Notes: generated by a model from the letters alone, not told the origin. A stretch of DNA of 64,000 nt from Blastocatellia bacterium (GCA_025054955.1 JANWZE010000006.1:1-64000), one strand, 5' to 3'; positions 1-64,000 are shown, numbered from the stretch's first letter. Numbers and translations: made by a program.

Positions 1-245
1 CCTCTGCAAATAACCATTTTCATGGTTCGTGGCCAGCGCGAAGCTCATGGGCGATTCCTCTGAAAATCGCCACAGATTTCACAGATTGACCCCAATGATG
101 CTCTCGGTGACAATCGGTGCAATCTGTGGCCGACTCCTCACTCCTCTGAAAATAACCATTTTCATGCTTCGTGGTGTGCGCGGAGCACATAAGCGATTCC
201 TGCGGCCAATCTGTGGCTATTTTCGGAGGAATCCTATGCCGGGTG
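1..245. repeat. Dispersed-repeat block
   Basis: No gene is supported here. The block is built from short motifs that recur across the window: CCATTTTCATG.TTCGTGG at 14-32 and 156-174, and CACAGATTTCACAGATT at 71-87. The TTCATGCTTCGTGG motif also appears near 1838, 1976, 25062, 32700-32870, 48630 and 48715. Open frames in this stretch have no family resemblance and look incidental. Function unknown. Confidence 0.6.
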
Positions 246-329
246 TAGAGGAAAAGGCCACGTGTTTGTCAAGGCGTCGCTGTGTGGGCGCCCGCTGGCC
301 TAGGATGTGTTGAACCGAGCGAGCTCGGA

Positions 330-690
330 GCAGCGGCGGCAGCCGCCGCCCGCCAGATGGTGGCCAGACGTGCGACGTGTGGGGGGCGTCATCCCCAATC
401 GTTCGCGTCTGAAGGGGCGCCACCCGTTTCCCATCGGCTCGTTCTGTCCACTCGCTGGCCACCAACGGGCTGCTCTGGCGCGTCTGCAACGCGTCACGCT
501 GGCTCGGTCTGCTGCTGCGGAGGTTACACGTCCGGCAAGATTGTCAGCGGCCGATGGCGCGGCCTCTGGATGCTGACCCACCATCATGATGATGTCATAC
601 AAATGCGCACAGAAAGTCGGAGACTGCCGCTTAGGAACTTCTGCTCCTGCTCTCCATCGGGCTTCATCGAACAATGGCCTTTCTTCGGAG
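330..690. repeat. Diverged ~350-bp interspersed repeat, copy 1
   Basis: This stretch is recognisably related, along most of its length, to 40320-40690. Shared blocks include GATGGT.GC..GA.GTGC, TCCCCAATC.TTCGCG, GCGCCACCCGTT, TCGGCTCGTT and, near the end, AAATGCGCA and TCGGAGACTG followed by a similar CTGCT..TGCTCTCCAT stretch. Open frames overlap it on both strands, but none resembles a protein and none is shared by both copies. I therefore read it as non-coding interspersed repeat DNA. Confidence 0.6.
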
Positions 691-747
691 GATTGGTATT
701 ACCTTGAGCAGTTTCAGGCGGGCCACTATCTTGATTCAGGGAGGACG

Positions 748-903
748 ATGAGTATGGATGCCATACTTGAAACTGTTGAACCGGAGACCGCCTAGAGGAT
801 TGTGGAGCAGGCCAAATTGCACGGGCTTTCTGTGAATGAGTACCCGAAAAGCCCGCTCGCAAACGAGACCGATTTCATTTCACGGCCATCTTGTACGACT
901 TGA
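748..903 (+). pseudogene. Antitoxin-like small gene broken by an in-frame TAG
   Basis: An ATG at 748 follows a good Shine-Dalgarno (GGGAGGACG). The frame runs 15 codons to a TAG at 793-795, then stays open to a TGA at 901-903. The part after the stop (RIVEQAKLHGLSVNEY) looks like the C-terminal half of small ribbon-helix-helix-type antitoxins, where HGLSVNEYLKSLL-like endings are usual. With only 51 codons and an internal stop this is a relic or an assembly error. No intact toxin follows. Confidence 0.5.
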
Positions 904-1265
904 CGTATACGACTTGATTTCACCGTTCAAGGTAATGGTCCATGCCAAGGGGCAAGCACAGCTTTGATTGTCGCCGTGATTTGAGCGCTTTGACGGACCA
1001 AATCAGTTTCGCACTTGACGACCTCGTTGTAGAATGAGAAGCCGTCCGAAAAATGGAGTTCGGAGCTGGCGACCTACTTCGAGCGGTTTGTGAATGAGTT
1101 TACCCTGGGGCGCGCGCTTCCAACGTGCATCAGCCTGTGGGATGCAGGGCCCTCAGGCTAAATGCAATTGAAAATCGCTCTAGTGAAAAGGTGCTCAAGG
1201 CATTCATGTCTGGCGCGCGAGGTCGGGTAATGGAGCAGTATGCACAACAGATGTCTGGGGTCTGA
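904..1265 (+). other. Gene-free stretch with possible coding debris
   Basis: No intact gene is visible. One frame is open from roughly 1160 to a TGA at 1262-1264, reading KVLKAFMSGARGRVMEQY near its end. It abuts the ATG of the exonuclease gene at 1266. DEDDy exonucleases of this kind often sit next to or fused to a helicase, so the fragment could be a decayed upstream partner, but I cannot identify a family. Confidence 0.3.
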
Positions 1266-1784
1266 ATGTCTGAAATTTATTTTGATGTAGAGACACTGCG
1301 GCTTTCACACGAAGTGCCGGGCGGATGGTCGAACATACGGGGTTTCGGCTTGGCCGTGGGTGTGACGTGGGATGAGCGCAACCAGTTTCGCGTATGGTAT
1401 GAACAAGACGCCGTCCGATTGATCGAAGAGCTGGGGCGCTTTGACCGCATCATCACATTCAACGGCGAACGATTTGATTTTCAGGTGCTCTCGGCCTACG
1501 GCGACGTAAGCATGCTCTACGGGAAATCGCTCGACCTGTTGAGGGATTTGAAACAGAAATTAGGATTTCGCTTGAGGCTGGAATCGTTGGCACAAGCGAC
1601 GCTGAATTGCAGCAAAAGCGGGGCCGGCGAAATGGCCGTCAGATGGTGGCGCGCTGGCCAGATAGACAGAGTCGTTGCCTACTGTCAGCAGGACGTGCAA
1701 CTGCTCGTGGACGTCGTTCAATTTGCCCGCGCCAACGGCTATGTGAGAGTCCCGCCGCGATATATTGTGCGAGTTAATTGGTGA
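1266..1784 (+). CDS. DEDDy 3'-5' exonuclease-like protein (YprB ribonuclease H-like)
   Basis: A predicted soluble 172-residue nuclease of the DnaQ/RNase H-like fold. All three exonuclease motifs are present: FDVET at 6-10 (D7, E9), a second motif ITFNGERFD at 63-71 (N66, D71), and YCQQD at 139-143 (Y139, D143), which makes it the DEDDy subclass. This arrangement matches the stand-alone YprB/predicted-exonuclease domain that pairs with superfamily 2 helicases. No helicase remains here, only decayed sequence upstream. No convincing ribosome-binding site precedes the ATG. The four catalytic residues look intact, so the protein may be active; its DNA or RNA substrate cannot be told from sequence. 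Confidence 0.8.
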   Translation: MSEIYFDVETLRLSHEVPGGWSNIRGFGLAVGVTWDERNQFRVWYEQDAVRLIEELGRFDRIITFNGERFDFQVLSAYGDVSMLYGKSLDLLRDLKQKLGFRLRLESLAQATLNCSKSGAGEMAVRWWRAGQIDRVVAYCQQDVQLLVDVVQFARANGYVRVPPRYIVRVNW

Positions 1785-2140
1785 GTTGCGTCCCTTGCGG
1801 ATGTAGTACAGGCCTGACGCCTGTGCCACATTTGCATTCTTCATGGCGTGCCATAGCCTAGGGAGGATTCTCCCAAAAATAGCCACAGAGGCCGCATGAG
1901 GGGACAAGGGGAGAGACGGCAAAGAAGGAGAAGGCTCTCAGTGGACTCTGTGACCTCGATGGCTTTTTTTTCATCCTTCATGGCGTGCTGTTGTGCATGG
2001 ACGATTCCCCAGTGAGGCGATAGGACGCTCGTTCATCACATTTTCCTAACTCGTGTAAATTGCCTTCGGCTCTTGCTGCTCTGTCTGCTTGGCAATAAAC
2101 TTGACCCTCATCCCACTTCATACAGAAGGAGACCTCAGCC
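1785..2140. repeat. Intergenic repeats upstream of fumC
   Basis: The gap contains an ACAGGC...GCCTGT hairpin repeat (about 1806-1826), two copies of the TTCATGGCGTGC motif (near 1840 and 1980), and an imperfect pair AGCCACAGAGG / CCTCGATGGC with a T-run after the second arm (near 1970). These are members of the window-wide repeat families. A weak promoter candidate for fumC is TTGCTG (2073-2078), 17 bp, TAAACT (2096-2101). No protein gene is supported. Confidence 0.45.
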
Positions 2141-3541
2141 ATGATTGAATATCGTATTGAAACCGATTCGCTCGGTGAAGTCCGCGTGCCTGCCAATGTC
2201 TATTACGGCGCGCAGACACATCGCGCGAAAGAAAATTTCCCCATCAGTGAGTTGCGTTTTCAACGTCCATTTATCCGCGCCCTTGGATTGATCAAACGAG
2301 CCGCTGCCGAAGTCAATATGGAGCTGGGATTGCTGGATGAGAAGTTAGGCGCGGCGATCGTCCAGGCAGCGCAAGAAGTCGCTGACGGCAAGCACGACGA
2401 CCAGTTCGTCGTGGATGTGTTTCAAACTGGTTCGGGCACGTCAACCAACATGAACGCCAACGAGGTCATCGCCAATCGCGCCATTGAAATCCTCGGCGGT
2501 GAGATGGGCACGAAGAAACCTGTTCATCCGAACGATCACGTCAACAAAGGCCAATCGAGCAATGATGTAATCCCTACTACGATCCACATTGCGGCGCTCG
2601 AATCCATTAAAAAAGAGTTGCTACCAGCGCTGGCGCATCTGCATGCGGCGCTCGATGCCAAAGCAAAGGAGTTCGATGATATTGTGAAAATCGGTCGAAC
2701 GCATTTGCAAGACGCGGTGCCGGTTCGACTGGGACAGGAATTTAGCGGCTACGCCTCAATGGTGGCGCATGATATTCGCCGTGTGGAGAACATCTGCGAG
2801 CACCTGAGCGAGCTGGCGCTGGGCGGCACCGCCGTGGGAACCGGCTTGAACATGTTGCCAGAGTTTCCTGGTCGCGTCATCCAGCGCATATCGGCGTGGA
2901 CCGGCATCCAGTTCAAGCAAGCTCCGAACCTGTTTGAAGCGCTTGGCTCCAAAGATGCAGCAGTTGAAGCTAGCAGCGCATTGAAGACCGTGGCATGCAG
3001 TTTGATGAAAATTGCTAATGACATTCGCTGGCTCGCGTCGGGTCCGCGGTGCGCGATTGGCGAAATCAATTTGCCGTCGTTGCAGCCGGGCAGCTCCATC
3101 ATGCCGGGCAAAGTCAATCCGGTCATCCCCGAAGCTGTGCGCATGATCGCCGCGCAAGTCATCGGAAACGACCTGACAGTGAGCATCTGCGGGCAGGGCG
3201 GCGATTTTGAATTGAACGTGATGATGCCCGTGTTGGCTTACAATCTGCTTCAGTCTATTCAGTTGCTCGCCAACGGCTCGCGCGTCTTGGCGGATAAGTG
3301 TGTCAGCGGCATCACGGCCAATCGTGAGCGATGCGAAAGCCTCATTGAAGGGAGTCTGGCGATGGTCACGGCGCTGGCACCGAAGATCGGTTATGATGCC
3401 GCAGCAGCGATTGCCAAAGAGGCATATACCACCGGTCGCACCGTGCGCGAGATTGCCAGAGAGAGGAAGGTGCTGCCCGAAGCCGAATTGGAGCGCGTGC
3501 TGGATCCGCGTCGGCAGACGGAGCCGGGGATTCCAGATTAG
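2141..3541 (+). CDS. fumC: Class II fumarate hydratase
   Basis: Catalyses fumarate + water to L-malate in the TCA cycle, as a cytosolic homotetramer without an iron-sulfur cluster. The 466-residue length is normal for FumC. Family signatures are intact: TGSGTSTNMNANEV near 97-110, the active-site loop GRTHLQDAVPVRLG near 185-198, and the superfamily signature GSSIMPGKVNP near 317-327 with the catalytic serine. The ATG follows AGAAGGAGACC, an excellent Shine-Dalgarno. It is monocistronic in appearance, and its neighbours are unrelated to the TCA cycle. Argininosuccinate lyase and aspartase share the fold, but the residues around GRTH and TNMNANE favour fumarase. Confidence 0.95.
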   Translation: MIEYRIETDSLGEVRVPANVYYGAQTHRAKENFPISELRFQRPFIRALGLIKRAAAEVNMELGLLDEKLGAAIVQAAQEVADGKHDDQFVVDVFQTGSGTSTNMNANEVIANRAIEILGGEMGTKKPVHPNDHVNKGQSSNDVIPTTIHIAALESIKKELLPALAHLHAALDAKAKEFDDIVKIGRTHLQDAVPVRLGQEFSGYASMVAHDIRRVENICEHLSELALGGTAVGTGLNMLPEFPGRVIQRISAWTGIQFKQAPNLFEALGSKDAAVEASSALKTVACSLMKIANDIRWLASGPRCAIGEINLPSLQPGSSIMPGKVNPVIPEAVRMIAAQVIGNDLTVSICGQGGDFELNVMMPVLAYNLLQSIQLLANGSRVLADKCVSGITANRERCESLIEGSLAMVTALAPKIGYDAAAAIAKEAYTTGRTVREIARERKVLPEAELERVLDPRRQTEPGIPD

Positions 3542-3714
3542 CGAAATCCCGGATTGGCGAAATCCTATTGCCGCAGGACAGCCGAGATGACACATGAAAC
3601 CGTGAAACGCAAACGGCCGGGCAACACTTACCTGTGGAGATGTCGCCGGGGTCGAGGAAGCAGCAACTGGAGAGTGAAACGGAATTCCATGACCCAGGCA
3701 ACGGAAGTGAAAGC

Positions 3715-4167
3715 ATGAATGCGATGCTGAACGGGCTACTTTTACTGGCATTGGGTATCTGGCTTGGCAGCATAATCTTTTTTTCATTTGTGGTGGCGCC
3801 CGTGTTGTTCCGCGTGCTCTCGCCGAGCGATGCGGGAAAAGTCGTTCGCGCCGTCTTTCCTGTGTATTACCTCATCGGGATGGTGTGTGGTGTCGTAGCC
3901 GTGCTAACGCTTTGGGGCTTGACGAGCGGGCCAGGATGGGCGCCAGCCACGCTGTGGCAAGTCGGTTTGTTGCTGGTGATGGTGCTCATCAATCTGTATG
4001 CTCGACAAAGTTTGATGCCGCGCATCAACGCAGCGCGTGATGCCGGTCAGATGCAGCAACAGCAGTTCGATCGCTTGCACCGGCAGTCGGTGATCCTGAA
4101 CGGTGTTGTGCTCGTGTTGGGACTGATTGTGATGGCGTTGATCGGTGGCACAGCGACCCTGATTTGA
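3715..4167 (+). CDS. DUF4149 / TMEM205-like membrane protein
   Basis: A 150-residue integral membrane protein of unknown function. About four hydrophobic segments are visible, the first starting at LLLLALGIWLGSIIFFSFVV and the last ending near GLIVMALIGG. The pattern of a first helix followed by a polar P...VFPVYY stretch matches the DUF4149 family. I place the start at 3715 because GGAAGTGA lies just upstream and the hydrophobic segment follows directly; the frame is open to 3634, but that extension is polar and unlike the family. Its stop at 4165-4167 falls just before the Shine-Dalgarno of the aminotransferase gene, so the two are probably co-transcribed. Confidence 0.75.
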   Translation: MNAMLNGLLLLALGIWLGSIIFFSFVVAPVLFRVLSPSDAGKVVRAVFPVYYLIGMVCGVVAVLTLWGLTSGPGWAPATLWQVGLLLVMVLINLYARQSLMPRINAARDAGQMQQQQFDRLHRQSVILNGVVLVLGLIVMALIGGTATLI

Positions 4168-4181
4168 TGAGGAGGTTGATC

Positions 4182-5468
4182 ATGAATCGTCGTCATTTCT
4201 TTCGCGCAATGGCTGCGCCGGCCCTGTGGCCGCTGGCCAGCAGAGTTCAGGCTAACACCCGCGATCCGAAGAAAGCGCCTCCTGAAGATAACTGGCCGGC
4301 GCCGGATGATCCACAGTATTGGCGCTGGATTCGTCAGCAATTTCTTATTCCGGCAGACGAAGCATTCTTCAATACGGGCACGTTGGGCGCTTGTCCGCGT
4401 CAAGTGCTCGATGCCGTGATCGAAGACATGCGATTGGTTGAGCAGACGCTGGCGCATTGGGATTATCGTCCAGAGAATCCGGATTGGTTCAGCGGCTATC
4501 GCCCGTTTGTGGAGTTGCGTGAAAAGTTGGCGCGACTCATTCATGCCAACGCACAGGAAATCGCGCTCACGCAGAACGCCACGATGGGCATGAATTTTCT
4601 GGCGCACGGATTGGCGTTGCAGCCGGGCGACGAAGTGCTCAGCACCGATCAAGAGCATCCCGGCGGACGCTGCGGCTGGGAGCTGCGTGCGCAACGACAT
4701 GGGATCATCTATCGTCAATTGGAAATTCCCGTTCCGACGCCTGATCCGGAGACGGTGATCCGCATCTTTGCCGAAGCGATCACGCCGCGCACCCGCGTGA
4801 TCACACTGCCTCACATCAGCTCGATGCTGGGCATCGTCATGCCGGTGGCAGAGATTTGCAAGCTGGCGCGTCCGCGCGGCATCTTCACCATTGTGGACGG
4901 CGCGCAGGCTGTCGGTCAGTTACATGTGAATGTGAAAGAGATTGGCTGTGATGCCTACTATTCGAGTCCGCATAAGTGGTTGTTGGCGCCGCCGGGCAAT
5001 GGGTTCCTTTACATTCGCCAAGACAAGCTCAACGATGTCTGGACCACGCTGTGCTCCGGTGAGTGGAATAATTATCGCGATGGCGCATACCGGTTGATGC
5101 AGTACGGGACCGGCAATCGGTCATTGCTCAAAGGGCTGGAAGCGGCGATTGATTTTCACCAACGGATCGGCCCTGACCGTGTCCAGCAGCGCATCATCGG
5201 GTTGGCCAATCGGCTGCGCGACGGGTTGCGCAGCATCAAGGGCGTCAGCATCCTCTCTCCCATCCATCCGAAGTTGGCAGGCGCGATGGTGACCTATCGT
5301 GTGGAGGGACTCACCGGACCACAGTTGATGGATGAGTTGTGGAAGCGAAAAATCCGCGTGCGCTCGATGGGCGTGGAGAATGGCGTGCGACAGTCGGTCC
5401 ACATCTATAACAGCCCGGAAGAGATTGATGCGACGTTGAAGATTGTGCGCGAATTGGTCAAAGCATAG
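4182..5468 (+). CDS. Tat-exported class V aminotransferase family protein
   Basis: A PLP-dependent fold-type I enzyme of the class V aminotransferase family (isopenicillin-N epimerase / cysteine desulfurase-like). The N-terminus MNRRHFFRAMAAPALWPLAS is a twin-arginine signal, implying export after folding with PLP. The PLP lysine is in SSPHKWLLAPPG, preceded by the aspartate motif TIVDGAQAVGQ, both standard for the family. I chose ATG 4182 because GAGGAGG sits 6 bases upstream and this start gives the Tat motif; TTG 4164 and ATG 4167 are in frame but lie before that ribosome-binding site. The substrate is unknown. The gene is 6 bp from the next one, consistent with an operon. Confidence 0.8.
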   Translation: MNRRHFFRAMAAPALWPLASRVQANTRDPKKAPPEDNWPAPDDPQYWRWIRQQFLIPADEAFFNTGTLGACPRQVLDAVIEDMRLVEQTLAHWDYRPENPDWFSGYRPFVELREKLARLIHANAQEIALTQNATMGMNFLAHGLALQPGDEVLSTDQEHPGGRCGWELRAQRHGIIYRQLEIPVPTPDPETVIRIFAEAITPRTRVITLPHISSMLGIVMPVAEICKLARPRGIFTIVDGAQAVGQLHVNVKEIGCDAYYSSPHKWLLAPPGNGFLYIRQDKLNDVWTTLCSGEWNNYRDGAYRLMQYGTGNRSLLKGLEAAIDFHQRIGPDRVQQRIIGLANRLRDGLRSIKGVSILSPIHPKLAGAMVTYRVEGLTGPQLMDELWKRKIRVRSMGVENGVRQSVHIYNSPEEIDATLKIVRELVKA

Positions 5469-5474
5469 CTTGCC

Positions 5475-6539
5475 ATGATCACCGTATTAGCGGCCACAGG
5501 CTTCACCGGTCAACTCGTCGCTCGGGAAGTGAAGCGGCTCGGCCTGCCGCTGCGTCTGGCAGGGCGAAGCGCAGAGAAACTCAGTAGATTCGCGGCCGAG
5601 CTTGGTCACGGTGTTGAGACAGTTGTCGCTGATGTGAAGCAGCCGGAAACCTTGTTACCGATATTTGAAGGAACAGGCGTCCTGATAAACTGCGCCGGGC
5701 CGTTCACTGAACTTGGCGAGCCAGTGGTGGCGGCGGCTGTCCACCACGGCGTGCACTATCTGGATACAACCGGTGAGCAGGCCTTCATCAAGCTGGTCTT
5801 TGAGCGGTATAGCGAGCTTGCCAAGCAAAAAGGTATCGTAGTGGCCCCGGCCACTGCGTTTGAATATGCGTTGTCCGATGCGGCTGCTGCGTTGGCTGCT
5901 CGAGAACTGGAGCCGTGCGATGAGATTTCCATCGTGTATGCTGTATCTGGATTCGGCGCGAGCCGGGGAACCAAGAAATCGGTCTTACGGGTGTTGACCG
6001 ATCAAGGCTATCTCTATCAAAACGGAGAATTGGTGCCCACGGCGCCAGGCCGTGAACAACGCACCGTGCATTTGCCAAGCGGCCGAAAGCTGACCGCCGT
6101 GTCGTTTCCCGGTGGAGAAGCGATTCTCGTGCCCCGACATGTCCGCACGCAGGCCGTCATTCCGATGATGGCGCTGGAAGCCACAACAACCGCTCTGCTG
6201 GGCATCGGGCTGCCGTTGCTTCGCGCGGCGATGAAGACACCAATGCAACGTTGGCTGCTCGGCCGTATCGAAGCGGGCGCCGTTGGACCGACTGACGAAG
6301 AACGGAAGAACAGCCGCTTCACAGTGGTGTGCGAAGCCAGTCGTGGTGAAGACCGGCACGCCGTGATTGTTCAAGGACGAGACCCCTACGGCCTGACGGC
6401 GACAATCGCCGTCGCTGCGGCTTCACACCTGCTCAGGCACGGAGCCGCAGAGACTGGCGCGCTCTCGCCAGCTATGATTGCTGGACCGGAACTGATCGTT
6501 GAGAGCACGCGCGCAGCCGGCGTGACCTGGCTTGGATGA
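5475..6539 (+). CDS. Saccharopine dehydrogenase-family NAD(P)-binding reductase
   Basis: A 354-residue Rossmann-fold oxidoreductase. The N-terminal AATGFTGQLVAREV is the dinucleotide-binding loop, followed by LAGRSAEKL, which contacts the cofactor ribose or phosphate. The layout matches the saccharopine dehydrogenase / trans-acting enoyl reductase family, which is also used in lipid and polyketide reduction. No lysine-pathway genes are nearby, so true saccharopine dehydrogenase activity is unlikely. It follows the aminotransferase gene by 6 bp and is probably co-transcribed with it. The substrate cannot be inferred. Confidence 0.75.
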   Translation: MITVLAATGFTGQLVAREVKRLGLPLRLAGRSAEKLSRFAAELGHGVETVVADVKQPETLLPIFEGTGVLINCAGPFTELGEPVVAAAVHHGVHYLDTTGEQAFIKLVFERYSELAKQKGIVVAPATAFEYALSDAAAALAARELEPCDEISIVYAVSGFGASRGTKKSVLRVLTDQGYLYQNGELVPTAPGREQRTVHLPSGRKLTAVSFPGGEAILVPRHVRTQAVIPMMALEATTTALLGIGLPLLRAAMKTPMQRWLLGRIEAGAVGPTDEERKNSRFTVVCEASRGEDRHAVIVQGRDPYGLTATIAVAAASHLLRHGAAETGALSPAMIAGPELIVESTRAAGVTWLG

Positions 6540-6825
6540 AATCTCAGCTTGCTGGTCGAGTTGCTTGACAGACCTCAACTTCGTCTGTTAAGGTAACAAG
6601 GCCCGGTGGCGAGAATGTAAGTAAACGATGGTGAGGGAAATTATCAAGCAGAAGTCCTCGTTACCTATGTCTTCAAACACCGGCGTGCTCGGTTTGAGTC
6701 AGTCCTGATGAGGTCTTATTTGATGATGGCGCGCTGGCTTGTTGATGGATGCACGAATGTACGAGAATCGGTATTTTCATTCCTTGAAACGGGCAATCCC
6801 GCAAATCTTCAGTTTAGGAGGAGAA

Positions 6826-8085
6826 ATGAAACAACGACTCACAACAGTGTTGATTGGTCTTTTGATGATGGCGATGCTTGTTGGCACGAACCTATCTTCC
6901 GCTCAAGGGACGCGGGCCGAAAGGGAGCCAAACAACAACAAACGTCAGGCTGAAGCCTTATCACAAGCCGTTGGGACAGAAACGATCACCGGTCGGGTCA
7001 GGATTGGTGACACCAGTTCGTTTGTTGAACAATTGGAGGTGGACTTTCAGTTGAATGATCCGCAAGAAGATTGGTTCTACTTTGATGTTGGTGGCAGCAA
7101 GCCGAATGTGGTTGAGTTGGGATACCAAGTTGGATGGACGCCGGCTCAGCCCGACGTGGATAGTTGGGTTCTCGGTGATGCTGTGGACTTGCTGTATACC
7201 GATGAACTCTGCGGTCATGATGCTGCTGCCTCATTAGACAACCCGGAGATCATGGACAATCGGTTGTTCTATCGTTATTCAAATCGTGCGGAAGAAGCCA
7301 ATGGTGAGAATCCACGCTTGCCGGAGATGTCGCGATATTATGTCACGGTGTCCAACTATGACCCGACGCCGGCGCCGGAAGCTAACTATAGATTGGAAGT
7401 AACGGTTCCGGCGCGAGGCACAACGCGCAGTGTGCGCCACACGGCCAGCGGCTTTGGTCCGTGGTTTATCGTGCGGGCTGACAGCTTCCGAACGCCGCGC
7501 AACACACTGGAAGCCCTGACACGCATTACCCCACCGGAATACCCAGCCCGGTTGGATAGCATGACGTTTTTGCAGTTCAATGTCGCCAATGGTCCGATGG
7601 TTAATGACACGTTCCAAATTGTTGCTTACTTGGATCCCGACGGCGATGGCAATTTGGCCAATGCTCGACGAGTTGTGAACCGCCAAGCGCGCATCACGTC
7701 GTTGCCAACACAGATGAACCGGGGTAATTTCCTGACCTACGATATGAGGGCAGACAATGTCGTTGCAACCAGCGGCGACATTTACGTCGGCGTTCAAACA
7801 GACCGTCGGAGGAACCGCGTCCACATTCCATTCGACGGTGACCGTTTAGGGTTCTATCGCAGCCCGATCTCCCTCGATGGTGGTGACTATGCCTTTCTGC
7901 AGATCAATAGTGACCTGGTCGGTGGTCCACTGATTTCCAATGTCGGTATTGATGCGCAGTTGACAATCAACCCAACAGGTAAGGTATCCACCCCAAGTCC
8001 GGTAGTGGTACGACCGGCAAAGGTTAAGTTGATGGGCGAACTGAGAGACGTTTCACTCAGGCCGATTCCTGAGAATCTCAAATAG
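6826..8085 (+). CDS. Secreted protein with PPC-like domain
   Basis: A 419-residue exported protein of unknown role. The start at 6826 has AGGAGGAG upstream and gives a clear signal peptide (MKQRLTTVLIGLLMMAML, cleavage after SSAQ); the in-frame ATG at 6739 lies outside the signal and is rejected. After the signal comes EREPNNNKRQAEAL and then DPQEDWFYFDVGG, the pattern of bacterial pre-peptidase C-terminal (PPC) beta domains that occur on secreted proteins. The rest looks beta-rich with no catalytic motif that I recognise. A strong hairpin terminator follows. A TTGACA at 6565-6570 lies upstream, but its -10 is poor. Confidence 0.7.
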   Translation: MKQRLTTVLIGLLMMAMLVGTNLSSAQGTRAEREPNNNKRQAEALSQAVGTETITGRVRIGDTSSFVEQLEVDFQLNDPQEDWFYFDVGGSKPNVVELGYQVGWTPAQPDVDSWVLGDAVDLLYTDELCGHDAAASLDNPEIMDNRLFYRYSNRAEEANGENPRLPEMSRYYVTVSNYDPTPAPEANYRLEVTVPARGTTRSVRHTASGFGPWFIVRADSFRTPRNTLEALTRITPPEYPARLDSMTFLQFNVANGPMVNDTFQIVAYLDPDGDGNLANARRVVNRQARITSLPTQMNRGNFLTYDMRADNVVATSGDIYVGVQTDRRRNRVHIPFDGDRLGFYRSPISLDGGDYAFLQINSDLVGGPLISNVGIDAQLTINPTGKVSTPSPVVVRPAKVKLMGELRDVSLRPIPENLK

Positions 8086-8123
8086 CACGCTCACTCGGCC
8101 GTTATTGGTTGTTGATTGTTTTG

Positions 8124-8164
8124 AAAGCCATTTGCTCCTGAGAAGTGAGGAGCAAGTGGCTTTT
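8124..8164 (+). terminator. Rho-independent terminator
   Basis: A 16-bp stem (AAAGCCATTTGCTCCT at 8124-8139 with AGGAGCAAGTGGCTTT at 8148-8163) has one G-T wobble, an 8-base loop and ends in a T-run. It lies 38 bp after the stop of the PPC-domain gene. Because the left arm begins with AAA it could also work weakly for transcripts coming from the other strand. Confidence 0.85.
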
Positions 8165-8173
8165 ACTCAGCCG

Positions 8174-8303
8174 AGCCCACGAAACACATGAAAGGCACGA
8201 AAAGCAAGGCTTGGGAAAAATGAGAGACGCACTCCCTACTGGCTCCTCTCTAATTTCTTATTCCGTCTTTTCCTTGTCCCATTGCTCGTGTGTTTCGTGG
8301 GCT
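8174..8303. repeat. 130-bp element with 18-bp inverted ends
   Basis: AGCCCACGAAACACATGA (8174-8191) is matched in inverted orientation by TCGTGTGTTTCGTGGGCT (8286-8303), with one mismatch. The same CCCACGAAACACACGA motif appears at about 48669-48685 and inverted at about 32649-32666. The interior holds no open frame of note. It resembles a small non-autonomous palindromic element, but no target duplication was identified. Confidence 0.55.
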
Positions 8304-8320
8304 AAGCGGTTGCTTTCTTG

Positions 8321-8935
8321 TTACTTGGCGAATTTCACCGAGCAGCCGTATGGCTTGGTCTGCGGCATGCTGATTGGTTTGCCGGCCAGCAACTCGTCGA
8401 GTGCTTTGGCGACGTAGTTGACTTTGTTTTCGCCCTTGTTTCCTCGCGGGTCATCGTCAATCGCCCCTTGGTAGACGACTTTCCCCGACTTGTCAATGAT
8501 GAACATGTGCGGGGTCGTCTTGGCTCCATAGAGCCGACCGACCGTCCCTTCGTGATCATCCAGGATCTGGTAGGGAAGCTGATAGTCCGCGATCCATTTC
8601 TGGTTGGTTTCCTTATTCATGTAGTGTGTCGTGTTGATAGCCAACCAGATGACGCCTTTGTCTTTGTACTTCTGGGCGAGGCTTTTCATCGTCCCGGCCT
8701 TGTAGTGGCGTTGAACGTAGGGACAATCCGGATTGATCCATTCGAGCACGACGATCTTCTTTCCGGAGAAGTCGGACAGACTCACCTTCTTCCCGGTTTG
8801 ATCTTCCAAGCTAAAGGCCGGAGCGGCTGCGCCCACCGAAGCCGTCAGATTGCCGTCCTCGGCTCGCGTGAAATAGAGCCACGCTGCTCCTGCTACCACC
8901 AAAACTGCAATGCTCAAAGCTGTTACCTGTTTCAT
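8321..8935 (-). CDS. Peroxiredoxin-like / AhpC-TSA family thiol protein
   Basis: A 204-residue thioredoxin-fold protein anchored or exported by an N-terminal hydrophobic segment (residues 4-21). The AhpC/TSA signature region is present: APAFSLEDQTGKKVSLSDF near 35-53 and the reactive site NPDCPYVQRHY near 70. Only one cysteine sits in the active loop, so it is not a CXXC oxidoreductase; a further cysteine is near the C-terminus (YGCSVKF) and could act as a resolving residue. GAGG precedes the ATG. It lies 29 bp downstream of the DsbD-alpha gene on the same strand, which suggests a joint role in periplasmic thiol chemistry. Confidence 0.8.
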   Translation of the reverse strand: MKQVTALSIAVLVVAGAAWLYFTRAEDGNLTASVGAAAPAFSLEDQTGKKVSLSDFSGKKIVVLEWINPDCPYVQRHYKAGTMKSLAQKYKDKGVIWLAINTTHYMNKETNQKWIADYQLPYQILDDHEGTVGRLYGAKTTPHMFIIDKSGKVVYQGAIDDDPRGNKGENKVNYVAKALDELLAGKPISMPQTKPYGCSVKFAK

Positions 8936-8964
8936 ATTGCCTCTGCAAAGGAATTTTCAAAATT

Positions 8965-9807
8965 TTACCCTCGCAGCCGCACCGGCACGATGACGCCTTT
9001 TCGTACACCATCGGTATCGGTGTAGACTACGAGTGATTCTAAGACAGTTGATGACAGTCGTTGACCCGGCAAGATCGCCACTTTGAATGAAACTTGTGTT
9101 TGCGTGGCCTGTGTTTGGCAGGTCACGTCTTCAATGACGAGCGCCTCATCTGCTGTGGGATACCACTCCACGTGAAGGGGGGCTGACTTCCATTGAATTG
9201 AGAGAAGGAAAGACCCGGCTGTGCCGTTGGGCGGGATAGAGCCTGACGTTCTCACCATCAGCGGACTATCAGCGCCCGTGCTCTCTTGCGGAAGCCGCCT
9301 CTGCCAGCTTGCGAACAACTCGGCATTGGCCGGGGCCGCTGCTTTGCTGACCGGCAGCGTGAGACTTAGATTGGCCTTACCAGGGATGCAGACCTGCTCA
9401 CAAGAGAGCCACTCGACTTTGGCTTGAATCCGAATGGTTGATCCAAGTGATACCGTCTTTGGCGCGAGCACCTTGGCTATGAACAGAACCGAATCAGAAT
9501 AGCCGTAGCCAACGATGTTTCCTGGTTGATCGAACCTCGTCGGGATAGGCCATTGCAGTGGGCCGAGGACGAAACCTTGGGGAACTTTGAACTCAACCAA
9601 CGTTGGCAAACCGGAATCGCCCGGATTCTTCCAATACACGTGCCAACCAGGCTTCATCCGGAGCAGCACACCCACTGTGAACGATTTTCCCGGTTGGATC
9701 GCCGCCACGTCGGCTAGCAATTCAGCCTGCACCGCGCCTTTGTCGGTTGAACCGCTACACGGAAGCGCCAAGAGGCAGAGCACAACGAATGTAATCCACA
9801 GTTTCAT
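8965..9807 (-). CDS. DsbD alpha-domain protein (stand-alone)
   Basis: A 280-residue exported protein matching the N-terminal periplasmic (alpha) domain of the thiol:disulfide interchange protein DsbD. Recognisable family features are the GWHVYWKNPGDSGLPT segment and the cysteine pair in WLSCEQVCIPG, which in DsbD-alpha passes electrons to periplasmic partners. The transmembrane beta and thioredoxin gamma domains of full DsbD (about 560 residues) are absent and not encoded next door. The start at 9807 gives a direct signal peptide (MKLWITFVVLCLLALP); an in-frame start 30 bases upstream is possible. It heads the pair with the peroxiredoxin-like gene. Confidence 0.8.
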   Translation of the reverse strand: MKLWITFVVLCLLALPCSGSTDKGAVQAELLADVAAIQPGKSFTVGVLLRMKPGWHVYWKNPGDSGLPTLVEFKVPQGFVLGPLQWPIPTRFDQPGNIVGYGYSDSVLFIAKVLAPKTVSLGSTIRIQAKVEWLSCEQVCIPGKANLSLTLPVSKAAAPANAELFASWQRRLPQESTGADSPLMVRTSGSIPPNGTAGSFLLSIQWKSAPLHVEWYPTADEALVIEDVTCQTQATQTQVSFKVAILPGQRLSSTVLESLVVYTDTDGVRKGVIVPVRLRG

Positions 9808-9936
9808 CGGATTTGAGGTCGGGATTCTAGTGATCAAAAGCGATTTGCGTCAAGAGAACGCGGCTGACTTCTAGCTTCTGGCTCCTGCCTCACACATGGA
9901 CCTTCTCCAGACTATTGGTATCAGATGAAACTCCCG

Positions 9937-10356
9937 TTAAAACGTTAGGACAGCATCGGCATCAGACACGGCGGTTTCCAGAAATTCTTTGATCTCGCAA
10001 ATTGCGTCAATTTCCGGGATGAGGTCCTGTTGGTGCAACCCGCAGATGAACATGGAGGAAGCACAGGCGAAGAACTGCACGTCGTCGCCGTGCTGTTTGG
10101 CGTCGCGAAGAAATGTGTGCAGCGTGTGGAAGTCGGCGGCCTGTAATCGAGCCAAAACGGCTTCTCCCAGGCCCTGATAGGCTTGTGAGAAATTGGTTTC
10201 GTTGATGTGGCTGTTGGTGACTTTCAGTAGCGCCTCATCACGAAAGAAGACGCGGACAGAGCGGTCGGGCACGGCTGTCAGCGCGCGGATCAATGTGGCC
10301 ACCTGAACGAAGTTATTGAAGCTGCCTCGCGAGACGATGACGGCGACTTTTTTCAA
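9937..10356 (-). CDS. DsrE/DsrF-family sulfur-relay-like protein
   Basis: A 139-residue cytosolic protein of the DsrE/TusD fold. The beta-alpha opening KKVAVIVSRGSFNNFVQVAT and the cysteine-containing stretch FFACASSMFICGL agree with DsrE-like families that bind or transfer sulfur on conserved cysteines. The start is best placed at TTG 10356, which has GGGAGGAT 4 bases upstream; a longer ATG frame to 10479 adds an unrelated polar extension without a ribosome-binding site. It could belong with the redox pair downstream, separated by about 130 bp. No sulfur-oxidation genes are nearby. Confidence 0.7.
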   Translation of the reverse strand: MKKVAVIVSRGSFNNFVQVATLIRALTAVPDRSVRVFFRDEALLKVTNSHINETNFSQAYQGLGEAVLARLQAADFHTLHTFLRDAKQHGDDVQFFACASSMFICGLHQQDLIPEIDAICEIKEFLETAVSDADAVLTF

Positions 10357-10501
10357 CTCGATCCTCCCTGTGTATGAAGTTGGCTCATCTGTTATCGGCC
10401 TTCGATCAGGCGGTTCAGCCGCTGATCGTTGCCGATGGCTCAGGCCTTGAAAATAGCAGATTGGTCGAGCAGACGCCAAGCGAAAGAATTAGTGAAACGC
10501 C

Positions 10502-10531
10502 TTGAATCATGACGGCAAGGTCTGGTATAAA
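10502..10531 (+). promoter_or_regulatory. Sigma-70-type promoter for the MTHFR-like gene
   Basis: TTGAAT (10502-10507), an 18-bp spacer, then TATAAA (10526-10531) preceded by TG at one base distance (extended -10). Transcription would start near 10538, giving a leader of about 24 bases with AAGGAGG in front of the GTG start. The leader is too short for a SAM or cobalamin riboswitch. Confidence 0.65.
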
Positions 10532-10561
10532 AAGGCTTTCGATTAAGGAGGTTGTTCACGA

Positions 10562-11527
10562 GTGAGTTTGCTGGGTGCACTCCGGCGGAAACGACAACAG
10601 AATGAGCATGTGTTCAGTGTCGAGATTAGCCCGCCGATGAACTATCCGGGACTGGTCAAGACCAGCGAACTGTTGGAGGCGCTCAAGGCGCTAGACCTGG
10701 ACGCACTGGCTATCACCAACAGCACCGGAGGCAGCTTCAGATTGAATCCGCTGGCCGTTGTGGAAGTCGTTCAGGCTTCCATGCGCGTCCCCATCATTGT
10801 GCATATCACGGCGCGGGATGAAGGCTCGTACCGAACGGTTTACACCCATGTGGACCAGATGGCGTTGCACGGCGTGGCGCATGTGTTGATCATTCGCGGT
10901 GATCCCAGTCCGGTCAATTCGCGCCAGACCGACGCCTACAAATTCACCACGGTGGAATTGGTCAAGCTGATGTATGACTACAGCCGCCAACAAAACTACG
11001 CGCTGGAAATCCTGGTGGCTGGACATCCGGAATGGCAGAGCACATTGACCAAGCACATGCGCTACCAAAAGCAGAAAATTGACAATGGCGCGCAGGGAAT
11101 CATTGCCAACATCGTCACCGACGCCGACAGTTATTGCCGCTATGTGGATGCCGCGCTGGCTCATCAGGTGAATGTGCCCATCTTTCCATCGGTCATTCCA
11201 TTAACCAGCCTGACGCGGTGTGAGTTTTTGCGCAAGACGTTACACGTGCCGGTTCCCTCGTCTGTTACTGAGCGATTAAGTCGCTTCACTGAGAAGGAGG
11301 ACCTGCGCCGCGCCGGTGTAGAAATTTCTGGCCAGATTGCCCAAGAGCTGTTGCGACGCGGCGCGCCGGGCATCAATTTCAACGTCATTTTTCCTCAAGA
11401 CGTGCAATCGGTCAAAGAATTGTTGCAGCAGGTGCGCGGCTACGCGAGCATCTGGGAGAAATATCAAATTGATGACCCGGAGGAAATTGAGTATTTCGGC
11501 GGCCTGCGAGAAGGCTATTTTAAGTGA
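10562..11527 (+). CDS. Methylenetetrahydrofolate reductase-like flavoprotein
   Basis: A 321-residue TIM-barrel protein of the MetF/MTHFR superfamily, which reduces 5,10-methylenetetrahydrofolate to 5-methyltetrahydrofolate with FAD. The N-terminal VEISPP carries the catalytic glutamate position, and LIIRGDPSP carries the RGD aspartate of MetF. The usual ITQ motif (Gln contacting folate) is replaced here by GIIANIVTDAD, and the protein is slightly longer than typical MetF (about 290). It may therefore be a paralogue with another pterin or partner. The start is GTG at 10562 with AAGGAGG upstream. Confidence 0.75.
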   Translation: MSLLGALRRKRQQNEHVFSVEISPPMNYPGLVKTSELLEALKALDLDALAITNSTGGSFRLNPLAVVEVVQASMRVPIIVHITARDEGSYRTVYTHVDQMALHGVAHVLIIRGDPSPVNSRQTDAYKFTTVELVKLMYDYSRQQNYALEILVAGHPEWQSTLTKHMRYQKQKIDNGAQGIIANIVTDADSYCRYVDAALAHQVNVPIFPSVIPLTSLTRCEFLRKTLHVPVPSSVTERLSRFTEKEDLRRAGVEISGQIAQELLRRGAPGINFNVIFPQDVQSVKELLQQVRGYASIWEKYQIDDPEEIEYFGGLREGYFK

Positions 11528-11703
11528 CGATGGCGTATCAGCAGTATGGATGTTGTGATATACTGGTGGCCCTTAACGCGCGAGGGGAGTGCATGATGGC
11601 CTCACGGCAAGGAGCAAACGTGGTGAAGCAGCGCACAGGATCACCTTTGAAATGATGGCGCGAGTGACGTCAATCGCAAGAGATTCAGAGCGGGATTGAG
11701 CTT

Positions 11704-13938
11704 ATGTCGCAGCAAGACGAACGATCCTATTTGCCGGCGCCGGTTCATGACGAGCGTGAGCCGGTGACCAGATTTTACGCGGCTGATTGGTATCGCCATG
11801 CCACGACCGCGCAGCGCGATGTTCATCTGCTGGATTACTGGCGCATTCTGAAAAAGCGAAAGTGGATTGGACTAGGCGCGTTGCTGGTGGTGGTCACAGT
11901 GACGGCGATTCGCATGTATCAAGCGCAAGCGATTTATGTGGCCTCTGGCAAGGTGATCATCAATCAGCAGATGCCGATCCGTCTGGCCAACGATCAAGAA
12001 GGCACGATTGTGGCGGCTAATGACGCCCAGTATTTGGAAACGCAATTGAATGTGCTGCGGAGCAAGGCATTGGCGCGACGCGTGATTGATGAGCTGGCGC
12101 TGGCCCGGCGACCTGAATTTGCCGACCTGGCCGGCGTCGCTGATCCGACGCTGCGAGACAAGCTGATGCTGGATCGGTTCCTTGGCGGCCTGGATGTGAG
12201 CCTGCTGCGCAACACGCGAATTGTTCAGGTGAACTATGCTTCGCCTGACCCGCAACAAGCCGCGCTGGTGGTCAATACGCTGATGGAGCAGTTGATCAAA
12301 TACACGATTGACGCGCGACTGGAATCAACCCGGCAGGCGCGGGCGTGGCTCAATGAGCGGCTCACCAAGCTCCAGCAAGACTTAGAGGAGCAGCGGGAAA
12401 AGCTGGTGCAATACGGCAAAGAGAATCAAATCGTCGAGGTCGGTGAGAATCAAACGATTGCCATTGAACGCTTGATGGATTTGAACCGTCGGTTGGTGGA
12501 AGCCGAAGCGGACCGCATTCAAGCAGAGGCGCTCTATAACCTGAGTAAGAAAGCCTCTGCTGATACGCTGCCGGTGGTGATGGCCGACCCGATGGTGCAA
12601 GTGCTCCGGCAACGCATCGCCGAGGATCAGCGACGATTGATCGAATTGGAAAAGCGGTTCACCAACGAATGGCCTGAAGTCAAAACCTTGAAGAGCCAGA
12701 TCGAGGAATCGGAGCGTCAGTTGCAGGAAGCCAAGCAGCGCATCCTGGCCAAAGTGGAGGCCGACTATAAGACGGCGCTGGCTCGTGAGCAGAAATTGCG
12801 CGAGGAATTAGCCCGTCAGCGCGAAGAAACCGTGCGACAAAATGAGCAGGCCGCGCGGTTGTCTATTCAAAAGCAGCAGGTTGAGGCCAGCGCGCAAGTG
12901 TATGGTGGGTTGCTGCAAAAGCTGAACGATGTTGATCTGCTATCCACGCTGGAGACGACCAACATCCAGATTTTGGATCGCGCTCAGCCGCCGACCGTGC
13001 CGGCCCGTCCGCGCAAACTGTTTAATATCGGCGTGAGCGCACTGGTCGGATTGCTGGTGGGCATCCTCCTCTCGTTGTTTGTCGAGTATCTGGATAACAC
13101 GGTGAAATCCACCGAAGATGTTGACCGATTGCTGGGGTTGCCGTCGCTTGGCGTGGTGCCGGCGTTGGAGAGTCTGGAAAGGAAGGGCCGCCTCTCGTTG
13201 CCTCGTTTGCATAGCAGCAGACAGTCTTCCGGTCCAATTTTGATTGTGGATGACCATCATCGGTTGAGTTTCGGCGAAGCCTTTCGCTCGCTGCGCACAT
13301 CGGTGCTGCTGTCGAACGCAGAACGACCGCCGCGCACGATTCTGTTTACCAGCAGCAGTCCGGGCGAGGGCAAGACGACAACGGCGGTCAATATGGCATT
13401 GAGTCTGGCGCAAACCGGCGCTCGCGTCATTGTGGTGGATGGCGATTTGCGCAAGCCTGGGTTGCACAAAATGTTTCGCATGAAAAATCAACATGGCTTG
13501 TGCACCTACCTGACGCAGGCGGTTGATCTCGGCTCCGTCATCGAGCACAATCGGTTTGAAAATCTCTCGGTGATCCCTTCGGGGCCGATTCCGCCCAATC
13601 CGTCTGAGCTGCTCTCGTCCAGCAAGATGCGTGAAGCTATCACGCTGCTCAGTCAGCAGTATGATTTCGTCGTGATTGATTCGCCGCCGGTTTCCACGCC
13701 GGATGCGTTGATTCTCTCGACGATGGTGGATGGTGTCATCATGGTCATCCGCTGTGGACGAACGCCGCGCGATCTGGTGCACCGCGCGAAGCAGTCGCTT
13801 GATGACGTGAACGCGAAAATCTTTGGCGTGGTGCTCAATCGTGTGGATGTGAATCAGGACGGCTACTACCATTACTACCGCTACTACTACTACTACTCGG
13901 ATCAGCAAGCTGAGGAAACACCGCCGGCGGTCACATAA
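11704..13938 (+). CDS. Wzc-type polysaccharide co-polymerase and tyrosine autokinase
   Basis: A bifunctional inner-membrane protein for exopolysaccharide chain-length control and BY-kinase signalling. Order: a cytoplasmic N-terminus, a Wzz domain starting near 40 with the first membrane helix around 60-75, a long coiled coil (about 200-410), a second helix near 440-460, then the kinase. Walker A is PGEGKTTTA near 551-559, Walker A' VVDGDLRKPG near 577-586 and Walker B FVVIDSPP near 654-661. The C-terminus is a tyrosine cluster (GYYHYYRYYYYYS, nine Tyr, near 719-731), the autophosphorylation tail. A possible extended -10 (TGATATACT) lies at 11556-11564. It heads the EPS cluster. Confidence 0.93.
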   Translation: MSQQDERSYLPAPVHDEREPVTRFYAADWYRHATTAQRDVHLLDYWRILKKRKWIGLGALLVVVTVTAIRMYQAQAIYVASGKVIINQQMPIRLANDQEGTIVAANDAQYLETQLNVLRSKALARRVIDELALARRPEFADLAGVADPTLRDKLMLDRFLGGLDVSLLRNTRIVQVNYASPDPQQAALVVNTLMEQLIKYTIDARLESTRQARAWLNERLTKLQQDLEEQREKLVQYGKENQIVEVGENQTIAIERLMDLNRRLVEAEADRIQAEALYNLSKKASADTLPVVMADPMVQVLRQRIAEDQRRLIELEKRFTNEWPEVKTLKSQIEESERQLQEAKQRILAKVEADYKTALAREQKLREELARQREETVRQNEQAARLSIQKQQVEASAQVYGGLLQKLNDVDLLSTLETTNIQILDRAQPPTVPARPRKLFNIGVSALVGLLVGILLSLFVEYLDNTVKSTEDVDRLLGLPSLGVVPALESLERKGRLSLPRLHSSRQSSGPILIVDDHHRLSFGEAFRSLRTSVLLSNAERPPRTILFTSSSPGEGKTTTAVNMALSLAQTGARVIVVDGDLRKPGLHKMFRMKNQHGLCTYLTQAVDLGSVIEHNRFENLSVIPSGPIPPNPSELLSSSKMREAITLLSQQYDFVVIDSPPVSTPDALILSTMVDGVIMVIRCGRTPRDLVHRAKQSLDDVNAKIFGVVLNRVDVNQDGYYHYYRYYYYYSDQQAEETPPAVT

Positions 13939-13966
13939 AGACCGACGCAGCCGGGGGCGCGCGCGT

Positions 13967-14737
13967 ATGATTGACATTCACTGTCACATCCTGCCAGGCA
14001 TTGACGACGGAGCCAGGTCGTTCGATGAAGCAGTGGCGTTGGGTGAACTCCTGATCAAGGAAGGCGTCAGCACGGTGGTAGCGACGCCACACGTCTTTCA
14101 TCTGCGCTACGCCACGCCAACGAGCGAACAGATGCTGAGCCGATTGACATGGTTGAATGAAGCGTTTGCTGGACGGCTGCGGGTGGTCTGCGGCGCTGAA
14201 GTATGCGCTGTGCCGGAAGCGCTCAGCGTGTTACGCCGTCCAGAGCTTTTGATCAACGGCGGGCCTTATATGCTGGTCGAGTTTCCCAGCGAGATCGTGC
14301 CGCATGGCGCAGAAAACTTGTTGTTTGAACTGATCGCATCAGGCGTGCGCCCGATCATCGCTCACCCTGAACGGAATCGTGTATTGGTGAATGATCCAGA
14401 GCGGTTGCGCACGTTTGTACACATGGGGTGCTATGCACAGTTGACTGCGCCCTACCTGCTTGCCAACAACAGCGCGCGGCGGCTGGCGTTGCGATGGATT
14501 GAGTCGGGCCTCATTCATTTCGTTGCGTCGGATTCACACCGCTCGGATTGGCGTGCGCCGCGCCTGGCTGCGCCATATCAGGTGGTGGAGAGAGAGTGCG
14601 GCGCGGCTGTCGCACACGCCCTGTTTGTCGCCAATCCGCAGGCCGTCATTCGGGGTGAGACGTTGCCGTTTGCGCCTGAGCTGCGCGTGTTCAACAAAAC
14701 AAAATCAAGCTGGTGGCGATCGCTATGGGGAGGTTGA
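13967..14737 (+). CDS. CpsB/CapC-family PHP tyrosine phosphatase
   Basis: A 256-residue manganese-dependent protein-tyrosine phosphatase of the PHP superfamily, the usual partner that dephosphorylates the Wzc/CpsD tyrosine tail. Metal-ligand motifs are visible: DIHCHILPGIDDGA at 3-16, ATPHVF near 43, the IAHPERN motif near 131-137, and SDSH near 185. It starts 28 bp after the kinase gene, an arrangement typical of capsule and EPS clusters. The reversible phosphorylation pair probably governs export or chain length of the polymer made by this cluster. Confidence 0.9.
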   Translation: MIDIHCHILPGIDDGARSFDEAVALGELLIKEGVSTVVATPHVFHLRYATPTSEQMLSRLTWLNEAFAGRLRVVCGAEVCAVPEALSVLRRPELLINGGPYMLVEFPSEIVPHGAENLLFELIASGVRPIIAHPERNRVLVNDPERLRTFVHMGCYAQLTAPYLLANNSARRLALRWIESGLIHFVASDSHRSDWRAPRLAAPYQVVERECGAAVAHALFVANPQAVIRGETLPFAPELRVFNKTKSSWWRSLWGG

Positions 14738-14774
14738 GAGGGAGCGTGTAGAGCAATCAGCGAGGAGCGTTTGT

Positions 14775-16100
14775 ATGGCGAACGTGTGTGTTATTGGCGC
14801 CGGGCATGTTGGCTTGGTCTCGGCAGCCTGTTTTGCGAAGTTAGGTCATCAGGTCATCGCCGTGGATAAAAACGAAGAGCGGATTCGCCAACTGCATCAG
14901 GGGCGCAGTCCATTTTATGAGCCGGGGCTTGACGAGTTGCTTCATGAGGCCGTAGCCAAGCAGCGGCTCATGTTCTCGACCGATGTTGCTGACGGAGTCA
15001 ACCGGAGCGAGATCATTTTTATTTGCGTGGGCACGCCGCCGATGGCGGATGGCGGAGCTGACTTGTCACAGGTGGAAGAGGTGGCTCGCATGGTCGCGCA
15101 CACGATGACCGATTACAAGCTGATCGTGGAGAAGAGCACTGTGCCGGTCAAGACCTCTCAGTGGATCAAGCGGACGGTCGGCTTATTCAAGCGCAGTGGC
15201 GTTGAATTTGACGTGGCCAGCAACCCAGAATTCTTGCGCGAAGGCACGGCGATCAAGGATTTCATGGAGCCGGATCGCATCGTCATTGGCGTTGAGTCGG
15301 AGCGGGCCAAGGCGCTGATGCTCAAACTCTACGAAGGATTCAATTGCCCGGTACTGGTGACAGACATCAATACCGCCGAGATCATTAAGCATGCGTCCAA
15401 TTCATTTCTGGCGATGAAAATTTCATTTATCAACATGATCGCCGATTTGTGTGAGCGCACGGGAGCGGATGTCCAGATGGTGGCCGAGGGGATGGGCTAT
15501 GATCGGCGGATTGGTCGTTCGTTTCTCAATGCGGGCGCTGGCTATGGCGGGTCATGTTTTCCGAAGGATGTCAAAGCGTTCGCCAAAATCGCCGAAGATT
15601 TGGGATTGAACTTCGAGTTGTTAAAAGAAGTTGATCGCATCAACGAATCGCGCGTGGGCCGGCTCATGGAGCGCCTCAAAGAAGCGCTTTGGATGTGTCG
15701 CAACAAAACGATTGGCGTGCTCGGACTGGCGTTCAAGCCGGACACGGATGATATACGCGAATCGGTCAGCCTCAAAGTGATCCGGCAGCTCCTGGATCAA
15801 GGCGCGCGCTTGAAGTTGTATGATGCCAAAGCTGCTGAGAACATGAAGCGCGAATTTCCTCCTCAGCCGGACATCGTGCAATACGTTGATTCACCGTATG
15901 AGGCCGCTCGCGATGCCGAAGCGCTGCTGATCTTGACCGAGTGGGACGAATTCAAGCATCTGGATTTACCTCGTGTCAAAACGCTCATGCGCACGCCCAT
16001 TATCGTGGATGGACGCAATGTGTTTGATCCGGCGCGGGTGCGCGAGCTGGGTTTTGAATATTACTGCATGGGGCGACAGAGTGTGCGAAATCATTTCTAA
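14775..16100 (+). CDS. ugd: UDP-glucose 6-dehydrogenase
   Basis: A 441-residue NAD-dependent enzyme oxidising UDP-glucose to UDP-glucuronate. GAGHVGLVSAACFAKLGH near 8-25 is the Rossmann glycine loop, and GGSCFPKD near 257 contains the catalytic cysteine. The start is ATG 14775, after AGGAGCG; the frame is open further upstream into the phosphatase gene but that is an overlap shadow. UDP-glucuronate is the substrate of the UDP-xylose synthase encoded next, so the two form a two-step pathway. Confidence 0.92.
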   Translation: MANVCVIGAGHVGLVSAACFAKLGHQVIAVDKNEERIRQLHQGRSPFYEPGLDELLHEAVAKQRLMFSTDVADGVNRSEIIFICVGTPPMADGGADLSQVEEVARMVAHTMTDYKLIVEKSTVPVKTSQWIKRTVGLFKRSGVEFDVASNPEFLREGTAIKDFMEPDRIVIGVESERAKALMLKLYEGFNCPVLVTDINTAEIIKHASNSFLAMKISFINMIADLCERTGADVQMVAEGMGYDRRIGRSFLNAGAGYGGSCFPKDVKAFAKIAEDLGLNFELLKEVDRINESRVGRLMERLKEALWMCRNKTIGVLGLAFKPDTDDIRESVSLKVIRQLLDQGARLKLYDAKAAENMKREFPPQPDIVQYVDSPYEAARDAEALLILTEWDEFKHLDLPRVKTLMRTPIIVDGRNVFDPARVRELGFEYYCMGRQSVRNHF

Positions 16101-16154
16101 CAAGCGTCAGTATTTCAGCCTTCAGGTATCAGGCTCATGGCTTGGCCTGTATCC

Positions 16155-16215
16155 GAGGTCGAGGCCTGATGTTTGAAATCTGATGTCTGAAGTCTGATGT
16201 GTGAAATCTGAGGTT
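16155..16215. repeat. TCTGATGT/GAAATC micro-repeat
   Basis: A low-complexity stretch of imperfect 10-12-bp units (TGAAATCTGATGTCTGAAGT and variants) lies directly before the UDP-xylose synthase gene. It resembles, in style, the CCGAAATCCGAAGCACG units at 32123-32370. It may act only as spacer; no Shine-Dalgarno stronger than GAGG is seen for the next gene. Confidence 0.5.
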
Positions 16216-16222
16216 TGGTCAG

Positions 16223-17179
16223 ATGGCGACAGTATTGATTACGGGTGGAGCGGGATTTCTTGGATCGCATTTGTGCGATCGGTTTATCACAGCCGGCTGG
16301 GATGTGATTGCGATGGATAGCTTCTTGACAGGCACGCCGGATAATATCGAGCATCTGTTGGGGCATCCCAGTTTCCGCTTTATCAAGTACGATGTGACGC
16401 ATTACGTCTATGTGGCGGGACCGGTTGACCTGGTGCTGCACTTTGCCTGTCCGGCCAGTCCGGCTGATTATTTGCGGTACAAAATTCACACGATGAAGGT
16501 AGATTCGTTGGGCACGCTGCACACGCTTGGACTTGCCAAAGCGAAAGGCGCGCGGTACGTGCTCGCCTCAACGTCCGAAGTCTACGGCGACCCGACGGTG
16601 CATCCGCAGCCGGAAAGCTACTGGGGCAACGTCAATCCCAACGGTCCCCGCTCCGTTTACGATGAGGCCAAGCGCTTCTCTGAAGCGTTGGCGATGGCCT
16701 ATCATCACACACATGGGATTGATGTGCGGATTGCGCGTATCTTCAATGTCTACGGCGAGCGAATGCGCATGGAAGATGGGCGCGCCGTGCCGAACTTCAT
16801 CGTGCAGGCGTTGCGTCAGGAGCCGATCACCGTCTACGGGGATGGCACGCAGACCCGCAGCTTTTGTTACGTCAGCGACCTGGTCGAAGGTGTCTACCGG
16901 TTAGCGACCTATCCGAATATCGCTGGAGAGGTGATCAACCTGGGCAATCCTGACGAGTACTCGCTGTTGCAGATGGCGCGGTATGTTAAGGAAATTGTCG
17001 GGGCTTCGTCGGAGATTGTCTTCAAGCCGTTGCCACAAGATGATCCCAAGCGGCGGCGGCCGGACATCACCAAAGCGCGCATGCTGCTCGGTTGGGAACC
17101 GCAAGTCCCATTAAAGGAAGGCATGCAGCGAACGGTCGCCTACTTCAGAAAGATGTTGGAGAAATACGGACAGGCATGA
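16223..17179 (+). CDS. UDP-glucuronate decarboxylase (UDP-xylose synthase)
   Basis: A 318-residue extended SDR enzyme converting UDP-glucuronate to UDP-xylose with bound NAD. Evidence: [11 protein letters not shown] glycine loop near 7-17, STSEVYGDP near 117, active-site Tyr and Lys in [11 protein letters not shown], and the UXS-type signatures [19 protein letters not shown] and [17 protein letters not shown], which separate UXS from other epimerases. It lies between the UDP-glucose dehydrogenase and a second sugar dehydrogenase, with which it overlaps by four bases (ATGA). Confidence 0.9.
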
Positions 17180-18438
17180 ATACAGTTGCCGTTATTGGTT
17201 TGGGGTATGTTGGTCTTCCGTTGGCGCTGGCGTTCGCTGAAGAGAGGCTGCAGACCTACGGCTTAGACGTGGACGCTGAGCGGGTGGAGAGCTTGCGACG
17301 CGGTGTCTCCTACATTGGTGATGTGTCTGATGAGGAGCTACGGCGCGTGCGCTCCCACTTCACGCCGACGACCGATTCAACGATCCTCGGACAAGTGGAC
17401 GCAGCGATCATTTGCGTGCCGACGCCGCTGCGTAAGACGAGGGACCCGGATATTTCGTACGTCATCACAGCCGCCGAGGAGGTGGCCAAGCATCTTCATC
17501 CGGGTATGCTCGTGGTGTTGGAAAGCACGACCTATCCGGGCACAACAGAAGAAGCGCTCAAGCCGTTGCTCGAAGCCACTGGGCTCAAAGTCGGAAAAGA
17601 TTTCTTTCTGGCTTTTTCTCCTGAGCGAATTGATCCGGCCAATAAGCAGTTCACCGTGCGGAACACACCGAAGGTGGTCGGCGGCGTGACACCAGCTTGC
17701 ACGGAGCGAGCCGTGAGTTTGTATCGGCGCGTTGTGAATCAGGTCGTGCCGGTGGCCTCGGCGACAACAGCCGAGCTGACCAAACTGCTGGAAAACACGT
17801 TCCGCGTCATCAATATCGGGTTGGTGAATGAAATGGCCATGTTGTGCCATCGCATGGGCGTTGATGTCTGGGAGGTAGTCGAAGCCGCTGCCACCAAGCC
17901 GTTTGGCTTCATGCCGTTTTATCCGGGGCCGGGCATTGGCGGCCACTGTATTCCGGTTGATCCGTTGTATCTGTCGTGGCGAGCCAAAGGGTACAATTTC
18001 ACCACGCGCTTCATCGAGTTGGCCGATGAAGTCAATCGTCGCATGCCTGAATACGTGGTGACGTTGATCGCTGACGCCTTAAACAATGTTGGTAAGCCGA
18101 TCCGCGGATCGAGGATTTTGTTGCTGGGGATGGCCTACAAGAAAGACGTCTCAGATGTGCGCGAGTCGCCGGCGTTGGAGGTGCTGGAGCTGCTCAGCCG
18201 CCGCGGCGCTCGGCTCAGTTACCATGATCCGTTTGTGCCCCAACTTGTTCAGCAGGGTCGGCCGTTGCGCTCTGTGGCCTTGACCGAGGCGGTGTTGGCC
18301 GAGAGCGATTGTGCTGTGGTGTTGACCGATCACAGCGCCTACGATTGGCCCTGGATCGTCAACCATTCAAACCTCGTCGTGGACACCCGCAATGCGACAA
18401 AGGCGCTGGGTGCTCACCCGAAAATTTATCGGTTATAA
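17176..18438 (+). CDS. UDP-N-acetylhexosamine 6-dehydrogenase (WecC/TviB-like)
   Basis: A 420-residue member of the UDP-glucose/GDP-mannose dehydrogenase family. [16 protein letters not shown] near 8-23 is the NAD loop, FSPERIDP near 150 and [11 protein letters not shown] near 255 (catalytic Cys) are the subfamily signature of UDP-ManNAc/UDP-GlcNAc dehydrogenases rather than UDP-glucose dehydrogenases, which have GGSCFPKD. The product would be a UDP-HexNAc uronic acid. The start overlaps the previous stop (ATGA), indicating translational coupling. With the epimerase downstream it could supply UDP-GalNAcA (WbpO/WbpP-like route); the exact sugar is not decidable here. Confidence 0.85.
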
Positions 18439-18450
18439 ACGTTGATTGTT

Positions 18451-18969
18451 ATGAGTGACGAATCATTTCGCCGGCAGGTCTTGTGGTATGCCATTCATAC
18501 CAAGCCTCGGCAGGAAGATATAGCGCAATTGAGCTTGCAGTCGTTGGGGTTGACTACGTTTAATCCCAAGCTGAAGGAGAAGAAGCTGGTGCGCGGCGTT
18601 CAGCGGGAAGTGATCAAACCGCTGTTTTGCAGTTACATTTTCTGCAAGTTTCGCGTGCACGATTCCTTTCGCGCGGTCAAGTACGCGCGTGGCGTCCGTG
18701 ATATTGTCGGCACAAAGGAAGAGCCGACGCCGGTGGACGACGAGATCATTGCGATTATTCGTCAGCGGATGGTGGACGGCTATGTGACCATTGAAGCGCC
18801 CAAATTGCAACCGGGCGACACCGTGGTGGTCGAGGAAGGGCCGCTCCAAGGCTTTGTCGGCATCTTTGAACGAGAGATGAACGACTCTGAACGCGTCGTC
18901 ATTTTGTTGAACACGATCAAATTTCAAGCGCGCGTCGTGATGGAACGTAGCAAATTGAGAAAACTGTGA
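18451..18969 (+). CDS. NusG-family transcription antiterminator (UpxY/RfaH-like)
   Basis: A 172-residue specialised NusG paralogue. The N-terminal NGN domain runs from WYAIHTKPRQEDIAQ (near 11) to about residue 100, followed by a KOW domain with LQPGDTVVVEEGPLQGF near 119-135. It lacks the long insert of some NusG proteins. Paralogues of this kind (RfaH, UpxY, LoaP) load on RNA polymerase at their own operon and suppress termination in long polysaccharide operons. Its position inside the EPS cluster fits that role. A start three codons upstream (TTG) is less likely than ATG 18451. No ops-like element was identified. Confidence 0.85.
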   Translation: MSDESFRRQVLWYAIHTKPRQEDIAQLSLQSLGLTTFNPKLKEKKLVRGVQREVIKPLFCSYIFCKFRVHDSFRAVKYARGVRDIVGTKEEPTPVDDEIIAIIRQRMVDGYVTIEAPKLQPGDTVVVEEGPLQGFVGIFEREMNDSERVVILLNTIKFQARVVMERSKLRKL

Positions 18970-19136
18970 ACAAGGTGGTACGTGGTCGGAGTGCTGGCAG
19001 ACGCGAAAAAGGTGAAGATCAGCTTGGTCAAGCTCGATCTGACCTACAGTCGAGCCTGTGCCGTGCTGTCAAACTCGAACAAGGCGAAGATCAGCTTGTT
19101 CCGGTATAGTCCAAATCACGCAACGAGGAGCAACGC

Positions 19137-20078
19137 ATGGCAACATATTTAGTCACCGGCGGCGCCGGCTTTATTGGTGGGCATCTGGTCGAAGAATTGG
19201 TTAGGCGCGGTGAGCAGGTTCGCGTGTTAGATAATCTCTGGGAAGGGAAGATGGAGAATCTGGCCGCGGTGGCCGACCGCATTGAATTTATGAAAGAGGA
19301 CCTGCGCGACGAAGACGCAGTGCGCCGGGCTGTGCAGGGCGTGGATATTGTCTTTCATCAAGCGGCGTTGCATTCGGTTCCTCAGTCAGTTGAAGACCCG
19401 ATTTCCAGCAACGAGGTCAATATCACCGGCACGTTGTTACTGCTCCGAGCTGCTCACCAGGCCGGCGTCAAGCGTGTGGTCTATGCTTCGTCCTCGTCCG
19501 TCTATGGCGACAGTGAAGAAGAAGTCCAGTCAGAAGCCCATCTGCCGACGCCCGTTTCGCCCTATGGCGTTACCAAGATTGCCAATGAGTATTATGCCCG
19601 CGTCTATACAAAAACCTATGGGTTGGAGACGGTGGGGCTGCGCTATTTCAACGTGTTCGGCCCGCGGCAAGACCCAGCGTCCGAGTATGCCGCTGTGATT
19701 CCTCGCTTCATCTTGCGAGCCTTGCAGGATGAGCCGCTGGAAATTCACGGCGATGGGTTACAGTCGCGGGATTTCACCTATGTCAGTAACGTGGTTGATA
19801 TGAATTTGCTGGTTGCGACGGCTCCTGATGTGGCCGGCCAGTCGTTTAATGTCGGTTGCGGCCAGTCCTATCAAGTGCTCCAGATCAAGGGCTACTTGGA
19901 AAAAGTGCTGGGCAAGCCGCTGAAGTCTTATCATACGGCGCCGCGTCCGGGTGATGCGCGCTACACACGCGCCGATATGCGACGAGCAGAGCAACAGCTT
20001 GGATACCGGCCCAACGTCAGTTTTGAAGAAGGTCTTCGCCGAACGGTTGACTATTTTCGCCAACAGCTCGGTCTGTAG
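19137..20078 (+). CDS. NAD-dependent sugar-nucleotide 4-epimerase (WbpP/GalE-like)
   Basis: A 313-residue extended SDR. TGGAGFIGGHLVEEL near 7-21 binds NAD, ASSSSVYGDS near 120 and the SPYGVTKIANEYY motif near 141 hold the catalytic Ser, Tyr and Lys. RYFNVFGPRQDP and DGLQSRDFTYVSNVV fit UDP-GlcNAc/UDP-GlcNAcA 4-epimerases. It is separated from the NusG gene by 167 bp, a gap containing two copies of GAAGATCAGCTTG (19014 and 19086). It likely acts with the dehydrogenase at 17176 to make a HexNAc uronic acid donor. Confidence 0.85.
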   Translation: MATYLVTGGAGFIGGHLVEELVRRGEQVRVLDNLWEGKMENLAAVADRIEFMKEDLRDEDAVRRAVQGVDIVFHQAALHSVPQSVEDPISSNEVNITGTLLLLRAAHQAGVKRVVYASSSSVYGDSEEEVQSEAHLPTPVSPYGVTKIANEYYARVYTKTYGLETVGLRYFNVFGPRQDPASEYAAVIPRFILRALQDEPLEIHGDGLQSRDFTYVSNVVDMNLLVATAPDVAGQSFNVGCGQSYQVLQIKGYLEKVLGKPLKSYHTAPRPGDARYTRADMRRAEQQLGYRPNVSFEEGLRRTVDYFRQQLGL

Positions 20079-20275
20079 ACGACAGCGCGCGCTGCTTTAT
20101 GACGCTGCGTTCTTTATGACGACGAAGCAATATAGCACGCACTGGCAACCAGACGACGGCTGGCGCTGCTTCATTGCCCGTTTTCATTCTGATGGCGCAG
20201 CAATGGCAGCCGAACTAAGCATGGCATGAGCTGATTGCGCATGCCGATCACGACTTTTTGCGAAGGAGACTATTC

Positions 20276-21016
20276 ATGCCGAAAGGATTTACCGTTTGGT
20301 TCACCGGGTTGCCGAGTTCCGGCAAAAGCACATTAGCCAGGATGCTCGAACCCGTCTTGCAACAACGAGGCTATCATGTCGAAGTGTTCGATGGCGATGA
20401 AGTTCGCCTGCGCCTCTCGAAAGGGCTTGGGTTTTCTAAAGAGGATCGCGACGAAAATATTCGGCGCATCGCCTACTGCGCGAATCTGGTCACACGCAGC
20501 GGCGGCGTGGCCATCACCTGCGCGATCTCACCGTATCGGGACATCCGTGAAGAAGCGCGTCGCGAAATCGGACGGTTCGTTGAGGTGTTCGTGTGCTGTC
20601 CGGTTGAAACCTGCATCGAACGCGACGTCAAAGGGCTTTACCGCAAGGCGCTGGCCGGCGAGATCAGCAATTTCACCGGCGTCTCCGATCCCTATGAAGA
20701 GCCACTGAACCCAGAGATTATTGTGGAAAGCCATCGCGAATCACAGCAACAGAGTTTGTCCAAGATTGTTCAGGGGCTGGAGTCATTGGGGTACATTCAG
20801 CCGGAAGGATTTGGCGGCCTGACCGAGGTGTTGATCCCGACGTATGTCTACCGGCAGATTGAGCAACGCCTGATCAACAACGGCTCGTCGGATGTCTCGC
20901 ATTACGTCACCGAATTGTTGATGCAAAAATTGAATGAACCTGAAGGCCTGGTCATCAGCGGGCAGCAGCGTGAAGCGATCTTGAACCGACTGAGGGACCT
21001 GGGTTATCTGGATTGA
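20276..21016 (+). CDS. cysC: Adenylylsulfate kinase with C-terminal extension
   Basis: Phosphorylates adenylyl sulfate (APS) to PAPS, the sulfate donor. Residues 1-175 are a standard APS kinase: Walker [10 protein letters not shown] near 9-17, [11 protein letters not shown] near 40, and the APS-binding [15 protein letters not shown] near 52-66. The remaining ~70 residues are an extension: [15 protein letters not shown]...[12 protein letters not shown], which looks like a ribbon-helix-helix or short helical dimerisation segment, then [11 protein letters not shown]. CysC alone is usually about 180-200 residues. The start 20276 follows AAGGAGAC. It is 24 bp upstream of sat. Confidence 0.88.
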
Positions 21017-21040
21017 TACGACAAAGGAGAAAAAGCACTC

Positions 21041-22183
21041 ATGATTCCAAAACCACACGGCGGCAAGTTAGTCAATCGCGTGTTGACAGGCGCCGGGCGC
21101 GAGCAGGCGCTTGCTCATGCGCCGCACCTGCCGCACCTGCCGATCAGCGATGAACTGGCGACCGACGTGCTCAACATCGCAACCGGCGTGTTCAGTCCGC
21201 TGGAAGGCTTCATGGGCGAAGAGGATTTCAACGGCGTCCTGCATTATAAACGGCTGAGCACGGGCGTGCCGTGGACAATTCCTATCGTGCTTGATCTAAC
21301 GGCTGACGAAGTCAAGCGCCTGAGCAGCGAAGTGGCGCTCACCTGGCAAGGACAACCACTTGCTCTTTTCTATCCGGGCCGACCATTTCGCTACGACAAA
21401 GAGGTGTTAGCTCAACAGGTCTACGGGACGACCGATCGCCGGCATCCCGGCGTTGCGCGCACCGAAGAAATGAAAGAGTTTCTGGTCGGCGGCGCCATTG
21501 ATCTGCTCCACGAGCCAGAAACGCCGTTCGCGCAATACAGCTTGAAGCCAATTGAAACGCGCGTGCTGTTTGAAGCCAAAGGCTGGCGAACGATCGTCGG
21601 TTTCCAGACGCGCAATGTGCCGCACCTGGGCCATGAATATGTGCAGAAGACTGCGATGACGTTCACCGACGGATTGTTCATCAATCCCGTCATCGGTCGC
21701 AAAAAACCGGGCGACTTCAAAGACGAAGTCATCTTGAAAACCTACGATGCGCTGATCAAGCATTACTACTTGAAAGAGCGAGCTGTCATGGCCATCCTGC
21801 GCACGGAGATGCGCTACGCCGGGCCGCGTGAGGCGATCTTCCATGCTATTTTGCGGAAGAACTTCGGCTGTACTTATTTCATCGTCGGACGCGATCATGC
21901 TGGCGTAGGAAATTTCTATCATCCGTATGCTGCGCAGGAAATTTTTGACGAGTTCCCTGATCTGGGCATTGTGCCGCTGTTCTTCACCGCATTTTATCAT
22001 TGTCGGCGCTGCGGCAGCGTGGCCAACGAAAAGACCTGTCCGCATGGCCCGGAAGATCGGTTAGACTTCAGCGGGACGCAGTTTCGTGATCTGGTTACCA
22101 AGGGGACGATGCCGCCAAAGGAATTTGTTCGTCCGGAGGTCGCCAAGATCATCGTGGAGTTCCCAGACCCGTTTGTCACCTGA
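21041..22183 (+). CDS. sat: Sulfate adenylyltransferase (ATP sulfurylase)
   Basis: A 380-residue homo-oligomeric ATP sulfurylase forming APS from ATP and sulfate. Signatures: FQTRNVPHLGHEY near 188 (QTRN active site), GRKKPGDF, and GRDHAGVGNFY near 285, the ATP-binding motif. A zinc-ribbon-like C..C...C pattern (YHCRRCGSVANEKTCPHG) lies near 322, as in the archaeal/bacterial Sat type. The start has AAAGGAG. With cysC it makes PAPS. No APS or PAPS reductase and no sulfotransferase is visible in the window; the placement after EPS genes hints at sulfation rather than assimilation. Confidence 0.93.
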   Translation: MIPKPHGGKLVNRVLTGAGREQALAHAPHLPHLPISDELATDVLNIATGVFSPLEGFMGEEDFNGVLHYKRLSTGVPWTIPIVLDLTADEVKRLSSEVALTWQGQPLALFYPGRPFRYDKEVLAQQVYGTTDRRHPGVARTEEMKEFLVGGAIDLLHEPETPFAQYSLKPIETRVLFEAKGWRTIVGFQTRNVPHLGHEYVQKTAMTFTDGLFINPVIGRKKPGDFKDEVILKTYDALIKHYYLKERAVMAILRTEMRYAGPREAIFHAILRKNFGCTYFIVGRDHAGVGNFYHPYAAQEIFDEFPDLGIVPLFFTAFYHCRRCGSVANEKTCPHGPEDRLDFSGTQFRDLVTKGTMPPKEFVRPEVAKIIVEFPDPFVT

Positions 22184-22714
22184 GGCGAACGTCACGGCGA
22201 ATCACCGCCGCATGCCTCCTGCGTTTGAGGCCTGGGGCGGCTTCGCTCAATACGGGCCTAATACAAATTGGCTTGCGAAAGGCCACGTTTCACGAAGCAT
22301 CCAGAGCAGTAGGACATGAACTTACTGAGCGGCCATCTCCGATTTTCAATCTTAAAAACCGTTCGATCTCCTGGTAATCGCGCAAGCACTGGTTGGACAG
22401 TTTCCGATTGCCGGGGAATCGTCCGTGTTCGATGGCACACCACAAAGGATGAAAAGTTCGTAGCAGCACCTTTGATGGGGCGATAGGCGGCGATGAATCA
22501 CCTGACTACGAGTCTACTTTATAGGCAAGGGATGAATAAAGCCACCGAGGTCACAGAGACCACAGAGAGCCCTCTCCGTCTCTGCTCTCTGTGATCTTTG
22601 TGGTCTCTGTGGCCATTTTCCCGGAAGGACCGGGCTTTCGATGCATACCCGGTTGATCGGCTTTGGTGAGAATCGCCTGCCTCAAGCTGATCAGACTGGC
22701 GAGGCTTTCTCTCT
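22184..22714. other. Intergenic region with inverted repeat
   Basis: No gene is supported in these 530 bases. About 22538-22615 holds an imperfect palindrome: GCCACCGAGGTCACAGAGAC on the left and GTGGTCTCTGTGGC on the right, with CACAGAGAG/CTCTCTGTG nested inside. Transcribed, it would fold into a long hairpin. It belongs to the same class of CACAGAG-type repeats seen near 1885-1970. Confidence 0.5.
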
Positions 22715-23116
22715 ATGGACGTCGAATCAATCCGCCATTTTTGCCTCTCGTTGCCCCATGCGACAGAAGACATTCAATGGGGAGATGATCTGTTGTTTCG
22801 TGTGGGCGGCAAGATATTCGCCATCATTGATCTGAATCCACAGACACCCACGCGGCTCTCGTTCAAGTGTACACCTGAGCAATATGCCGAGTTGATCGAA
22901 CACGAAGGCATTATCCCGGCGCCCTATCTGGCTCGCTATCACTGGGTCGCGCTTGAGCACCTTGATATTTTGTCCTCGTCGGAACTCAAGCGATTCATTG
23001 AAAATTCCTATCGTTTGGTCTTTGATCGGCTTCCCCGCAAAGTCAAAGCACAACTTCAACCGATGCAGCCCGTGATGGATGTTGATGAGCCGGAGCGTCG
23101 CGGGCCGGCCCGCTGA
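22715..23116 (+). CDS. MmcQ/YjbR-family protein
   Basis: A 133-residue protein of the MmcQ/YjbR family, which has a double-wing, CyaY-like fold; some members are proposed to bind DNA but the function is not established. The family pattern is clear: MDVESIRHFCLSLPHATEDIQ at the start, VGGKIFAIIDL near 28-38, SFKCTPEQYAELIE near 46-59, and PAPYLARYHWVAL near 66-78. It stands alone; both neighbours are unrelated or divergent. Confidence 0.82.
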   Translation: MDVESIRHFCLSLPHATEDIQWGDDLLFRVGGKIFAIIDLNPQTPTRLSFKCTPEQYAELIEHEGIIPAPYLARYHWVALEHLDILSSSELKRFIENSYRLVFDRLPRKVKAQLQPMQPVMDVDEPERRGPAR

Positions 23117-23151
23117 ATGCTGGTTCGATACATAGCGAACGCGTTGGGCTG

Positions 23152-23249
23152 AGACCATGCGTGCGTGCTGCGGTTGCAACTACAGATTCTTGGGGCTGTG
23201 CGGCCGCGAGGCCTGGGCAAAGACCATGCGTGCGTGCTGCGGTTGCAAC
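23152..23249. repeat. 29-bp direct repeat pair
   Basis: The 29-bp unit starting AGACCATGCGTGCGTGCTGC and ending GGTTGCAAC occurs at 23152-23180 and again at 23221-23249 without mismatch, 69 bp apart. The flanks are also similar (GGGCTG/GGGCAA before the unit). Two copies with a 40-bp spacer are not enough to call a CRISPR; it reads as a small tandem duplication between convergent genes. Confidence 0.7.
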
Positions 23250-23342
23250 CAAATCACGAGAAACTCCTCCGAGCGCAATTAACTTCACATTGATTGATGG
23301 GGTTTGCCCGCGGTTCATCATCACCTGTCACCCGCTGCTCGG

Positions 23343-25007
23343 TTACTTTCCTGGCGTGGCGTCGAACGGCAACAATCGCCAATTATGGTTTGGCTCGGCA
23401 GGAATAATACGATGATGCTTGACCCATTCAATGATGAGATGGCGAATCTCCTGACTCGATTTGTAGAGCACAGGCGCGTCCTTGTACATCCAGAAGCCGC
23501 CGCCGCCATTGACGCGATAGTTGTTGGTTGCCAGGCGAAACGTCTGCTCCGGCTCAACAGGTTTGCCCTGATAGGTTAAGTTGACAATGCGGTCGCCTAC
23601 AGGACGCCGCAAGTCAATCTGATACTGAACGCCTTCAGCCATGTCAAAATTGAAGCCGGGAATCTGCCGATCAACAAGCTCCCATGGCTGAGCGCCATCG
23701 CGGTAGGGAAGGAAATACCGGGCTGAATGTTCCAGCGCCTCTTTTAACTGACGACCCGTGATGCGCAGAACGACCAGCGTGTTTTCGTAGATGTAGAGGC
23801 CTGCGATCTGCCGAACCGTGACCGGCCCGGCTGCAAACTGGATTGCAGGATTAAACATCGCCGCCATCGAAATATCGGCCTTGCCGACGTCCATCTGCAC
23901 GCGATGAATTAAATCCATCAGCGCCGTATCTTTGAATCGTGCCTCGCGTCCGTCCAGGTTCACCCGCGTTTCGCCGATGGGTGTGTTCAACCAGGCTTGC
24001 GTCTCGTCGTGATAGGGTTTTGCCAGGGCAAGAATTTCAGGATCGGCGGCGACTCGTTCATCAATCGGAATCAAGTGACTACGCTTTGACAGAATCTTCC
24101 ATCGTCCGTGCGCATCGCGTTCCAATTGCAGGTCGGCGCGCGCCACGTTTTCTCCCCACTGACCAGCGTTCGTCAGCAGTGTGTTGTTAATCACCGCTTC
24201 GGGCAATTTCCGATGCGTGTGCCCCATGAAGACGACATCAATGTCGGGCGTTGCTTGCACCATCTGGTAGACCTGATTGTCGCCTGCTGCGTCCTGCGGG
24301 AATACCTGTCCGGTGACCAGGTCACGATCAAGTCCCATGTGGACGAGGACGACCACCACGTCACACCGCTCCTGCCGACGCAACAGCGAGACCCATTTGC
24401 CGGCATCTTGAACGGGGCTGCGAAATTCCATGCCAGCGTAGTTCTCTGGATTTTCCCACGTCGGAATGGAGGGCGTCGTCAGGCCCAGGATGCCGACGCG
24501 CACGCCGCCAACTTCGCGGATCGTGTAAGGCGTGAACGGATTGCTCTGGTCCGATGTCCGATAGGTATTGGCTGAGAGCCAGGGAAAGTTGGCTTCTCGT
24601 CGCGCTTTGTCAATGACAGCGAGACCGAAATTGAACTCATGATTGCCAACGGCCATGGCATCGTATCCCATGTAACTCATCACCAACATCATCGGGTTGG
24701 GCGGCGTCGGATTGTGAACATGGTGGTAGTAAATCAACGGCGTGCCTTGAATCGTATCGCCACTGTCAACCAGTAACGTATTGGGCTGCTGACGGCGGAC
24801 TTGCTTGACGATCGTGTAGACCTTGGCCAACCCGCGATGGGCCGGCCTGTCGGTGTAGTAATCAGTCGGGTAAATGTTACCGTGCAGATCGGTGGTGCTG
24901 AGGATCGTAATGGTAACGCGAGCAGCCAATGACCACGCCGTCGCGCCGAGGCCGCCGAGCGCCATCATCAAAATCAACATCCACACAGAACGTCGCCGCA
25001 TCTTCAT
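23343..25007 (-). CDS. Secreted 5'-nucleotidase / 2',3'-cyclic phosphodiesterase family
   Basis: A 554-residue exported calcineurin-type metallophosphoesterase (UshA/CpdB family) that salvages phosphate and nucleosides outside the cytoplasm. The signal peptide is MKMRRRSVWMLILMMALGGL. Metal-ligand motifs follow in order: STTDLHGNIYP near 38, VDSGDTIQGTPL near 77, GNHEFNFG near 113 and VFMGHTHRKLPE near 231. The C-terminal 5'-nucleotidase substrate domain runs from about 310 to the end, with TNNYRVNGGGGF near 504. The start 25007 has AGGAGC upstream, inside a dispersed-repeat module. It diverges from polA. Confidence 0.88.
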   Translation of the reverse strand: MKMRRRSVWMLILMMALGGLGATAWSLAARVTITILSTTDLHGNIYPTDYYTDRPAHRGLAKVYTIVKQVRRQQPNTLLVDSGDTIQGTPLIYYHHVHNPTPPNPMMLVMSYMGYDAMAVGNHEFNFGLAVIDKARREANFPWLSANTYRTSDQSNPFTPYTIREVGGVRVGILGLTTPSIPTWENPENYAGMEFRSPVQDAGKWVSLLRRQERCDVVVVLVHMGLDRDLVTGQVFPQDAAGDNQVYQMVQATPDIDVVFMGHTHRKLPEAVINNTLLTNAGQWGENVARADLQLERDAHGRWKILSKRSHLIPIDERVAADPEILALAKPYHDETQAWLNTPIGETRVNLDGREARFKDTALMDLIHRVQMDVGKADISMAAMFNPAIQFAAGPVTVRQIAGLYIYENTLVVLRITGRQLKEALEHSARYFLPYRDGAQPWELVDRQIPGFNFDMAEGVQYQIDLRRPVGDRIVNLTYQGKPVEPEQTFRLATNNYRVNGGGGFWMYKDAPVLYKSSQEIRHLIIEWVKHHRIIPAEPNHNWRLLPFDATPGK

Positions 25008-25012
25008 ACTTG

Positions 25013-25105
25013 TTGCTCCTTGAGAATGTGGCACAGGCCTTCCCGCCTGTGCTCCAGTTTCATTCTTCGTGGCGTGCCATAGCCTATAGGCGATTTCTCG
25101 AATGA
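25013..25105 (-). repeat. Hairpin + Shine-Dalgarno repeat module
   Basis: Read on the minus strand, a GCACAGGC/GCCTGTGC hairpin (25031-25052) is followed by CCACATTCTCA and then AGGAGC, which serves as the ribosome-binding site of the 5'-nucleotidase gene. Next to it (25060-25085) is the TTCGTGGCGTGCCATAGCCTA motif also found at 1840. The same hairpin-then-AGGAG order recurs at 32925-32962, 48600 (minus) and 55106-55145. Confidence 0.55.
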
Positions 25106-25191
25106 ATCGGCATTCTAGCACGTTCAGACACGGCCATCGAGCCAGTTGGTTCACTTGACGGCGATGGGAACGGAGATTACCATCAGCGCCG

Positions 25192-27807
25192 ATGTCACGG
25201 CGAAAGCTCCTGCTCATTGATGGCATGTCGAATGTCTTTCGCGCCTTTTATGCTATCCGCCGGTTGTCTCGTCAGGGGTTGCCGACGAATGCTGTCTTTG
25301 GCTTCACCACGATGCTGCGCAAGGTGCTCAATGAGGAGCAGCCAGATTATGTTGCTGTTGTCTTCGATTCGGCTGAGCCGACATTCCGCCATCAACTCTA
25401 TGCCGATTATAAGGCCAATCGCGCTGCTATGCCCGATGAGCTGGCTGTGCAGATGCCCTATATCTTTCGCGTCTGTGAGGCGCTGCGTATTCCGATCATA
25501 CGACAGCCTGGCTATGAAGCTGACGATCTGATCGGCACTATGGCGCGTCAGGCTGTCGAGCAGGGGTTAGATGTTGTCATTGTGTCCAACGACAAAGACC
25601 TGTGCCAGCTCGTCAATGATCATGTCATCGTCATCAAAGCCGATCAGCAGACGAAGACGGTGCTGGATGCTCGCGGCGTCGAAGAGCGGCTAGGCGTGCC
25701 GCCCTCTCAAGTGGTTGATGTGTTGGCCCTGTGGGGCGACTCCTCGGATAATGTCCCTGGCGCGCCGGGCATCGGCGAGAAAGGCAGCGTGCAGATCATC
25801 AAGCAATTCGGTTCGCTGGAGAAGGCATTGGCTGGATGGGAGCAGGTTGAGCGAAAATCCTATCGCGAATCGCTACGCGATCATCGAGACCTGATCCTTA
25901 CGTCACGCGAGCTGGTCAGGATCAAGACGGATGTGCCCCTGGAGATAGACTGGGCGGCGCTCGAACGCCGTCCACCCGATCAAGCAAAAGCCTATGCATT
26001 ATTCACCGAGCTGGATTTCACCTCGTTGCTCAAGGACCTGACCGACGAGCGCGTCGTGTCTGCTGCCGCGCCCGCGAAGGCCGAGGCGGGCGGCGCACCT
26101 GAACCGCCACTCCGCTACCATACAGTGACCGCACAGCCCGAAGTGCAACAGGCCTTTGAATCGCTCTGGTCGCATGATCGGTTCGCCTTCGTGGTGGATG
26201 TGACAGACGAAAAGTTACGCGGCATTGCTCTCTCATCACAGCCCTATGCAGCCGATTATATTGATCTGCGAGCTGGCCAGTACGCGCTCGACGGATTGCG
26301 CGCCGTCATGGAGAACGGATTATTGGCCAAAACTACATACGATTTGAAATCAGCGATCAAGTTGCTTCGCTCACATGGTATCACTATCGAGGGCGCCTGT
26401 GATGACGTGATGATCGCTGCCTGGCTTCTTGAGCCGAATCGGGGCAAGTATGAGCTGGCCGCGTTGGTTCACGATTATTTGCATCTGGATGTCTCAAGCG
26501 ACGCTGGCTTCGACGCCTGTCGTCAAGCTGATACGATTTTGCGTTTGACGACTGAGCTGCGCGCTCGCTTGCAACAGCAACAACTGGAGTCAGTCTATCA
26601 CGAGATTGAATTGCCGCTGATTGCGATCCTGGCTGAGATGGAGCTGGCCGGCGTCCGCATTGACTTGGATTTGCTGCGTGAGGTCTCAGTCGAGCTAGAG
26701 TCGAAACTGGCTCGTTTGTCAGAGAAAATCTACGAACAAGCTGGTCGCACCTTCAACATCAATTCACCGCAGCAACTGGGCGAGGTGTTGGAAGCGTTGA
26801 ATATCCAGATCAAACGGAAAACGAAAAAGACCGGTCGTATTTCGACCAGCGCCGACGTATTGGCCGAAGTGGCGGCTGAGCATCCGATCGTGCAGTTGAT
26901 ACTGGACTATCGCGAGCTGGCCAAGCTCAAAGGGACTTACGTGGATGCCCTGCCCAAGTTGATTGATCCACGCACCGGTCGCGTTCATACGACATTTGAT
27001 CAAACCGGCACATCAACGGGACGACTTTCATCTCGCAATCCAAATCTGCAAAACATCCCCGTGCGTTCCGCAATGGGCCGAGAAATTCGCAAGGCCTTTG
27101 TCGCCGCGCCGGGGCACGAACTTGTCGTGGCCGATTACTCACAGATTGATTTGCGCGTGCTGGCGCACATGAGCGGTGATGAGGCCATGACGCAGGCGTT
27201 TCGCCAGGGACGCGACATTCATGCGGAAGTCGCCCGCACCGTGTTTGGCGCCACGACCGAAGCCCAGGAGAAAGAACTGCGGCGCATGGCCAAGATCGTC
27301 AACTTCGCCATCGCGTATGGCATCGGCGCATTCGGGTTAGCGCAGCGGGTTGGCCTATCGCGGACGCAAGCCAGGCAGGTCATCGAAAATTACTACCGGA
27401 TGTATCCGGGCGTGCGCCGCTATATGGATGAGACCACCGAGTTGGCCCGTCGGCAAGGCTTTGTCCGCAGCCTGTGTGGGCGCATTCGCCAGATTCCTCA
27501 GATCAGCGACCGAAATGCCAATGTGCGTCAGCGCGCCGAGCGCGAAGCCATCAACGCGCCCATTCAGGGCGGCAGCGCCGACATCTTCAAGCTCGGCATG
27601 ATCCGTGTTCATCGCGCTCTCCAACGCGAGAAATTCAAAGCGCGCATGGTCCTTCAGGTGCATGATGAATTGTTATTGGAAGTTCCCGAACCTGAAGTGA
27701 CGCCGGTGCTCGAACTGGTCAAACAAGAGATGGAACGGGCTTATCCGTTAAGTGTGCCACTCGTTGTTGACGTGGCGCACGGCCGTAATTGGTTAGAGGT
27801 CAAATGA
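25192..27807 (+). CDS. polA: DNA polymerase I
   Basis: An 871-residue family A polymerase for Okazaki fragment processing and repair. Residues 1-290 are the 5' nuclease (LLIDGMSNVFRAF, FDSAEPTFRHQ, QPGYEADDLIG, GDSSDNVPG). Residues ~310-500 are a 3'-5' exonuclease fold that has lost key acids: the DxE motif reads VVDVTDEK near 334, the second motif is KTTYDLK near 381, and the final YxxxD reads CRQAD near 443. Polymerase motifs A (DYSQIDLRV near 647), B (RRMAKIVNFAIAYGIG) and C (VHDELLLE near 823) are intact. Proofreading is therefore probably absent. Confidence 0.95.
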   Translation: MSRRKLLLIDGMSNVFRAFYAIRRLSRQGLPTNAVFGFTTMLRKVLNEEQPDYVAVVFDSAEPTFRHQLYADYKANRAAMPDELAVQMPYIFRVCEALRIPIIRQPGYEADDLIGTMARQAVEQGLDVVIVSNDKDLCQLVNDHVIVIKADQQTKTVLDARGVEERLGVPPSQVVDVLALWGDSSDNVPGAPGIGEKGSVQIIKQFGSLEKALAGWEQVERKSYRESLRDHRDLILTSRELVRIKTDVPLEIDWAALERRPPDQAKAYALFTELDFTSLLKDLTDERVVSAAAPAKAEAGGAPEPPLRYHTVTAQPEVQQAFESLWSHDRFAFVVDVTDEKLRGIALSSQPYAADYIDLRAGQYALDGLRAVMENGLLAKTTYDLKSAIKLLRSHGITIEGACDDVMIAAWLLEPNRGKYELAALVHDYLHLDVSSDAGFDACRQADTILRLTTELRARLQQQQLESVYHEIELPLIAILAEMELAGVRIDLDLLREVSVELESKLARLSEKIYEQAGRTFNINSPQQLGEVLEALNIQIKRKTKKTGRISTSADVLAEVAAEHPIVQLILDYRELAKLKGTYVDALPKLIDPRTGRVHTTFDQTGTSTGRLSSRNPNLQNIPVRSAMGREIRKAFVAAPGHELVVADYSQIDLRVLAHMSGDEAMTQAFRQGRDIHAEVARTVFGATTEAQEKELRRMAKIVNFAIAYGIGAFGLAQRVGLSRTQARQVIENYYRMYPGVRRYMDETTELARRQGFVRSLCGRIRQIPQISDRNANVRQRAEREAINAPIQGGSADIFKLGMIRVHRALQREKFKARMVLQVHDELLLEVPEPEVTPVLELVKQEMERAYPLSVPLVVDVAHGRNWLEVK

Positions 27808-27819
27808 ACGGAGGCGCGT

Positions 27820-28785
27820 ATGGCGCACGAGACCGGTCCCACCGTTGCTCAGAGCGAGCCGCTCACCAAAGGCGCAACCATCTTGGTGACCGGCGCGACC
27901 GGCTTTATTGGCCGCCGATTGTTAGCCGCGCTGCGTGAAAAGGATTATGAAGTGGCTATTTTGACGCGCGACCCTAAGCGCGCACGCTCACGATTTCCTC
28001 AAGCAAAGTGGGTGGATGATTGGAGCCTGAGAACAGGTTTGCATCCGGTGAGCATGGTGGAGCAGTGTCAGGCCATTGTGCATCTGGCCGGAGAGAACAT
28101 TGTGGCTCGGTGGGATGAGGCCAAGAAACAGGCCATTCGCCAAAGCCGATTGGAGACAACCCAGACGCTGGTTTCAGCCATTGCGCAGGCGAAAACCAAG
28201 CCGGCCGTGTTCATATCGGCCTCCGCTGTGGGCATCTATGGTCATCGAGAGGAAGAAGAGCTGACCGAAGAATCGGCGCCAGGAGATGATTTTTGGGCTG
28301 AGGTCTGTCAGGCGTGGGAACAAGAAGCACGCGCCGCTGAGAACTATGGTGTGCGGGTAACGTGCTTGCGCATCGGCGTGGTGTTGGAGCGAGATGGCGG
28401 GCTGCTCGGTAGGATATTGCTTCCGTTCCGTTGCGGTCTGGGCGCCACGTTCGATGATGGCCAGCAATGGATGCCGTGGATTCATCGTGAGGACGTGGTT
28501 GGCCTGATCCTCCATGTGTTAGAGCGTCATGATGTCGCCGGCCCGATCAATGTCACGGCGCCCGTGCCGGTCCGCAATGGTGAATTTACCCGAATGCTCG
28601 GACAGGTGCTCGGTCGCCGCGCGCCATTGACGGTCTCTGCCGCTGTGCTCGAGCTTTTGTTTGGTGAATTTGCCGGCGTGCTCTTGGCCAGTCAATGCGT
28701 GTTGCCGGTGCGCGCTCAAGCTATTGGGTACGCATTTCAGTATGCTTCGTTGGAGCCAGCCTTACGCGCCTGCGTCAGTCGTTAA
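27820..28785 (+). CDS. TIGR01777-family SDR oxidoreductase (YfcH-like)
   Basis: A 321-residue epimerase-like SDR of the TIGR01777 family, function unassigned. VTGATGFIGRRLLAAL near 23-38 binds the dinucleotide; LAGENIVARWDEAKK near 89-103 and SASAVGIYGHREEEEL near 129 are diagnostic of the family, and the C-terminus carries the DUF1731-type end with GQVLGRRAPL and SLEPALRACV. It follows polA by 12 bp and has GGAGGCG before its ATG, so it is probably co-transcribed. The first ~15 residues are polar and may be an added tail. Confidence 0.85.
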   Translation: MAHETGPTVAQSEPLTKGATILVTGATGFIGRRLLAALREKDYEVAILTRDPKRARSRFPQAKWVDDWSLRTGLHPVSMVEQCQAIVHLAGENIVARWDEAKKQAIRQSRLETTQTLVSAIAQAKTKPAVFISASAVGIYGHREEEELTEESAPGDDFWAEVCQAWEQEARAAENYGVRVTCLRIGVVLERDGGLLGRILLPFRCGLGATFDDGQQWMPWIHREDVVGLILHVLERHDVAGPINVTAPVPVRNGEFTRMLGQVLGRRAPLTVSAAVLELLFGEFAGVLLASQCVLPVRAQAIGYAFQYASLEPALRACVSR

Positions 28786-28950
28786 CGCCAACCGTGATGA
28801 GATGTGCAGAAGGCTTAATCACCATGTCTGATGATTTTGCTGCGTGGTCGGTAGAAGCTCAACCGTGATGACATGACCCTCAGGCCAGTGGGCTTTTTCA
28901 GGGCGTTTGCTGACATAGCAGGAGCTTGATACGCCTCCTGTTGAACAGAA

Positions 28951-28978
28951 TTGACATGCTATGGCGGCTGGCTATAAT
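28951..28978 (+). promoter_or_regulatory. Near-consensus sigma-70 promoter of the ferredoxin gene
   Basis: TTGACA (28951-28956), a 16-bp spacer and TATAAT (28973-28978) match both consensus hexamers exactly. The start of transcription would fall near 28985, giving a leader of about 36 bases with AGGAGG before the ATG at 29021. It shows that an upstream in-frame ATG at 28961 is not the start. Confidence 0.9.
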
Positions 28979-29020
28979 ATGCCGCTCGTTTTAACGACAC
29001 TGTCTAGGAGGCAAAAGAGC

Positions 29021-29329
29021 ATGGCATATATCATCGCCGAGCCCTGCATCGGGACCAAAGACACAGCCTGCGTGGATGTCTGCCCTGTTGACTGCATTCA
29101 TCCGACCAAAGATTCCCCCCAGTATGAAGAAGTTGATCAGTTGTATATTGATCCGGAGACCTGCATTGATTGCGCCGCTTGCCAGCCGGCCTGTCCGGTG
29201 GAGGCTATCTTCCCGCAAGATGAATTGCCGGATAAGTGGTCGAGCTACATCGAGAAGAACGCTGACTGGTTTGTCTTGGCCGCTGATGAATTTGAAGCCA
29301 AATGGAATGCGCCTGGCAAGAAAGGCTGA
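29021..29329 (+). CDS. Seven-iron ferredoxin (FdxA-like)
   Basis: A 102-residue soluble electron carrier. The first cluster motif is C-x7-C-x3-C-x3-C-P (CIGTKDTACVDVCPVDC, residues 9-25), the spacing of a [3Fe-4S] site in seven-iron ferredoxins with a fourth cysteine; the second is C-x2-C-x2-C-x3-C-P (CIDCAACQPACP near 48-59) for [4Fe-4S]. The start at 29021 has AGGAGG upstream. The strong promoter and single-gene layout suggest high constitutive expression. Its redox partners are not encoded nearby. Confidence 0.92.
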   Translation: MAYIIAEPCIGTKDTACVDVCPVDCIHPTKDSPQYEEVDQLYIDPETCIDCAACQPACPVEAIFPQDELPDKWSSYIEKNADWFVLAADEFEAKWNAPGKKG

Positions 29330-29644
29330 TCGCCTGCGTGATTCGTGATTGGCCCATCTTTAGACTCACAAGCCGACGCGTGAGCCGACCCGCCGCTCCA
29401 TTGAGGCTTTCGGATGTTAGGTCTTTTCCATCTGGTCCTGAGCATGTCATTTGAGCGTCACTCTATAAGGCCTCCTGCTTCAGTGTTCAGCCACCGGACG
29501 TGATTATCAAGCTATTCATCTGTGTCTTCACGCCGTTCAGCAAAGCGTTCAGAATAAACACTGATTCTGAGCGATGGAAACATCGCCGGGGTGTCAGCCG
29601 TTTTACTGGACGATGAAAAACGTCAGTGCTAGGATGTTGCTCTT
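29330..29644. other. Intergenic region, little visible
   Basis: No gene is supported. A short perfect hairpin TCAGAAT...ATTCTGA lies at about 29548-29570, too weak and without a T-tract to be a sure terminator. The ABC permease gene that follows has only AGGATG as a ribosome-binding site. Confidence 0.3.
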
Positions 29645-30871
29645 ATGAGTCTTGTTGAATCGGCCAGGGTGGCTGTTGATGCCATCTGGGCGCATAAGCT
29701 GCGCTCGTTTTTGACGCTGCTGGGTGTGATTATTGGCGTCGCGGCCGTCATCATTGTCGTGATGCTGGTCGAAGGGTTTAATGCCTATTTCAAAGATCAA
29801 GTAGCTAGTCTAGGCTCCAATGCCTTCATGGTCAGTCGGTTTGGATTTATCACCAGCGTTGAGGAATTCGTTCAAGCGACCAAACGCAACAAGGACATTA
29901 CCTACGAAGACCTGCAAAGTATCTTATCCAATCCGCGCCGGCGTTTTGTGCTGGATGCTGCCGCTTCAAAATCCACGATTGGTCAGATTAAATACGGCTC
30001 TCAGACGCTGATGGATGTCAACATTCGTGGCGTCTCTCACAACATGGTAGACATTGACAACATCAACGTAGCTGAAGGGCGGTACATTTCGCGCGAAGAA
30101 GAGCAGCGGAGCCGGACGACGTGCTTCATTGGGGCTGATGTCGTCAAAGAGTTTTTTCCCGGCGTGGACCCATTGGGAAAAGAGATCAAGATTGAAGGAT
30201 TGCCGTTTCGTGTGGTTGGCGTCGCAGAAGAAATCGGCACGATACTGGGCCAGCCGCAGGATAGCTTCGTCATTATTCCGGTGACGACCTTCGAGAAGCT
30301 CTACGGGCACGGCGGGACGATTTCCATTCGCGTGAGCGCCATCAGCCCCGATACGATCAACCAAGCTGTCGAAGAGGTTCGTGTTGTGTTGCGCAATCGC
30401 CGTCATCTGAAGTATCACGAACCGGATAATTTTGGCATTTTAACTTCGGAAGCGATCAATAATTTTTACGACAGCGTGTCGCGCTCGATACAGTTGGCGA
30501 TCATCGGGGTTGCTTCGGTTGCGCTGCTTGTGGGTGGCATTGTGATTATGAACATCATGCTGGTCTCGGTTGCTGAGCGGACGCGGGAAATCGGCGTGCG
30601 CAAGTCGGTCGGAGCCCGGCGCAGCGACATCATCATGCAATTTTTATCTGAGTCCATTGCTCTCTCGCTGATGGGGGGCATTATTGGCATGGGGTTCGCT
30701 TACGTGATTGGTCGTCTGCTGGCGTGGCAATTGGATTTACCGATTGCGCTGCCATTGGCCTGGACCATTGCCGCATTAGTTGTCTCGGCTACTATTGGAC
30801 TCTGTTCCGGGGTCTATCCGGCTTATCGCGCTGCCGGGCTGGATCCCGTTGAGTCATTGCGTTCTGAGTGA
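29645..30871 (+). CDS. FtsX/MacB-type ABC transporter permease (1)
   Basis: A 408-residue inner-membrane permease of the MacB/FtsX family. It has the standard layout: one N-terminal helix (SFLTLLGVIIGVAAVIIVVM near 20-39), a large periplasmic MacB_PCD domain to about residue 285, then three helices with the family motif ERTREIGVRKSVGARRSDI between the first and second. The C-terminus ends AAGLDPVESLRSE, as usual. It lacks an ATPase domain. It is 6 bp from a paralogous permease. No cognate LolD/MacB-type ATPase or HlyD-type adaptor is adjacent, so it must borrow one or act with one encoded elsewhere. Confidence 0.88.
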   Translation: MSLVESARVAVDAIWAHKLRSFLTLLGVIIGVAAVIIVVMLVEGFNAYFKDQVASLGSNAFMVSRFGFITSVEEFVQATKRNKDITYEDLQSILSNPRRRFVLDAAASKSTIGQIKYGSQTLMDVNIRGVSHNMVDIDNINVAEGRYISREEEQRSRTTCFIGADVVKEFFPGVDPLGKEIKIEGLPFRVVGVAEEIGTILGQPQDSFVIIPVTTFEKLYGHGGTISIRVSAISPDTINQAVEEVRVVLRNRRHLKYHEPDNFGILTSEAINNFYDSVSRSIQLAIIGVASVALLVGGIVIMNIMLVSVAERTREIGVRKSVGARRSDIIMQFLSESIALSLMGGIIGMGFAYVIGRLLAWQLDLPIALPLAWTIAALVVSATIGLCSGVYPAYRAAGLDPVESLRSE

Positions 30872-30877
30872 GCACGT

Positions 30878-32122
30878 ATGCAAGCGTTTTGGGAAGATTT
30901 TCAAATGGCTTTGGCCATGGTGCGCAGCAATAAGTTGCGCGCGTTTTTGACCGTGCTCGGCGTGATGATCGGTGTGATCACCGTAATGTTGATGGTGGCG
31001 TTCATTGTTGGCATTCAGACGCAGGTTGAGCAATCGGTCGAAGCCTGGGGCACACATACAATCTTTGTGCACAAATTCAACCCCGGCCTGCGACTGACGC
31101 GAATGACCGCTGAGGAGCGACAACGGCCGCCGTTGACCTATGACGACGCACTCGCCATTGCTGATCAATGTTCGGCCGTGCGTATCGCCGTGCCACTGCT
31201 GCGACTGCCCCCACGCATGTCCACCGTCGTGCGTTATGGTAACCAGGAGCTATACTTGGTTGATGTGCAAGGCACGCTGCCCAGTTATGAGCGGGTGAGT
31301 AATATAGCCTTGCGTCAGGGCCGGTTCTTTACCGACTCGGAGAACCAACATCGGCAACAGGTCTGCATCATTGGTTCATTCATCGCTGATAAATTGTTTG
31401 CTGATGTTGATCCGCTGGGCAAGCAACTGCAGATCAACAATAAGGGATTCACGATTATCGGCGTCATGGAGAAACAGGATACGATGTTGTCCGGTGGAGA
31501 AGAGGGCGCCGGCGGGTTGAATAAGACCATTTATATTCCTTATCACACGCTGGCCAAGATGGCCCCGGAACAGGAGGAGAATTTCATCTTGGCCGAGGCG
31601 CACGCCGGACAGGTGGATAAAGCGATTGATCAAATTACCGAGCTACTGCGTCGGCGGCGCGGCGTGCCGGCTGACAAGCCGAACAACTTCGGTATCTCCA
31701 CACCGGAATCCATTCAACAGGACGTCAACGAGATGACATTCGGCGTTTTCGTCCTCATGATTGCCATTGCCAGCGTGGCGCTCTTGGTGGGCGGTATTGG
31801 TGTGATGAATATCATGCTGGTGTCGGTGACCGAGCGAACCCGCGAAATTGGCATTCGCAAGGCGATTGGGGCGCGTCGCAGCAACATCACATGGCAATTT
31901 CTTACGGAAGCCATTGTATTGACGGGAATCGGCGGCCTGATTGGTATTGCCCTTGGGTGGGGGTTAAGTCTGTTGTTACAAGCACTGATGCCCACCTACG
32001 TTCCCCTGTGGGCGCCCCTGGCAGGCTTGATGGTGTCTGTCGGCGTCGGCCTCTTCTTCGGTTTATGGCCGGCGATCAAAGCGGCGCGCCTTGATCCTGT
32101 TGAAGCGCTCCGCTACGAGTAA
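30878..32122 (+). CDS. FtsX/MacB-type ABC transporter permease (2)
   Basis: A 414-residue paralogue of the preceding permease with the same architecture: N-terminal helix AFLTVLGVMIGVITVMLMV near 25-43, a periplasmic domain, and three C-terminal helices around ERTREIGIRKAIGARRSNI. It ends AARLDPVEALRYE. The pair could form a heterodimeric permease. The ABC ATPase at 33125 is of the ABC-2/NatA class and has its own ABC-2 permease, so it is not the obvious partner. Substrate unknown; family members export peptides, macrolides or lipoproteins. Confidence 0.88.
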   Translation: MQAFWEDFQMALAMVRSNKLRAFLTVLGVMIGVITVMLMVAFIVGIQTQVEQSVEAWGTHTIFVHKFNPGLRLTRMTAEERQRPPLTYDDALAIADQCSAVRIAVPLLRLPPRMSTVVRYGNQELYLVDVQGTLPSYERVSNIALRQGRFFTDSENQHRQQVCIIGSFIADKLFADVDPLGKQLQINNKGFTIIGVMEKQDTMLSGGEEGAGGLNKTIYIPYHTLAKMAPEQEENFILAEAHAGQVDKAIDQITELLRRRRGVPADKPNNFGISTPESIQQDVNEMTFGVFVLMIAIASVALLVGGIGVMNIMLVSVTERTREIGIRKAIGARRSNITWQFLTEAIVLTGIGGLIGIALGWGLSLLLQALMPTYVPLWAPLAGLMVSVGVGLFFGLWPAIKAARLDPVEALRYE

Positions 32123-32370
32123 AACCCCCTGCGGGGAAATCCGAAGCACGAAATCCGAAATCCGAAACAAATGCCAATGACCAAACTCCAAAAAATCTTG
32201 AGCACCAAATCCGAAGTCCCAAACCCGCGAGGCGGGAAATCCGAAGCACGAAATCCGAAATCCGAAACAAACAAATGCCAATGACCAAATCCTGAAAAAT
32301 GCGAAGGACGAAGCCCCTGCGGGGAAATGCGAAGCACGAAATCCGAAATCCGAAACAAGCTCGAATCACC
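32123..32370. repeat. Low-complexity CCGAAATCCGAAGCACG repeat
   Basis: Imperfect tandem units built on GAAATCCGAAGCACGAAATC and CAAATGCCAATGACCAAA recur three to four times. They are long open on the minus strand, giving pseudo-proteins rich in DFGFRASDF that should not be called as genes. The reverse-complement form of the unit (TTTCGGATTTCGTGCTTGGGATTTG) appears at about 33060-33120, so the two blocks face each other across about 700 bp. Confidence 0.75.
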
Positions 32371-32387
32371 GAAAAAACCAATTCAAA

Positions 32388-32597
32388 ACCCTATGATCTG
32401 GAGAGGCACACTGATGAGTTTGCTCCGATGAGACGAGAGTTTTGTCAAACGGCTTCCCAAGACATTGAGCACCATCGAGGATGTCAAACAGCTCGTTCGC
32501 GCATCTGATTCAGTTGGGGCGAACTATGTTGAAGCCAATGAGGCGTGAGCAGAAAGGATTTTGTCATGAGGATCAAAATATCTTGGAAGGATTCGCC
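32388..32597 (+). pseudogene. Four-helix-bundle (S23/IVP-type) protein relic
   Basis: Fragments of the four-helix-bundle family that is also found in 23S rRNA intervening sequences are readable in three frames: YDLERHTDEFA near the start, then VKRLPKTLSTIEDVKQLVRA and SDSVGANYVEANEA in a second frame ending at a TGA near 32547, then SRKDFVMRIKIS in a third. The order and spacing match the N-terminal two-thirds of a normal ~120-residue protein. At least two frameshifts make it dead. It lies inside the repeat island, which suggests that it arrived with, or was left by, a small mobile unit. Confidence 0.7.
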
Positions 32598-33124
32598 CAT
32601 GAGCTGACACACGCCACCAACGATGAAAATAGAATTCTTTCGTGAGGTTCGTGTGTTTCGTGGGCTATTTTCAGAGGAATCACCCATGAACTTACGTTCA
32701 CCATGAAGCATGAAAATTTTTCGGGGAGAAAGCGCCGTCGCCGCTTCGCTCTGCCGGCGCACTCCAAGATAAAGTCAGGAATCACCTATGAACTTACGTT
32801 CACCACGAAGCATGAAAATTTTCGAGCGAATCGCCCATGAGCTCCGCGCTCGCCACGAAGCATGAAAATGGTTATTTTCAGAGGAGTTCTACATGCCGTC
32901 TGGACGACGCCCAGGAACGATGACCACAGGCAGGAATGCCTGTGCCACTTTTTCAGAGGAGGCAAAAGAATTACAACCATTTTGGGCACCATTGTGCAAA
33001 AGAGGGCGGGAGGTTAAGTTTTGAAGCCTTTCGCATTTTGAATTTTGGAATTTGAATTTGTTTCGGATTTCGTGCTTGGGATTTGGAATTTCCCTCGAAG
33101 AGGGTTTGGGATTTGGGATATTCT
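32598..33124. repeat. Mixed dispersed-repeat island
   Basis: No gene is supported. The block contains the TTCGTGTGTTTCGTGGGCT motif (about 32648-32666), several copies of TGAACTTACGTTCACCA.GAAGCATGAAAA (32688, 32788), GCTCCGCGCTCGCCACGAAGC (32837), and a CACAGGCA-GGAA-TGCCTGTG hairpin (32925-32944) followed by CCACTTTTT and AGAGGAGG. It ends in GGATTT/GAATTT units running to the ABC ATPase start. Confidence 0.6.
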
Positions 33125-34021
33125 ATGAACATTGCCATTTCAGCTCAAAACGTGCGGAAGTCGTTCGATTCGCTGGTCGCCGTCAACGACGTGAGTTTGG
33201 AGGTTCACGTTGGGGAGGTGTTCGGTCTGGTCGGTCCCAATGGGGCGGGCAAGACGACGTTGATCCGCATGATTATGGACATCATCCGACCTGATGCCGG
33301 CACGATTCACATTCTTGGACACCGTATCACCGATGAGGATAAAGCCCATATCGGCTATTTGCCGGAAGAGCGGGGATTATACGTCAAGCAGAAGGTCTTG
33401 CCTGTGTTGGAGTACTTTGCCTGCTTGAAGGGAGTGGATGGTCGGCAAGCGCGGATCAATGCGTTGCGCTGGTTGGAACGGCTGGATATGACGGCAGTGA
33501 AGGATAAGAAGATCAGCGAGCTCTCCAAAGGGAATCAACAGAAAATTCAGTTACTCTCGGCGCTAGTTGCGGACCCGGCTATTGTCATTCTGGATGAACC
33601 GTTTTCAGGGCTTGATCCGGTTAATGCGCGGTTGGTTAGCTCGATTATTCGTGAGCTCGCCATGGCAGGTAAAACAGTGCTGCTTTCGGCCCATCAAATG
33701 GGGTTTGTTGAAACGCTCTGTGAACGTGTCTTCATGATTCACAAAGGGCGTCGCGTGTTGTATGGTGAGCTGGACGAGATCAAACGGCGATACTCCGATC
33801 ATGCCGTCTTGGTCAAGTCAACGGCTGATTATGATCAATGCCCATTGATTGAGCGGCATGTGCCGAGCAACGATGCAAGGAAAATATACCTGCGTGAGGG
33901 CGTCAGCGCGCGCGAGTTTCTGACGTGGTTGTTGCAGACCGGCGCCGAGGTTGAATCATTCGAGCAGGCGACAACACCGTTGGAGGACATTTTCATTCGG
34001 TTAGTTCAGGAAACCAAGTGA
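33125..34021 (+). CDS. ABC-2-type transporter ATP-binding protein (NatA-like)
   Basis: A 298-residue ATPase subunit of an ABC exporter. Walker A is GPNGAGKTTL near 38-47, the Q-loop region follows with LPEERGLY, the signature is LSKGNQQKIQLL near 136, Walker B is AIVILDEPFSGLDP near 157-170, and the switch histidine is in LSAHQM. LSKGNQQK in place of LSGGQQ is typical of the NatA-like group, as is the PEERGLY segment. The C-terminal ~80 residues are the usual accessory tail. The start 33125 lies straight after repeat DNA with no clear Shine-Dalgarno. The partner permease is encoded 174 bp downstream. Confidence 0.9.
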   Translation: MNIAISAQNVRKSFDSLVAVNDVSLEVHVGEVFGLVGPNGAGKTTLIRMIMDIIRPDAGTIHILGHRITDEDKAHIGYLPEERGLYVKQKVLPVLEYFACLKGVDGRQARINALRWLERLDMTAVKDKKISELSKGNQQKIQLLSALVADPAIVILDEPFSGLDPVNARLVSSIIRELAMAGKTVLLSAHQMGFVETLCERVFMIHKGRRVLYGELDEIKRRYSDHAVLVKSTADYDQCPLIERHVPSNDARKIYLREGVSAREFLTWLLQTGAEVESFEQATTPLEDIFIRLVQETK

Positions 34022-34068
34022 TTGGAGCATCAGCCAAAGCGTCACCGAGGCGAGCACACGATGTGAGG

Positions 34069-34163
34069 TATGACGTTTGAGAGTCCCAGCTCGCGAATGG
34101 TGCAATCTAACTTTTCCTCCAGTGTTTGGAGGTGCGACGTATGACGTTTGAGAGTACCAGCTC
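34069..34163. repeat. 24-bp direct repeat between ABC genes
   Basis: TATGACGTTTGAGAGTCCCAGCTC-type units occur at 34069-34092 and 34140-34163 with one mismatch. Between them lies a short hairpin CCTCC-AGTGTTT-GGAGG (34116-34132). The repeat separates the ATPase and permease genes of one transporter and may be a recent local duplication. Confidence 0.6.
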
Positions 34164-34195
34164 ACGATGTGATTGAGAGATTTGAGAGGCCAGCT

Positions 34196-35467
34196 ATGAA
34201 CAAGATATTCACCATTGCCCGACGCGAATTTCTCGTGACGATCACACGTCCGGGGTATATCGTCATGGTTATTGGCATGCCGTTGTTTTTTGTGGTGATC
34301 AGCGCGATCGGTTATTGGACAGGAACAGCCGCAGAGGCCAATTTGACCCGCGTTGATCATCCTATTGCCGTAGTTGATCGCGCCAATATCCTTGATCTGA
34401 GTTTGGCGGATACGTTGCCGCCTGAGCCGCCGCCGAGCAATCGGTTATTCGACAAGTATGTGCCGGACCCAACGGTTCAGTTCGTTGCTTACGAGAGCGT
34501 TGATCGGGCCTTGGACGATTTGAAACAGGAGCGTCTTTCGGCCTGTTATGTGATCGAAGCTGATTATTTAGCCAGCGGCCAGATCACCGCCTACGCGCTA
34601 GCCGGCGGCTTCTTGCAAGAGTCCGGCACACCGGGGCAGACGCAGCTTCATCGCTTGTTGCGAGCCAGCCTCGTTAAACCCCATTTGGCCGGTGATTCAT
34701 TCGCCCGGGTGTTGTATCCGAGCCGACTCAATGAAATGAAGGTTAGCAAACAAGGCGAGATCAGACCGGCACGCGGTGCCTTTGAAGAGATGGCCGACCT
34801 GCTCGGCCCATTCGCTATGTTTATGCTGATGACGCTTGCGATTTTCTTCTCCTCCGGCTATTTGTTGCAAGGCATTGCTGAAGAGAAACAGAACCGCGTC
34901 ATTGAAGTGCTTCTTTCATCGGCCAAGCCGACGCAGTTGTTAGCCGGTAAAATTCTTGGTCTGGGAGCCGCTGGCTTGCTACAAGTGACGTTTTATATCG
35001 CTCTGATTTTCGTGCCGGCCATGAGCTGGTTTGTCACGATGCAGATCAACACAGAAAAGCTGCTGCTTTCCGTGGTCTATTTCATCCTCGGTTACTTGTT
35101 GTTCGCCTGCTTACTGGCCGCCACCGGCGTGATCGGCAATACCGTTCAGGAGAGCAGTCAACTTTCGGCCATCTGGACGATGACGAGCATGATCCCGATG
35201 TTTTTGCTCGCGCCGATCAGCACTGAACCCAACGGCGTGTTAGCGCGCGTGTTTTCATTCTTCCCGCTGACCACGCCGGTGACCATGATGTTGCGTATCA
35301 GCGCCGGTGATGTGCCGGTTGTGGATATAGTAAGCTCAGTTGTGGTCCTTCTGGCCAGCATTTACTTGGCGGTCAAAGGCGCAGCCAAAGTATTCCGCGC
35401 CAGCTCGCTCATGTACGGCAAACGACCGAGCTTGCCTGAGATCATCCGCTGGCTGCGCGAAGCTTGA
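34196..35467 (+). CDS. ABC-2-type transporter permease (NatB-like)
   Basis: A 423-residue membrane subunit of the exporter whose ATPase is encoded upstream. The first helix is near 20-45 (GYIVMVIGMPLFFVVISAIG), followed by a soluble extracytoplasmic domain to about 215, then five or six helices clustered from 216 to 400 (for example FAMFMLMTLAIFFSSGYLL, LLFACLLAATGVIGN). EEKQNRVIEVLLSSAKPTQLL is the characteristic ABC-2 intracellular motif between helices. The start 34196 has GAGGCC upstream and matches the family start MNKIFTIARREF. NatAB was described as a sodium extruder; the substrate here is unknown. Confidence 0.88.
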   Translation: MNKIFTIARREFLVTITRPGYIVMVIGMPLFFVVISAIGYWTGTAAEANLTRVDHPIAVVDRANILDLSLADTLPPEPPPSNRLFDKYVPDPTVQFVAYESVDRALDDLKQERLSACYVIEADYLASGQITAYALAGGFLQESGTPGQTQLHRLLRASLVKPHLAGDSFARVLYPSRLNEMKVSKQGEIRPARGAFEEMADLLGPFAMFMLMTLAIFFSSGYLLQGIAEEKQNRVIEVLLSSAKPTQLLAGKILGLGAAGLLQVTFYIALIFVPAMSWFVTMQINTEKLLLSVVYFILGYLLFACLLAATGVIGNTVQESSQLSAIWTMTSMIPMFLLAPISTEPNGVLARVFSFFPLTTPVTMMLRISAGDVPVVDIVSSVVVLLASIYLAVKGAAKVFRASSLMYGKRPSLPEIIRWLREA

Positions 35468-35547
35468 CCGGCGCCATCTGGACCACGTCGCCGCATGCAC
35501 GGCAGGCGACCGAGATCATCCGTTGGCTGCGTCAAACCTGAGAGGCA

Positions 35548-36342
35548 TTAACTCTGAAACGCGGCGATCCCCACTTTTCCTAATACGTAGAGTCCCCAGC
35601 CAATAAAAACAGCCATTGCTGCTGTGCCCACTGATGTTTTCTTGGAAACCTTCGAGAAGCCAATAGACGCCAGAATCAAAAAGAAGATGGTGAAAATGTC
35701 TAAGCTGCCAGCGAGCGCATAAAGCGTTGGAGGCGTCTCTTCGACCGAGAGAAAGGCGGCCAGATTCGTGGCAAACGGATTTGTCGGATCAATCGTCTCA
35801 GGGGCCCGCACTAACAGGGTGATGATACCGACAATGCCGCTGCCGACCGATTGCGCCATCCACGACCAGGTGACCACGGAGAAAACTTTCTTGAAATTGG
35901 TCTCCGCCTGAAAGAGGAGCAGGATGACGTAGTAGAATCCGGCCACAATAGGCAGTAAGACCAACAACCCCAGGATGGCAGTGATATACCAGTATTGGTT
36001 GATCGTTTTGATCAGCTTCAGTTGCTCCTGCAATGCTTCTTCAGGAGGTGGAGCCGCGCCTTGCTTCTCAAACGCTTCGAGCATTTTCTCGCGGGTGATG
36101 CGTTCAAAGGCTTCGCTCGTCAGTACCTTGGTGTGCAATAGAAAGCCGACCCCAAGCGTGAACGCCAGTGTGATCAGCAGCGGAAACACCCACGTCGGCT
36201 TGCGGTTGACGTCCTCGAATGTTTCTCCCGGCGCAAGGAAGATGTTAGAGGCGCGAGAGACTTCACTCATTCGCGCAGTTTCTTCTTCAGACGTGTCGGC
36301 GTCGGCAGGGAACGGTGGTTCGACCATCGGTTGTTCGTTCAT
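35548..36342 (-). CDS. Yip1-family membrane protein
   Basis: A 264-residue integral membrane protein with the Yip1 domain. A polar N-terminus (about 45 residues) is followed by about five hydrophobic segments: VFPLLITLAFTLGVGFLL near 51, ITAILGLLVLLPIVAGF near 120, VVTWSWMAQSVGSGIVG near 160, a TLYALAGSLDIFTIFFLI segment near 207, and AAMAVFIGWGLYVLG near 241. The start has GAGGAACTA upstream. Bacterial members have no settled function. It lies downstream of mutL on the same strand, 162 bp away, and converges with the ABC permease gene. Confidence 0.8.
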   Translation of the reverse strand: MNEQPMVEPPFPADADTSEEETARMSEVSRASNIFLAPGETFEDVNRKPTWVFPLLITLAFTLGVGFLLHTKVLTSEAFERITREKMLEAFEKQGAAPPPEEALQEQLKLIKTINQYWYITAILGLLVLLPIVAGFYYVILLLFQAETNFKKVFSVVTWSWMAQSVGSGIVGIITLLVRAPETIDPTNPFATNLAAFLSVEETPPTLYALAGSLDIFTIFFLILASIGFSKVSKKTSVGTAAMAVFIGWGLYVLGKVGIAAFQS

Positions 36343-36504
36343 TAGTTCCTCATTTCTGTTTATTAGAGTTGCTTTGTGTCTGTGTTACAGTGCCGCTAGG
36401 ATTATTCAACTCGTGACGGATCGTGTCAAGGCAATAACCATCAGCCTGTAGCGCGCCGGATATGCTGCCGTGAGCTTAATTGGCAGGTGCGACAGGCAAG
36501 CGCA

Positions 36505-38418
36505 TCAACGTTTGAACAATCGCTCGATCTCTCGCGTGGTCATTTTGACGATGGCTGGGCGGCCGTGCGGGCAATTGGTTGGCACATCGGTTTTCAGCAA
36601 TTCTTCAATCAGCCAGCGCATTTTCTCCTCGGTGAGCGGCGTGTTGATTTTGATGGCCGCGCGGCAACCAAGACTGGCTGCAATTCGATCGCGCAGATAC
36701 TCAAGCGTGCCGCCGCGTCGTTCCTGCTCGGCCACTTCTAAAATTTCCCACACCAGCGCGCGGGCTTCGGTTAATGGCACGTCAACAGGTAAAGCGTTAA
36801 TGGCGATGCTGCGGCCGGAAAGCTGGCTCAGGTGAAAGCCGCTTGCTTCCAGCTCATTGGCAATCGTCTCCAACGTCGCCGCTTGCGCCGGCGTCAGCTC
36901 CAGCACTTCAGGAATCAACAGCGGTTGGGCCTGGATCGTTCTGGACTCATACTCGCGCTTGAACTTTTCATAAAGGATGCGTTCGTGACAAGCGTGCTGG
37001 TCAATCAGCAAAAGCCCTTCATTGCTGACGGCGACGATGAAACTGTCACGCACCTGACCCAACGGGCGAACGCTGTAAGGCATGGCGTCAATGTGATCAG
37101 CCGGTTCCAGGGCTGGCGGTTGTAAGCACTGAGGACTAATGGTGAATGCTTGTTCAGCAGGCTGTAAGCGCTCGGCCGGCGCCGGCAAACCATCCGATGA
37201 TGGGGACTCAGTAGCCGCTCTGGCGAGCGTTGAAACCCTCTGCGGCTTCGCTGCATGTGGCGAGAAACCGAAATTCATCGGTTGTTGCTTCGGCGGCGCT
37301 GGCGGCTGTGTCAGTGGCGCTTGCAAGCGAAATGCTTCGGTTGAGACGCGGCTCGTGGGCCTCTGCTCGGGGCGGCGCCGACTAAACGGCGGAGTTGGCA
37401 AGCTCGGTCGCCTCAATTCCATCACCGGCTTGGCGACAGTGATTGATTTTTGGATCGCCTCAACAATAGCGCTTTTGATCGCAGTAGGATGACGAAAACG
37501 CACTTCCGTTTTTGCAGGGTGCACATTCACATCAACATCGCATGGCGGCAACTGGATGAACAGGATAGCCGCCGGATACATGCCGGCTGGCAGAATCGCG
37601 CGCATACTTTCGCTGAGCGCGGCGCCGATGAGCCGATCTTTGACGAAACGTCCGTTGACGAAGAGGTATTGCGCTTCGCGGTTAGTGCGCGCTGAGTTGG
37701 GATTGGATATGAACCCATAGACGCGAAGCTCGCCGGCCGTGTGATCCAGCTCGATAAGCGTCTTCAGAAAATCAGCCCCGAAGAGTTGATAGGCGCGTTC
37801 TTTCAGTGTTGCCACTGCTGTGACATCAATGAGCGTGCGGCCCCCGTGCGTGAATGAGAATGCCAGATTCGGATAAGCGAGCGCGTAGTGTGTCACCAAG
37901 TTGGTCACATGAAACAGTTCGGTCGCATCCGATTTCAGAAATTTGCGTCGCGCCGGCACATTGAAGAAGAGTTGACGGACGACGATCTCCGTCCCCTGAT
38001 GCCAGGCGCAATCGCGCACATCACGAATTTTGCCGCCATCAATTTCGATCTCTGTGCCAACAGCATCGTCGGCTGTTTTCGTGCGAAGCGTCACTTTGGA
38101 AACAGACGCGATCGAGGGTAACGCTTCGCCGCGAAAGCCGAGCGAGCGGATGTTTTCCAGGTCGTCGGCTGAAGCAAGTTTGCTGGTGGCATGTCGCTCA
38201 AAGGCGAGCAGCGCGTCGTCGCGGCTCATGCCCTCACCGTCATCGGTGACGCGAATCAGTTGTTTGCCGCCAACCTCAGCAGCAATCTCAACCTTGTGGC
38301 TTCCGGCGTCGAGCGCATTTTCCAGCAGCTCCTTGACCACCGAGGCCGGACGTTCGACCACTTCGCCGGCAGCGATGCGACTGGCAATCAGGTCCGGGAG
38401 AACACGTATCTTGGCCAT
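36505..38418 (-). CDS. mutL: DNA mismatch repair protein MutL
   Basis: A 637-residue MutL. The N-terminal GHKL ATPase has motif I ELLENALDAG near 32, motif [10 protein letters not shown] near 58, motif [17 protein letters not shown] near 91-104 and the ribosomal S5-fold region VRQLFFNVPARRKFL near 138. After a proline-rich linker (about 340-435) the C-terminal domain carries the endonuclease motif DQHACHERILYE near 469 with LGCRAAIK and CPHGRP, so this MutL probably nicks DNA itself, as expected where MutH is lacking. The start 38418 gives the family N-terminus MAKIRVLPDLIASRIAAGEV. Residues about 54-119 are duplicated as non-functional sequence at 39311-39508. Confidence 0.95.
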   Translation of the reverse strand: MAKIRVLPDLIASRIAAGEVVERPASVVKELLENALDAGSHKVEIAAEVGGKQLIRVTDDGEGMSRDDALLAFERHATSKLASADDLENIRSLGFRGEALPSIASVSKVTLRTKTADDAVGTEIEIDGGKIRDVRDCAWHQGTEIVVRQLFFNVPARRKFLKSDATELFHVTNLVTHYALAYPNLAFSFTHGGRTLIDVTAVATLKERAYQLFGADFLKTLIELDHTAGELRVYGFISNPNSARTNREAQYLFVNGRFVKDRLIGAALSESMRAILPAGMYPAAILFIQLPPCDVDVNVHPAKTEVRFRHPTAIKSAIVEAIQKSITVAKPVMELRRPSLPTPPFSRRRPEQRPTSRVSTEAFRLQAPLTQPPAPPKQQPMNFGFSPHAAKPQRVSTLARAATESPSSDGLPAPAERLQPAEQAFTISPQCLQPPALEPADHIDAMPYSVRPLGQVRDSFIVAVSNEGLLLIDQHACHERILYEKFKREYESRTIQAQPLLIPEVLELTPAQAATLETIANELEASGFHLSQLSGRSIAINALPVDVPLTEARALVWEILEVAEQERRGGTLEYLRDRIAASLGCRAAIKINTPLTEEKMRWLIEELLKTDVPTNCPHGRPAIVKMTTREIERLFKR

Positions 38419-38484
38419 GCGCCCAAGCATACTGTGAAAGCCATCATGGAGCAAGCAACGGACTCGCCCGGCGCAATGGTGACG

Positions 38485-38515
38485 TTGATCTGCGCAATCG
38501 GATTGCGCCTACAAT
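38485..38515 (+). promoter_or_regulatory. Promoter with long spacer and central dyad (MerR-type)
   Basis: TTGATC (38485-38490) and TACAAT (38510-38515) are separated by 19 bp, longer than normal. The perfect inverted repeat GCGCAATC-G-GATTGCGC (38492-38508) fills that spacer. A 19-20-bp spacer holding a dyad is the hallmark of promoters controlled by MerR-family proteins, and the gene 34 bp downstream encodes a MerR-like helix-turn-helix. Self-regulation is inferred. Confidence 0.6.
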
Positions 38516-38548
38516 GCGACTGCGAATTACAAAAGAGGTGGTATAACA

Positions 38549-38794
38549 ATGGCCCTCATCTCGATAGACAAAGCGGCGGCTCAGATCGGCGTATCGCCCC
38601 AGACGATTGAGGCTTGGGCGAAGCAAGGTTTGTTGACGATTCACAGGTCGCCAGACCTATCCGAGCTATCACCAAGTGCAAGAGGCTTCTTGACAATGTA
38701 GCAACTCGTCGAGGCGGATCAATTGTATCAAGTCGCTGAGGGCCTGGGCTGGTTGCATCTGAGCGCTGAGCGATGGGACAGCTCTGAGGAATAA
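38549..38794 (+). pseudogene. MerR-like HTH antitoxin relic
   Basis: An 81-codon frame is interrupted by a TAG at 38699-38701. Before it, MALISIDKAAAQIGVSPQTI and EAWAKQGLL form a MerR-type helix-turn-helix; after it, EADQLYQVAEGLGWLHLSAE and RWDSSEE complete an antitoxin-like C-terminus. The MazF relic begins 2 bases after the TAA at 38792-38794, the normal antitoxin-toxin order. The residues just before the TAG look out of frame with the flanks, so small compensating indels are possible. An N-terminal 50-residue HTH peptide might still be made. Confidence 0.65.
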
Positions 38795-38796
38795 TC

Positions 38797-39146
38797 GTGG
38801 CGGTGCGGCATTCATATCATCGAGGTGATGTGGTCCTCATTCAGTTTCCCTTCAGCAACGCCGCAGGACAGAAGGAACGGCCGGCAGTCGTTCTCAGCAC
38901 GGAGATCTATCACAGTGACTGAGATGAGCTGCTTGTTGTGAGCCTCACGTCAATTCCACCGAAGACGCTACGATCCACTGACCATCAATTGCAGGACTGA
39001 CACTGGCGGGGCTACACCAACCCTCTTGGGCGCGTTCTCATCTAGCGACGGTACATAGGAAGTTGATCAGCCGAAAACTGGGCAGCTTGACACCTCGTGA
39101 TTTACAGGCCATCGAGGCTTGCTTGCGTGTCGCATCAGGGCTTTGA
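38797..39146 (+). pseudogene. MazF/PemK-family toxin relic
   Basis: From GTG 38797 the frame reads a MazF N-terminus (YHRGDVVLIQFPFSN and KERPAVVLSTEIYH), then hits TGA at 38920, TGA at 38998 and TAG at 39043. Sequence between stops still matches (LLVVSLTSIP, GYTNPLGRVLI). The end is readable in another frame as KLISRKLGSLTPRDLQAIEA up to TGA 39144-39146. Three stops and a frameshift make it clearly dead. It is the cognate partner of the preceding HTH antitoxin relic. MazF enzymes are sequence-specific mRNA endonucleases. Confidence 0.8.
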
Positions 39147-39247
39147 GGCTTTCATCAAGCTTCCCCTGGGCATTTTTTGTGCCTGCCCGTCCACGTTATC
39201 AATCGCATCAAGGCTTTAAGTCTTTTATCAAACTTCCCCTTGTCGCC
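39131..39247. repeat. Diverged ~40-bp direct repeat
   Basis: CGCATCAGGGCTTTGAGGCT continuing to TTCATCAAGCTTCCCC (39131-39168) is repeated, with several changes, at about 39207-39244 (CGCATCAAGGCTTTAAGTCT ... TTATCAAACTTCCCC). The first copy overlaps the end of the MazF relic, so the toxin's 3' end seems to have been duplicated locally before decay. Confidence 0.5.
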
Positions 39248-39310
39248 CCCCGCAGTCTTCATTGGTTCTATAGCCTGGCGCGTGGCGATCTGCGCTATTG
39301 TTCGATCCGG

Positions 39311-39508
39311 CAGGGTCGTCGGCTGTTTTCGTGCGAAGCGTCACTTTGGAAACAGACGCGATCGAGGGTAACGCTTCGCCGCGAAAGCCGAGCGAGCGGA
39401 TGTTTTCCAGGTCGTCGGCTGAAGCGAGTTTGCTGGTGGGATGTCGCTCAAAAGCGAGCAGCGCGTCGTCGCGGCTCATGCCCTCACCGTCATCGGTGAC
39501 GCGAATCA
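39311..39508 (-). pseudogene. Duplicated mutL fragment (ATPase motifs II-III)
   Basis: This 198-bp block is a copy of 38061-38258 inside mutL, in the same orientation and 1250 bp away, with only about five differences. Read on the minus strand it encodes [20 protein letters not shown] through [20 protein letters not shown], matching MutL residues ~54-119. The frame is open from 39569 to 39228, but with foreign ends, so it is not a functional MutL. Both boundaries are abrupt. The close identity indicates a recent duplication or gene conversion. It ends 12 bp before the promoter of the next antitoxin gene. Confidence 0.85.
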
Positions 39509-39520
39509 AGAGAAGCAGTG

Positions 39521-39548
39521 TTGACATTCGTACACAACCGCGTATAGA
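39521..39548 (+). promoter_or_regulatory. Promoter of the RHH antitoxin gene
   Basis: TTGACA (39521-39526), a 16-bp spacer and TATAGA (39543-39548). Transcription would begin about 39555-39557, at or next to the ATG at 39557, which predicts a leaderless message. A second in-frame ATG lies at 39569. No Shine-Dalgarno is seen upstream of either. Confidence 0.65.
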
Positions 39549-39556
39549 TTGACCAC

Positions 39557-39808
39557 ATGACGAAAGCAATGCGTACTACCAACCGCCAGCAGATCAACAT
39601 CGTCTCGCCTGAGGAGACCATTCAGCTCATTGACCGCGTGAGCAAGAAGAGGTTTCGCGGCCGACTTGTTAGTGAAGCCGTGAACTACTATGTCGAAAAG
39701 GAGAACAAAACTAACCTCAGACGGCGGCTCAAAGAGGGAGCGACTCGTCGGGCTGAGCGAGACCTTAACCTTGCCAAAGAATGGTTTGCGTTTGAAGAGG
39801 ACGCATGA
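39557..39808 (+). CDS. Ribbon-helix-helix antitoxin (MazE-like)
   Basis: An intact 83-residue protein. The N-terminal half ([20 protein letters not shown], then [15 protein letters not shown]) has the strand-helix-helix layout of RHH DNA-binding antitoxins, and the C-terminal charged helix and EWFAFEED end fit the toxin-wrapping tail. Its TGA overlaps the ATG of the MazF gene (ATGA at 39805-39808), the usual coupling of MazE-MazF pairs. Since the toxin is frameshifted, the antitoxin may survive as an orphan repressor. The only start with a promoter gives a leaderless mRNA. Confidence 0.8.
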
Positions 39809-40175
39809 CAAAAAGGCCGAAGGTAACGTTTCCCCGGCGCGGTGAGGTGTGCCTGGTCAACTTCGATCCTACGATCGGCGCTGAGATTAAGAAGACCCGC
39901 CCAGCTTTAATCTCCAGAACAACATTGCAAACCGCTATAGCCCGATCACCATCGTAGCTGCCATCACGTCCCAATTCGAGGAACCACTCTATCCCACCGA
40001 GGTGCTCATCAAAGCAAAAGAAGGAGGATTAACCGCTGACTCCGTGGTGCTCCTGAACCAGGTTCGCTCCATAGACAAAGCGCGACTTGTGAAGCGCCTT
40101 GGCAGGCTCGATCCCAAAACGATGGTTCACGTAGACCGGGCAATTCAGATCAGCTTTGGCCTTGTGAATCTCTGA
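39805..40175 (+). pseudogene. MazF-family endoribonuclease toxin, single frameshift
   Basis: The first frame from ATG 39805 reads RRGEVCLVNFDPTIGAEIKK and TRPALIS; the rest, starting near 39914, is in the +1-shifted frame: QNNIANRYSPITIVAAITSQ ... LYPTEVLIKAKEGGLTADSV ... DKARLVKRLGRLD to TGA 40173-40175. Adding one base around ATCTCC-AGAAC restores a complete 123-residue MazF. This is a single-base loss in a C-run, so either a recent inactivation, a sequencing error, or conceivably slippage. It is otherwise much better preserved than the relic at 38797. Confidence 0.8.
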
Positions 40176-40229
40176 AGTTCCGAGCGTCTGTGGGTCATCT
40201 TATACCAATCGTGCAGAAAAAGAACACGT

Positions 40230-40320
40230 TCTTTGTAGGGGCGTCCCTGCATGGACGCCCCCTGACGTTTGGTGTTTTTATGTTGCGGCGACGCACGTTT
40301 GTAGGGGCGCCCCTGTTGTG
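40230..40320. repeat. Paired GTAGGGGCG...CGCCCC repeats
   Basis: Two copies of the TTTGTAGGGGCG-type repeat occur: one with its hairpin partner (GGGGCGTCC-CTGCAT-GGACGCCCC, 40239-40262) and one near 40299-40324 (GGGGCGCCCCTG). Each transcribed copy would fold. They lie between the MazF relic and the second copy of the 350-bp interspersed repeat. Confidence 0.6.
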
Positions 40321-40690
40321 GATGCCCGCTGAGATGGTAGCTAGATGTGCAACGTCCGGGAGCCGTCGTCCCCAATCCTTCGCGCCTTCAGCAGCGCCAC
40401 CCGTTACCTTATCGGCTCGTTGATGCTGGCTCGTTGCTGGCCGCAAAGCGCGGCTCTGGCGCTTCTCGAACCCGCCACGACGGGGGTTGCGCTGCCGCTG
40501 GAGACGTTGCACATTGGCAATGTTGTCATGGGCCGGTTGCGCGGCTGAAGAGACAAAGAGGAGAAAAGAGCGGAGCATGAGTAGAAATACTAAATGCGCA
40601 GACAAAATCGGAGACTGTCACATGAGACGTTCTGCTGCTGCTCTCCATGTCGCTTGATGAAACATGGTCTTTCTCTGGAATATTGAATTA
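40320..40690. repeat. Diverged ~350-bp interspersed repeat, copy 2
   Basis: This copy is related along its length to 330-690, in the same orientation. Best-preserved blocks are TCCCCAATCCTTCGCGCCT, GCGCCACCCGTTACC.TATCGGCTCGTT, and the end AAATGCGCAGACAAAATCGG with AGACTG and TGCTGCTCTCCAT. The frames within it are not shared with copy 1. Confidence 0.6.
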
Positions 40691-40989
40691 TTCATCCCTC
40701 TTCTTGCCATCTCCGTGAAGCTATCGGCTCGTAGATGACAACAGCAATAAAGATGACGTCAGTGAGCTGTTGCCGCCGCCACCGTTACAAGTGCCAGTGA
40801 GCGGCCTTTCACAGTATTCCACGAGCGCCATGGTTGGGGCTGTTGGTGATCGTCAACTCGTCCTCCCGTTCTGGAGCGAGTCAAATGACCCTATGGCTTC
40901 GCTTTCAGGTTGTGAGCCTCTACCGTCTTCATAAGGGCGATTAGCTCCTTACCATAGCTCCGTTACTGCGCCGTTGACAATGGCGTGGC
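40691..40989. other. Gene-free stretch
   Basis: I see no gene, tRNA or convincing hairpin here. A TTGACA at 40974-40979 precedes, and competes with, the better-placed -35 at 40990. Confidence 0.3.
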
Positions 40990-41018
40990 TTGACAGAAAT
41001 CGGGCGCGTTGCTACATT
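40990..41018 (+). promoter_or_regulatory. Sigma-70 promoter upstream of tRNA-Val and thrS
   Basis: TTGACA (40990-40995), a 17-bp spacer and TACATT (41013-41018). Transcription from about 41025 would read some 195 bases before the tRNA-Val and then could continue into thrS. That 195-base leader has no gene I can support. Confidence 0.7.
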
Positions 41019-41220
41019 CATCATCTCTTAACGCAGATGCTGCTTTCCGCAGAAGGTGGCCAAGCGTTGCCACTCGCGTGGTTGTAAGCGAGTTAGAAAA
41101 GGTCGTGTCAACACAGTTATGACCATTTGTCATGGTAGAGGAAATGGCCCACAGCAGAGGGCATCCAACGATAAGCTGTTCGATGAGCAGCGTGGGTGTT
41201 GGCAGCCGTCGAGAGAGTGT

Positions 41221-41295
41221 AGGCGCGTAGCTCAGGGGGAGAGCACTTCCTTGACGCGGAAGGGGTCAGCGGTTCAAATCCGCTCGCGCCTACCA
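41221..41295 (+). tRNA. tRNA-Val (GAC)
   Basis: A full cloverleaf is present: acceptor AGGCGCG pairs with CGCGCCT, the D-arm is GCTC...GAGC, the anticodon arm is CTTCC-TTGACGC-GGAAG with anticodon GAC, a 5-base variable loop, T-arm AGCGG-TTCAAAT-CCGCT, discriminator A and an encoded CCA. It lies about 100 bp upstream of thrS in the same direction and could be co-transcribed with it. Confidence 0.95.
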
Positions 41296-41401
41296 CAGTT
41301 TATCATCACGGCATTCTACGTGAGCTTGATGAAGTCCTCGAAAGCGATTGAGGCGCTTGCGTAGGATCTTACCTGGTGAAGTTGAAGCTGGAGTTCACAA
41401 C

Positions 41402-43384
41402 ATGAGTGTATGGGTTCGACTCCCGGACAGGGAAGCCGTCGAAGTCTCTGACGGGTCCTTGACGGCACAGGAGATCATTGCTCGCGTGGATGAGCGAATC
41501 GCTCGCCGTTCGCTGGTGGCCAAAGTCAACGGCAAATTGGTGGACCTTGTCTCTCGTCCTCCTGATGGAGCCACGGTCGAGCCGGTGTTGCCGGGCACGC
41601 CGGAAGCGTTGGAAGCCGCCCGTCACTCGCTGGCTCATCTGCTGGCCGCCGCTGTGATGGAGTTGTGGCCAGATGCCAAACGGACGATTGGCCCGCCGAT
41701 TGAAAATGGGTTTTACTACGATTTCGATTTTGCGCAACCCATTAGCGAATCCGACTTGCCGCGGCTGGAAGCGAAGATGCGCGACATCTTGCGCACGTGG
41801 ACGACGTTTGAGCGGATCGAGGTCACGCCAGAAGAGGCCGAGCGCGTGTTTGCGGATAACCCATACAAATTGGAATTGATTCGTGAACTGGCCAGCAGCG
41901 GCGAGACGATCACGCTGTATAAGTCAGGCGCCTTTGTTGATCTGTGCCGAGGCGGACATATTGACGATGCGCGTCAGATTGATCCTGAGTCGTTCACTTT
42001 GTCGCGGCTTGCCGGTTCGTACTGGCGCGGCGATGAAAAGAACAAAATGCTCACTCGCATTTATGGCCTCGCTTTCGCCAGCAAAGCCGAGCTGCAGCAG
42101 TACCTGAAGCAATTGGAAGAAGCCGAGCGGCGAGATCATCGAAAGTTGGGCCGCGAGCTTGAGCTGTTCATGTTTCATCCGTTTGCTCCGGCCTCGCCGT
42201 TCTTCTTCCCCAAGGGCGCAGTGGTTTACAACCTGTTGGTGGAGTACGTGCGCGAGCTGTACAAGAAGTATGGCTACCAAGAAGTGATCACGCCGCTGAT
42301 TTATGAAGCTGGCCTGTGGAAGATTTCGGGGCATTATGAGCATTTCTGGGATGACATGTTTACCATCGAAGCTGATGAGCGGCAGTACGCGCCCAAGCCG
42401 ATGAATTGTCCGAGCCACTGTTTGATGTATGCCGCTCATTTGCACTCGTATCGGGATTTGCCAATCCGCTATGCGGATTTTGCTCGGTTGCATCGTTATG
42501 AGCGCTCAGGCGTGACCGCAGGGTTGACGCGAGTGCGCTCATTTTCACAGGACGATGCTCACATCTTTTGTCGCCCGGATCAAATCCAGCAGGAGGTCCA
42601 GACGTTTTTGCAGATGTTAACTGAGACCTACACGATGCTGGGTTTTCAGGATGTTCAGATTTATCTTTCAACGCGGCCACCCAAGCGTGCTGGATCGGAT
42701 GAGGTGTGGGATCGGGCTGAGCAGGTATTGGCCGATGTGCTTCAGGCCCTGAAGATCAACTACACGCTCGCGCCCGGCGAAGGGGCTTTTTATGGCCCTA
42801 AGGTGGATGCGCATGTCAAAGACGCTGTGGGGCGGCCGTGGCAGTTGGGCACGGTGCAACTGGACTTCAATTTGCCGGCGCAATTTCAGTTGGAGTACGT
42901 TACCGAAGCAGGCACAATTGAACGACCTGTGATGATCCATCGCGCGATGTTCGGTTCCATAGAGCGATTCTTAGGCGTTTACATTGAGCACTGTGCAGGC
43001 GCATTCCCGATGTGGTTAGCGCCGGTGCAGGTGATTGTGTTGACGATCACCGACAAGCAGAACGAGTATGCGCGGCACGTGCATCAACACTTGCTGGACG
43101 CCGGATTGCGGGCCGAACTTGACATTCGCCATGAGAAGATCGGCGCAAAGATTCGTCAGGCTCAACTGATGAAGATTCCGTTCATGTTGGTCGTGGGCGC
43201 GCGCGAGGCGGAGCGTGGCGACGTCGCCGTGCGTCAACGCCAGCGAGGCGACATAGGAACCATGCCGCTGCCGGCATTCATTGAGCACGCCTTACGCTTA
43301 ACGCGGAGTCGCGCGTTGAACCTTGATATTCCGGGCTTGACGCCGGAGAGTCAAACCAACGTTGCCGGCTCGAAGGAGAAGTGA
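41402..43384 (+). CDS. thrS: Threonyl-tRNA synthetase
   Basis: A 660-residue class II synthetase with the full bacterial domain set: TGS (1-62), the second editing domain (HSLAHLLAAAVMELWPDAKR near 75 and GPPIENGFYYDFDF near 98), the catalytic core with zinc-binding cysteine in NCPSHCLMY, motif 2 in TRVRSFSQDDAHIF and motif 3 in HRAMFGSIERFLGVYIEH, and the anticodon-binding domain from about 545. The start ATG 41402 has GGAG upstream and begins the TGS fold directly; a longer frame to 41348 adds unrelated residues. It heads thrS-infC-rpmI-rplT-pheST. Confidence 0.96.
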   Translation: MSVWVRLPDREAVEVSDGSLTAQEIIARVDERIARRSLVAKVNGKLVDLVSRPPDGATVEPVLPGTPEALEAARHSLAHLLAAAVMELWPDAKRTIGPPIENGFYYDFDFAQPISESDLPRLEAKMRDILRTWTTFERIEVTPEEAERVFADNPYKLELIRELASSGETITLYKSGAFVDLCRGGHIDDARQIDPESFTLSRLAGSYWRGDEKNKMLTRIYGLAFASKAELQQYLKQLEEAERRDHRKLGRELELFMFHPFAPASPFFFPKGAVVYNLLVEYVRELYKKYGYQEVITPLIYEAGLWKISGHYEHFWDDMFTIEADERQYAPKPMNCPSHCLMYAAHLHSYRDLPIRYADFARLHRYERSGVTAGLTRVRSFSQDDAHIFCRPDQIQQEVQTFLQMLTETYTMLGFQDVQIYLSTRPPKRAGSDEVWDRAEQVLADVLQALKINYTLAPGEGAFYGPKVDAHVKDAVGRPWQLGTVQLDFNLPAQFQLEYVTEAGTIERPVMIHRAMFGSIERFLGVYIEHCAGAFPMWLAPVQVIVLTITDKQNEYARHVHQHLLDAGLRAELDIRHEKIGAKIRQAQLMKIPFMLVVGAREAERGDVAVRQRQRGDIGTMPLPAFIEHALRLTRSRALNLDIPGLTPESQTNVAGSKEK

Positions 43385-43387
43385 ACT

Positions 43388-43933
43388 ATTAACAGACGAC
43401 CGTTTCGTTCCAAAGGCCACAAAGAGCAACCGCGATATCGGATCAATGAGCGGATTCGCGCTGATCAGGTTCGCCTGATAGATGAGCACGGCCGACAAGT
43501 CGGCATCGTGCCGTTGAAAGAGGCGCTGCGGCAGGCTGAAAGTAAAGGCCTCGATTTGGTGGAGATTGCTCCCCAGGCCAACCCTGTCGTGTGCCGCATC
43601 ATTGATTATGGCAAGTTCCTATACGAACAGAAAAAGAAGGCGCAAGAGGCGCGCAAGAAACAGACGGTCATCACCGTCAAGGAGATCAAGTTCCGCCCCG
43701 GCACGGACGCTCATGACTACAATTTCAAGAAGAATAATGCCGAGCGCATCTTGAAAGGCGGCGATAAAGTCAAAGCCGTGGTTCACTTCCGCGGGCGCGA
43801 GATCGTCCATAAAGAATTGGGGCAGCAGTTACTGCAACGCCTCATTGATGAATTGGCGGACGTCAGCGTCGTGGAGAACCAGCCCCGGCTCGAAGGCTAT
43901 AATTTGATCGCCGTGCTCGGCCCGAAGAAATAA
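43388..43933 (+). CDS. infC: Translation initiation factor IF-3 (ATT start)
   Basis: IF-3 binds the 30S subunit and checks the start codon. The protein is 181 residues if translation begins at ATT 43388, giving a normal N-terminus (NRRPFRSKGHKEQPRYRINE, then RIRADQVRLID). AAGGAGAAGTG lies at the proper distance, inside the end of thrS. Starting at the first GTG (43508) would remove the conserved INERIRADQVRLID segment. A rare AUU start is the known device by which IF-3 represses its own translation in E. coli. The linker YGKFLYEQKKKAQEARKKQ and IF3-C domain are intact. Confidence 0.93.
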   Translation: MNRRPFRSKGHKEQPRYRINERIRADQVRLIDEHGRQVGIVPLKEALRQAESKGLDLVEIAPQANPVVCRIIDYGKFLYEQKKKAQEARKKQTVITVKEIKFRPGTDAHDYNFKKNNAERILKGGDKVKAVVHFRGREIVHKELGQQLLQRLIDELADVSVVENQPRLEGYNLIAVLGPKK

Positions 43934-43955
43934 TCACCTGAGAGGAGAATGAATC

Positions 43956-44159
43956 ATGCCCAAATTGAAGACCCATCGCGGCGCGCATAAGCGGTTCCGC
44001 TTAACCGCCAGCGGCCAAATTAAACGCGGGCATTCGCATGCTCGACATATCTTGACCAAGAAGACGGCCAAGCGTAAACGCCATTTAGATCAGGATACGG
44101 TGGTTGATCGAGCTGACCGCCAACGCATCATGGCGATGCTCCCTTATGGCCGAAGCTGA
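43956..44159 (+). CDS. rpmI: Ribosomal protein bL35
   Basis: A 67-residue basic protein of the large subunit. [19 protein letters not shown] at the N-terminus and [16 protein letters not shown] in the middle are the L35 signatures. GAGAGGAGAATGA precedes the ATG. It lies between infC and rplT in the conserved order. Confidence 0.96.
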
Positions 44160-44183
44160 GCAAAGCAACAAGGAGAATGAGTT

Positions 44184-44555
44184 ATGGCACGAGTTAAACG
44201 AGGACATCACCGCGTGCAACGACGCAAGAAACTACTACGATTAGCCAAAGGCTACTGGGGGGCCAAGAGCCGGCTCCATCGCTATGCCAAAGAAGCGGTC
44301 GAGCGCGGATTGAAATTCGCTTATGTCGGCCGCAAACAGAAGAAACGTGATTTTCGCAGTCTCTGGATTGTTCGCATCAATGCGGCTGCGCATCTGCACG
44401 GGCTCAATTACAGTCAGTTTATGCACGGCCTGAAGTTGGCCGATGTGCAATTAGATCGCAAGCTGCTGGCCGACCTCGCCGTCAACGATCAAGCCGCGTT
44501 CACCGAACTGGCCAACATGGCCAAGCAAGCCTTAGCGACACGGAGCGCCGCCTAG
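44184..44555 (+). CDS. rplT: Ribosomal protein bL20
   Basis: A 123-residue 23S-binding protein required for early 50S assembly. [39 protein letters not shown] and [20 protein letters not shown] are diagnostic. In E. coli L20 represses rpmI-rplT translation; no matching pseudoknot could be confirmed by eye here. AAGGAGAATGA lies before the ATG. Confidence 0.97.
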
Positions 44556-44654
44556 CATGGCTTGATCTGGTTGTCGGTTGTGATGGAGTGAGCCTTGTGT
44601 TGATCCGATGAGAGAGCGACCGACTATTGAGTCTCAATCTGGAGGAGGTCTCTG

Positions 44655-45683
44655 ATGCCCGGCGCGGTCGAAGCGCTCAAACAGCAATTTGATGCCGATC
44701 TAGCCAGCGTCACAGATTTAGACGCGCTGACCGCTTTGCGTGATCGTTATCTGGGGCGCAAGAGCGGGCTGATTACCGCGCTGTTCAAACAGATGGGGCA
44801 GTTGCGCCCGGAAGAGAAGCCGGCCTTCGGTCAAGCGGTCAATCAGTTGAAACAAGCCGTCGAGGCGGCGCTTGAGGCGCGTCGCGCCGAGTTGCAGCAG
44901 CAGGCTGAGCAAGCCCAACTGGCTCAGGATCGGCTGGACATCACCTTGCCGGGCTGGCGTCAGCGCTGGGGGCATTTGCATCCGATCACTCAACTGCGGC
45001 AGCGCATCGAAGCCATCTTCGTCTCTATGGGATACACGGTCGAGGACGGCCCAGAAGTGGAAACCAGCTTCTACAACTTCGACGCGCTGAACATCCCGCC
45101 CGGCCATCCCGCGCGCGATTCGCAAGACACACTCTATCTGAGCCCGGACGTCGCATTACGCTCGCAGACATCCACCGTGCAGATTCGCACGATGCAACGT
45201 CGGCGCCCGCCGCTGCGCATCATCGCGCCCGGCAAGGTGTTCCGACGCGATACGCCCGACCCGACTCATAATCCGATGTTCTTTCAAGTGGAAGGACTCG
45301 CCGTGGATCGGATGATTCACATGGGTCATCTGCGCGGCACGTTGCAAGAGTTCGTTCGCCGATTGTTCGGTGCTGATCTTAAGACGCGATTTCGCCCAAG
45401 CTACTTTCCGTTTGTCGAACCGGGCGCTGAGCTCGACTATAGCTGCTTCGTCTGTCGCGGCGCAGGATGCCGCGTTTGCAAACAGACGGGATGGATTGAA
45501 CTGGGCGGCTGTGGCATGGTGCATCCTCGCGTGTTGCAAGGCGTCGGCATTGACCCGGAAGAGTTCACCGGCTTCGCGTTTGGCTTAGGCATTGATCGGA
45601 TGACAGCGTTGATTTACGGCCTTGACGACATCAGGCTCTTGTTTGAGAACGACGTTCGCTTCCTGGAACAGTTTGGAATATGA
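44655..45683 (+). CDS. pheS: Phenylalanyl-tRNA synthetase alpha subunit
   Basis: A 342-residue class II catalytic subunit. An N-terminal coiled coil (1-90) binds tRNA; motif-bearing core segments are [20 protein letters not shown] near 137, [20 protein letters not shown] near 183 and the cysteine-rich [20 protein letters not shown] near 264, with [14 protein letters not shown] (motif 3) near 308. GGAGGAGG precedes the ATG. It overlaps pheT by four bases (ATGA), so both subunits are made in equal amounts. Confidence 0.96.
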
Positions 45684-47725
45684 AGATCAGTGTTAACTGG
45701 CTGCGCCAGTTCGTTGATTGTGAGCTGTCGCCAGCCGATATGGCCGAGAAGCTCACTATGGTGGGATTGGCCGTGGACACACTTGAGCCGGTTGGCGATG
45801 ATGTGTTGCTCGATTTCGACATCACGTCCAATCGGCCTGATGCGCTTTCTCATCTGGGCATCGCTCGTGAGTTGAGCGTCGTGTGTGGTCGCCCATTGAA
45901 GATGCCGCCCGTGACATTGGTCGAAGACGCTCAACCGACCGATGCCGTCACCTCAGTTGAGATTTTGGAGCCGGAACTGTGTCCTCGATATGTGGCCCGG
46001 CTGATCATGGATGTAAAGGTCGGCCCGTCACCGCGCTGGTTGGTTGATCGGCTGGAGAAACTGGGGCAGCGCAGCGTGAATAACATCGCCGACATCACCA
46101 ATCTCATATTGCGTGAGTGTGGTCATCCGACACATGCCTTTGATTTCGAGAAGCTCGCTGGCCGCCGCATTATCGTGCGCCGAGCCTATCCTGGTGAATT
46201 GTTGGTGACGCTCGACGGCGTTAAGCGAACACTGCGCGATGATATGCTGGTCATTGCCGATGCCGAACGCGCAGTCGCCCTGGCCGGCATTATGGGCGGC
46301 GAAGAGAGCGAAATTTCATCCACGACAAGACATGTGTTGCTAGAGGCCGCCTATTTCCAGCCGACTTCGATTCGGCGCACAGCGCGCGCGCTGGGCATGG
46401 AGACGGATGCGTCCTACCAATTCGAGCGCGGTATGGACCCGGAGATGCCGCCGCGCGTGGCTGACCGCGTCGCCGCGCTGATTGCTCAACTGGCTGGCGG
46501 TCGGGTCTTGCGCGGGGCGATTGATGTCTATCCGCTCAAAAGGCCACATCAACCAATTCGGCTGCGACAGGAGCGACTTGAGCGCATCAGTGGGCTCCCT
46601 ATTTCGCTAGACCAAGCTGAGCCAATCCTGCGCGGATTGGGCTTCGATGTGCAGCGTCTCAGCTCACACGAATTGGTGGCTACAGCGCCTTCCTGGCGCA
46701 TTGACATTGATGGTGAAGATGATTTGGTCGAAGAGATCATTCGGCATGTCGGCTATGACCAGATTCGCCTGGAATTGCCGCCCTGGAGTGGAGGCGGTGA
46801 ATATCTGGCCGGCGAGGATCGCCGTCGGGATATTCGCCTCATGCTGACAGCCGCGGGCTTCGATGAGGCCATCACATTTAGTTTCGTCAACGCGCGTTTG
46901 CAATCGCATTTCTCTTCCGAGCCGGCTGAGGTGATTCTCAATCCGATTGATGAGACGCGCGCCGTGTTGCGAACCACCTTGTTGCCGGGTTTGTTGGAAT
47001 CGCTGTTACACAATTGGAATCACGGTGTGCGCAATGTTCGTTTGTTCGAGATAGGAAAATGCTTCGTCCGCATCGGCGATGGCCAGCAGCCGTTGGAGCG
47101 GGAGGCGCTGGCCGTGATTGCCACCGGCTTGCTCAACGAGCGAAGCTGGAACGATCACAAACAGATGTTCACCTTCTATCATTTGAAGGCCGTGGTCGAG
47201 TTGTTCGTTGAAAAGTTCCGGCTTGCGGCCGTGCAGTGGGCAGCCGCGACCCGGTCGTATCTGCATCCTGGGCAATCGGCTCGGTTGCTCGTGGACGGCG
47301 TGGAGATGGCTCAGTTTGGGCAGTTACATCCGCGTGTAGCAGCCGAGTTCAAGTTCAGACAGCCGGTCTATGTCGGCGAGTTTGATTTGGAGCGGTGGTT
47401 GAGCGTGCAGGGGCAGCCGATTCGTTATCAACCCTTGCCCAAGTACCCGGCCGTCGTGCGAGATGTCTCTTTCGTGTTGCCGGCGGGGCGAGCCTATGGC
47501 GAAGTCAAGGCAGCCATCGAAGGGTTGGGACTGCCTGAATTAGACTCTGTCCATCTGTTCGATGTATATGCCGGCCCACCGCTGCTGCCGGGCCAGCAAT
47601 CGCTCTCCATTAGCCTGCGATTGCAGGCTCCTGATCGAACGTTAACGGATCACGAAATCCATCAGGTCATGCAACGGGTGATGAATTTGCTGCGAGATTC
47701 ATTCATGGCGCAGATTCGCGAGTGA
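45680..47725 (+). CDS. pheT: Phenylalanyl-tRNA synthetase beta subunit, short form
   Basis: A 681-residue beta subunit. It has the B1 start ([20 protein letters not shown]), B3/B4 editing region ([31 protein letters not shown]), B5 ([20 protein letters not shown]), the B6/B7 pseudo-catalytic core ([10 protein letters not shown]) and the C-terminal anticodon-binding fold ([13 protein letters not shown]). The OB-fold tRNA-binding domain normally inserted near residues 40-150 is missing: [13 protein letters not shown] passes straight to [20 protein letters not shown]. Bacterial PheT is usually near 790-800 residues, so the difference equals that domain. Confidence 0.94.
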
Positions 47726-47739
47726 AACTGGAATTATTG

Positions 47740-47768
47740 TTGCCTGCGTAGAGTGATGGTAGTACAAT
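47740..47768 (+). promoter_or_regulatory. Promoter for the coiled-coil protein and zapA
   Basis: TTGCCT (47740-47745), a 17-bp spacer and TACAAT (47763-47768), just after the pheT stop. Initiation near 47775 leaves a leader of about 25 bases carrying GAGGAGG (47789-47795) before the ATG at 47800. Confidence 0.75.
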
Positions 47769-47799
47769 ACGGGCGCTACGACACAGATGAGGAGGCCCC

Positions 47800-48084
47800 A
47801 TGGTGGTCGCAATGACAGGATTGGAAAAGTTCTCATATTTAGAAGACAAAATTTATCAGGTGATTGAACAGTATCAGGCGCTGAAAAAGGAGAAAGAGTC
47901 CTTGGAGCGAGAAGTCGCATCGCTCACGCAAAAGCTCGGCATCGCGTTGGCCGAGAAGGATCGGTTAGAGGTACAACTGGAACGACTCTATGTAGAGCGC
48001 GATGCGATGAAACTCAAAGTCGAAGCCATGCTGGATGCGCTGTCGGTGATCGAGCATGAAGTGGGTCAGGCAGTCAGGAGGTAA
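47800..48084 (+). CDS. Small coiled-coil protein (ZapB-like)
   Basis: A 94-residue, almost entirely helical protein. Heptad-like patterns run from about residue 12 to 85 (IYQVIEQYQALKKEKESLER, then VASLTQKLGIALAEKDRLEV). Small coiled-coil proteins of this size directly upstream of zapA are often ZapB-like cell-division factors, and the position here supports that. It is separated from zapA by 6 bp and shares its promoter. There is no sequence motif beyond the coiled coil, so the name is by context. Confidence 0.65.
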   Translation: MVVAMTGLEKFSYLEDKIYQVIEQYQALKKEKESLEREVASLTQKLGIALAEKDRLEVQLERLYVERDAMKLKVEAMLDALSVIEHEVGQAVRR

Positions 48085-48090
48085 CGTACT

Positions 48091-48468
48091 GTGGACGATT
48101 CGACAACCATTGGTGACGCTCCACCATCACCCCAGGCGATTACGGTGGAGATTTACAATCAGTCGTATAACATTCGCGGCAACGGCGACCGTGAGTATAT
48201 CGCGCAGTTAGCCGAGTTTGTTGACCGCCGCATGCGCGATATTGCTGGCACGACCCATACAGTAGATTCGCTGAAAGTGGCTATCTTGGCGGCCCTCCAC
48301 ATTGCTGATGAACTGCATCAATTGAAAAAACGGCACGAGCAGATGGACGCTCAGATTTTGCAGAAGGCTATAGAATATAGTGACCTGATGGACCAGATTA
48401 TCGGGGTCAAAGCCAATGAAGCAGCTTCTCCAGAGGATACCCAGCCGCATGGGTTGAACCAGTCTTAA
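48091..48468 (+). CDS. zapA: Cell division protein ZapA
   Basis: A 125-residue FtsZ-ring-associated protein. ITVEIYNQSYNIRGNGDREY near 18-37 is the ZapA N-terminal beta domain, followed by VDRRMRDIAGTTHTVDSLKV and a C-terminal coiled coil (LHIADELHQLKKRHEQMDAQ). The start is GTG 48091 with AGGAGGTAACG upstream. A probable 6S RNA lies downstream, an arrangement common in bacteria. Confidence 0.9.
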   Translation: MDDSTTIGDAPPSPQAITVEIYNQSYNIRGNGDREYIAQLAEFVDRRMRDIAGTTHTVDSLKVAILAALHIADELHQLKKRHEQMDAQILQKAIEYSDLMDQIIGVKANEAASPEDTQPHGLNQS

Positions 48469-48790
48469 GGTGTTTATTGCCGTTCGTAGCCCACGGTGAG
48501 CTGCGTTGTGCGCTTTTTCGACGGGTTTAGTCTGCCGGAATCCAGATTTTTCGTTGTGCACTGTTTTCGACGGGCTTAGTCTACTCCTACGAGAAAGTAG
48601 CACAGGCATTCCTGTTTGTGCTCCATTTTCATGCTTCGTGGCGTGCAATCGCATAGGGACGATTCCTGCGAAAATCGCCCACGAAACACACGAATCTCAC
48701 GAAAGGATGTATTTTCATCCTTCGTGGCGTGCTGTTGCACAGGAGGCGATTCCCCCGGCACAATCTACAGGCAAACGGACAGGCTCGATA
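48469..48790. repeat. Dispersed and direct repeats after zapA
   Basis: GTTGTGCGCTTTTTCGACGG followed by GTTTAGTCT (48505-48533) is repeated with small changes at 48553-48582. Then come the window-wide families: an AGCACAGGCATTCCTG hairpin unit (about 48599-48625), TTCATGCTTCGTGGCGTGC (48630-48648), CCCACGAAACACACGAATC (48669-48687), and ATTTTCATCCTTCGTGGCGTGC (48711-48732). No gene is supported. Confidence 0.6.
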
Positions 48791-48825
48791 TTGACCGGGT
48801 TTTGTCTCTGTACTAACATCTGCCT

Positions 48826-48990
48826 GGTGTGGGCTTCTGCGGAGTTCGTGATGATCGGGCGTTGTTTGAGCCAACGCCAAATTGACGGGAGGCCGACGCA
48901 CAGAATGCTCTATTGCGGTAAGCTCGGCCAGCGTGCTGAGACACCAACAGGTAGAGGCTAGGCCACCCACCTGGAGAGATCCAGGTTCAG
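48826..48990 (+). ncRNA. ssrS: Candidate 6S RNA
   Basis: 6S RNA mimics an open promoter and binds housekeeping RNA polymerase. The segment CTGCGGAGTTCGTGATGAT (48837-48855), then CGGGCG...TTTGAGCC, and on the 3' side AAGCTCGGCCAGCGTGCTGA, resembles conserved blocks of 6S (GTTCGTGA bubble strand, CCCTGAGCC, GCTCGG.CC.GC...GAGA). GGTG.GG at 48826 can pair with CCACCCACC near 48963 as a closing stem. A weak promoter TTGACC-18-TAACAT (48791-48820) would start at about 48826. The location between zapA and the ymdB-like gene supports the call. Ends are approximate. Confidence 0.5.
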
Positions 48991-49048
48991 CAATGTCCAT
49001 CACACGGCTTTGTGGAAGGCCCACTACATTTTCACCGCGTTGTGACTC

Positions 49049-49822
49049 ATGCGTGTTCTATTGATCGGAGATGTCGTTGGACGGCCTGGACGTCGTGTGG
49101 TGCGAGAGCACGTGCCACTGCTGAAAACCGAAAACCACATAGACCTGATTGTCGCCAACGTTGAAAACGCGGCCAGCGGAGCCGGCTTGACACCTGCAAC
49201 AGCCGAGGAACTCTTCGCAGCCGGTATTGACGTGATGACATCGGGCAATCACATCTTCGACAGGAAAGAAGTGCTCAACTTGATGGAGCATGAACCGCGC
49301 CTGCTCAGGCCGGCCAACTACGCGCCTCAGGTGCCGGGGCGCGGTATATGGACGGGCACGACGGTTGGCGGGCATCGCGTGTGTGTCATCAATTTGCAAG
49401 GCCGTATCTTTATGGCGCCCAGTGATTGTCCCTTCCGCACCGTGGATCGGTTGCTCGAACAGATCGAGCCACAAATTGTCCTCGTGGATATGCACGCCGA
49501 AGCCACCTCGGAGAAGATCGCCATGGGCTGGTATCTGGATGGCCGTGTCAGCGCCGTCTTTGGGACACACACTCATGTGCAGACGGCTGATGAGACAATC
49601 TTGCCGGGCGGCACGGCCTATATCACTGACTTGGGCATGACCGGCCCCTACGATGGCATCATCGGCATGCAACGTGACCTGGTGCTCGATCGTTTTTTGC
49701 GTGGCATGCCAGCGCGTTTTGAGCCAGCCGTTCATGATGTGCGGTTATGCGGCGCCATTGTTGAGATCAGCGACGAGACCTATCGCGCCGTCGCCATCGA
49801 GCGGATCATGCTTCGAGCATGA
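49049..49822 (+). CDS. TIGR00282-family metallophosphoesterase (YmdB-like)
   Basis: A 257-residue cytosolic phosphodiesterase of the YmdB family, active on 2',3'-cyclic nucleotides in studied members. Metal-ligand motifs: [12 protein letters not shown] near 5-16, [10 protein letters not shown] near 36-45, [12 protein letters not shown] near 66-77, and [13 protein letters not shown] near 169-181, with [14 protein letters not shown] near 188. In many genomes it sits next to RNase Y; here the neighbour is the 6S candidate and zapA instead. It converges with the pseudouridine synthase gene. Confidence 0.88.
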
Positions 49823-49826
49823 CCGG

Positions 49827-50783
49827 TCAACCGGAACGCAACAGCGTTAAAAGCTGCTGCAGTTCGTCCGGCAAGTCGGCCTGAAATTCCAATAATTCAT
49901 TGGTGCGCGGATGATAAAAACGAAGCCGGGCCGCATGCAAGAAATATCGTCCAAGCCGATCAACGGCCTGCCGGATTATAGGATTTTTGATCTTCGTCTT
50001 ATAACCTGCCCCATACACGTCATCGCCGACGATGGGATGGCGAATGTAGGCCATGTGAACGCGAATCTGATGCGTGCGGCCGGTCTTGATCTGCACTTGC
50101 ACGAGCGCCACATCAGCAAATGCTTCGACCACACGATAGTGCGTCAACGCGTGGCGGCCTTTGCTTTCGGGACGCACGGCCATTTTGATACGCTCAATGG
50201 GGTGACGACCGATCGGCGCTTCGATTTTGCCTTGAGCCGGCGATGGAACACCATAGACAAGACCGAGATATATTTTCTCCACCTCGCGATGTCGCCATTG
50301 GTTAGCCAACTTCAGGTGCGCTTCATCATTTTTGGCAACAACGAGCAGACCAGATGTTTGTTTATCCAACCGATGAACGATGCCGGGACGAGCCACGCCG
50401 GATACGCTCGAAAGCTGTTGGCAGTGATAAGCAAGCGCATTGGCCAGCGTTCCTGAACGAACACCGGCGCCGGGATGAACAACCAGACCTGCCGGTTTAT
50501 TGATGAGAAGCAGGTCATCGTCTTCATAGATGATGTTGAGATTAAGATTCTCCGGTAAGAATTGGCTTGGCTCCGGTGGCGGAATGTCAACTTCTAGCTT
50601 GTCTCCTGGCTTGAGTTTGTAGCTTGGCCTCACCGGTTGACCGTTGACCAGCACGTTGGCGCTCTCAATCAGGCGTTGAATCCGCGAACGACTCAGCCCT
50701 GTCAGTGCGCTAGTCAGAACTTGATCAACGCGTTGGCCAATCTGCTGGTCATTAGGGATCAGGTTGTAACGCGGCGATTTCAT
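49827..50783 (-). CDS. RluA-family pseudouridine synthase (RluD-like)
   Basis: A 318-residue enzyme isomerising uridines in 23S rRNA. An N-terminal S4 domain (about 10-70, SRSRIQRLIESANVLVNGQP) precedes the catalytic domain with the active-site aspartate in HRLDKQTSGLLVVAK near 137-151, and LVHP-type LVVHPGAG near 98-105. VQIKTGRTHQIRVHMA near 225 completes the RluA signature. I chose ATG 50783 over an upstream TTG at 50792, since neither has a good Shine-Dalgarno and the ATG starts closer to the family N-terminus. RluD (helix 69) is the likeliest assignment. Confidence 0.9.
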   Translation of the reverse strand: MKSPRYNLIPNDQQIGQRVDQVLTSALTGLSRSRIQRLIESANVLVNGQPVRPSYKLKPGDKLEVDIPPPEPSQFLPENLNLNIIYEDDDLLLINKPAGLVVHPGAGVRSGTLANALAYHCQQLSSVSGVARPGIVHRLDKQTSGLLVVAKNDEAHLKLANQWRHREVEKIYLGLVYGVPSPAQGKIEAPIGRHPIERIKMAVRPESKGRHALTHYRVVEAFADVALVQVQIKTGRTHQIRVHMAYIRHPIVGDDVYGAGYKTKIKNPIIRQAVDRLGRYFLHAARLRFYHPRTNELLEFQADLPDELQQLLTLLRSG

Positions 50784-50965
50784 GCTAGCCAAATAATCAT
50801 AATGGTCTGCGAGGGAGAATAACAGTGGTTCCGTCCGTTGCCATCATGCGTTGGATTCGGCTTCTTGCATGCAATCGGGGCTCCCTTTGACAGTAACCTT
50901 GGTGTTGCGCCCGATGATGTTTTCCACTAGATTACGCCATCCAATAACAATGGAGGCGAGCGCTC

Positions 50966-51916
50966 ATGATTACGATCCTGGCTGGCGGTACAGGCGCAGC
51001 CAAATTCATTCGCGGCCTTGTCGAATGTGTGCCGCAAGAAGAGATCACGATCATCGGCAACACGGGCGATGATGTGATCGTGTGGGGGCTTCATGTGTCG
51101 CCTGACCTGGACACGATCATGTATCTGCTCACCGGTTTGCTCGATGAAGAGCGTGGCTGGGGCATTCGAGATGATTCGTTTGCCTGTTTGCAGGCGATGC
51201 AGCAGTTTGATGAGATCACCTGGTTTCAACTCGGCGACCGCGATTTGGCGACGCACATCGAGCGAACATGCCTGCTGCGGCAAGGTCTGACGTTGAGCGA
51301 AGTGACAAGCCGGCTGTGTCAGGCGCTCGGCGTCAAAGCTAGGATTTTGCCAATGTCTGAGGAGCGCGTCGAAACACGGATACACACGCCGAATGGAATT
51401 TTGTCATTTCAAGAATTTTTCGTCCGCGATCGTTGGGCTGCTAATGTGACTGCTGTTGACTATCATGGCAGCGAGCAAGCGCATCCGGCGCCAGGCGTGC
51501 TGGAAGCGATCTATGCCACTGATGCCATCATCATCGCGCCGAGCAATCCGATCACGAGCATTGGGCCGATTCTCGCCGTCAATGGCATTCGGCAAGCGCT
51601 CTTTGAAACACTGGTTCCTGTCGTGGCAATCAGTCCTATTGTTGGAGGCCGAGCCGTGAGCGGCCCGGCAGGCAAATTGATGGCGGCGTTCGATTATGAC
51701 GTGTCGGCTATCGGCGTTGCCCGGATGTATCGGGACTTTCTCGATGCGCTCGTTATTGATGAGCAGGATGCCGATCTGACGCCGACTATTGAACGGCTGG
51801 GCGCGCGCGTTGTCTGCGCCAATACAATCATGCAGACGCTAAGCGACAAAGTCAGTTTAGCGCGGACTGTTCTGGCTTGTTTGAATGAGCTTGATAGCGC
51901 TCGGACGCATCCTTAG
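50966..51916 (+). CDS. cofD: 2-phospho-L-lactate transferase (CofD/FbiA)
   Basis: Joins the phospho-lactyl (or phosphoenolpyruvyl) moiety to the deazaflavin Fo, forming F420-0 or its dehydro form. The 316-residue sequence has the family landmarks: ILAGGTGAAKFIRGL at 4-18, IIGNTGDDVIVWGLHVSPDLDT-type segment near 28-50, LGDRDLATHIERT near 90, and IIAPSNPITSIGPILAV near 190. GGAGG lies before the ATG. The next two genes are cofC and cofE, making an F420 side-chain cluster. CofG/CofH (Fo synthase) is not in the window. Confidence 0.92.
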   Translation: MITILAGGTGAAKFIRGLVECVPQEEITIIGNTGDDVIVWGLHVSPDLDTIMYLLTGLLDEERGWGIRDDSFACLQAMQQFDEITWFQLGDRDLATHIERTCLLRQGLTLSEVTSRLCQALGVKARILPMSEERVETRIHTPNGILSFQEFFVRDRWAANVTAVDYHGSEQAHPAPGVLEAIYATDAIIIAPSNPITSIGPILAVNGIRQALFETLVPVVAISPIVGGRAVSGPAGKLMAAFDYDVSAIGVARMYRDFLDALVIDEQDADLTPTIERLGARVVCANTIMQTLSDKVSLARTVLACLNELDSARTHP

Positions 51917-52067
51917 AGCTTTTGGGACAATGTTCCAATGTGAGTGTGGCCCACATGGACACAATCATGATCTACGAGGCTGAGCGAGGCGCATTGAAAC
52001 GAGATAGAAAGGCATATCTGAATCACTGGTGGATTAGTTGATTCAGGTCTCATCGGAGGATTGATGT

Positions 52068-52715
52068 GTGATTGCTGCCGTTGTGCCGGTCAAAGATTTT
52101 GCCACTGCCAAGCAGCGATTGGAGGCTGTCTTGCCGCCAGCCGTGCGGCGTCGGTTGGCCGAGGTGATGCTGAAAGATGTGCTGGCCGAGGTGACAACTG
52201 CTTCTGGGCTGGATCGCGTGTTTGTCGTGACGCGGGATGAGCAAGCCGTGGCAATAGCGACGGAGCGCGGCGCATCTCTTATTGTTGATCCAGATAATCA
52301 CGGTGAGACGGAAGCCGTAGCGTTGGCGACACACGCGCTGATGCAACACGGCATTCATGCTATGCTTGTTCTGCCGGCAGACATTCCGCTGATCACGAGG
52401 GAAGATGTTGAGCAGGTCATTCATGCAGGGCGTGAGGCTGACGTTGTGCTTGTGCCGGCGCATGACGGACGAGGCACTAATGCCGTGCTGCTCTCGCCGC
52501 CGGATGTTCTGCCATTAAGATTTGGCAACGACAGCTTTCATCCACACCTGCAATCAGCCCGCGATAGCGGCTTGCGCACGAGCATCCTTCATTTGCCTCG
52601 CATTGCGTTGGATATTGATACGCCAGCCGACTTGATCTCGCTTGGCAGATGGCCGCTGCGAACCCGCGCGCAGGCGTTACTCAGAGAGATGCCATGGAAT
52701 CCACAATCCAGATAA
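52068..52715 (+). CDS. cofC: 2-phospho-L-lactate (or PEP) guanylyltransferase (CofC/FbiD)
   Basis: A 215-residue nucleotidyltransferase-fold enzyme that activates 2-phospholactate or phosphoenolpyruvate with GTP for CofD. AAVVPVKDFATAKQRLEAVL near 2-21 is the nucleotide-binding loop, LIVDPDNHGETEAVALA near 74 and MLVLPADIPLITREDVEQV near 100 carry the metal-binding aspartates, and NAVLLSPPDVLPLRFGNDSF near 143 is typical. Translation starts at GTG 52068 after GGAGGA. It overlaps cofE by 22 bases. Confidence 0.9.
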   Translation: MIAAVVPVKDFATAKQRLEAVLPPAVRRRLAEVMLKDVLAEVTTASGLDRVFVVTRDEQAVAIATERGASLIVDPDNHGETEAVALATHALMQHGIHAMLVLPADIPLITREDVEQVIHAGREADVVLVPAHDGRGTNAVLLSPPDVLPLRFGNDSFHPHLQSARDSGLRTSILHLPRIALDIDTPADLISLGRWPLRTRAQALLREMPWNPQSR

Positions 52716-53446
52716 TCGGGATTGAAGGCTTGCCGGAGATTCGGCCCGGCGACGATGTGGCCGAACAGGTGCTACGCGCTGCGGCGCAGGCTGGCTTGAC
52801 GTTTCAACAGGGCGACGTGCTCGTCATTGCGCAGAAAATCATCTCCAAAGCCGAAGGGCGATTGGTCTCTCTCAACGACATTGAGCCGTCCGAGTTTGCG
52901 CGCGCGATTGCCACCACAATGAACAAGGATGCACGCATCGTCGAAATTGTGCTGCGAGAATCCAAGCGGATTGTTCGCATGGATCGCAACGTCATGATCG
53001 TCGAGACGCATCACGGTTTTGTCTGCGCCAATGCCGGCGTTGATCAGTCGAACGTGGCCGGTGGCTGGGTTTCGTTGCTTCCGCGTGATCCTGATGGCTC
53101 GGCTGCGCGCATCCGGCAACAGCTCGCGCAGGCAGTAGGCATTGATCTCGCTGTCATCATCTCGGATACGTTTGGCCGTCCGTGGCGCCAAGGGCTCGTC
53201 GAGGTTGCTATTGGCGTGGCGGGACTGCACCCCCTGATGGATTATCGCGGCCTGCAAGACTCTTATGGTTATATCTTACAGGCAAGTGTCGTCGCCATCG
53301 CTGATGAGTTAGCAGCGGCGGCCGGCCTCGTCTTTGGTAAAACCAATGGCATCCCTGCGGCGGTAATTCGTGGATACCGATTTACGCCGGCGCTCGGTTC
53401 AGCCAAGACGTTACTTCGCCCGGCCGATAGGGATTTGTTTCGTTGA
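52694..53446 (+). CDS. cofE: Coenzyme F420-0:L-glutamate ligase (CofE)
   Basis: Adds glutamates to F420-0 using GTP. The 250-residue protein shows GDVLVIAQKIISKAEGRLV near 39-57, VDQSNVAGGWVSLLPRDPD near 118, and VIISDTFGRPWRQGLVEVAI near 156, all CofE signatures. It lacks the C-terminal FMN-reductase domain that actinobacterial FbiB uses to reduce dehydro-F420, so either a separate reductase exists or 2-phospholactate is used. ATG 52694 lies within cofC (22-base overlap), implying coupled translation. Confidence 0.92.
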   Translation: MESTIQIIGIEGLPEIRPGDDVAEQVLRAAAQAGLTFQQGDVLVIAQKIISKAEGRLVSLNDIEPSEFARAIATTMNKDARIVEIVLRESKRIVRMDRNVMIVETHHGFVCANAGVDQSNVAGGWVSLLPRDPDGSAARIRQQLAQAVGIDLAVIISDTFGRPWRQGLVEVAIGVAGLHPLMDYRGLQDSYGYILQASVVAIADELAAAAGLVFGKTNGIPAAVIRGYRFTPALGSAKTLLRPADRDLFR

Positions 53447-53531
53447 GCGCCTTTGCTCAGTGTTCGACTCATGTCCGCTCTGCGTCAACTGCGTGATCTC
53501 GTGCTTTGTTTCGTTGAGCGCCTTCGCTCAG
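53434..53531. repeat. 27-bp repeated hairpin flanking convergent gene ends
   Basis: TTTGTTTCGTTGAGCGCCTT followed by .GCTCAG occurs at 53434-53460 and 53505-53531 with one mismatch. Each copy folds as TGAGCG-CCTT-CGCTCA. The first copy contains the cofE stop codon, the second contains the stop of the convergent gene on the other strand. They may serve as weak bidirectional terminators; no T-tract follows. Confidence 0.6.
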
Positions 53532-54220
53532 TATTCCAACTGACCGTGATAAAACATGTCAGCGACTTTGAAGCGAATGTTCAACGAGTAGCGGCTGGAT
53601 AGTTCTGTCACGAATCGAATCTCTTTATCAGCAGAAGTCACGAACGGTTTGTCGTTGAGCATTCGCGGAAAGACGAACTGAGCGCCGATGCCATCGCCGC
53701 GCGGGCGATGATAGTCAGCGAGCCAGACCTTTTCGCCGTTGTTTTTGAGCAGATAGGTATTGTTGTGCAGCCGCGAGGCTACGAGATTGTTCATCACCTG
53801 CAGCACTTCGCCCTGGAGGCGACCGTCGTTACTGTCAAAATCTACAGCGATGACGATGTGTTCAGGAAACGCGCGATTGACGAATTGATCCAGTTTCTCT
53901 GCTAGCGCCGCATTGGATTCGGCGTGCTTTTGCAACAGCGCCAGCCGCGCAATAGCTTGACGGACCGGCTTGGCGCTCAACCAGCGGATGCGGAAATTGA
54001 CTTTCAGCTCAGTTTCACCAGCCGTATTTCTGCCGATGTCAGTGAATCGTTCCGGCATCTCGGTGAACGTGTAGGTATACGCCCACGGCGAGTTAGAGAG
54101 GAGTTTTTTGGCGTCTTTCTCCGACCAATCGGTATGGGGTTTTTCTTTGTAGAACTGCGCGCCAGTAACTAGTCCCGGCAGCAGCATCAACAGGAAAGCA
54201 ATTTGAGTCGTTCGTTTCAT
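53528..54220 (-). CDS. Secreted protein of unknown function (W..DA..LL..SPWA motif)
   Basis: A 230-residue exported protein with signal peptide MKRTTQIAFLLMLLPGLVTG. After it comes DWSEKDAKKLLSNSPWAYTY, a W-[ST]-x-x-DA-x-x-LL-x-x-SPWA motif that I associate with uncharacterised secreted proteins of Acidobacteriota. The middle region is helical (VRQAIARLALLQKHAESNAA) and the C-terminal half beta-rich. AAGGCGGTGA precedes the ATG. No catalytic motif and no known partner are seen; it converges with cofE. Confidence 0.65.
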   Translation of the reverse strand: MKRTTQIAFLLMLLPGLVTGAQFYKEKPHTDWSEKDAKKLLSNSPWAYTYTFTEMPERFTDIGRNTAGETELKVNFRIRWLSAKPVRQAIARLALLQKHAESNAALAEKLDQFVNRAFPEHIVIAVDFDSNDGRLQGEVLQVMNNLVASRLHNNTYLLKNNGEKVWLADYHRPRGDGIGAQFVFPRMLNDKPFVTSADKEIRFVTELSSRYSLNIRFKVADMFYHGQLEY

Positions 54221-54424
54221 ACGTCACCGCCTTGTGAGTTTGGTTTCGGGGCCGCAGGCATTATACCGCTTCTGTTTTGCCGATGGATAGGATATTTCGG
54301 CTCATCTCACTCACGGAGCCCGGATTGATCTACCTCCACGCAGACCGGCGTTTTGTTGATCTCTTGGCGCTGCACCGGATTGAATCCGGCAGAGCGCGCC
54401 AATTGACGCGAACAAATATGAGAG

Positions 54425-54453
54425 GGAACTTCCCCTATCCTTTTGTGCGTTTC
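54425..54453 (+). promoter_or_regulatory. Candidate ECF-type promoter of the sigma factor gene
   Basis: GGAACTT (54425-54431) and CGTTTC (54448-54453) with 16 bp between them fit the -35 GGAAC / -10 CGT pattern used by many ECF sigma factors. It lies about 46 bp before the ATG of the ECF sigma gene, which suggests self-activation. Confidence 0.4.
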
Positions 54454-54498
54454 ATGAATCTATAGCATGTAAGGCAGTGACGTTTGGCCGGAGGTGAG

Positions 54499-55101
54499 AT
54501 GGCCGAAATAGCAAGGGAGAATCTGCCGGATGAGGTGTTAGTCATGGCGGCTGTTGTCGGCGACATCGGCGCATTTGACACGTTGGCGCAGCGGTATCGG
54601 CCGGCCGTCGTGCGTGTGGCGCAAGGTATTGTCGGAGCAGAATGGGCGGAAGACGTGGCGCAAGAAGCGCTACTGGCGGCGTTCAAGGCGTTGCCTGAAT
54701 TGGAGGAGCCGCGCAAGTTCGCTGCCTGGTTACACACGATCACCCGGCACAAGGCGTTTCGGTTCAGTCAGCGCGAGCGCTATATGAGTCAACATCGCGT
54801 CGAACTCGATCAGCGGTTGTTACAGCACCTCGCGTCGTTGAGCCGGCCGATGCTGAATCAGCCATCGGAACGAGAGACTGAACTGAAGCAGGCGATTGAG
54901 CGATTACCGCCGGTCTATGCCCTCGTCATCACGTTGCGGTACTATGACCGGATGCCGGTCAAACGCATTGCCGAGTTTTTGAACTTGCCGCTGACAACCG
55001 TCAAATGGCGGCTGCATCAGGCCAAGCAATGGTTGAAACAATTCATGCAGCATTCCGCAGAAGCTGTTCATGTCGCCAGTGGCGACGCCCAGAAACGATG
55101 A
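54499..55101 (+). CDS. ECF-type RNA polymerase sigma factor
   Basis: A 200-residue sigma-70 family factor with only regions 2 and 4. Region 2 runs from about 20 to 90 (DTLAQRYRPAVVRVAQGIVG, WAEDVAQEALLAAFKAL, FAAWLHTITRHKAFRF) and region 4 from about 125 to 180 (AIERLPPVYALVITLRYYDR, IAEFLNLPLTTVKWRLHQAK). GGAGGTGAG lies directly before ATG 54499. No anti-sigma factor with a membrane helix or zinc motif follows; the next gene encodes an unrelated soluble protein after a hairpin. Regulation of its activity is therefore unclear. Confidence 0.88.
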   Translation: MAEIARENLPDEVLVMAAVVGDIGAFDTLAQRYRPAVVRVAQGIVGAEWAEDVAQEALLAAFKALPELEEPRKFAAWLHTITRHKAFRFSQRERYMSQHRVELDQRLLQHLASLSRPMLNQPSERETELKQAIERLPPVYALVITLRYYDRMPVKRIAEFLNLPLTTVKWRLHQAKQWLKQFMQHSAEAVHVASGDAQKR

Positions 55102-55105
55102 AAAA

Positions 55106-55145
55106 CGCCACAGGCAGGAATGCCTGCGCCACTTTTTTCGGAGGA
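55106..55145 (+). repeat. Hairpin repeat with T-tract and embedded Shine-Dalgarno
   Basis: CAGGCA-GGAA-TGCCTG (55111-55126) is a perfect hairpin followed by CGCCACTTTTTT and then GGAGGAG, which is the ribosome-binding site of the gene at 55150. It could terminate or attenuate transcription from the sigma gene, yet supply the start signal of the next gene. Members of the same family lie at 25013-25052, 32925-32962 and near 48600. Confidence 0.65.
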
Positions 55146-55149
55146 GATT

Positions 55150-55680
55150 ATGGAAAAAGAGCACGAACAGGAAATTCGCAAACTGGTTAATGTATTGAGA
55201 CGAACGGCTCGCATGGCCACTCAAGCGATGTGGTGTTGGAGCGCCAGTGAACAGTCCCAAACGCATGCGGCTCAGTATGGCGCACAACAGTACAACCGCA
55301 TCTTTCATCGTTTGAAAGAGCTGGACCCATCCGTCAGTACGATCTTCGGGCCACTGGATGAACACGCGCCGCTGGAAGTAGTAGGCATGGCCTGTCGTCA
55401 ATTGGCGGCCTACTATGAAGACGAGCTGGAAGAAGCGGCTGCCAAGGAGGGCCGCCACTATCGTCGTCGTGACTGGGGCTCGTTCTACGAAACGGCTTAC
55501 GAAGCTGGCCCATTCAAAATCTTCTTCGGACGCACGTTCAAAGACCTGGAAGAGCTGGGCAGAATGATTCGCGAGTGCATGCCGCCATGGATGCGCGGCG
55601 AAGAATGTCAGACCAAGAGCGAAGAGTCGAAGTCGGCGGCCAGCAGTGGCACAACGACAGAGACGAAAGGCATGAGTTGA
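55150..55680 (+). CDS. Unknown soluble protein, 176 residues
   Basis: I do not recognise this protein. It is soluble and largely helical and acidic, with motifs such as EIRKLVNVLRRTARMATQAM near 7-26 and AAQYGAQQYNRIFHRLKELD near 42-61. A low-complexity tail rich in S, T, E and K closes it (ESKSAASSGTTTETKG). No signal peptide or metal-binding pattern is visible. ATG 55150 has GGAGGAG supplied by a dispersed repeat. It follows the ECF sigma gene by 48 bp and might be part of the same response. Confidence 0.6.
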   Translation: MEKEHEQEIRKLVNVLRRTARMATQAMWCWSASEQSQTHAAQYGAQQYNRIFHRLKELDPSVSTIFGPLDEHAPLEVVGMACRQLAAYYEDELEEAAAKEGRHYRRRDWGSFYETAYEAGPFKIFFGRTFKDLEELGRMIRECMPPWMRGEECQTKSEESKSAASSGTTTETKGMS

Positions 55681-55704
55681 GTCAAATGCGCCAGCGGCCG
55701 GTTG

Positions 55705-56103
55705 TCACCACTGTTCCGTGTCTGAGTGGGCTTGCCAGTGACGACTCGTGCGCGGCGCGCCGAGCAGATAATCAATCCCAAGCCACAGACTGCGACTGTG
55801 GTGAAAGAACGCCAACGGGAATAGAACAGCGATGAGCAGCAGCGGAACGATCATGGCTTCGCTCGATGGAGTCATGAATAAGAACAAAACAAGATAAGCT
55901 GCGATAATCGCTATTTCTGTGGCAATCACGTTCACGTAAATGGCGCCGATGAAATAGCCCTGCTCGCGTTCGAACAGATAGCCGCACGTCAAGCAACGTG
56001 GCCACATTTGAAACGGTGACCGATAAAGCGGCGATTGGCCGCAGGCCGGGCATTGTAGCTTGAGGCTATGTCGCACGATCTGTCCAATTCGTTGTCGGCG
56101 CAT
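55705..56103 (-). CDS. DUF983-family membrane protein with zinc ribbon
   Basis: A 132-residue membrane protein of the DUF983 family. The N-terminal part has a CPACG...CLTCG zinc-ribbon pair (LQCPACGQSPLYRSPFQMWP then RCLTCGYLFEREQG), followed by two hydrophobic segments (ATEIAIIAAYLVLFLFM and MIVPLLLIAVLFPLAFF) and a short tail. I prefer ATG 56103, which begins at the family N-terminus; the frame extends 12 codons further upstream. Function unknown. It stands alone between the unknown gene and the glucanase operon. Confidence 0.8.
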   Translation of the reverse strand: MRRQRIGQIVRHSLKLQCPACGQSPLYRSPFQMWPRCLTCGYLFEREQGYFIGAIYVNVIATEIAIIAAYLVLFLFMTPSSEAMIVPLLLIAVLFPLAFFHHSRSLWLGIDYLLGAPRTSRHWQAHSDTEQW

Positions 56104-56204
56104 CGGGCTTATTATGGTTGAGTGCGGCAAGCCGTTCAAGGCGAGGGTTCATCTTGGGCAGAGACTCTAAGCAACATGACAAAAGTTCGGGGCATTTTTC
56201 GAGT

Positions 56205-56252
56205 GCTGCGACACGTCGCAGCTTTGGCCGGAAAGCGGTGACACGTCACCGC
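56205..56252. repeat. Twin hairpins with identical CACG loops
   Basis: GCTGCGA-CACG-TCGCAGC (56205-56222) and GCGGTGA-CACG-TCACCGC (56235-56252) are two perfect 7-bp stems with the same loop, 12 bp apart. The surrounding gap (56104-56377) has no gene. The arrangement resembles paired REP/BIME-like palindromes. Confidence 0.65.
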
Positions 56253-56377
56253 ACGCCAAAACGTCCCGTCCCCCCAAAACCTCCCAGAACGTTTGTCCGG
56301 CTACTTAGCGAAGCTCGTATTGATCGCGTTGGTTGGCTCGGCGATGCAGCGCTCAAGCTGCTCTCGCCGACAACGGC

Positions 56378-57745
56378 TCAGCGAAGTTCGATCAGCTCCA
56401 TCGCGCGTGTGACTTCGGGATTGCGCATGAACCAGCGCCAGACATTTTCAGTGCGCAGGTTCTCTGCGCTCAGCAGCGTGATACCGAGGTCAATGCCGAT
56501 GACATCGGGATTGACCCAGCCGGTGGTTGGATTGAACGCGTCGGTGAAACCGTAGCGACCGTAGATGCGGTCGCCGAACCGCTCGTGCATGGTCAGCAGC
56601 GCCGGCAGGCAAATATCCGGCGCGAACATCAGTGAGCCGCCGGCAGCGCAGGGCACGACCGTGCCGTCAATACGTCCGTCGCGCGGTAAGCCGGTTGGCG
56701 GCGGCCCGCCCCACGCGCAGTAACGGTGTTGCCCCTGTTGCAGGCAGTCCGAGGCGGTGATGCCCCATACGTTCTCTGAGTAGCTATTGGGAAACTCGCG
56801 CGCCAACCGAATGCAGAACTCGCGATGGGCGCGCGTGGCTGTCACCGAATTGGCGAACCAATCAATCTGTTGGCCCCTGGCTTCGCGCCGATGGCGAAAA
56901 TCTATCCAAGCGTGTGAATACTGATGGATAAACAATGGCGCGGCGCCGTAGATGTAGGTATAGCCTCGATAGGTAATCGGATTGCGTACCCAGGCATACC
57001 AAGCGTCGGCGGGAATCGGATGGGTCGGCGAGCCGATGGCCAGCAGATACAGGATCATGTGTTCGCTGTAGACCGACCAGCGTGCGCTGAGAAAGCCCGA
57101 TTCGGGTTTCCAGCCATGCGAGAAAATCGCCGGATCACCGTTCAACATCCAAGGAAAATCAACGCGCTCGTAAATCAGCGTGGCGAGCCGAACAATCTCA
57201 GGGTCAGCCTGGAAATACTGTCGCGCCGTCAGCACGCCCGCTAGCAGCAACGCCGTATCAATTGAAGAAACTTCACTGTCCCACTGTCGGGCGCCGGTTG
57301 TAGCGTCCATCCAGTGGTAGAACCAGCCATTTTGATGGAAGGCGCGGTTGGCCAAAAATCGCAGCGTTGCGCGCACACGCTCGCGCGCCTGTTCAGCATC
57401 AACCCATTGACGTTCTGCGGCGATGCAGTAAGCCGTCAGCCCGAATCCCGTTGAAGCGATGCTCGCCACGTTATGACGGAGCGTGCCGTCCGTTTTGGCG
57501 CGGTCGCGTATCAGGCCCGTCTCTGGCGCTTGGTGCTCCCAGAAGAAAAGAAATGAGCGACGCGATAAGTCTTCCAGGAATGCGTCCTCATGCTCCGACA
57601 ATTGGAATGAAGTGGACACGCTCGTTGACGACGATTTGCTCAGGCGGCAGGCTGTAGGCACAAACCCCATCTGAGCTATGGCGCCAATCAGCAGGCTACA
57701 GATGATCGAGTGAATTAACATAGAGGTCGCAAAGTATGAAGTCAT
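56378..57745 (-). CDS. GH144-type beta-1,2-glucanase (glucoamylase-like family)
   Basis: A 455-residue exported (alpha/alpha)6-barrel glycoside hydrolase of the glycoamylase-like family that contains GH144 endo-beta-1,2-glucanases. A signal peptide (about residues 9-33) precedes the domain. Family features include LSRRSFLFFWEHQAPETGLI near 59-78, ASTGFGLTAYCIAAERQWV near 96, the acidic loop WDSEVSSIDTALLLAGVL near 154, and GYTYIYGAAPLFIHQYSHAW near 255, then WGITASDC near 326. It overlaps the GH3 gene by four bases (ATGA). Endo-glucanase plus GH3 exo-enzyme is a usual pair for cyclic or linear beta-1,2-glucan. Confidence 0.82.
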   Translation of the reverse strand: MTSYFATSMLIHSIICSLLIGAIAQMGFVPTACRLSKSSSTSVSTSFQLSEHEDAFLEDLSRRSFLFFWEHQAPETGLIRDRAKTDGTLRHNVASIASTGFGLTAYCIAAERQWVDAEQARERVRATLRFLANRAFHQNGWFYHWMDATTGARQWDSEVSSIDTALLLAGVLTARQYFQADPEIVRLATLIYERVDFPWMLNGDPAIFSHGWKPESGFLSARWSVYSEHMILYLLAIGSPTHPIPADAWYAWVRNPITYRGYTYIYGAAPLFIHQYSHAWIDFRHRREARGQQIDWFANSVTATRAHREFCIRLAREFPNSYSENVWGITASDCLQQGQHRYCAWGGPPPTGLPRDGRIDGTVVPCAAGGSLMFAPDICLPALLTMHERFGDRIYGRYGFTDAFNPTTGWVNPDVIGIDLGITLLSAENLRTENVWRWFMRNPEVTRAMELIELR

Positions 57746-60030
57746 CGCTCCTGAACGAAGAAGCTGGCTTGAAGTCCGCCGACGGAACTGTTGCCGACAA
57801 ACACGATGAACTCGCCTGGCTCGACAACAAATCTCATCTGGCGATTGTAGAAGCCGAGATGTTCGGGGCCGAGCGTGAATTGGACACGGCGCGTTTCTCC
57901 CGGCTGGAGCGTGATTCGTTGAAATCCCTTCAACTCTCGCACGGGGCGGGTCACACTGGCGACGACATCTCGGATGTAGAGTTGCACCACTTCGTCGCCG
58001 GCGCGCTGACCGGTATTTTGGACATCAACACTGACAGTCAGTCGGCCATTGGTTGGGATGCGCTGATGACTTAATTGCAGATTGGAGAGAGCGAAGGTGG
58101 TGTAGCTCAGTCCATAGCCGAACGGAAAGAGCGGCGTCCACGGCGCGTCCAGGTACTTGGATGTGTATTTGTTGTTCACGTCAGGCGGGCGGCCAGTGTT
58201 TTTGTGGTTGTAATAGAGAGGGACTTGTCCAACGTGCCGCGGGAACGTCACGGGCAGCTTGCCGCCGGGATTGACGTCGCCGAACAATACATCGGCAATG
58301 GCATGACCGGCTTGAATGCCAGCGAACCAGGTTTCTAAAATGGCCGGCACGTTTTCGGCGATCCAGTTGATCGTCAACGGACGACCATTCATCAGCACCA
58401 CCACCACCGGTCGGCCTGTGGCGTGAATCGCCTTGACTAAATCCAGTTGACGACCGGGTAGATCAAGCGAGGTGCGCGATGCCGCTTCACCGCTCATCTC
58501 AGCCGATTCACCGACGACAACCAGCGCAATGTCCGATTGGCGCGCCGCGCGCACAGCTTCAGCCAGGCCGTCCGTTGAATCGCCGTCAATGTCGCAACCT
58601 TTAGCATAGTGAATGCGCGTGTTGGGCGAGACTTTGGCTCTGATGCCCGCCAGCACGGTGACGACGTCTTCTTTGCGGCCGTCGCCGCTCCATGAACCGA
58701 GCGGCGCGGCTTGGTCATCGGCCAGCGGGCCGATAATGGCGAGCGATTGTAGGTTTTTGCTTAACGGCAGCAGATTCCCATCGTTCTTCAATAGCACCAT
58801 CGAGCGGGCTGCCACCTGGCGCGCTGCTGCCACGTGCGCTGGATTCAATAGCACGGCGCGTTCACGCGTCTCGTCAGCGTAGGGTTGGTCGAACAAACCA
58901 AGGCGAAACTTGATGCGCAGGATACGGCGCACGGCCTCATCAATTGTTTTCATGGAGAGCTGGCCAGAGCGCAGCAATTGTGGCCCATGCTGGTTATACA
59001 GACGGCTGACCATCTCCATGTCCGTGCCGGCATTCAAAGCCAGTTGCGCGGCGTCGGCGCCGTCAGTGGCGAGTCCATGCTTGATCAGTTCTTCAACCGC
59101 CGTGTAATCACTGACGACGAATCCATCAAATTGCCATTCCCCTCGCAGGACCTTGGTTAAGGTGAACGGATTCGCTGTTGCCGGCACGCCATTCAAGTCA
59201 TTGAATGCCGTCATGAGAGTGCCGACGCCGGCCTCGACGGCTGCTTTGAACGGTGGGAAGTAAATCTCGCGCAGTGTCCATTCAGACATGTCGGTGGTAT
59301 TGTAGTCGCGTCCGGCTTCAGCCGCGCCATAGGCGACCCAGTGCTTGGCGCAGGCGACGACTTTGTCCGGCGCGCTGTAGTCTTGGCCTTGAAATCCGCG
59401 CACGCGCGCTTGCGCCATCACGGAACCGAGATAAGGGTCTTCGCCAGCGCCTTCGACGATGCGTCCCCAGCGCGGATCACGGGCAATATCCACCATCGGG
59501 GCAAACGTCCAGTGAACGCCGGCTGCGCGGCTTTCAGCCGCTGCAATGGCAGCGGCGCGTTCGACGGCAACGGGGTCCCAACTGCTGGCTTCACCAAGCG
59601 GCACAGGAAAGATCGTGCGGTAGCCGTGGATCACATCGAAGCCAAACAGCACCGGAATTTTCAAGCGCGACTGTTCGACGGCGATGCGCTGCAATTCATT
59701 CGTGCGTTTCGCGCCGCGCACATTCAGCGTCGCGCCGAGCAACCCGCGACGGATCAGCTCAGGATGCTCCTCGCGGTAGCGTCCGTCGGCGTGGCCATCG
59801 AGTTGTTGAAGCTGGCCGAGCTTCTCTTCCAACGTCATGCGGGCTAGTAGCGCGTCAATCTTGCGTTCAATCTCATTGGCCTTCGGGTCAATCGTGTTGC
59901 CGGACGGCTCAAGATAGGCACGCGTCATGGAGGCGAGCAGAAGCCCGACGACAAGGCACATCATGACCAGCGCAACGCTGGTTAGGCGTTGCTGGTGAGC
60001 ACTCGCGCGTGGTGACGGTCTGTTGTTCAT
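57742..60030 (-). CDS. bglX: GH3 family beta-glucosidase (BglX-like)
   Basis: A 762-residue exported glycoside hydrolase family 3 enzyme. The N-terminal helix (VALVMMCLVVGLLLASMTRA) suggests export. Domain order: TIM barrel (about 60-370, FGFDVIHGYRTIFPVPLGEA, WTFAPMVDIARDPRWGR), the nucleophile aspartate in GFVVSDYTAVEELIKHGL near 314, the second alpha/beta domain (IALVVVGESAEMSGEAASRT near 528), and a C-terminal fibronectin III-like domain (VQNTGQRAGDEVVQLYIRD). The start 60030 lies 22 bp after the TonB receptor stop. It would release glucose from oligosaccharides produced by the downstream GH144 enzyme. Confidence 0.92.
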   Translation of the reverse strand: MNNRPSPRASAHQQRLTSVALVMMCLVVGLLLASMTRAYLEPSGNTIDPKANEIERKIDALLARMTLEEKLGQLQQLDGHADGRYREEHPELIRRGLLGATLNVRGAKRTNELQRIAVEQSRLKIPVLFGFDVIHGYRTIFPVPLGEASSWDPVAVERAAAIAAAESRAAGVHWTFAPMVDIARDPRWGRIVEGAGEDPYLGSVMAQARVRGFQGQDYSAPDKVVACAKHWVAYGAAEAGRDYNTTDMSEWTLREIYFPPFKAAVEAGVGTLMTAFNDLNGVPATANPFTLTKVLRGEWQFDGFVVSDYTAVEELIKHGLATDGADAAQLALNAGTDMEMVSRLYNQHGPQLLRSGQLSMKTIDEAVRRILRIKFRLGLFDQPYADETRERAVLLNPAHVAAARQVAARSMVLLKNDGNLLPLSKNLQSLAIIGPLADDQAAPLGSWSGDGRKEDVVTVLAGIRAKVSPNTRIHYAKGCDIDGDSTDGLAEAVRAARQSDIALVVVGESAEMSGEAASRTSLDLPGRQLDLVKAIHATGRPVVVVLMNGRPLTINWIAENVPAILETWFAGIQAGHAIADVLFGDVNPGGKLPVTFPRHVGQVPLYYNHKNTGRPPDVNNKYTSKYLDAPWTPLFPFGYGLSYTTFALSNLQLSHQRIPTNGRLTVSVDVQNTGQRAGDEVVQLYIRDVVASVTRPVRELKGFQRITLQPGETRRVQFTLGPEHLGFYNRQMRFVVEPGEFIVFVGNSSVGGLQASFFVQER

Positions 60031-60052
60031 AAGCGGCTGGAGGATGAGCCAA

Positions 60053-63000
60053 TCAAAAACTAAATCGCGCTTGGAATTCGACAACGCGCCCGGCCAGCCC
60101 ACGTGATGCCCGGCCAAAATTGGGATTGTCAGCGAACGTGCCAGGATCGAAGAAATTCAATGGCGACAGATTCAGTTCATTGAACGCGTTGAGAAAATTG
60201 AATCGCAGTTCCAGCTTAGCGTTTTCGCCCAGTCCGGGAATTCGCGGCAGGCCAGTTTGTTTGACCAGACTCAGGTCCGTCGCGCGATAGCGCGGTCCAC
60301 GAAACGAGTTGCGTCCGATACCAGGCGGGTTGACCCGAGCCGTCGGTCCTGGTGGATTGGCATTCGGATCAATACGGACGGTCAGGTCAAAATAACGCGC
60401 GCCGCCACCAGGGAAGTTGCCGCCCGGTCGAATGAAGGCCTGGTCGCTATGATCGTTCAGTGCGCCGCCATAATAAGCAATCGGACGAATGGGTCCGTAT
60501 TGCTCGCCCGTGGCGAACCGAAGACCTTGGCCGAATTTCACCGTGTAGGGTAACGACGAGCTGGCCGTGAGGATGCCGTTGATCTGCCATCCGCCTAGGA
60601 CCTTGCCAATCCAATCGCTGCGCCGATGGAAGATCGGCACATCCCACAATCCCGACAGGACAAAGTGGTGTGTCACGTCGTAGTCTGACGGACCGCGTTC
60701 GGTGGCGATGTCGCCGGGGAACGTTTGATTGGTGGGCGCGCCAGGGCCTTCGTAGGAAAGCGTATCAATGCTCTTGCTCCAGCGGTAAACTGCATCGAAG
60801 CGGAACCCTTGTGCAAAGTTTCGCGTCAAACGAGCGAGCATGCCGTGGTAATTGCCGTTGACGTCAGGTCGCAGGAAATAGACAGGCCTGAAAAACGGAT
60901 TCGGCTGCAGGATAATGTGCAGCGGCACGATGCGAATCAGTTTGTGGCTACTGCTACCCTGGTAACCGAGCGCGGCAACAAAATTCCAGGGCAATTGATA
61001 TTCAGCGTCTAACGAAAAGTTGTAGACGTAAGCATTGCGTAACTGCGGTTCCGTGCCGTAGATCTCCACCTGGCTGCCGCGCACCCCACCTGTTTCCGGG
61101 TCAATTCCTTGCGCCAGATGAGGGTTGACCGGATAACTCGTCAGCGCATTGCTTGTGCCCAACGCGTAGACAATGCGGCAAAAGGGAAAAGGGAACAAGC
61201 CGTCGGCGCTGGACCCGCAGCGACTGATCACATGACGCGCAAAGAAGGGAGGATTGCCTCGCGTATTGCCAAACAACACGCCAGGCGTGCGGTTGTAGCC
61301 AATGCCGAATCCACCGCGCCAGACGAGCTTATCGGCAAACCGTTTGGGGCTCCAGGCAAAGCCGAGGCGTGGAGCAAAGTTGTTCCGATCCGGCTCAAAC
61401 AGTTGATCCATGACTACCAGCTTGGAGCGCACCAGATCACCAGGTGGAAACACCAGATTACTGAGCCGCCCGCGCTTTTCTCTGAGCGGCGTGAAGTATT
61501 CATAGCGCAACCCAAGATTCAATGTCAGGTTGGGACGGAGCTTCCAATCATTCTGCACAAATAAACCGTAGTTGCTATAGCGAAAATAACGTTGCGCGTC
61601 AGCCGGCAAGCCCGTATTTGGATCAGCGTTGATCTGTTCTTCAAACGGGGCATCATTAGCTAGATTGTAAATCCCCTTGAAAATGTATAACGGGCGCGCG
61701 CCGCCAGCCAGATTGTTGTTGTCGTGTTCCTTGCGAATTTCTACGCCGAATTTCCAAGCCATGTTGCCACGTATCCAGGTGAGCGTATCGCGGAACTCGA
61801 ATGTGTTCTGCGCAAAAATGCCTGGCGTTGTTTCAGAGCGTTCAACGCCGATTTCCAGTAACAAGGTTGCTGGACCCTCAACACGAATACGCGGGACACC
61901 AAAATTCACATTAGGGTTATCGGCGACCTCATTGAATGAGAAGCGCGTGAAGTTGGCGCGGGCTTCATTCAGCAACGTGGCCGAAATCGTGCGAATCCAC
62001 GATACCGTTGCCGCCGAGTTGAGCGGCTTAGACGCCAGGTCGCCAACTGGGCGGCTTTGCGCCAGGTTCTTGAAGTCATCACGGCGCGTCACATAGGTGC
62101 TGACGAAAAACTGATCATTGCCACGATGGAAATCAATGCGTGTGTTAAACTGATTCCCGCGATTGCGATTGGGAAACATCAGCCGAACGAATTGAATGTC
62201 GGGAATGCCGTCCAACCCACCGCCCGTTGTGTTACTTTGCCGAACATAACGCCCCAGTCCACCGGTCAATGATCCAATGTCCAAACCGCCTGGCACAACC
62301 CGGCAGAGCATCGGGTTATTGTTCAACAACGAGCAATCGGCTGGCAGCTCGCTCAGAATCCGAGGTTCGACGCCAGGGATGGCAAACAAGCGGGCCGTCA
62401 CACCTCCCTGTCGTTGCGTCATGACCAGTTGACGGAATTGCGGGGTTTCCACATAGGTGCTCGAGAAAGTCGTCAAATTATTCCGCAAGCCTTCATACGA
62501 GAAGAAGAAGAAGAGCTTATTTCTTACGATCGGCCCGCCCAGGCTGCCTGCAAACTGTCGGAACCGTTGCTCAACACGTTCCGGTGGCGCATTCTGATTG
62601 GGATCGCCGGTGATGCCGCCATATTTATTGAATGCGTTCAAACCCGGCTCATTCAACTTGAAGACCAGGCTACCATGAAACTCGTTTGTGCCGTTTTGGG
62701 AGACAACTTTGATTTGCGCGCCGGTGTTGCGTCCATCTTCAGCGGAATAGGTTGTTGTGGTGACGCGAATCTCCTTAACCGATTCCTGATTCGGTGTCAC
62801 CACCGCAGCGCCAGCCCAACCGAGACTGTTGACGCTCACGCCGTCAATCTGATAGTTGTTGGCCGAGAGCCGTTGCCCGTTGGCGCTGATAGGAACTTGG
62901 TTTTCAACCTGGAAGATCGAGATATTGGAACCACCCGGCCCCGTCGTGTTGGGCAAGCCCACGGAGCCGCCGTTACTAGAACGCGCGCCAAGGCCAAATA

Positions 63001-63499
63001 CGCCAGGGGTCAGTCGAATCAATTCGTACGGATCACGTCCAAACTGCGGCAACCGCAACACCTCACGCGTGGTAATGGCGCGATCAATGTTCGGATTCTC
63101 TGTCTTGAGCCGCTGCTCGGCTTCAGCGGTGACAGTCACCGTCTCCACTACCTCGCCGGGCTCCAACGTGACATTGATGCCTTCAATCGTCTCAGCCGTG
63201 ACGACGATGTTATCCAATACCTTCTTCTTGAAACCGACATACTCAACCGTTAGGGTATACTGCCCCGGCGGTAATCCGGCAATGCGATAAAACCCCTCAT
63301 CGCCGGCGACGGTCTGACGTTCTTGACCGGTCTCTTTGTTGGTCAATTTGATCGTCGCTCCGGGGATCACAGCTCCCGTTGGATCGGTCACCAAACCTTG
63401 AATGCCAGCTTTGAATTGCGCGCTGGCCGTTGTCGCGCCGTACACGATGATGAGGGCAGACAAGATCAATCGAACTGTGACAGAAAACGCGCGACCCAT
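60053..63499 (-). CDS. Oar-like TonB-dependent outer-membrane receptor with carboxypeptidase-regulatory domain
   Basis: A 1148-residue outer-membrane protein. The signal peptide (MGRAFSVTVRLILSALIIVY, cut after ASA) is followed by a carboxypeptidase-regulatory-like beta sandwich (about 35-115: GLVTDPTGAVIPGATIKLTN, YRIAGLPPGQYTLTVEYVGF), a plug domain (LPQFGRDPYELIRLTPGVFG near 152) and a long beta-barrel ending in QARFSF with a terminal aromatic residue, as outer-membrane barrels require. The start 63499 has AGGAGGG. Being first of an operon with GH3 and GH144, it probably imports oligosaccharides. No SusD-like partner is seen. Confidence 0.9.
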   Translation of the reverse strand: MGRAFSVTVRLILSALIIVYGATTASAQFKAGIQGLVTDPTGAVIPGATIKLTNKETGQERQTVAGDEGFYRIAGLPPGQYTLTVEYVGFKKKVLDNIVVTAETIEGINVTLEPGEVVETVTVTAEAEQRLKTENPNIDRAITTREVLRLPQFGRDPYELIRLTPGVFGLGARSSNGGSVGLPNTTGPGGSNISIFQVENQVPISANGQRLSANNYQIDGVSVNSLGWAGAAVVTPNQESVKEIRVTTTTYSAEDGRNTGAQIKVVSQNGTNEFHGSLVFKLNEPGLNAFNKYGGITGDPNQNAPPERVEQRFRQFAGSLGGPIVRNKLFFFFSYEGLRNNLTTFSSTYVETPQFRQLVMTQRQGGVTARLFAIPGVEPRILSELPADCSLLNNNPMLCRVVPGGLDIGSLTGGLGRYVRQSNTTGGGLDGIPDIQFVRLMFPNRNRGNQFNTRIDFHRGNDQFFVSTYVTRRDDFKNLAQSRPVGDLASKPLNSAATVSWIRTISATLLNEARANFTRFSFNEVADNPNVNFGVPRIRVEGPATLLLEIGVERSETTPGIFAQNTFEFRDTLTWIRGNMAWKFGVEIRKEHDNNNLAGGARPLYIFKGIYNLANDAPFEEQINADPNTGLPADAQRYFRYSNYGLFVQNDWKLRPNLTLNLGLRYEYFTPLREKRGRLSNLVFPPGDLVRSKLVVMDQLFEPDRNNFAPRLGFAWSPKRFADKLVWRGGFGIGYNRTPGVLFGNTRGNPPFFARHVISRCGSSADGLFPFPFCRIVYALGTSNALTSYPVNPHLAQGIDPETGGVRGSQVEIYGTEPQLRNAYVYNFSLDAEYQLPWNFVAALGYQGSSSHKLIRIVPLHIILQPNPFFRPVYFLRPDVNGNYHGMLARLTRNFAQGFRFDAVYRWSKSIDTLSYEGPGAPTNQTFPGDIATERGPSDYDVTHHFVLSGLWDVPIFHRRSDWIGKVLGGWQINGILTASSSLPYTVKFGQGLRFATGEQYGPIRPIAYYGGALNDHSDQAFIRPGGNFPGGGARYFDLTVRIDPNANPPGPTARVNPPGIGRNSFRGPRYRATDLSLVKQTGLPRIPGLGENAKLELRFNFLNAFNELNLSPLNFFDPGTFADNPNFGRASRGLAGRVVEFQARFSF

Positions 63500-63660
63500 A
63501 TTCCAAACCCTCCTGTGGCCGATCGCTGGTTGCCGCATGGGGCAAGAAATCGGCCCCGCATGGAGACCACCGCAATGCCGGAGCATCTGCATGCGTGCCG
63601 TTTGCAGTGTAGGATTTTGCCTCAAAGACCGGCGACCAGCGACCAGCCGCGCTTACCCCA

Positions 63661-64000
63661 TTAGTTGCCGATTAGCTTACCGTTGAACTGGATGTTGTCG
63701 AACAAAGCTGCCGCCCGGTTGTCAGGGTTCGCTGTGCTAATGACAACCTGCATATAACCTTTGATGAAGAACGGCCCCGGTATGCCTTGTTCCAGATTGG
63801 TGATCTCCAGCGGCCCACTGGTTTGCTCCTGGCCGCCGAGCTCAGTGACATAATACTGAATTTTCCGTTTCCCATCGGTATCCCGGAAGTAGCGCAAGCG
63901 CATGTTGATCTTTTCGCCTGAATCATAGGTTCGCGGGAACGCATAGAAGGGGAACGGACCGCCAAACGCAACGACTTCATGGGCATCGGTGTTGACAATG
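63661..64000 (-). CDS. C-terminal fragment of unknown secreted-type protein (cut by window edge)
   Basis: The frame is open from the window edge to the TAG/TAA at 63661-63663, giving the last ~112 residues. It looks beta-rich (EKINMRLRYFRDTDGKRKIQ, FFIKGYMQVVISTANPDNRA, ALFDNIQFNGKLIGN), as in a jelly-roll or carbohydrate-binding module, but I cannot assign a family. It lies upstream of the TonB receptor on the same strand with a 161-bp gap, so it may be a separate unit of the same glycan locus. Confidence 0.6.
   Translation of the reverse strand, partial: IVNTDAHEVVAFGGPFPFYAFPRTYDSGEKINMRLRYFRDTDGKRKIQYYVTELGGQEQTSGPLEITNLEQGIPGPFFIKGYMQVVISTANPDNRAAALFDNIQFNGKLIGN

What the first reader, a model, noticed from the sequence alone, without database searches (positions are those of the whole stretch)
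56378..64000. Compact beta-1,2-glucan utilisation operon without SusD
A TonB receptor, a GH3 beta-glucosidase and a GH144-type glucanase are tightly packed on one strand (22-bp gap, then ATGA overlap). GH144 enzymes characterised in Bacteroidota cleave beta-1,2-glucan and commonly pair with GH3. The receptor is of the Oar-like, carboxypeptidase-regulatory type rather than SusC, and no SusD is present. If it imports sophorooligosaccharides this would be a SusCD-independent PUL outside Bacteroidota. Function is inferred from families and context.
Basis: partly seen in the sequence, partly recalled or inferred. Interest (0 to 1): 0.6.

Follow-up and report, generated by a model that had tools for sequence, protein, structure and literature searches.

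The report
SusD-less beta-1,2-glucan operon, Acidobacteriota
A hot-spring-type acidobacterium carries a small gene set (an outer-membrane receptor, two sugar-cutting enzymes and a previously unseen lectin-like secreted protein) that most likely imports and digests beta-1,2-glucan made by other bacteria without the SusC/SusD pair that Bacteroidota use.

Summary
In detail: GH144 (56378-57745), GH3 (57742-60030) and an Oar-like TonB receptor (60053-63499) lie on the minus strand, with a 22-bp gap and an ATGA overlap. GH144 is closest to XcSGL, an assayed endo-beta-1,2-glucanase, and keeps the clan and catalytic residues; GH3 is BglX-type. The order receptor-GH3-GH144 recurs in acidobacterial relatives (16 loci hold all three); their receptors are at least 46% identical, but at most about 32% (near-full-length) to the ~40 paralogues in the window's genome. 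In seven relatives GH3 and GH144 are one protein; several add a LacI regulator and a XylFGH-type ABC importer. The genome has no SusD, GH94 or MdoG and a single GH144-type gene, so foreign glucan is likelier food than self-made glucan. SusD-independent TonB sugar loci outside Bacteroidota are known since 2007 (Xanthomonas CUT loci), and SusCD-GH3-GH144 synteny is published: a new variant of a known kind. Substrate, import and P4 binding are inferred.

The parts
56378..57745 (-). GH144 endo-beta-1,2-glucanase (455 aa, exported)
   Evidence: PF10091 E 1.2e-68; nearest solved structure XcSGL 8xul E 8.7e-77, then CpSGL 5gzh/5gzk; D163, E228, F272, Y342 at the positions of the proposed base, the general acid and the clan residues, each identical in all 47 loci
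57742..60030 (-). GH3 beta-glucosidase, BglX type, signal peptide; overlaps GH144 by ATGA
   Evidence: PF00933, PF01915, PF14310; NCBIfam BglX 859 bits against a cut-off of 666; PDB relatives include 5xxl periplasmic beta-glucosidase and lin1840; D337 kept in all aligned copies
60053..63499 (-). Oar-like TonB-dependent receptor (CarboxypepD_reg plus OMP_b-brl_4 barrel), start ATG at 63497-63499 with AGGAGGG ahead of it
   Evidence: Pfam; sequence; orthologues in 16 loci at 47-73% against at most about 32% for near-full-length paralogues in the same genome
63661..64000 (-). P4: secreted 238-aa protein with a predicted ConA-like beta-sandwich, cut by the window end; whole gene is L002:13661-14377 (window-equivalent 63661-64377)
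   Evidence: no Pfam or PDB sequence match; model pLDDT 76 and fold matches; same place in four order relatives

Best explanation
A SusD-independent beta-1,2-glucan utilisation operon of a Blastocatellia-like acidobacterium. Proposed steps: (1) P4, a secreted lectin-like protein, captures or presents the glucan at the cell surface (inferred, weak). (2) The Oar-like TonB-dependent receptor carries linear or cyclic beta-1,2-glucan, or large pieces of it, through the outer membrane (inferred from co-inheritance). (3) Exported GH144 cuts it endolytically into sophoro-oligosaccharides (strong inference from family and residues). (4) GH3 trims these to glucose in the same compartment (inferred; GH3 and GH144 are one polypeptide in seven relatives). 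(5) Glucose crosses the inner membrane by a separate importer; relatives encode a XylFGH-type ABC importer and a LacI regulator beside the operon, the window's locus does not. The glucan is probably foreign, made by other bacteria.
For: Domains and gene order. GH144 closest to XcSGL, assayed as a beta-1,2-glucan-specific endo-enzyme, with the clan and catalytic residues kept in 47 of 47 loci. Receptor, GH3 and GH144 together in 16 more loci; receptors at least 46% identical between operons; enzyme and receptor identities rise and fall together (Mantel r 0.75-0.91; confounded by species relatedness). GH3-GH144 fused in 7 loci. LacI and XylFGH-type genes in relatives. No MdoG, no GH94 and a single PF10091 gene in the genome, so no recognised beta-1,2-glucan synthesis. 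P4 upstream of the receptor in L016-L019 and beside LacI and GH144-CBM9 in a planctomycete.
Against: No activity, transport or expression data. GH144 also contains an exo-acting member (BDI_3064), so the exact product is uncertain. No canonical plug domain (PF07715) was detected in the receptor. The window's operon has no inner-membrane transporter or regulator of its own. P4 occurs in only 3 of 396 sampled Acidobacteriota, and one of those copies has no GH144 within the ~9 kb on either side that was read, so it cannot be essential to such systems. No promoter could be recognised (consensus scan at chance level).
Confidence: 0.72

Rival explanations
1. Same operon, but GH144 works outside the cell (surface-bound or secreted) and the receptor takes up only short sophoro-oligosaccharides; GH3 then acts in the periplasm. 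This is the usual SusCD-style division of labour.
For: In the window's order the GH144 N-terminus has a Cys after the hydrophobic stretch (PTAC here, PAQC or PVHC in relatives), a possible lipidation site.
Against: The Cys context is not a canonical lipobox; GH3 and GH144 are one protein in seven relatives, so there they share a compartment; other relatives have no such Cys.
Confidence: 0.35
2. The enzymes serve turnover of the cell's own osmoregulated periplasmic or cyclic beta-1,2-glucan; the receptor is a chance neighbour.
For: GH144-type enzymes act on beta-1,2-glucans, which many bacteria make as periplasmic glucans (family knowledge).
Against: No MdoG, no GH94 and only one PF10091 gene in a 99% complete genome; the receptor is co-inherited with the enzymes; relatives add a sugar importer and LacI.
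Confidence: 0.08
3. The receptor imports something unrelated (siderophore, peptide) or is an adhesion or signalling barrel; only GH3-GH144 form the glucan system.
For: Oar-like receptors are very many in this genome (about 40) and few of this type have a known ligand; no canonical plug domain was found.
Against: The receptors of this operon form one set at 46% identity or more across Acidobacteriota while same-genome paralogues reach at most about 32% over near-full length, and the gene is placed next to the enzymes in 17 loci.
Confidence: 0.12
4. The operon targets a different beta-glucan and GH144 is only distantly like the tested enzymes.
For: GH3 of BglX type is broad in specificity (family knowledge; for the type).
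Against: The assayed members of GH144 and its sister families that show activity are specific for beta-1,2-glucans or their oligosaccharides (PMC12102758); active-site residues kept.
Confidence: 0.07

Closest known systems
XcSGL (XCC2207, GH144, Xanthomonas campestris; PDB 8xul)
   Same: Best solved-structure match of the GH144 (E 8.7e-77); same family and catalytic residues. The neighbouring locus number, XCC2208, is a TonB receptor reported to lack a canonical plug (PMC1790865), so a similar receptor-GH144 pairing may exist there (inferred from locus tags only).
   Different: Proteobacterium; no check made here of a GH3 or of the receptor type at that locus.
CUT loci (carbohydrate utilisation loci with TonB-dependent receptor) of Xanthomonas
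   Same: TonB receptor plus degradative enzymes, no SusD, outside Bacteroidota (PMC1790865).
   Different: CUT loci also hold an inner-membrane transporter and regulator; the window's operon has neither beside it, though acidobacterial relatives do.
Bacteroidota SusC/SusD-GH3-GH144 loci
   Same: GH3 close behind the receptor and frequent GH144 (PMC6550366); beta-1,2-glucan loci are among the abundant ones (PMC6499787).
   Different: SusCD pair there; Oar-like receptor and no SusD here, with an unrelated lectin-like protein in the leading position.
Ignavibacterium album beta-1,2-glucan cluster
   Same: GH144 with a TonB route and an ABC importer proposed by the authors (PMC8861115).
   Different: Uses GH94 and a GH35 transferase; this genome has no GH94.

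Membership tests
GH144 (endo-beta-1,2-glucanase) | Sequence membership: PF10091 and best match to characterised GH144 | tested here: met
   PF10091 231 bits against a cut-off of 27; best hits XcSGL and other GH144 structures including CpSGL, while the Group 3 (GH194) PgSGL3 (8xuk) is far weaker, E 3e-11
GH144 (endo-beta-1,2-glucanase) | Clan residues (XcSGL E239, F286, Y367) and candidate base (CpSGL E142) | tested here: met
   E228, F272, Y342, D163 by alignment; invariant in 47 loci. Y342 is placed by the CpSGL-type alignments; the XcSGL alignment is shifted there
GH144 (endo-beta-1,2-glucanase) | Hydrolysis specific to beta-1,2-glucan | not testable with these tools
   needs an assay
GH3 beta-glucosidase (BglX type) | GH3 N and C domains plus Fn3, catalytic Asp | tested here: met
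GH3 beta-glucosidase (BglX type) | Preference for sophoro-oligosaccharides | not testable with these tools
   relatives with that preference (5xxl, which I take to be the B. thetaiotaomicron enzyme, and lin1840) are among many hits; not diagnostic
Polysaccharide utilisation locus (SusC/SusD type) | Adjacent susC-susD pair | tested here: not met
   no SusD in locus or genome; receptor scores 22 bits against 368 for TIGR04056
CUT locus | TonB receptor beside carbohydrate-degrading enzymes, without SusD | tested here: met
CUT locus | Inner-membrane sugar transporter and sugar regulator in the same locus | tested here: not met
   neighbours read are an S13 peptidase, DUF983 and others; present in relatives L026, L032, L040. 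Hence a partial CUT-like locus
PL7 alginate lyase (fold neighbour of P4) | Catalytic motifs R(T/S)ExR, Q(I/V)H, YFKAG | tested here: not met
   none in the five P4 homologues scanned; fold-level resemblance only

The most novel reading that the evidence does not exclude
P4 is a new family of surface glycan-binding protein that does for an Oar-like receptor what SusD does for SusC: it binds beta-1,2-glucan and hands it to the receptor. This would be an independent solution to glycan capture in Acidobacteriota and, beside GH144, in Planctomycetota.
Probability: 0.2. Interest if true: 0.62.

Novelty: new variant of a known kind. Interest (0 to 1): 0.4.

Why it matters
Oar-like receptors are present in dozens of copies in acidobacterial genomes such as this one and few have a known ligand. 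An operon that ties one conserved receptor lineage to a single, chemically simple polymer gives a direct, testable receptor-ligand pair. The GH3-GH144 fusions of relatives would be single-chain enzymes turning beta-1,2-glucan into glucose, and P4 is a candidate glycan-capture protein of an undescribed family.

Tried and rejected
GH192-194 membership of the GH144 (prompted by the PDB entries of the 2025 family paper): rejected, since XCC2207 is classed there as GH144 and the Group 3 (GH194) hit is weak. SusD elsewhere in the genome: none by two Pfam models. Self-glucan turnover: no MdoG, no GH94, one PF10091 gene. P4 as PL7 lyase: motifs absent. P4 in plasmids or viral contigs: none. Promoters: count equal to shuffles; terminators: fewer than in shuffles; no Rfam match. 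Lipobox scan: no canonical box in any of the four products. P4 as a universal partner: rejected, only 3 of 396 Acidobacteriota hold it. First P4 model was poor (pLDDT 64); an alignment of six mature regions gave 76 with the same fold class.

Full report
What is there. On the minus strand, in transcription order, lie an Oar-like TonB-dependent receptor (60053-63499), a GH3 enzyme (57742-60030) and a GH144 enzyme (56378-57745). The window lies on a contig of 68196 bases; reading on past the window end shows a fourth gene, called P4 here: 238 aa, signal peptide, start preceded by GGAGGAG, ending 161 bp before the receptor start. Beyond it is an S13 D-Ala-D-Ala peptidase, which I take to be outside the unit.

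The enzymes. The GH144 belongs to PF10091 at 231 bits. The best solved structure is 8xul, XCC2207/XcSGL, followed by other GH144 structures including CpSGL. The 2025 family paper PMC12102758 classes XcSGL as GH144 and shows endo-activity on beta-1,2-glucan and none on the other polymers shown. The residues that paper uses to define the clan, and the proposed catalytic acid and base, correspond to E228, F272, Y342 and D163 here and are identical in all 47 loci aligned. The chain of 8xul has Gln where the general acid should be, which fits the paper's remark that an XcSGL mutant was crystallised; the window's protein has Glu. The GH3 is of the BglX type by the NCBIfam cut-off, with the catalytic Asp kept. 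Preference for sophoro-oligosaccharides cannot be told from sequence.

The receptor. It carries a CarboxypepD_reg domain and an OMP_b-brl_4 barrel and is not SusC by TIGR04056 (22 bits against 368). The genome has about 40 receptors of this type and no SusD by two models, each of which rings in the Bacteroides control. Lack of SusD is therefore a feature of the organism. What singles this receptor out is its inheritance: in 17 operons the receptors are at least 46% identical to each other, while the near-full-length paralogues of the same genome reach at most about 32% (short stretches of others go higher).

Relatives. A scan of bacterial and archaeal species genomes gave 46 loci. Receptor, GH3 and GH144 lie together on one strand in 16 of them beside the window's, almost always in that order (L024 has GH144 before GH3). 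In seven loci (L026, L028, L030, L033, L034, L037, L041) GH3 and GH144 form one open frame of about 1175-1200 aa (947 aa in L033, cut by the contig start); Pfam finds the GH3 domains and PF10091 in the one checked, L026. The tree puts six of the seven fused forms together with one locus where no GH3 was found, and the seventh beside an unfused copy, so more than one fusion or fission is needed. Several of these loci also have a LacI regulator beside the receptor and a XylFGH-type monosaccharide ABC importer after the enzymes. This fits a catabolic route that ends in glucose. GH144 genes of Omnitrophota and of most Elusimicrobiota found here stand without these partners.

P4. It has no Pfam or PDB sequence match. 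AlphaFold2 on six mature sequences gives an all-beta model (pLDDT 76, pTM 0.78); Foldseek matches are concanavalin-type sandwiches: legume lectins, PL7 alginate lyases, Emp46p/Emp47p carbohydrate domains, CBM66 and the lectin-like modules of larger proteins, at 7-12% identity and query TM-scores of about 0.35-0.6. That is resemblance of fold only. PL7 catalytic motifs are absent. P4 lies at the same place upstream of the receptor in L016-L019, and a homologue at 38% sits in a planctomycete cluster LacI - P4 - prepilin-like protein - GH144 with CBM9. Against a strict link, only 3 of 396 Acidobacteriota hold P4, and the copy in G146 has no GH144 within the stretch read. A glycan-binding role is thus a reasonable lead, not a result.

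Why foreign glucan. The genome is 99.5% complete and has one PF10091 gene, no MdoG and no GH94, so no recognised pathway to make beta-1,2-glucan or to phosphorolyse it. The simplest reading is consumption of glucan made by other bacteria.

Where the enzymes work. The fusions show that in relatives GH3 and GH144 share a compartment, and the products here have hydrophobic, export-type N-termini (read by eye). This favours, without proving, import of long glucan followed by periplasmic digestion. A Cys near the GH144 N-terminus in the window's order leaves surface anchoring open, though no canonical lipobox was found.

Comparison with what is known. TonB carbohydrate loci without SusD have been known in Proteobacteria since 2007 (PMC1790865); SusCD-GH3-GH144 synteny has been described in metagenomic clones (PMC6550366); a TonB route for beta-1,2-glucan was proposed for Ignavibacterium (PMC8861115). 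I found no paper in the library on such an operon in Acidobacteriota or on GH3-GH144 fusions; the library lacks most subscription journals. The operon is a new variant of a known kind; P4 and the fusions are the parts worth follow-up.

Noticed in passing
L026:6670-10275 (also L028, L030, L033, L034, L037, L041): GH3 and GH144 fused in one protein of about 1200 aa in Pyrinomonadaceae and other Blastocatellia: a natural one-chain route from beta-1,2-glucan to glucose.
   Followed up: partly
L026:5487-7100 (-), L024:4140-5552 (-), L036:7687-9021 (-), L039:7442-8845 (-), L041:5378-6907 (-): An open frame on the opposite strand lies between receptor and enzymes in five loci that fall in one sequence cluster; in L026 it encodes a TPR-repeat protein.
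   Followed up: partly
L053, L055, L058-L061: Omnitrophota GH144 genes sit in a conserved cluster with pilin-like genes (prepilin N-terminus) and, in five of the six, a large RND-transporter-like gene, a context quite unlike the acidobacterial one.
   Followed up: no
L064:10187-11440 (genome G004): GH144 copy aligning only from residue 146 on, with no operon partners in the stretch read, in a relative of the window's order; looks like decay of the system.
   Followed up: partly
window 50966-53446: Three consecutive plus-strand genes that look like coenzyme F420 biosynthesis (CofD-, CofC- and FbiB/CofE-like), judged by eye from the translations.
   Followed up: no
L046:10921-13146: Large frame after GH144-CBM9 in a planctomycete with no Pfam match; possible further part of the glucan cluster.
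   Followed up: no
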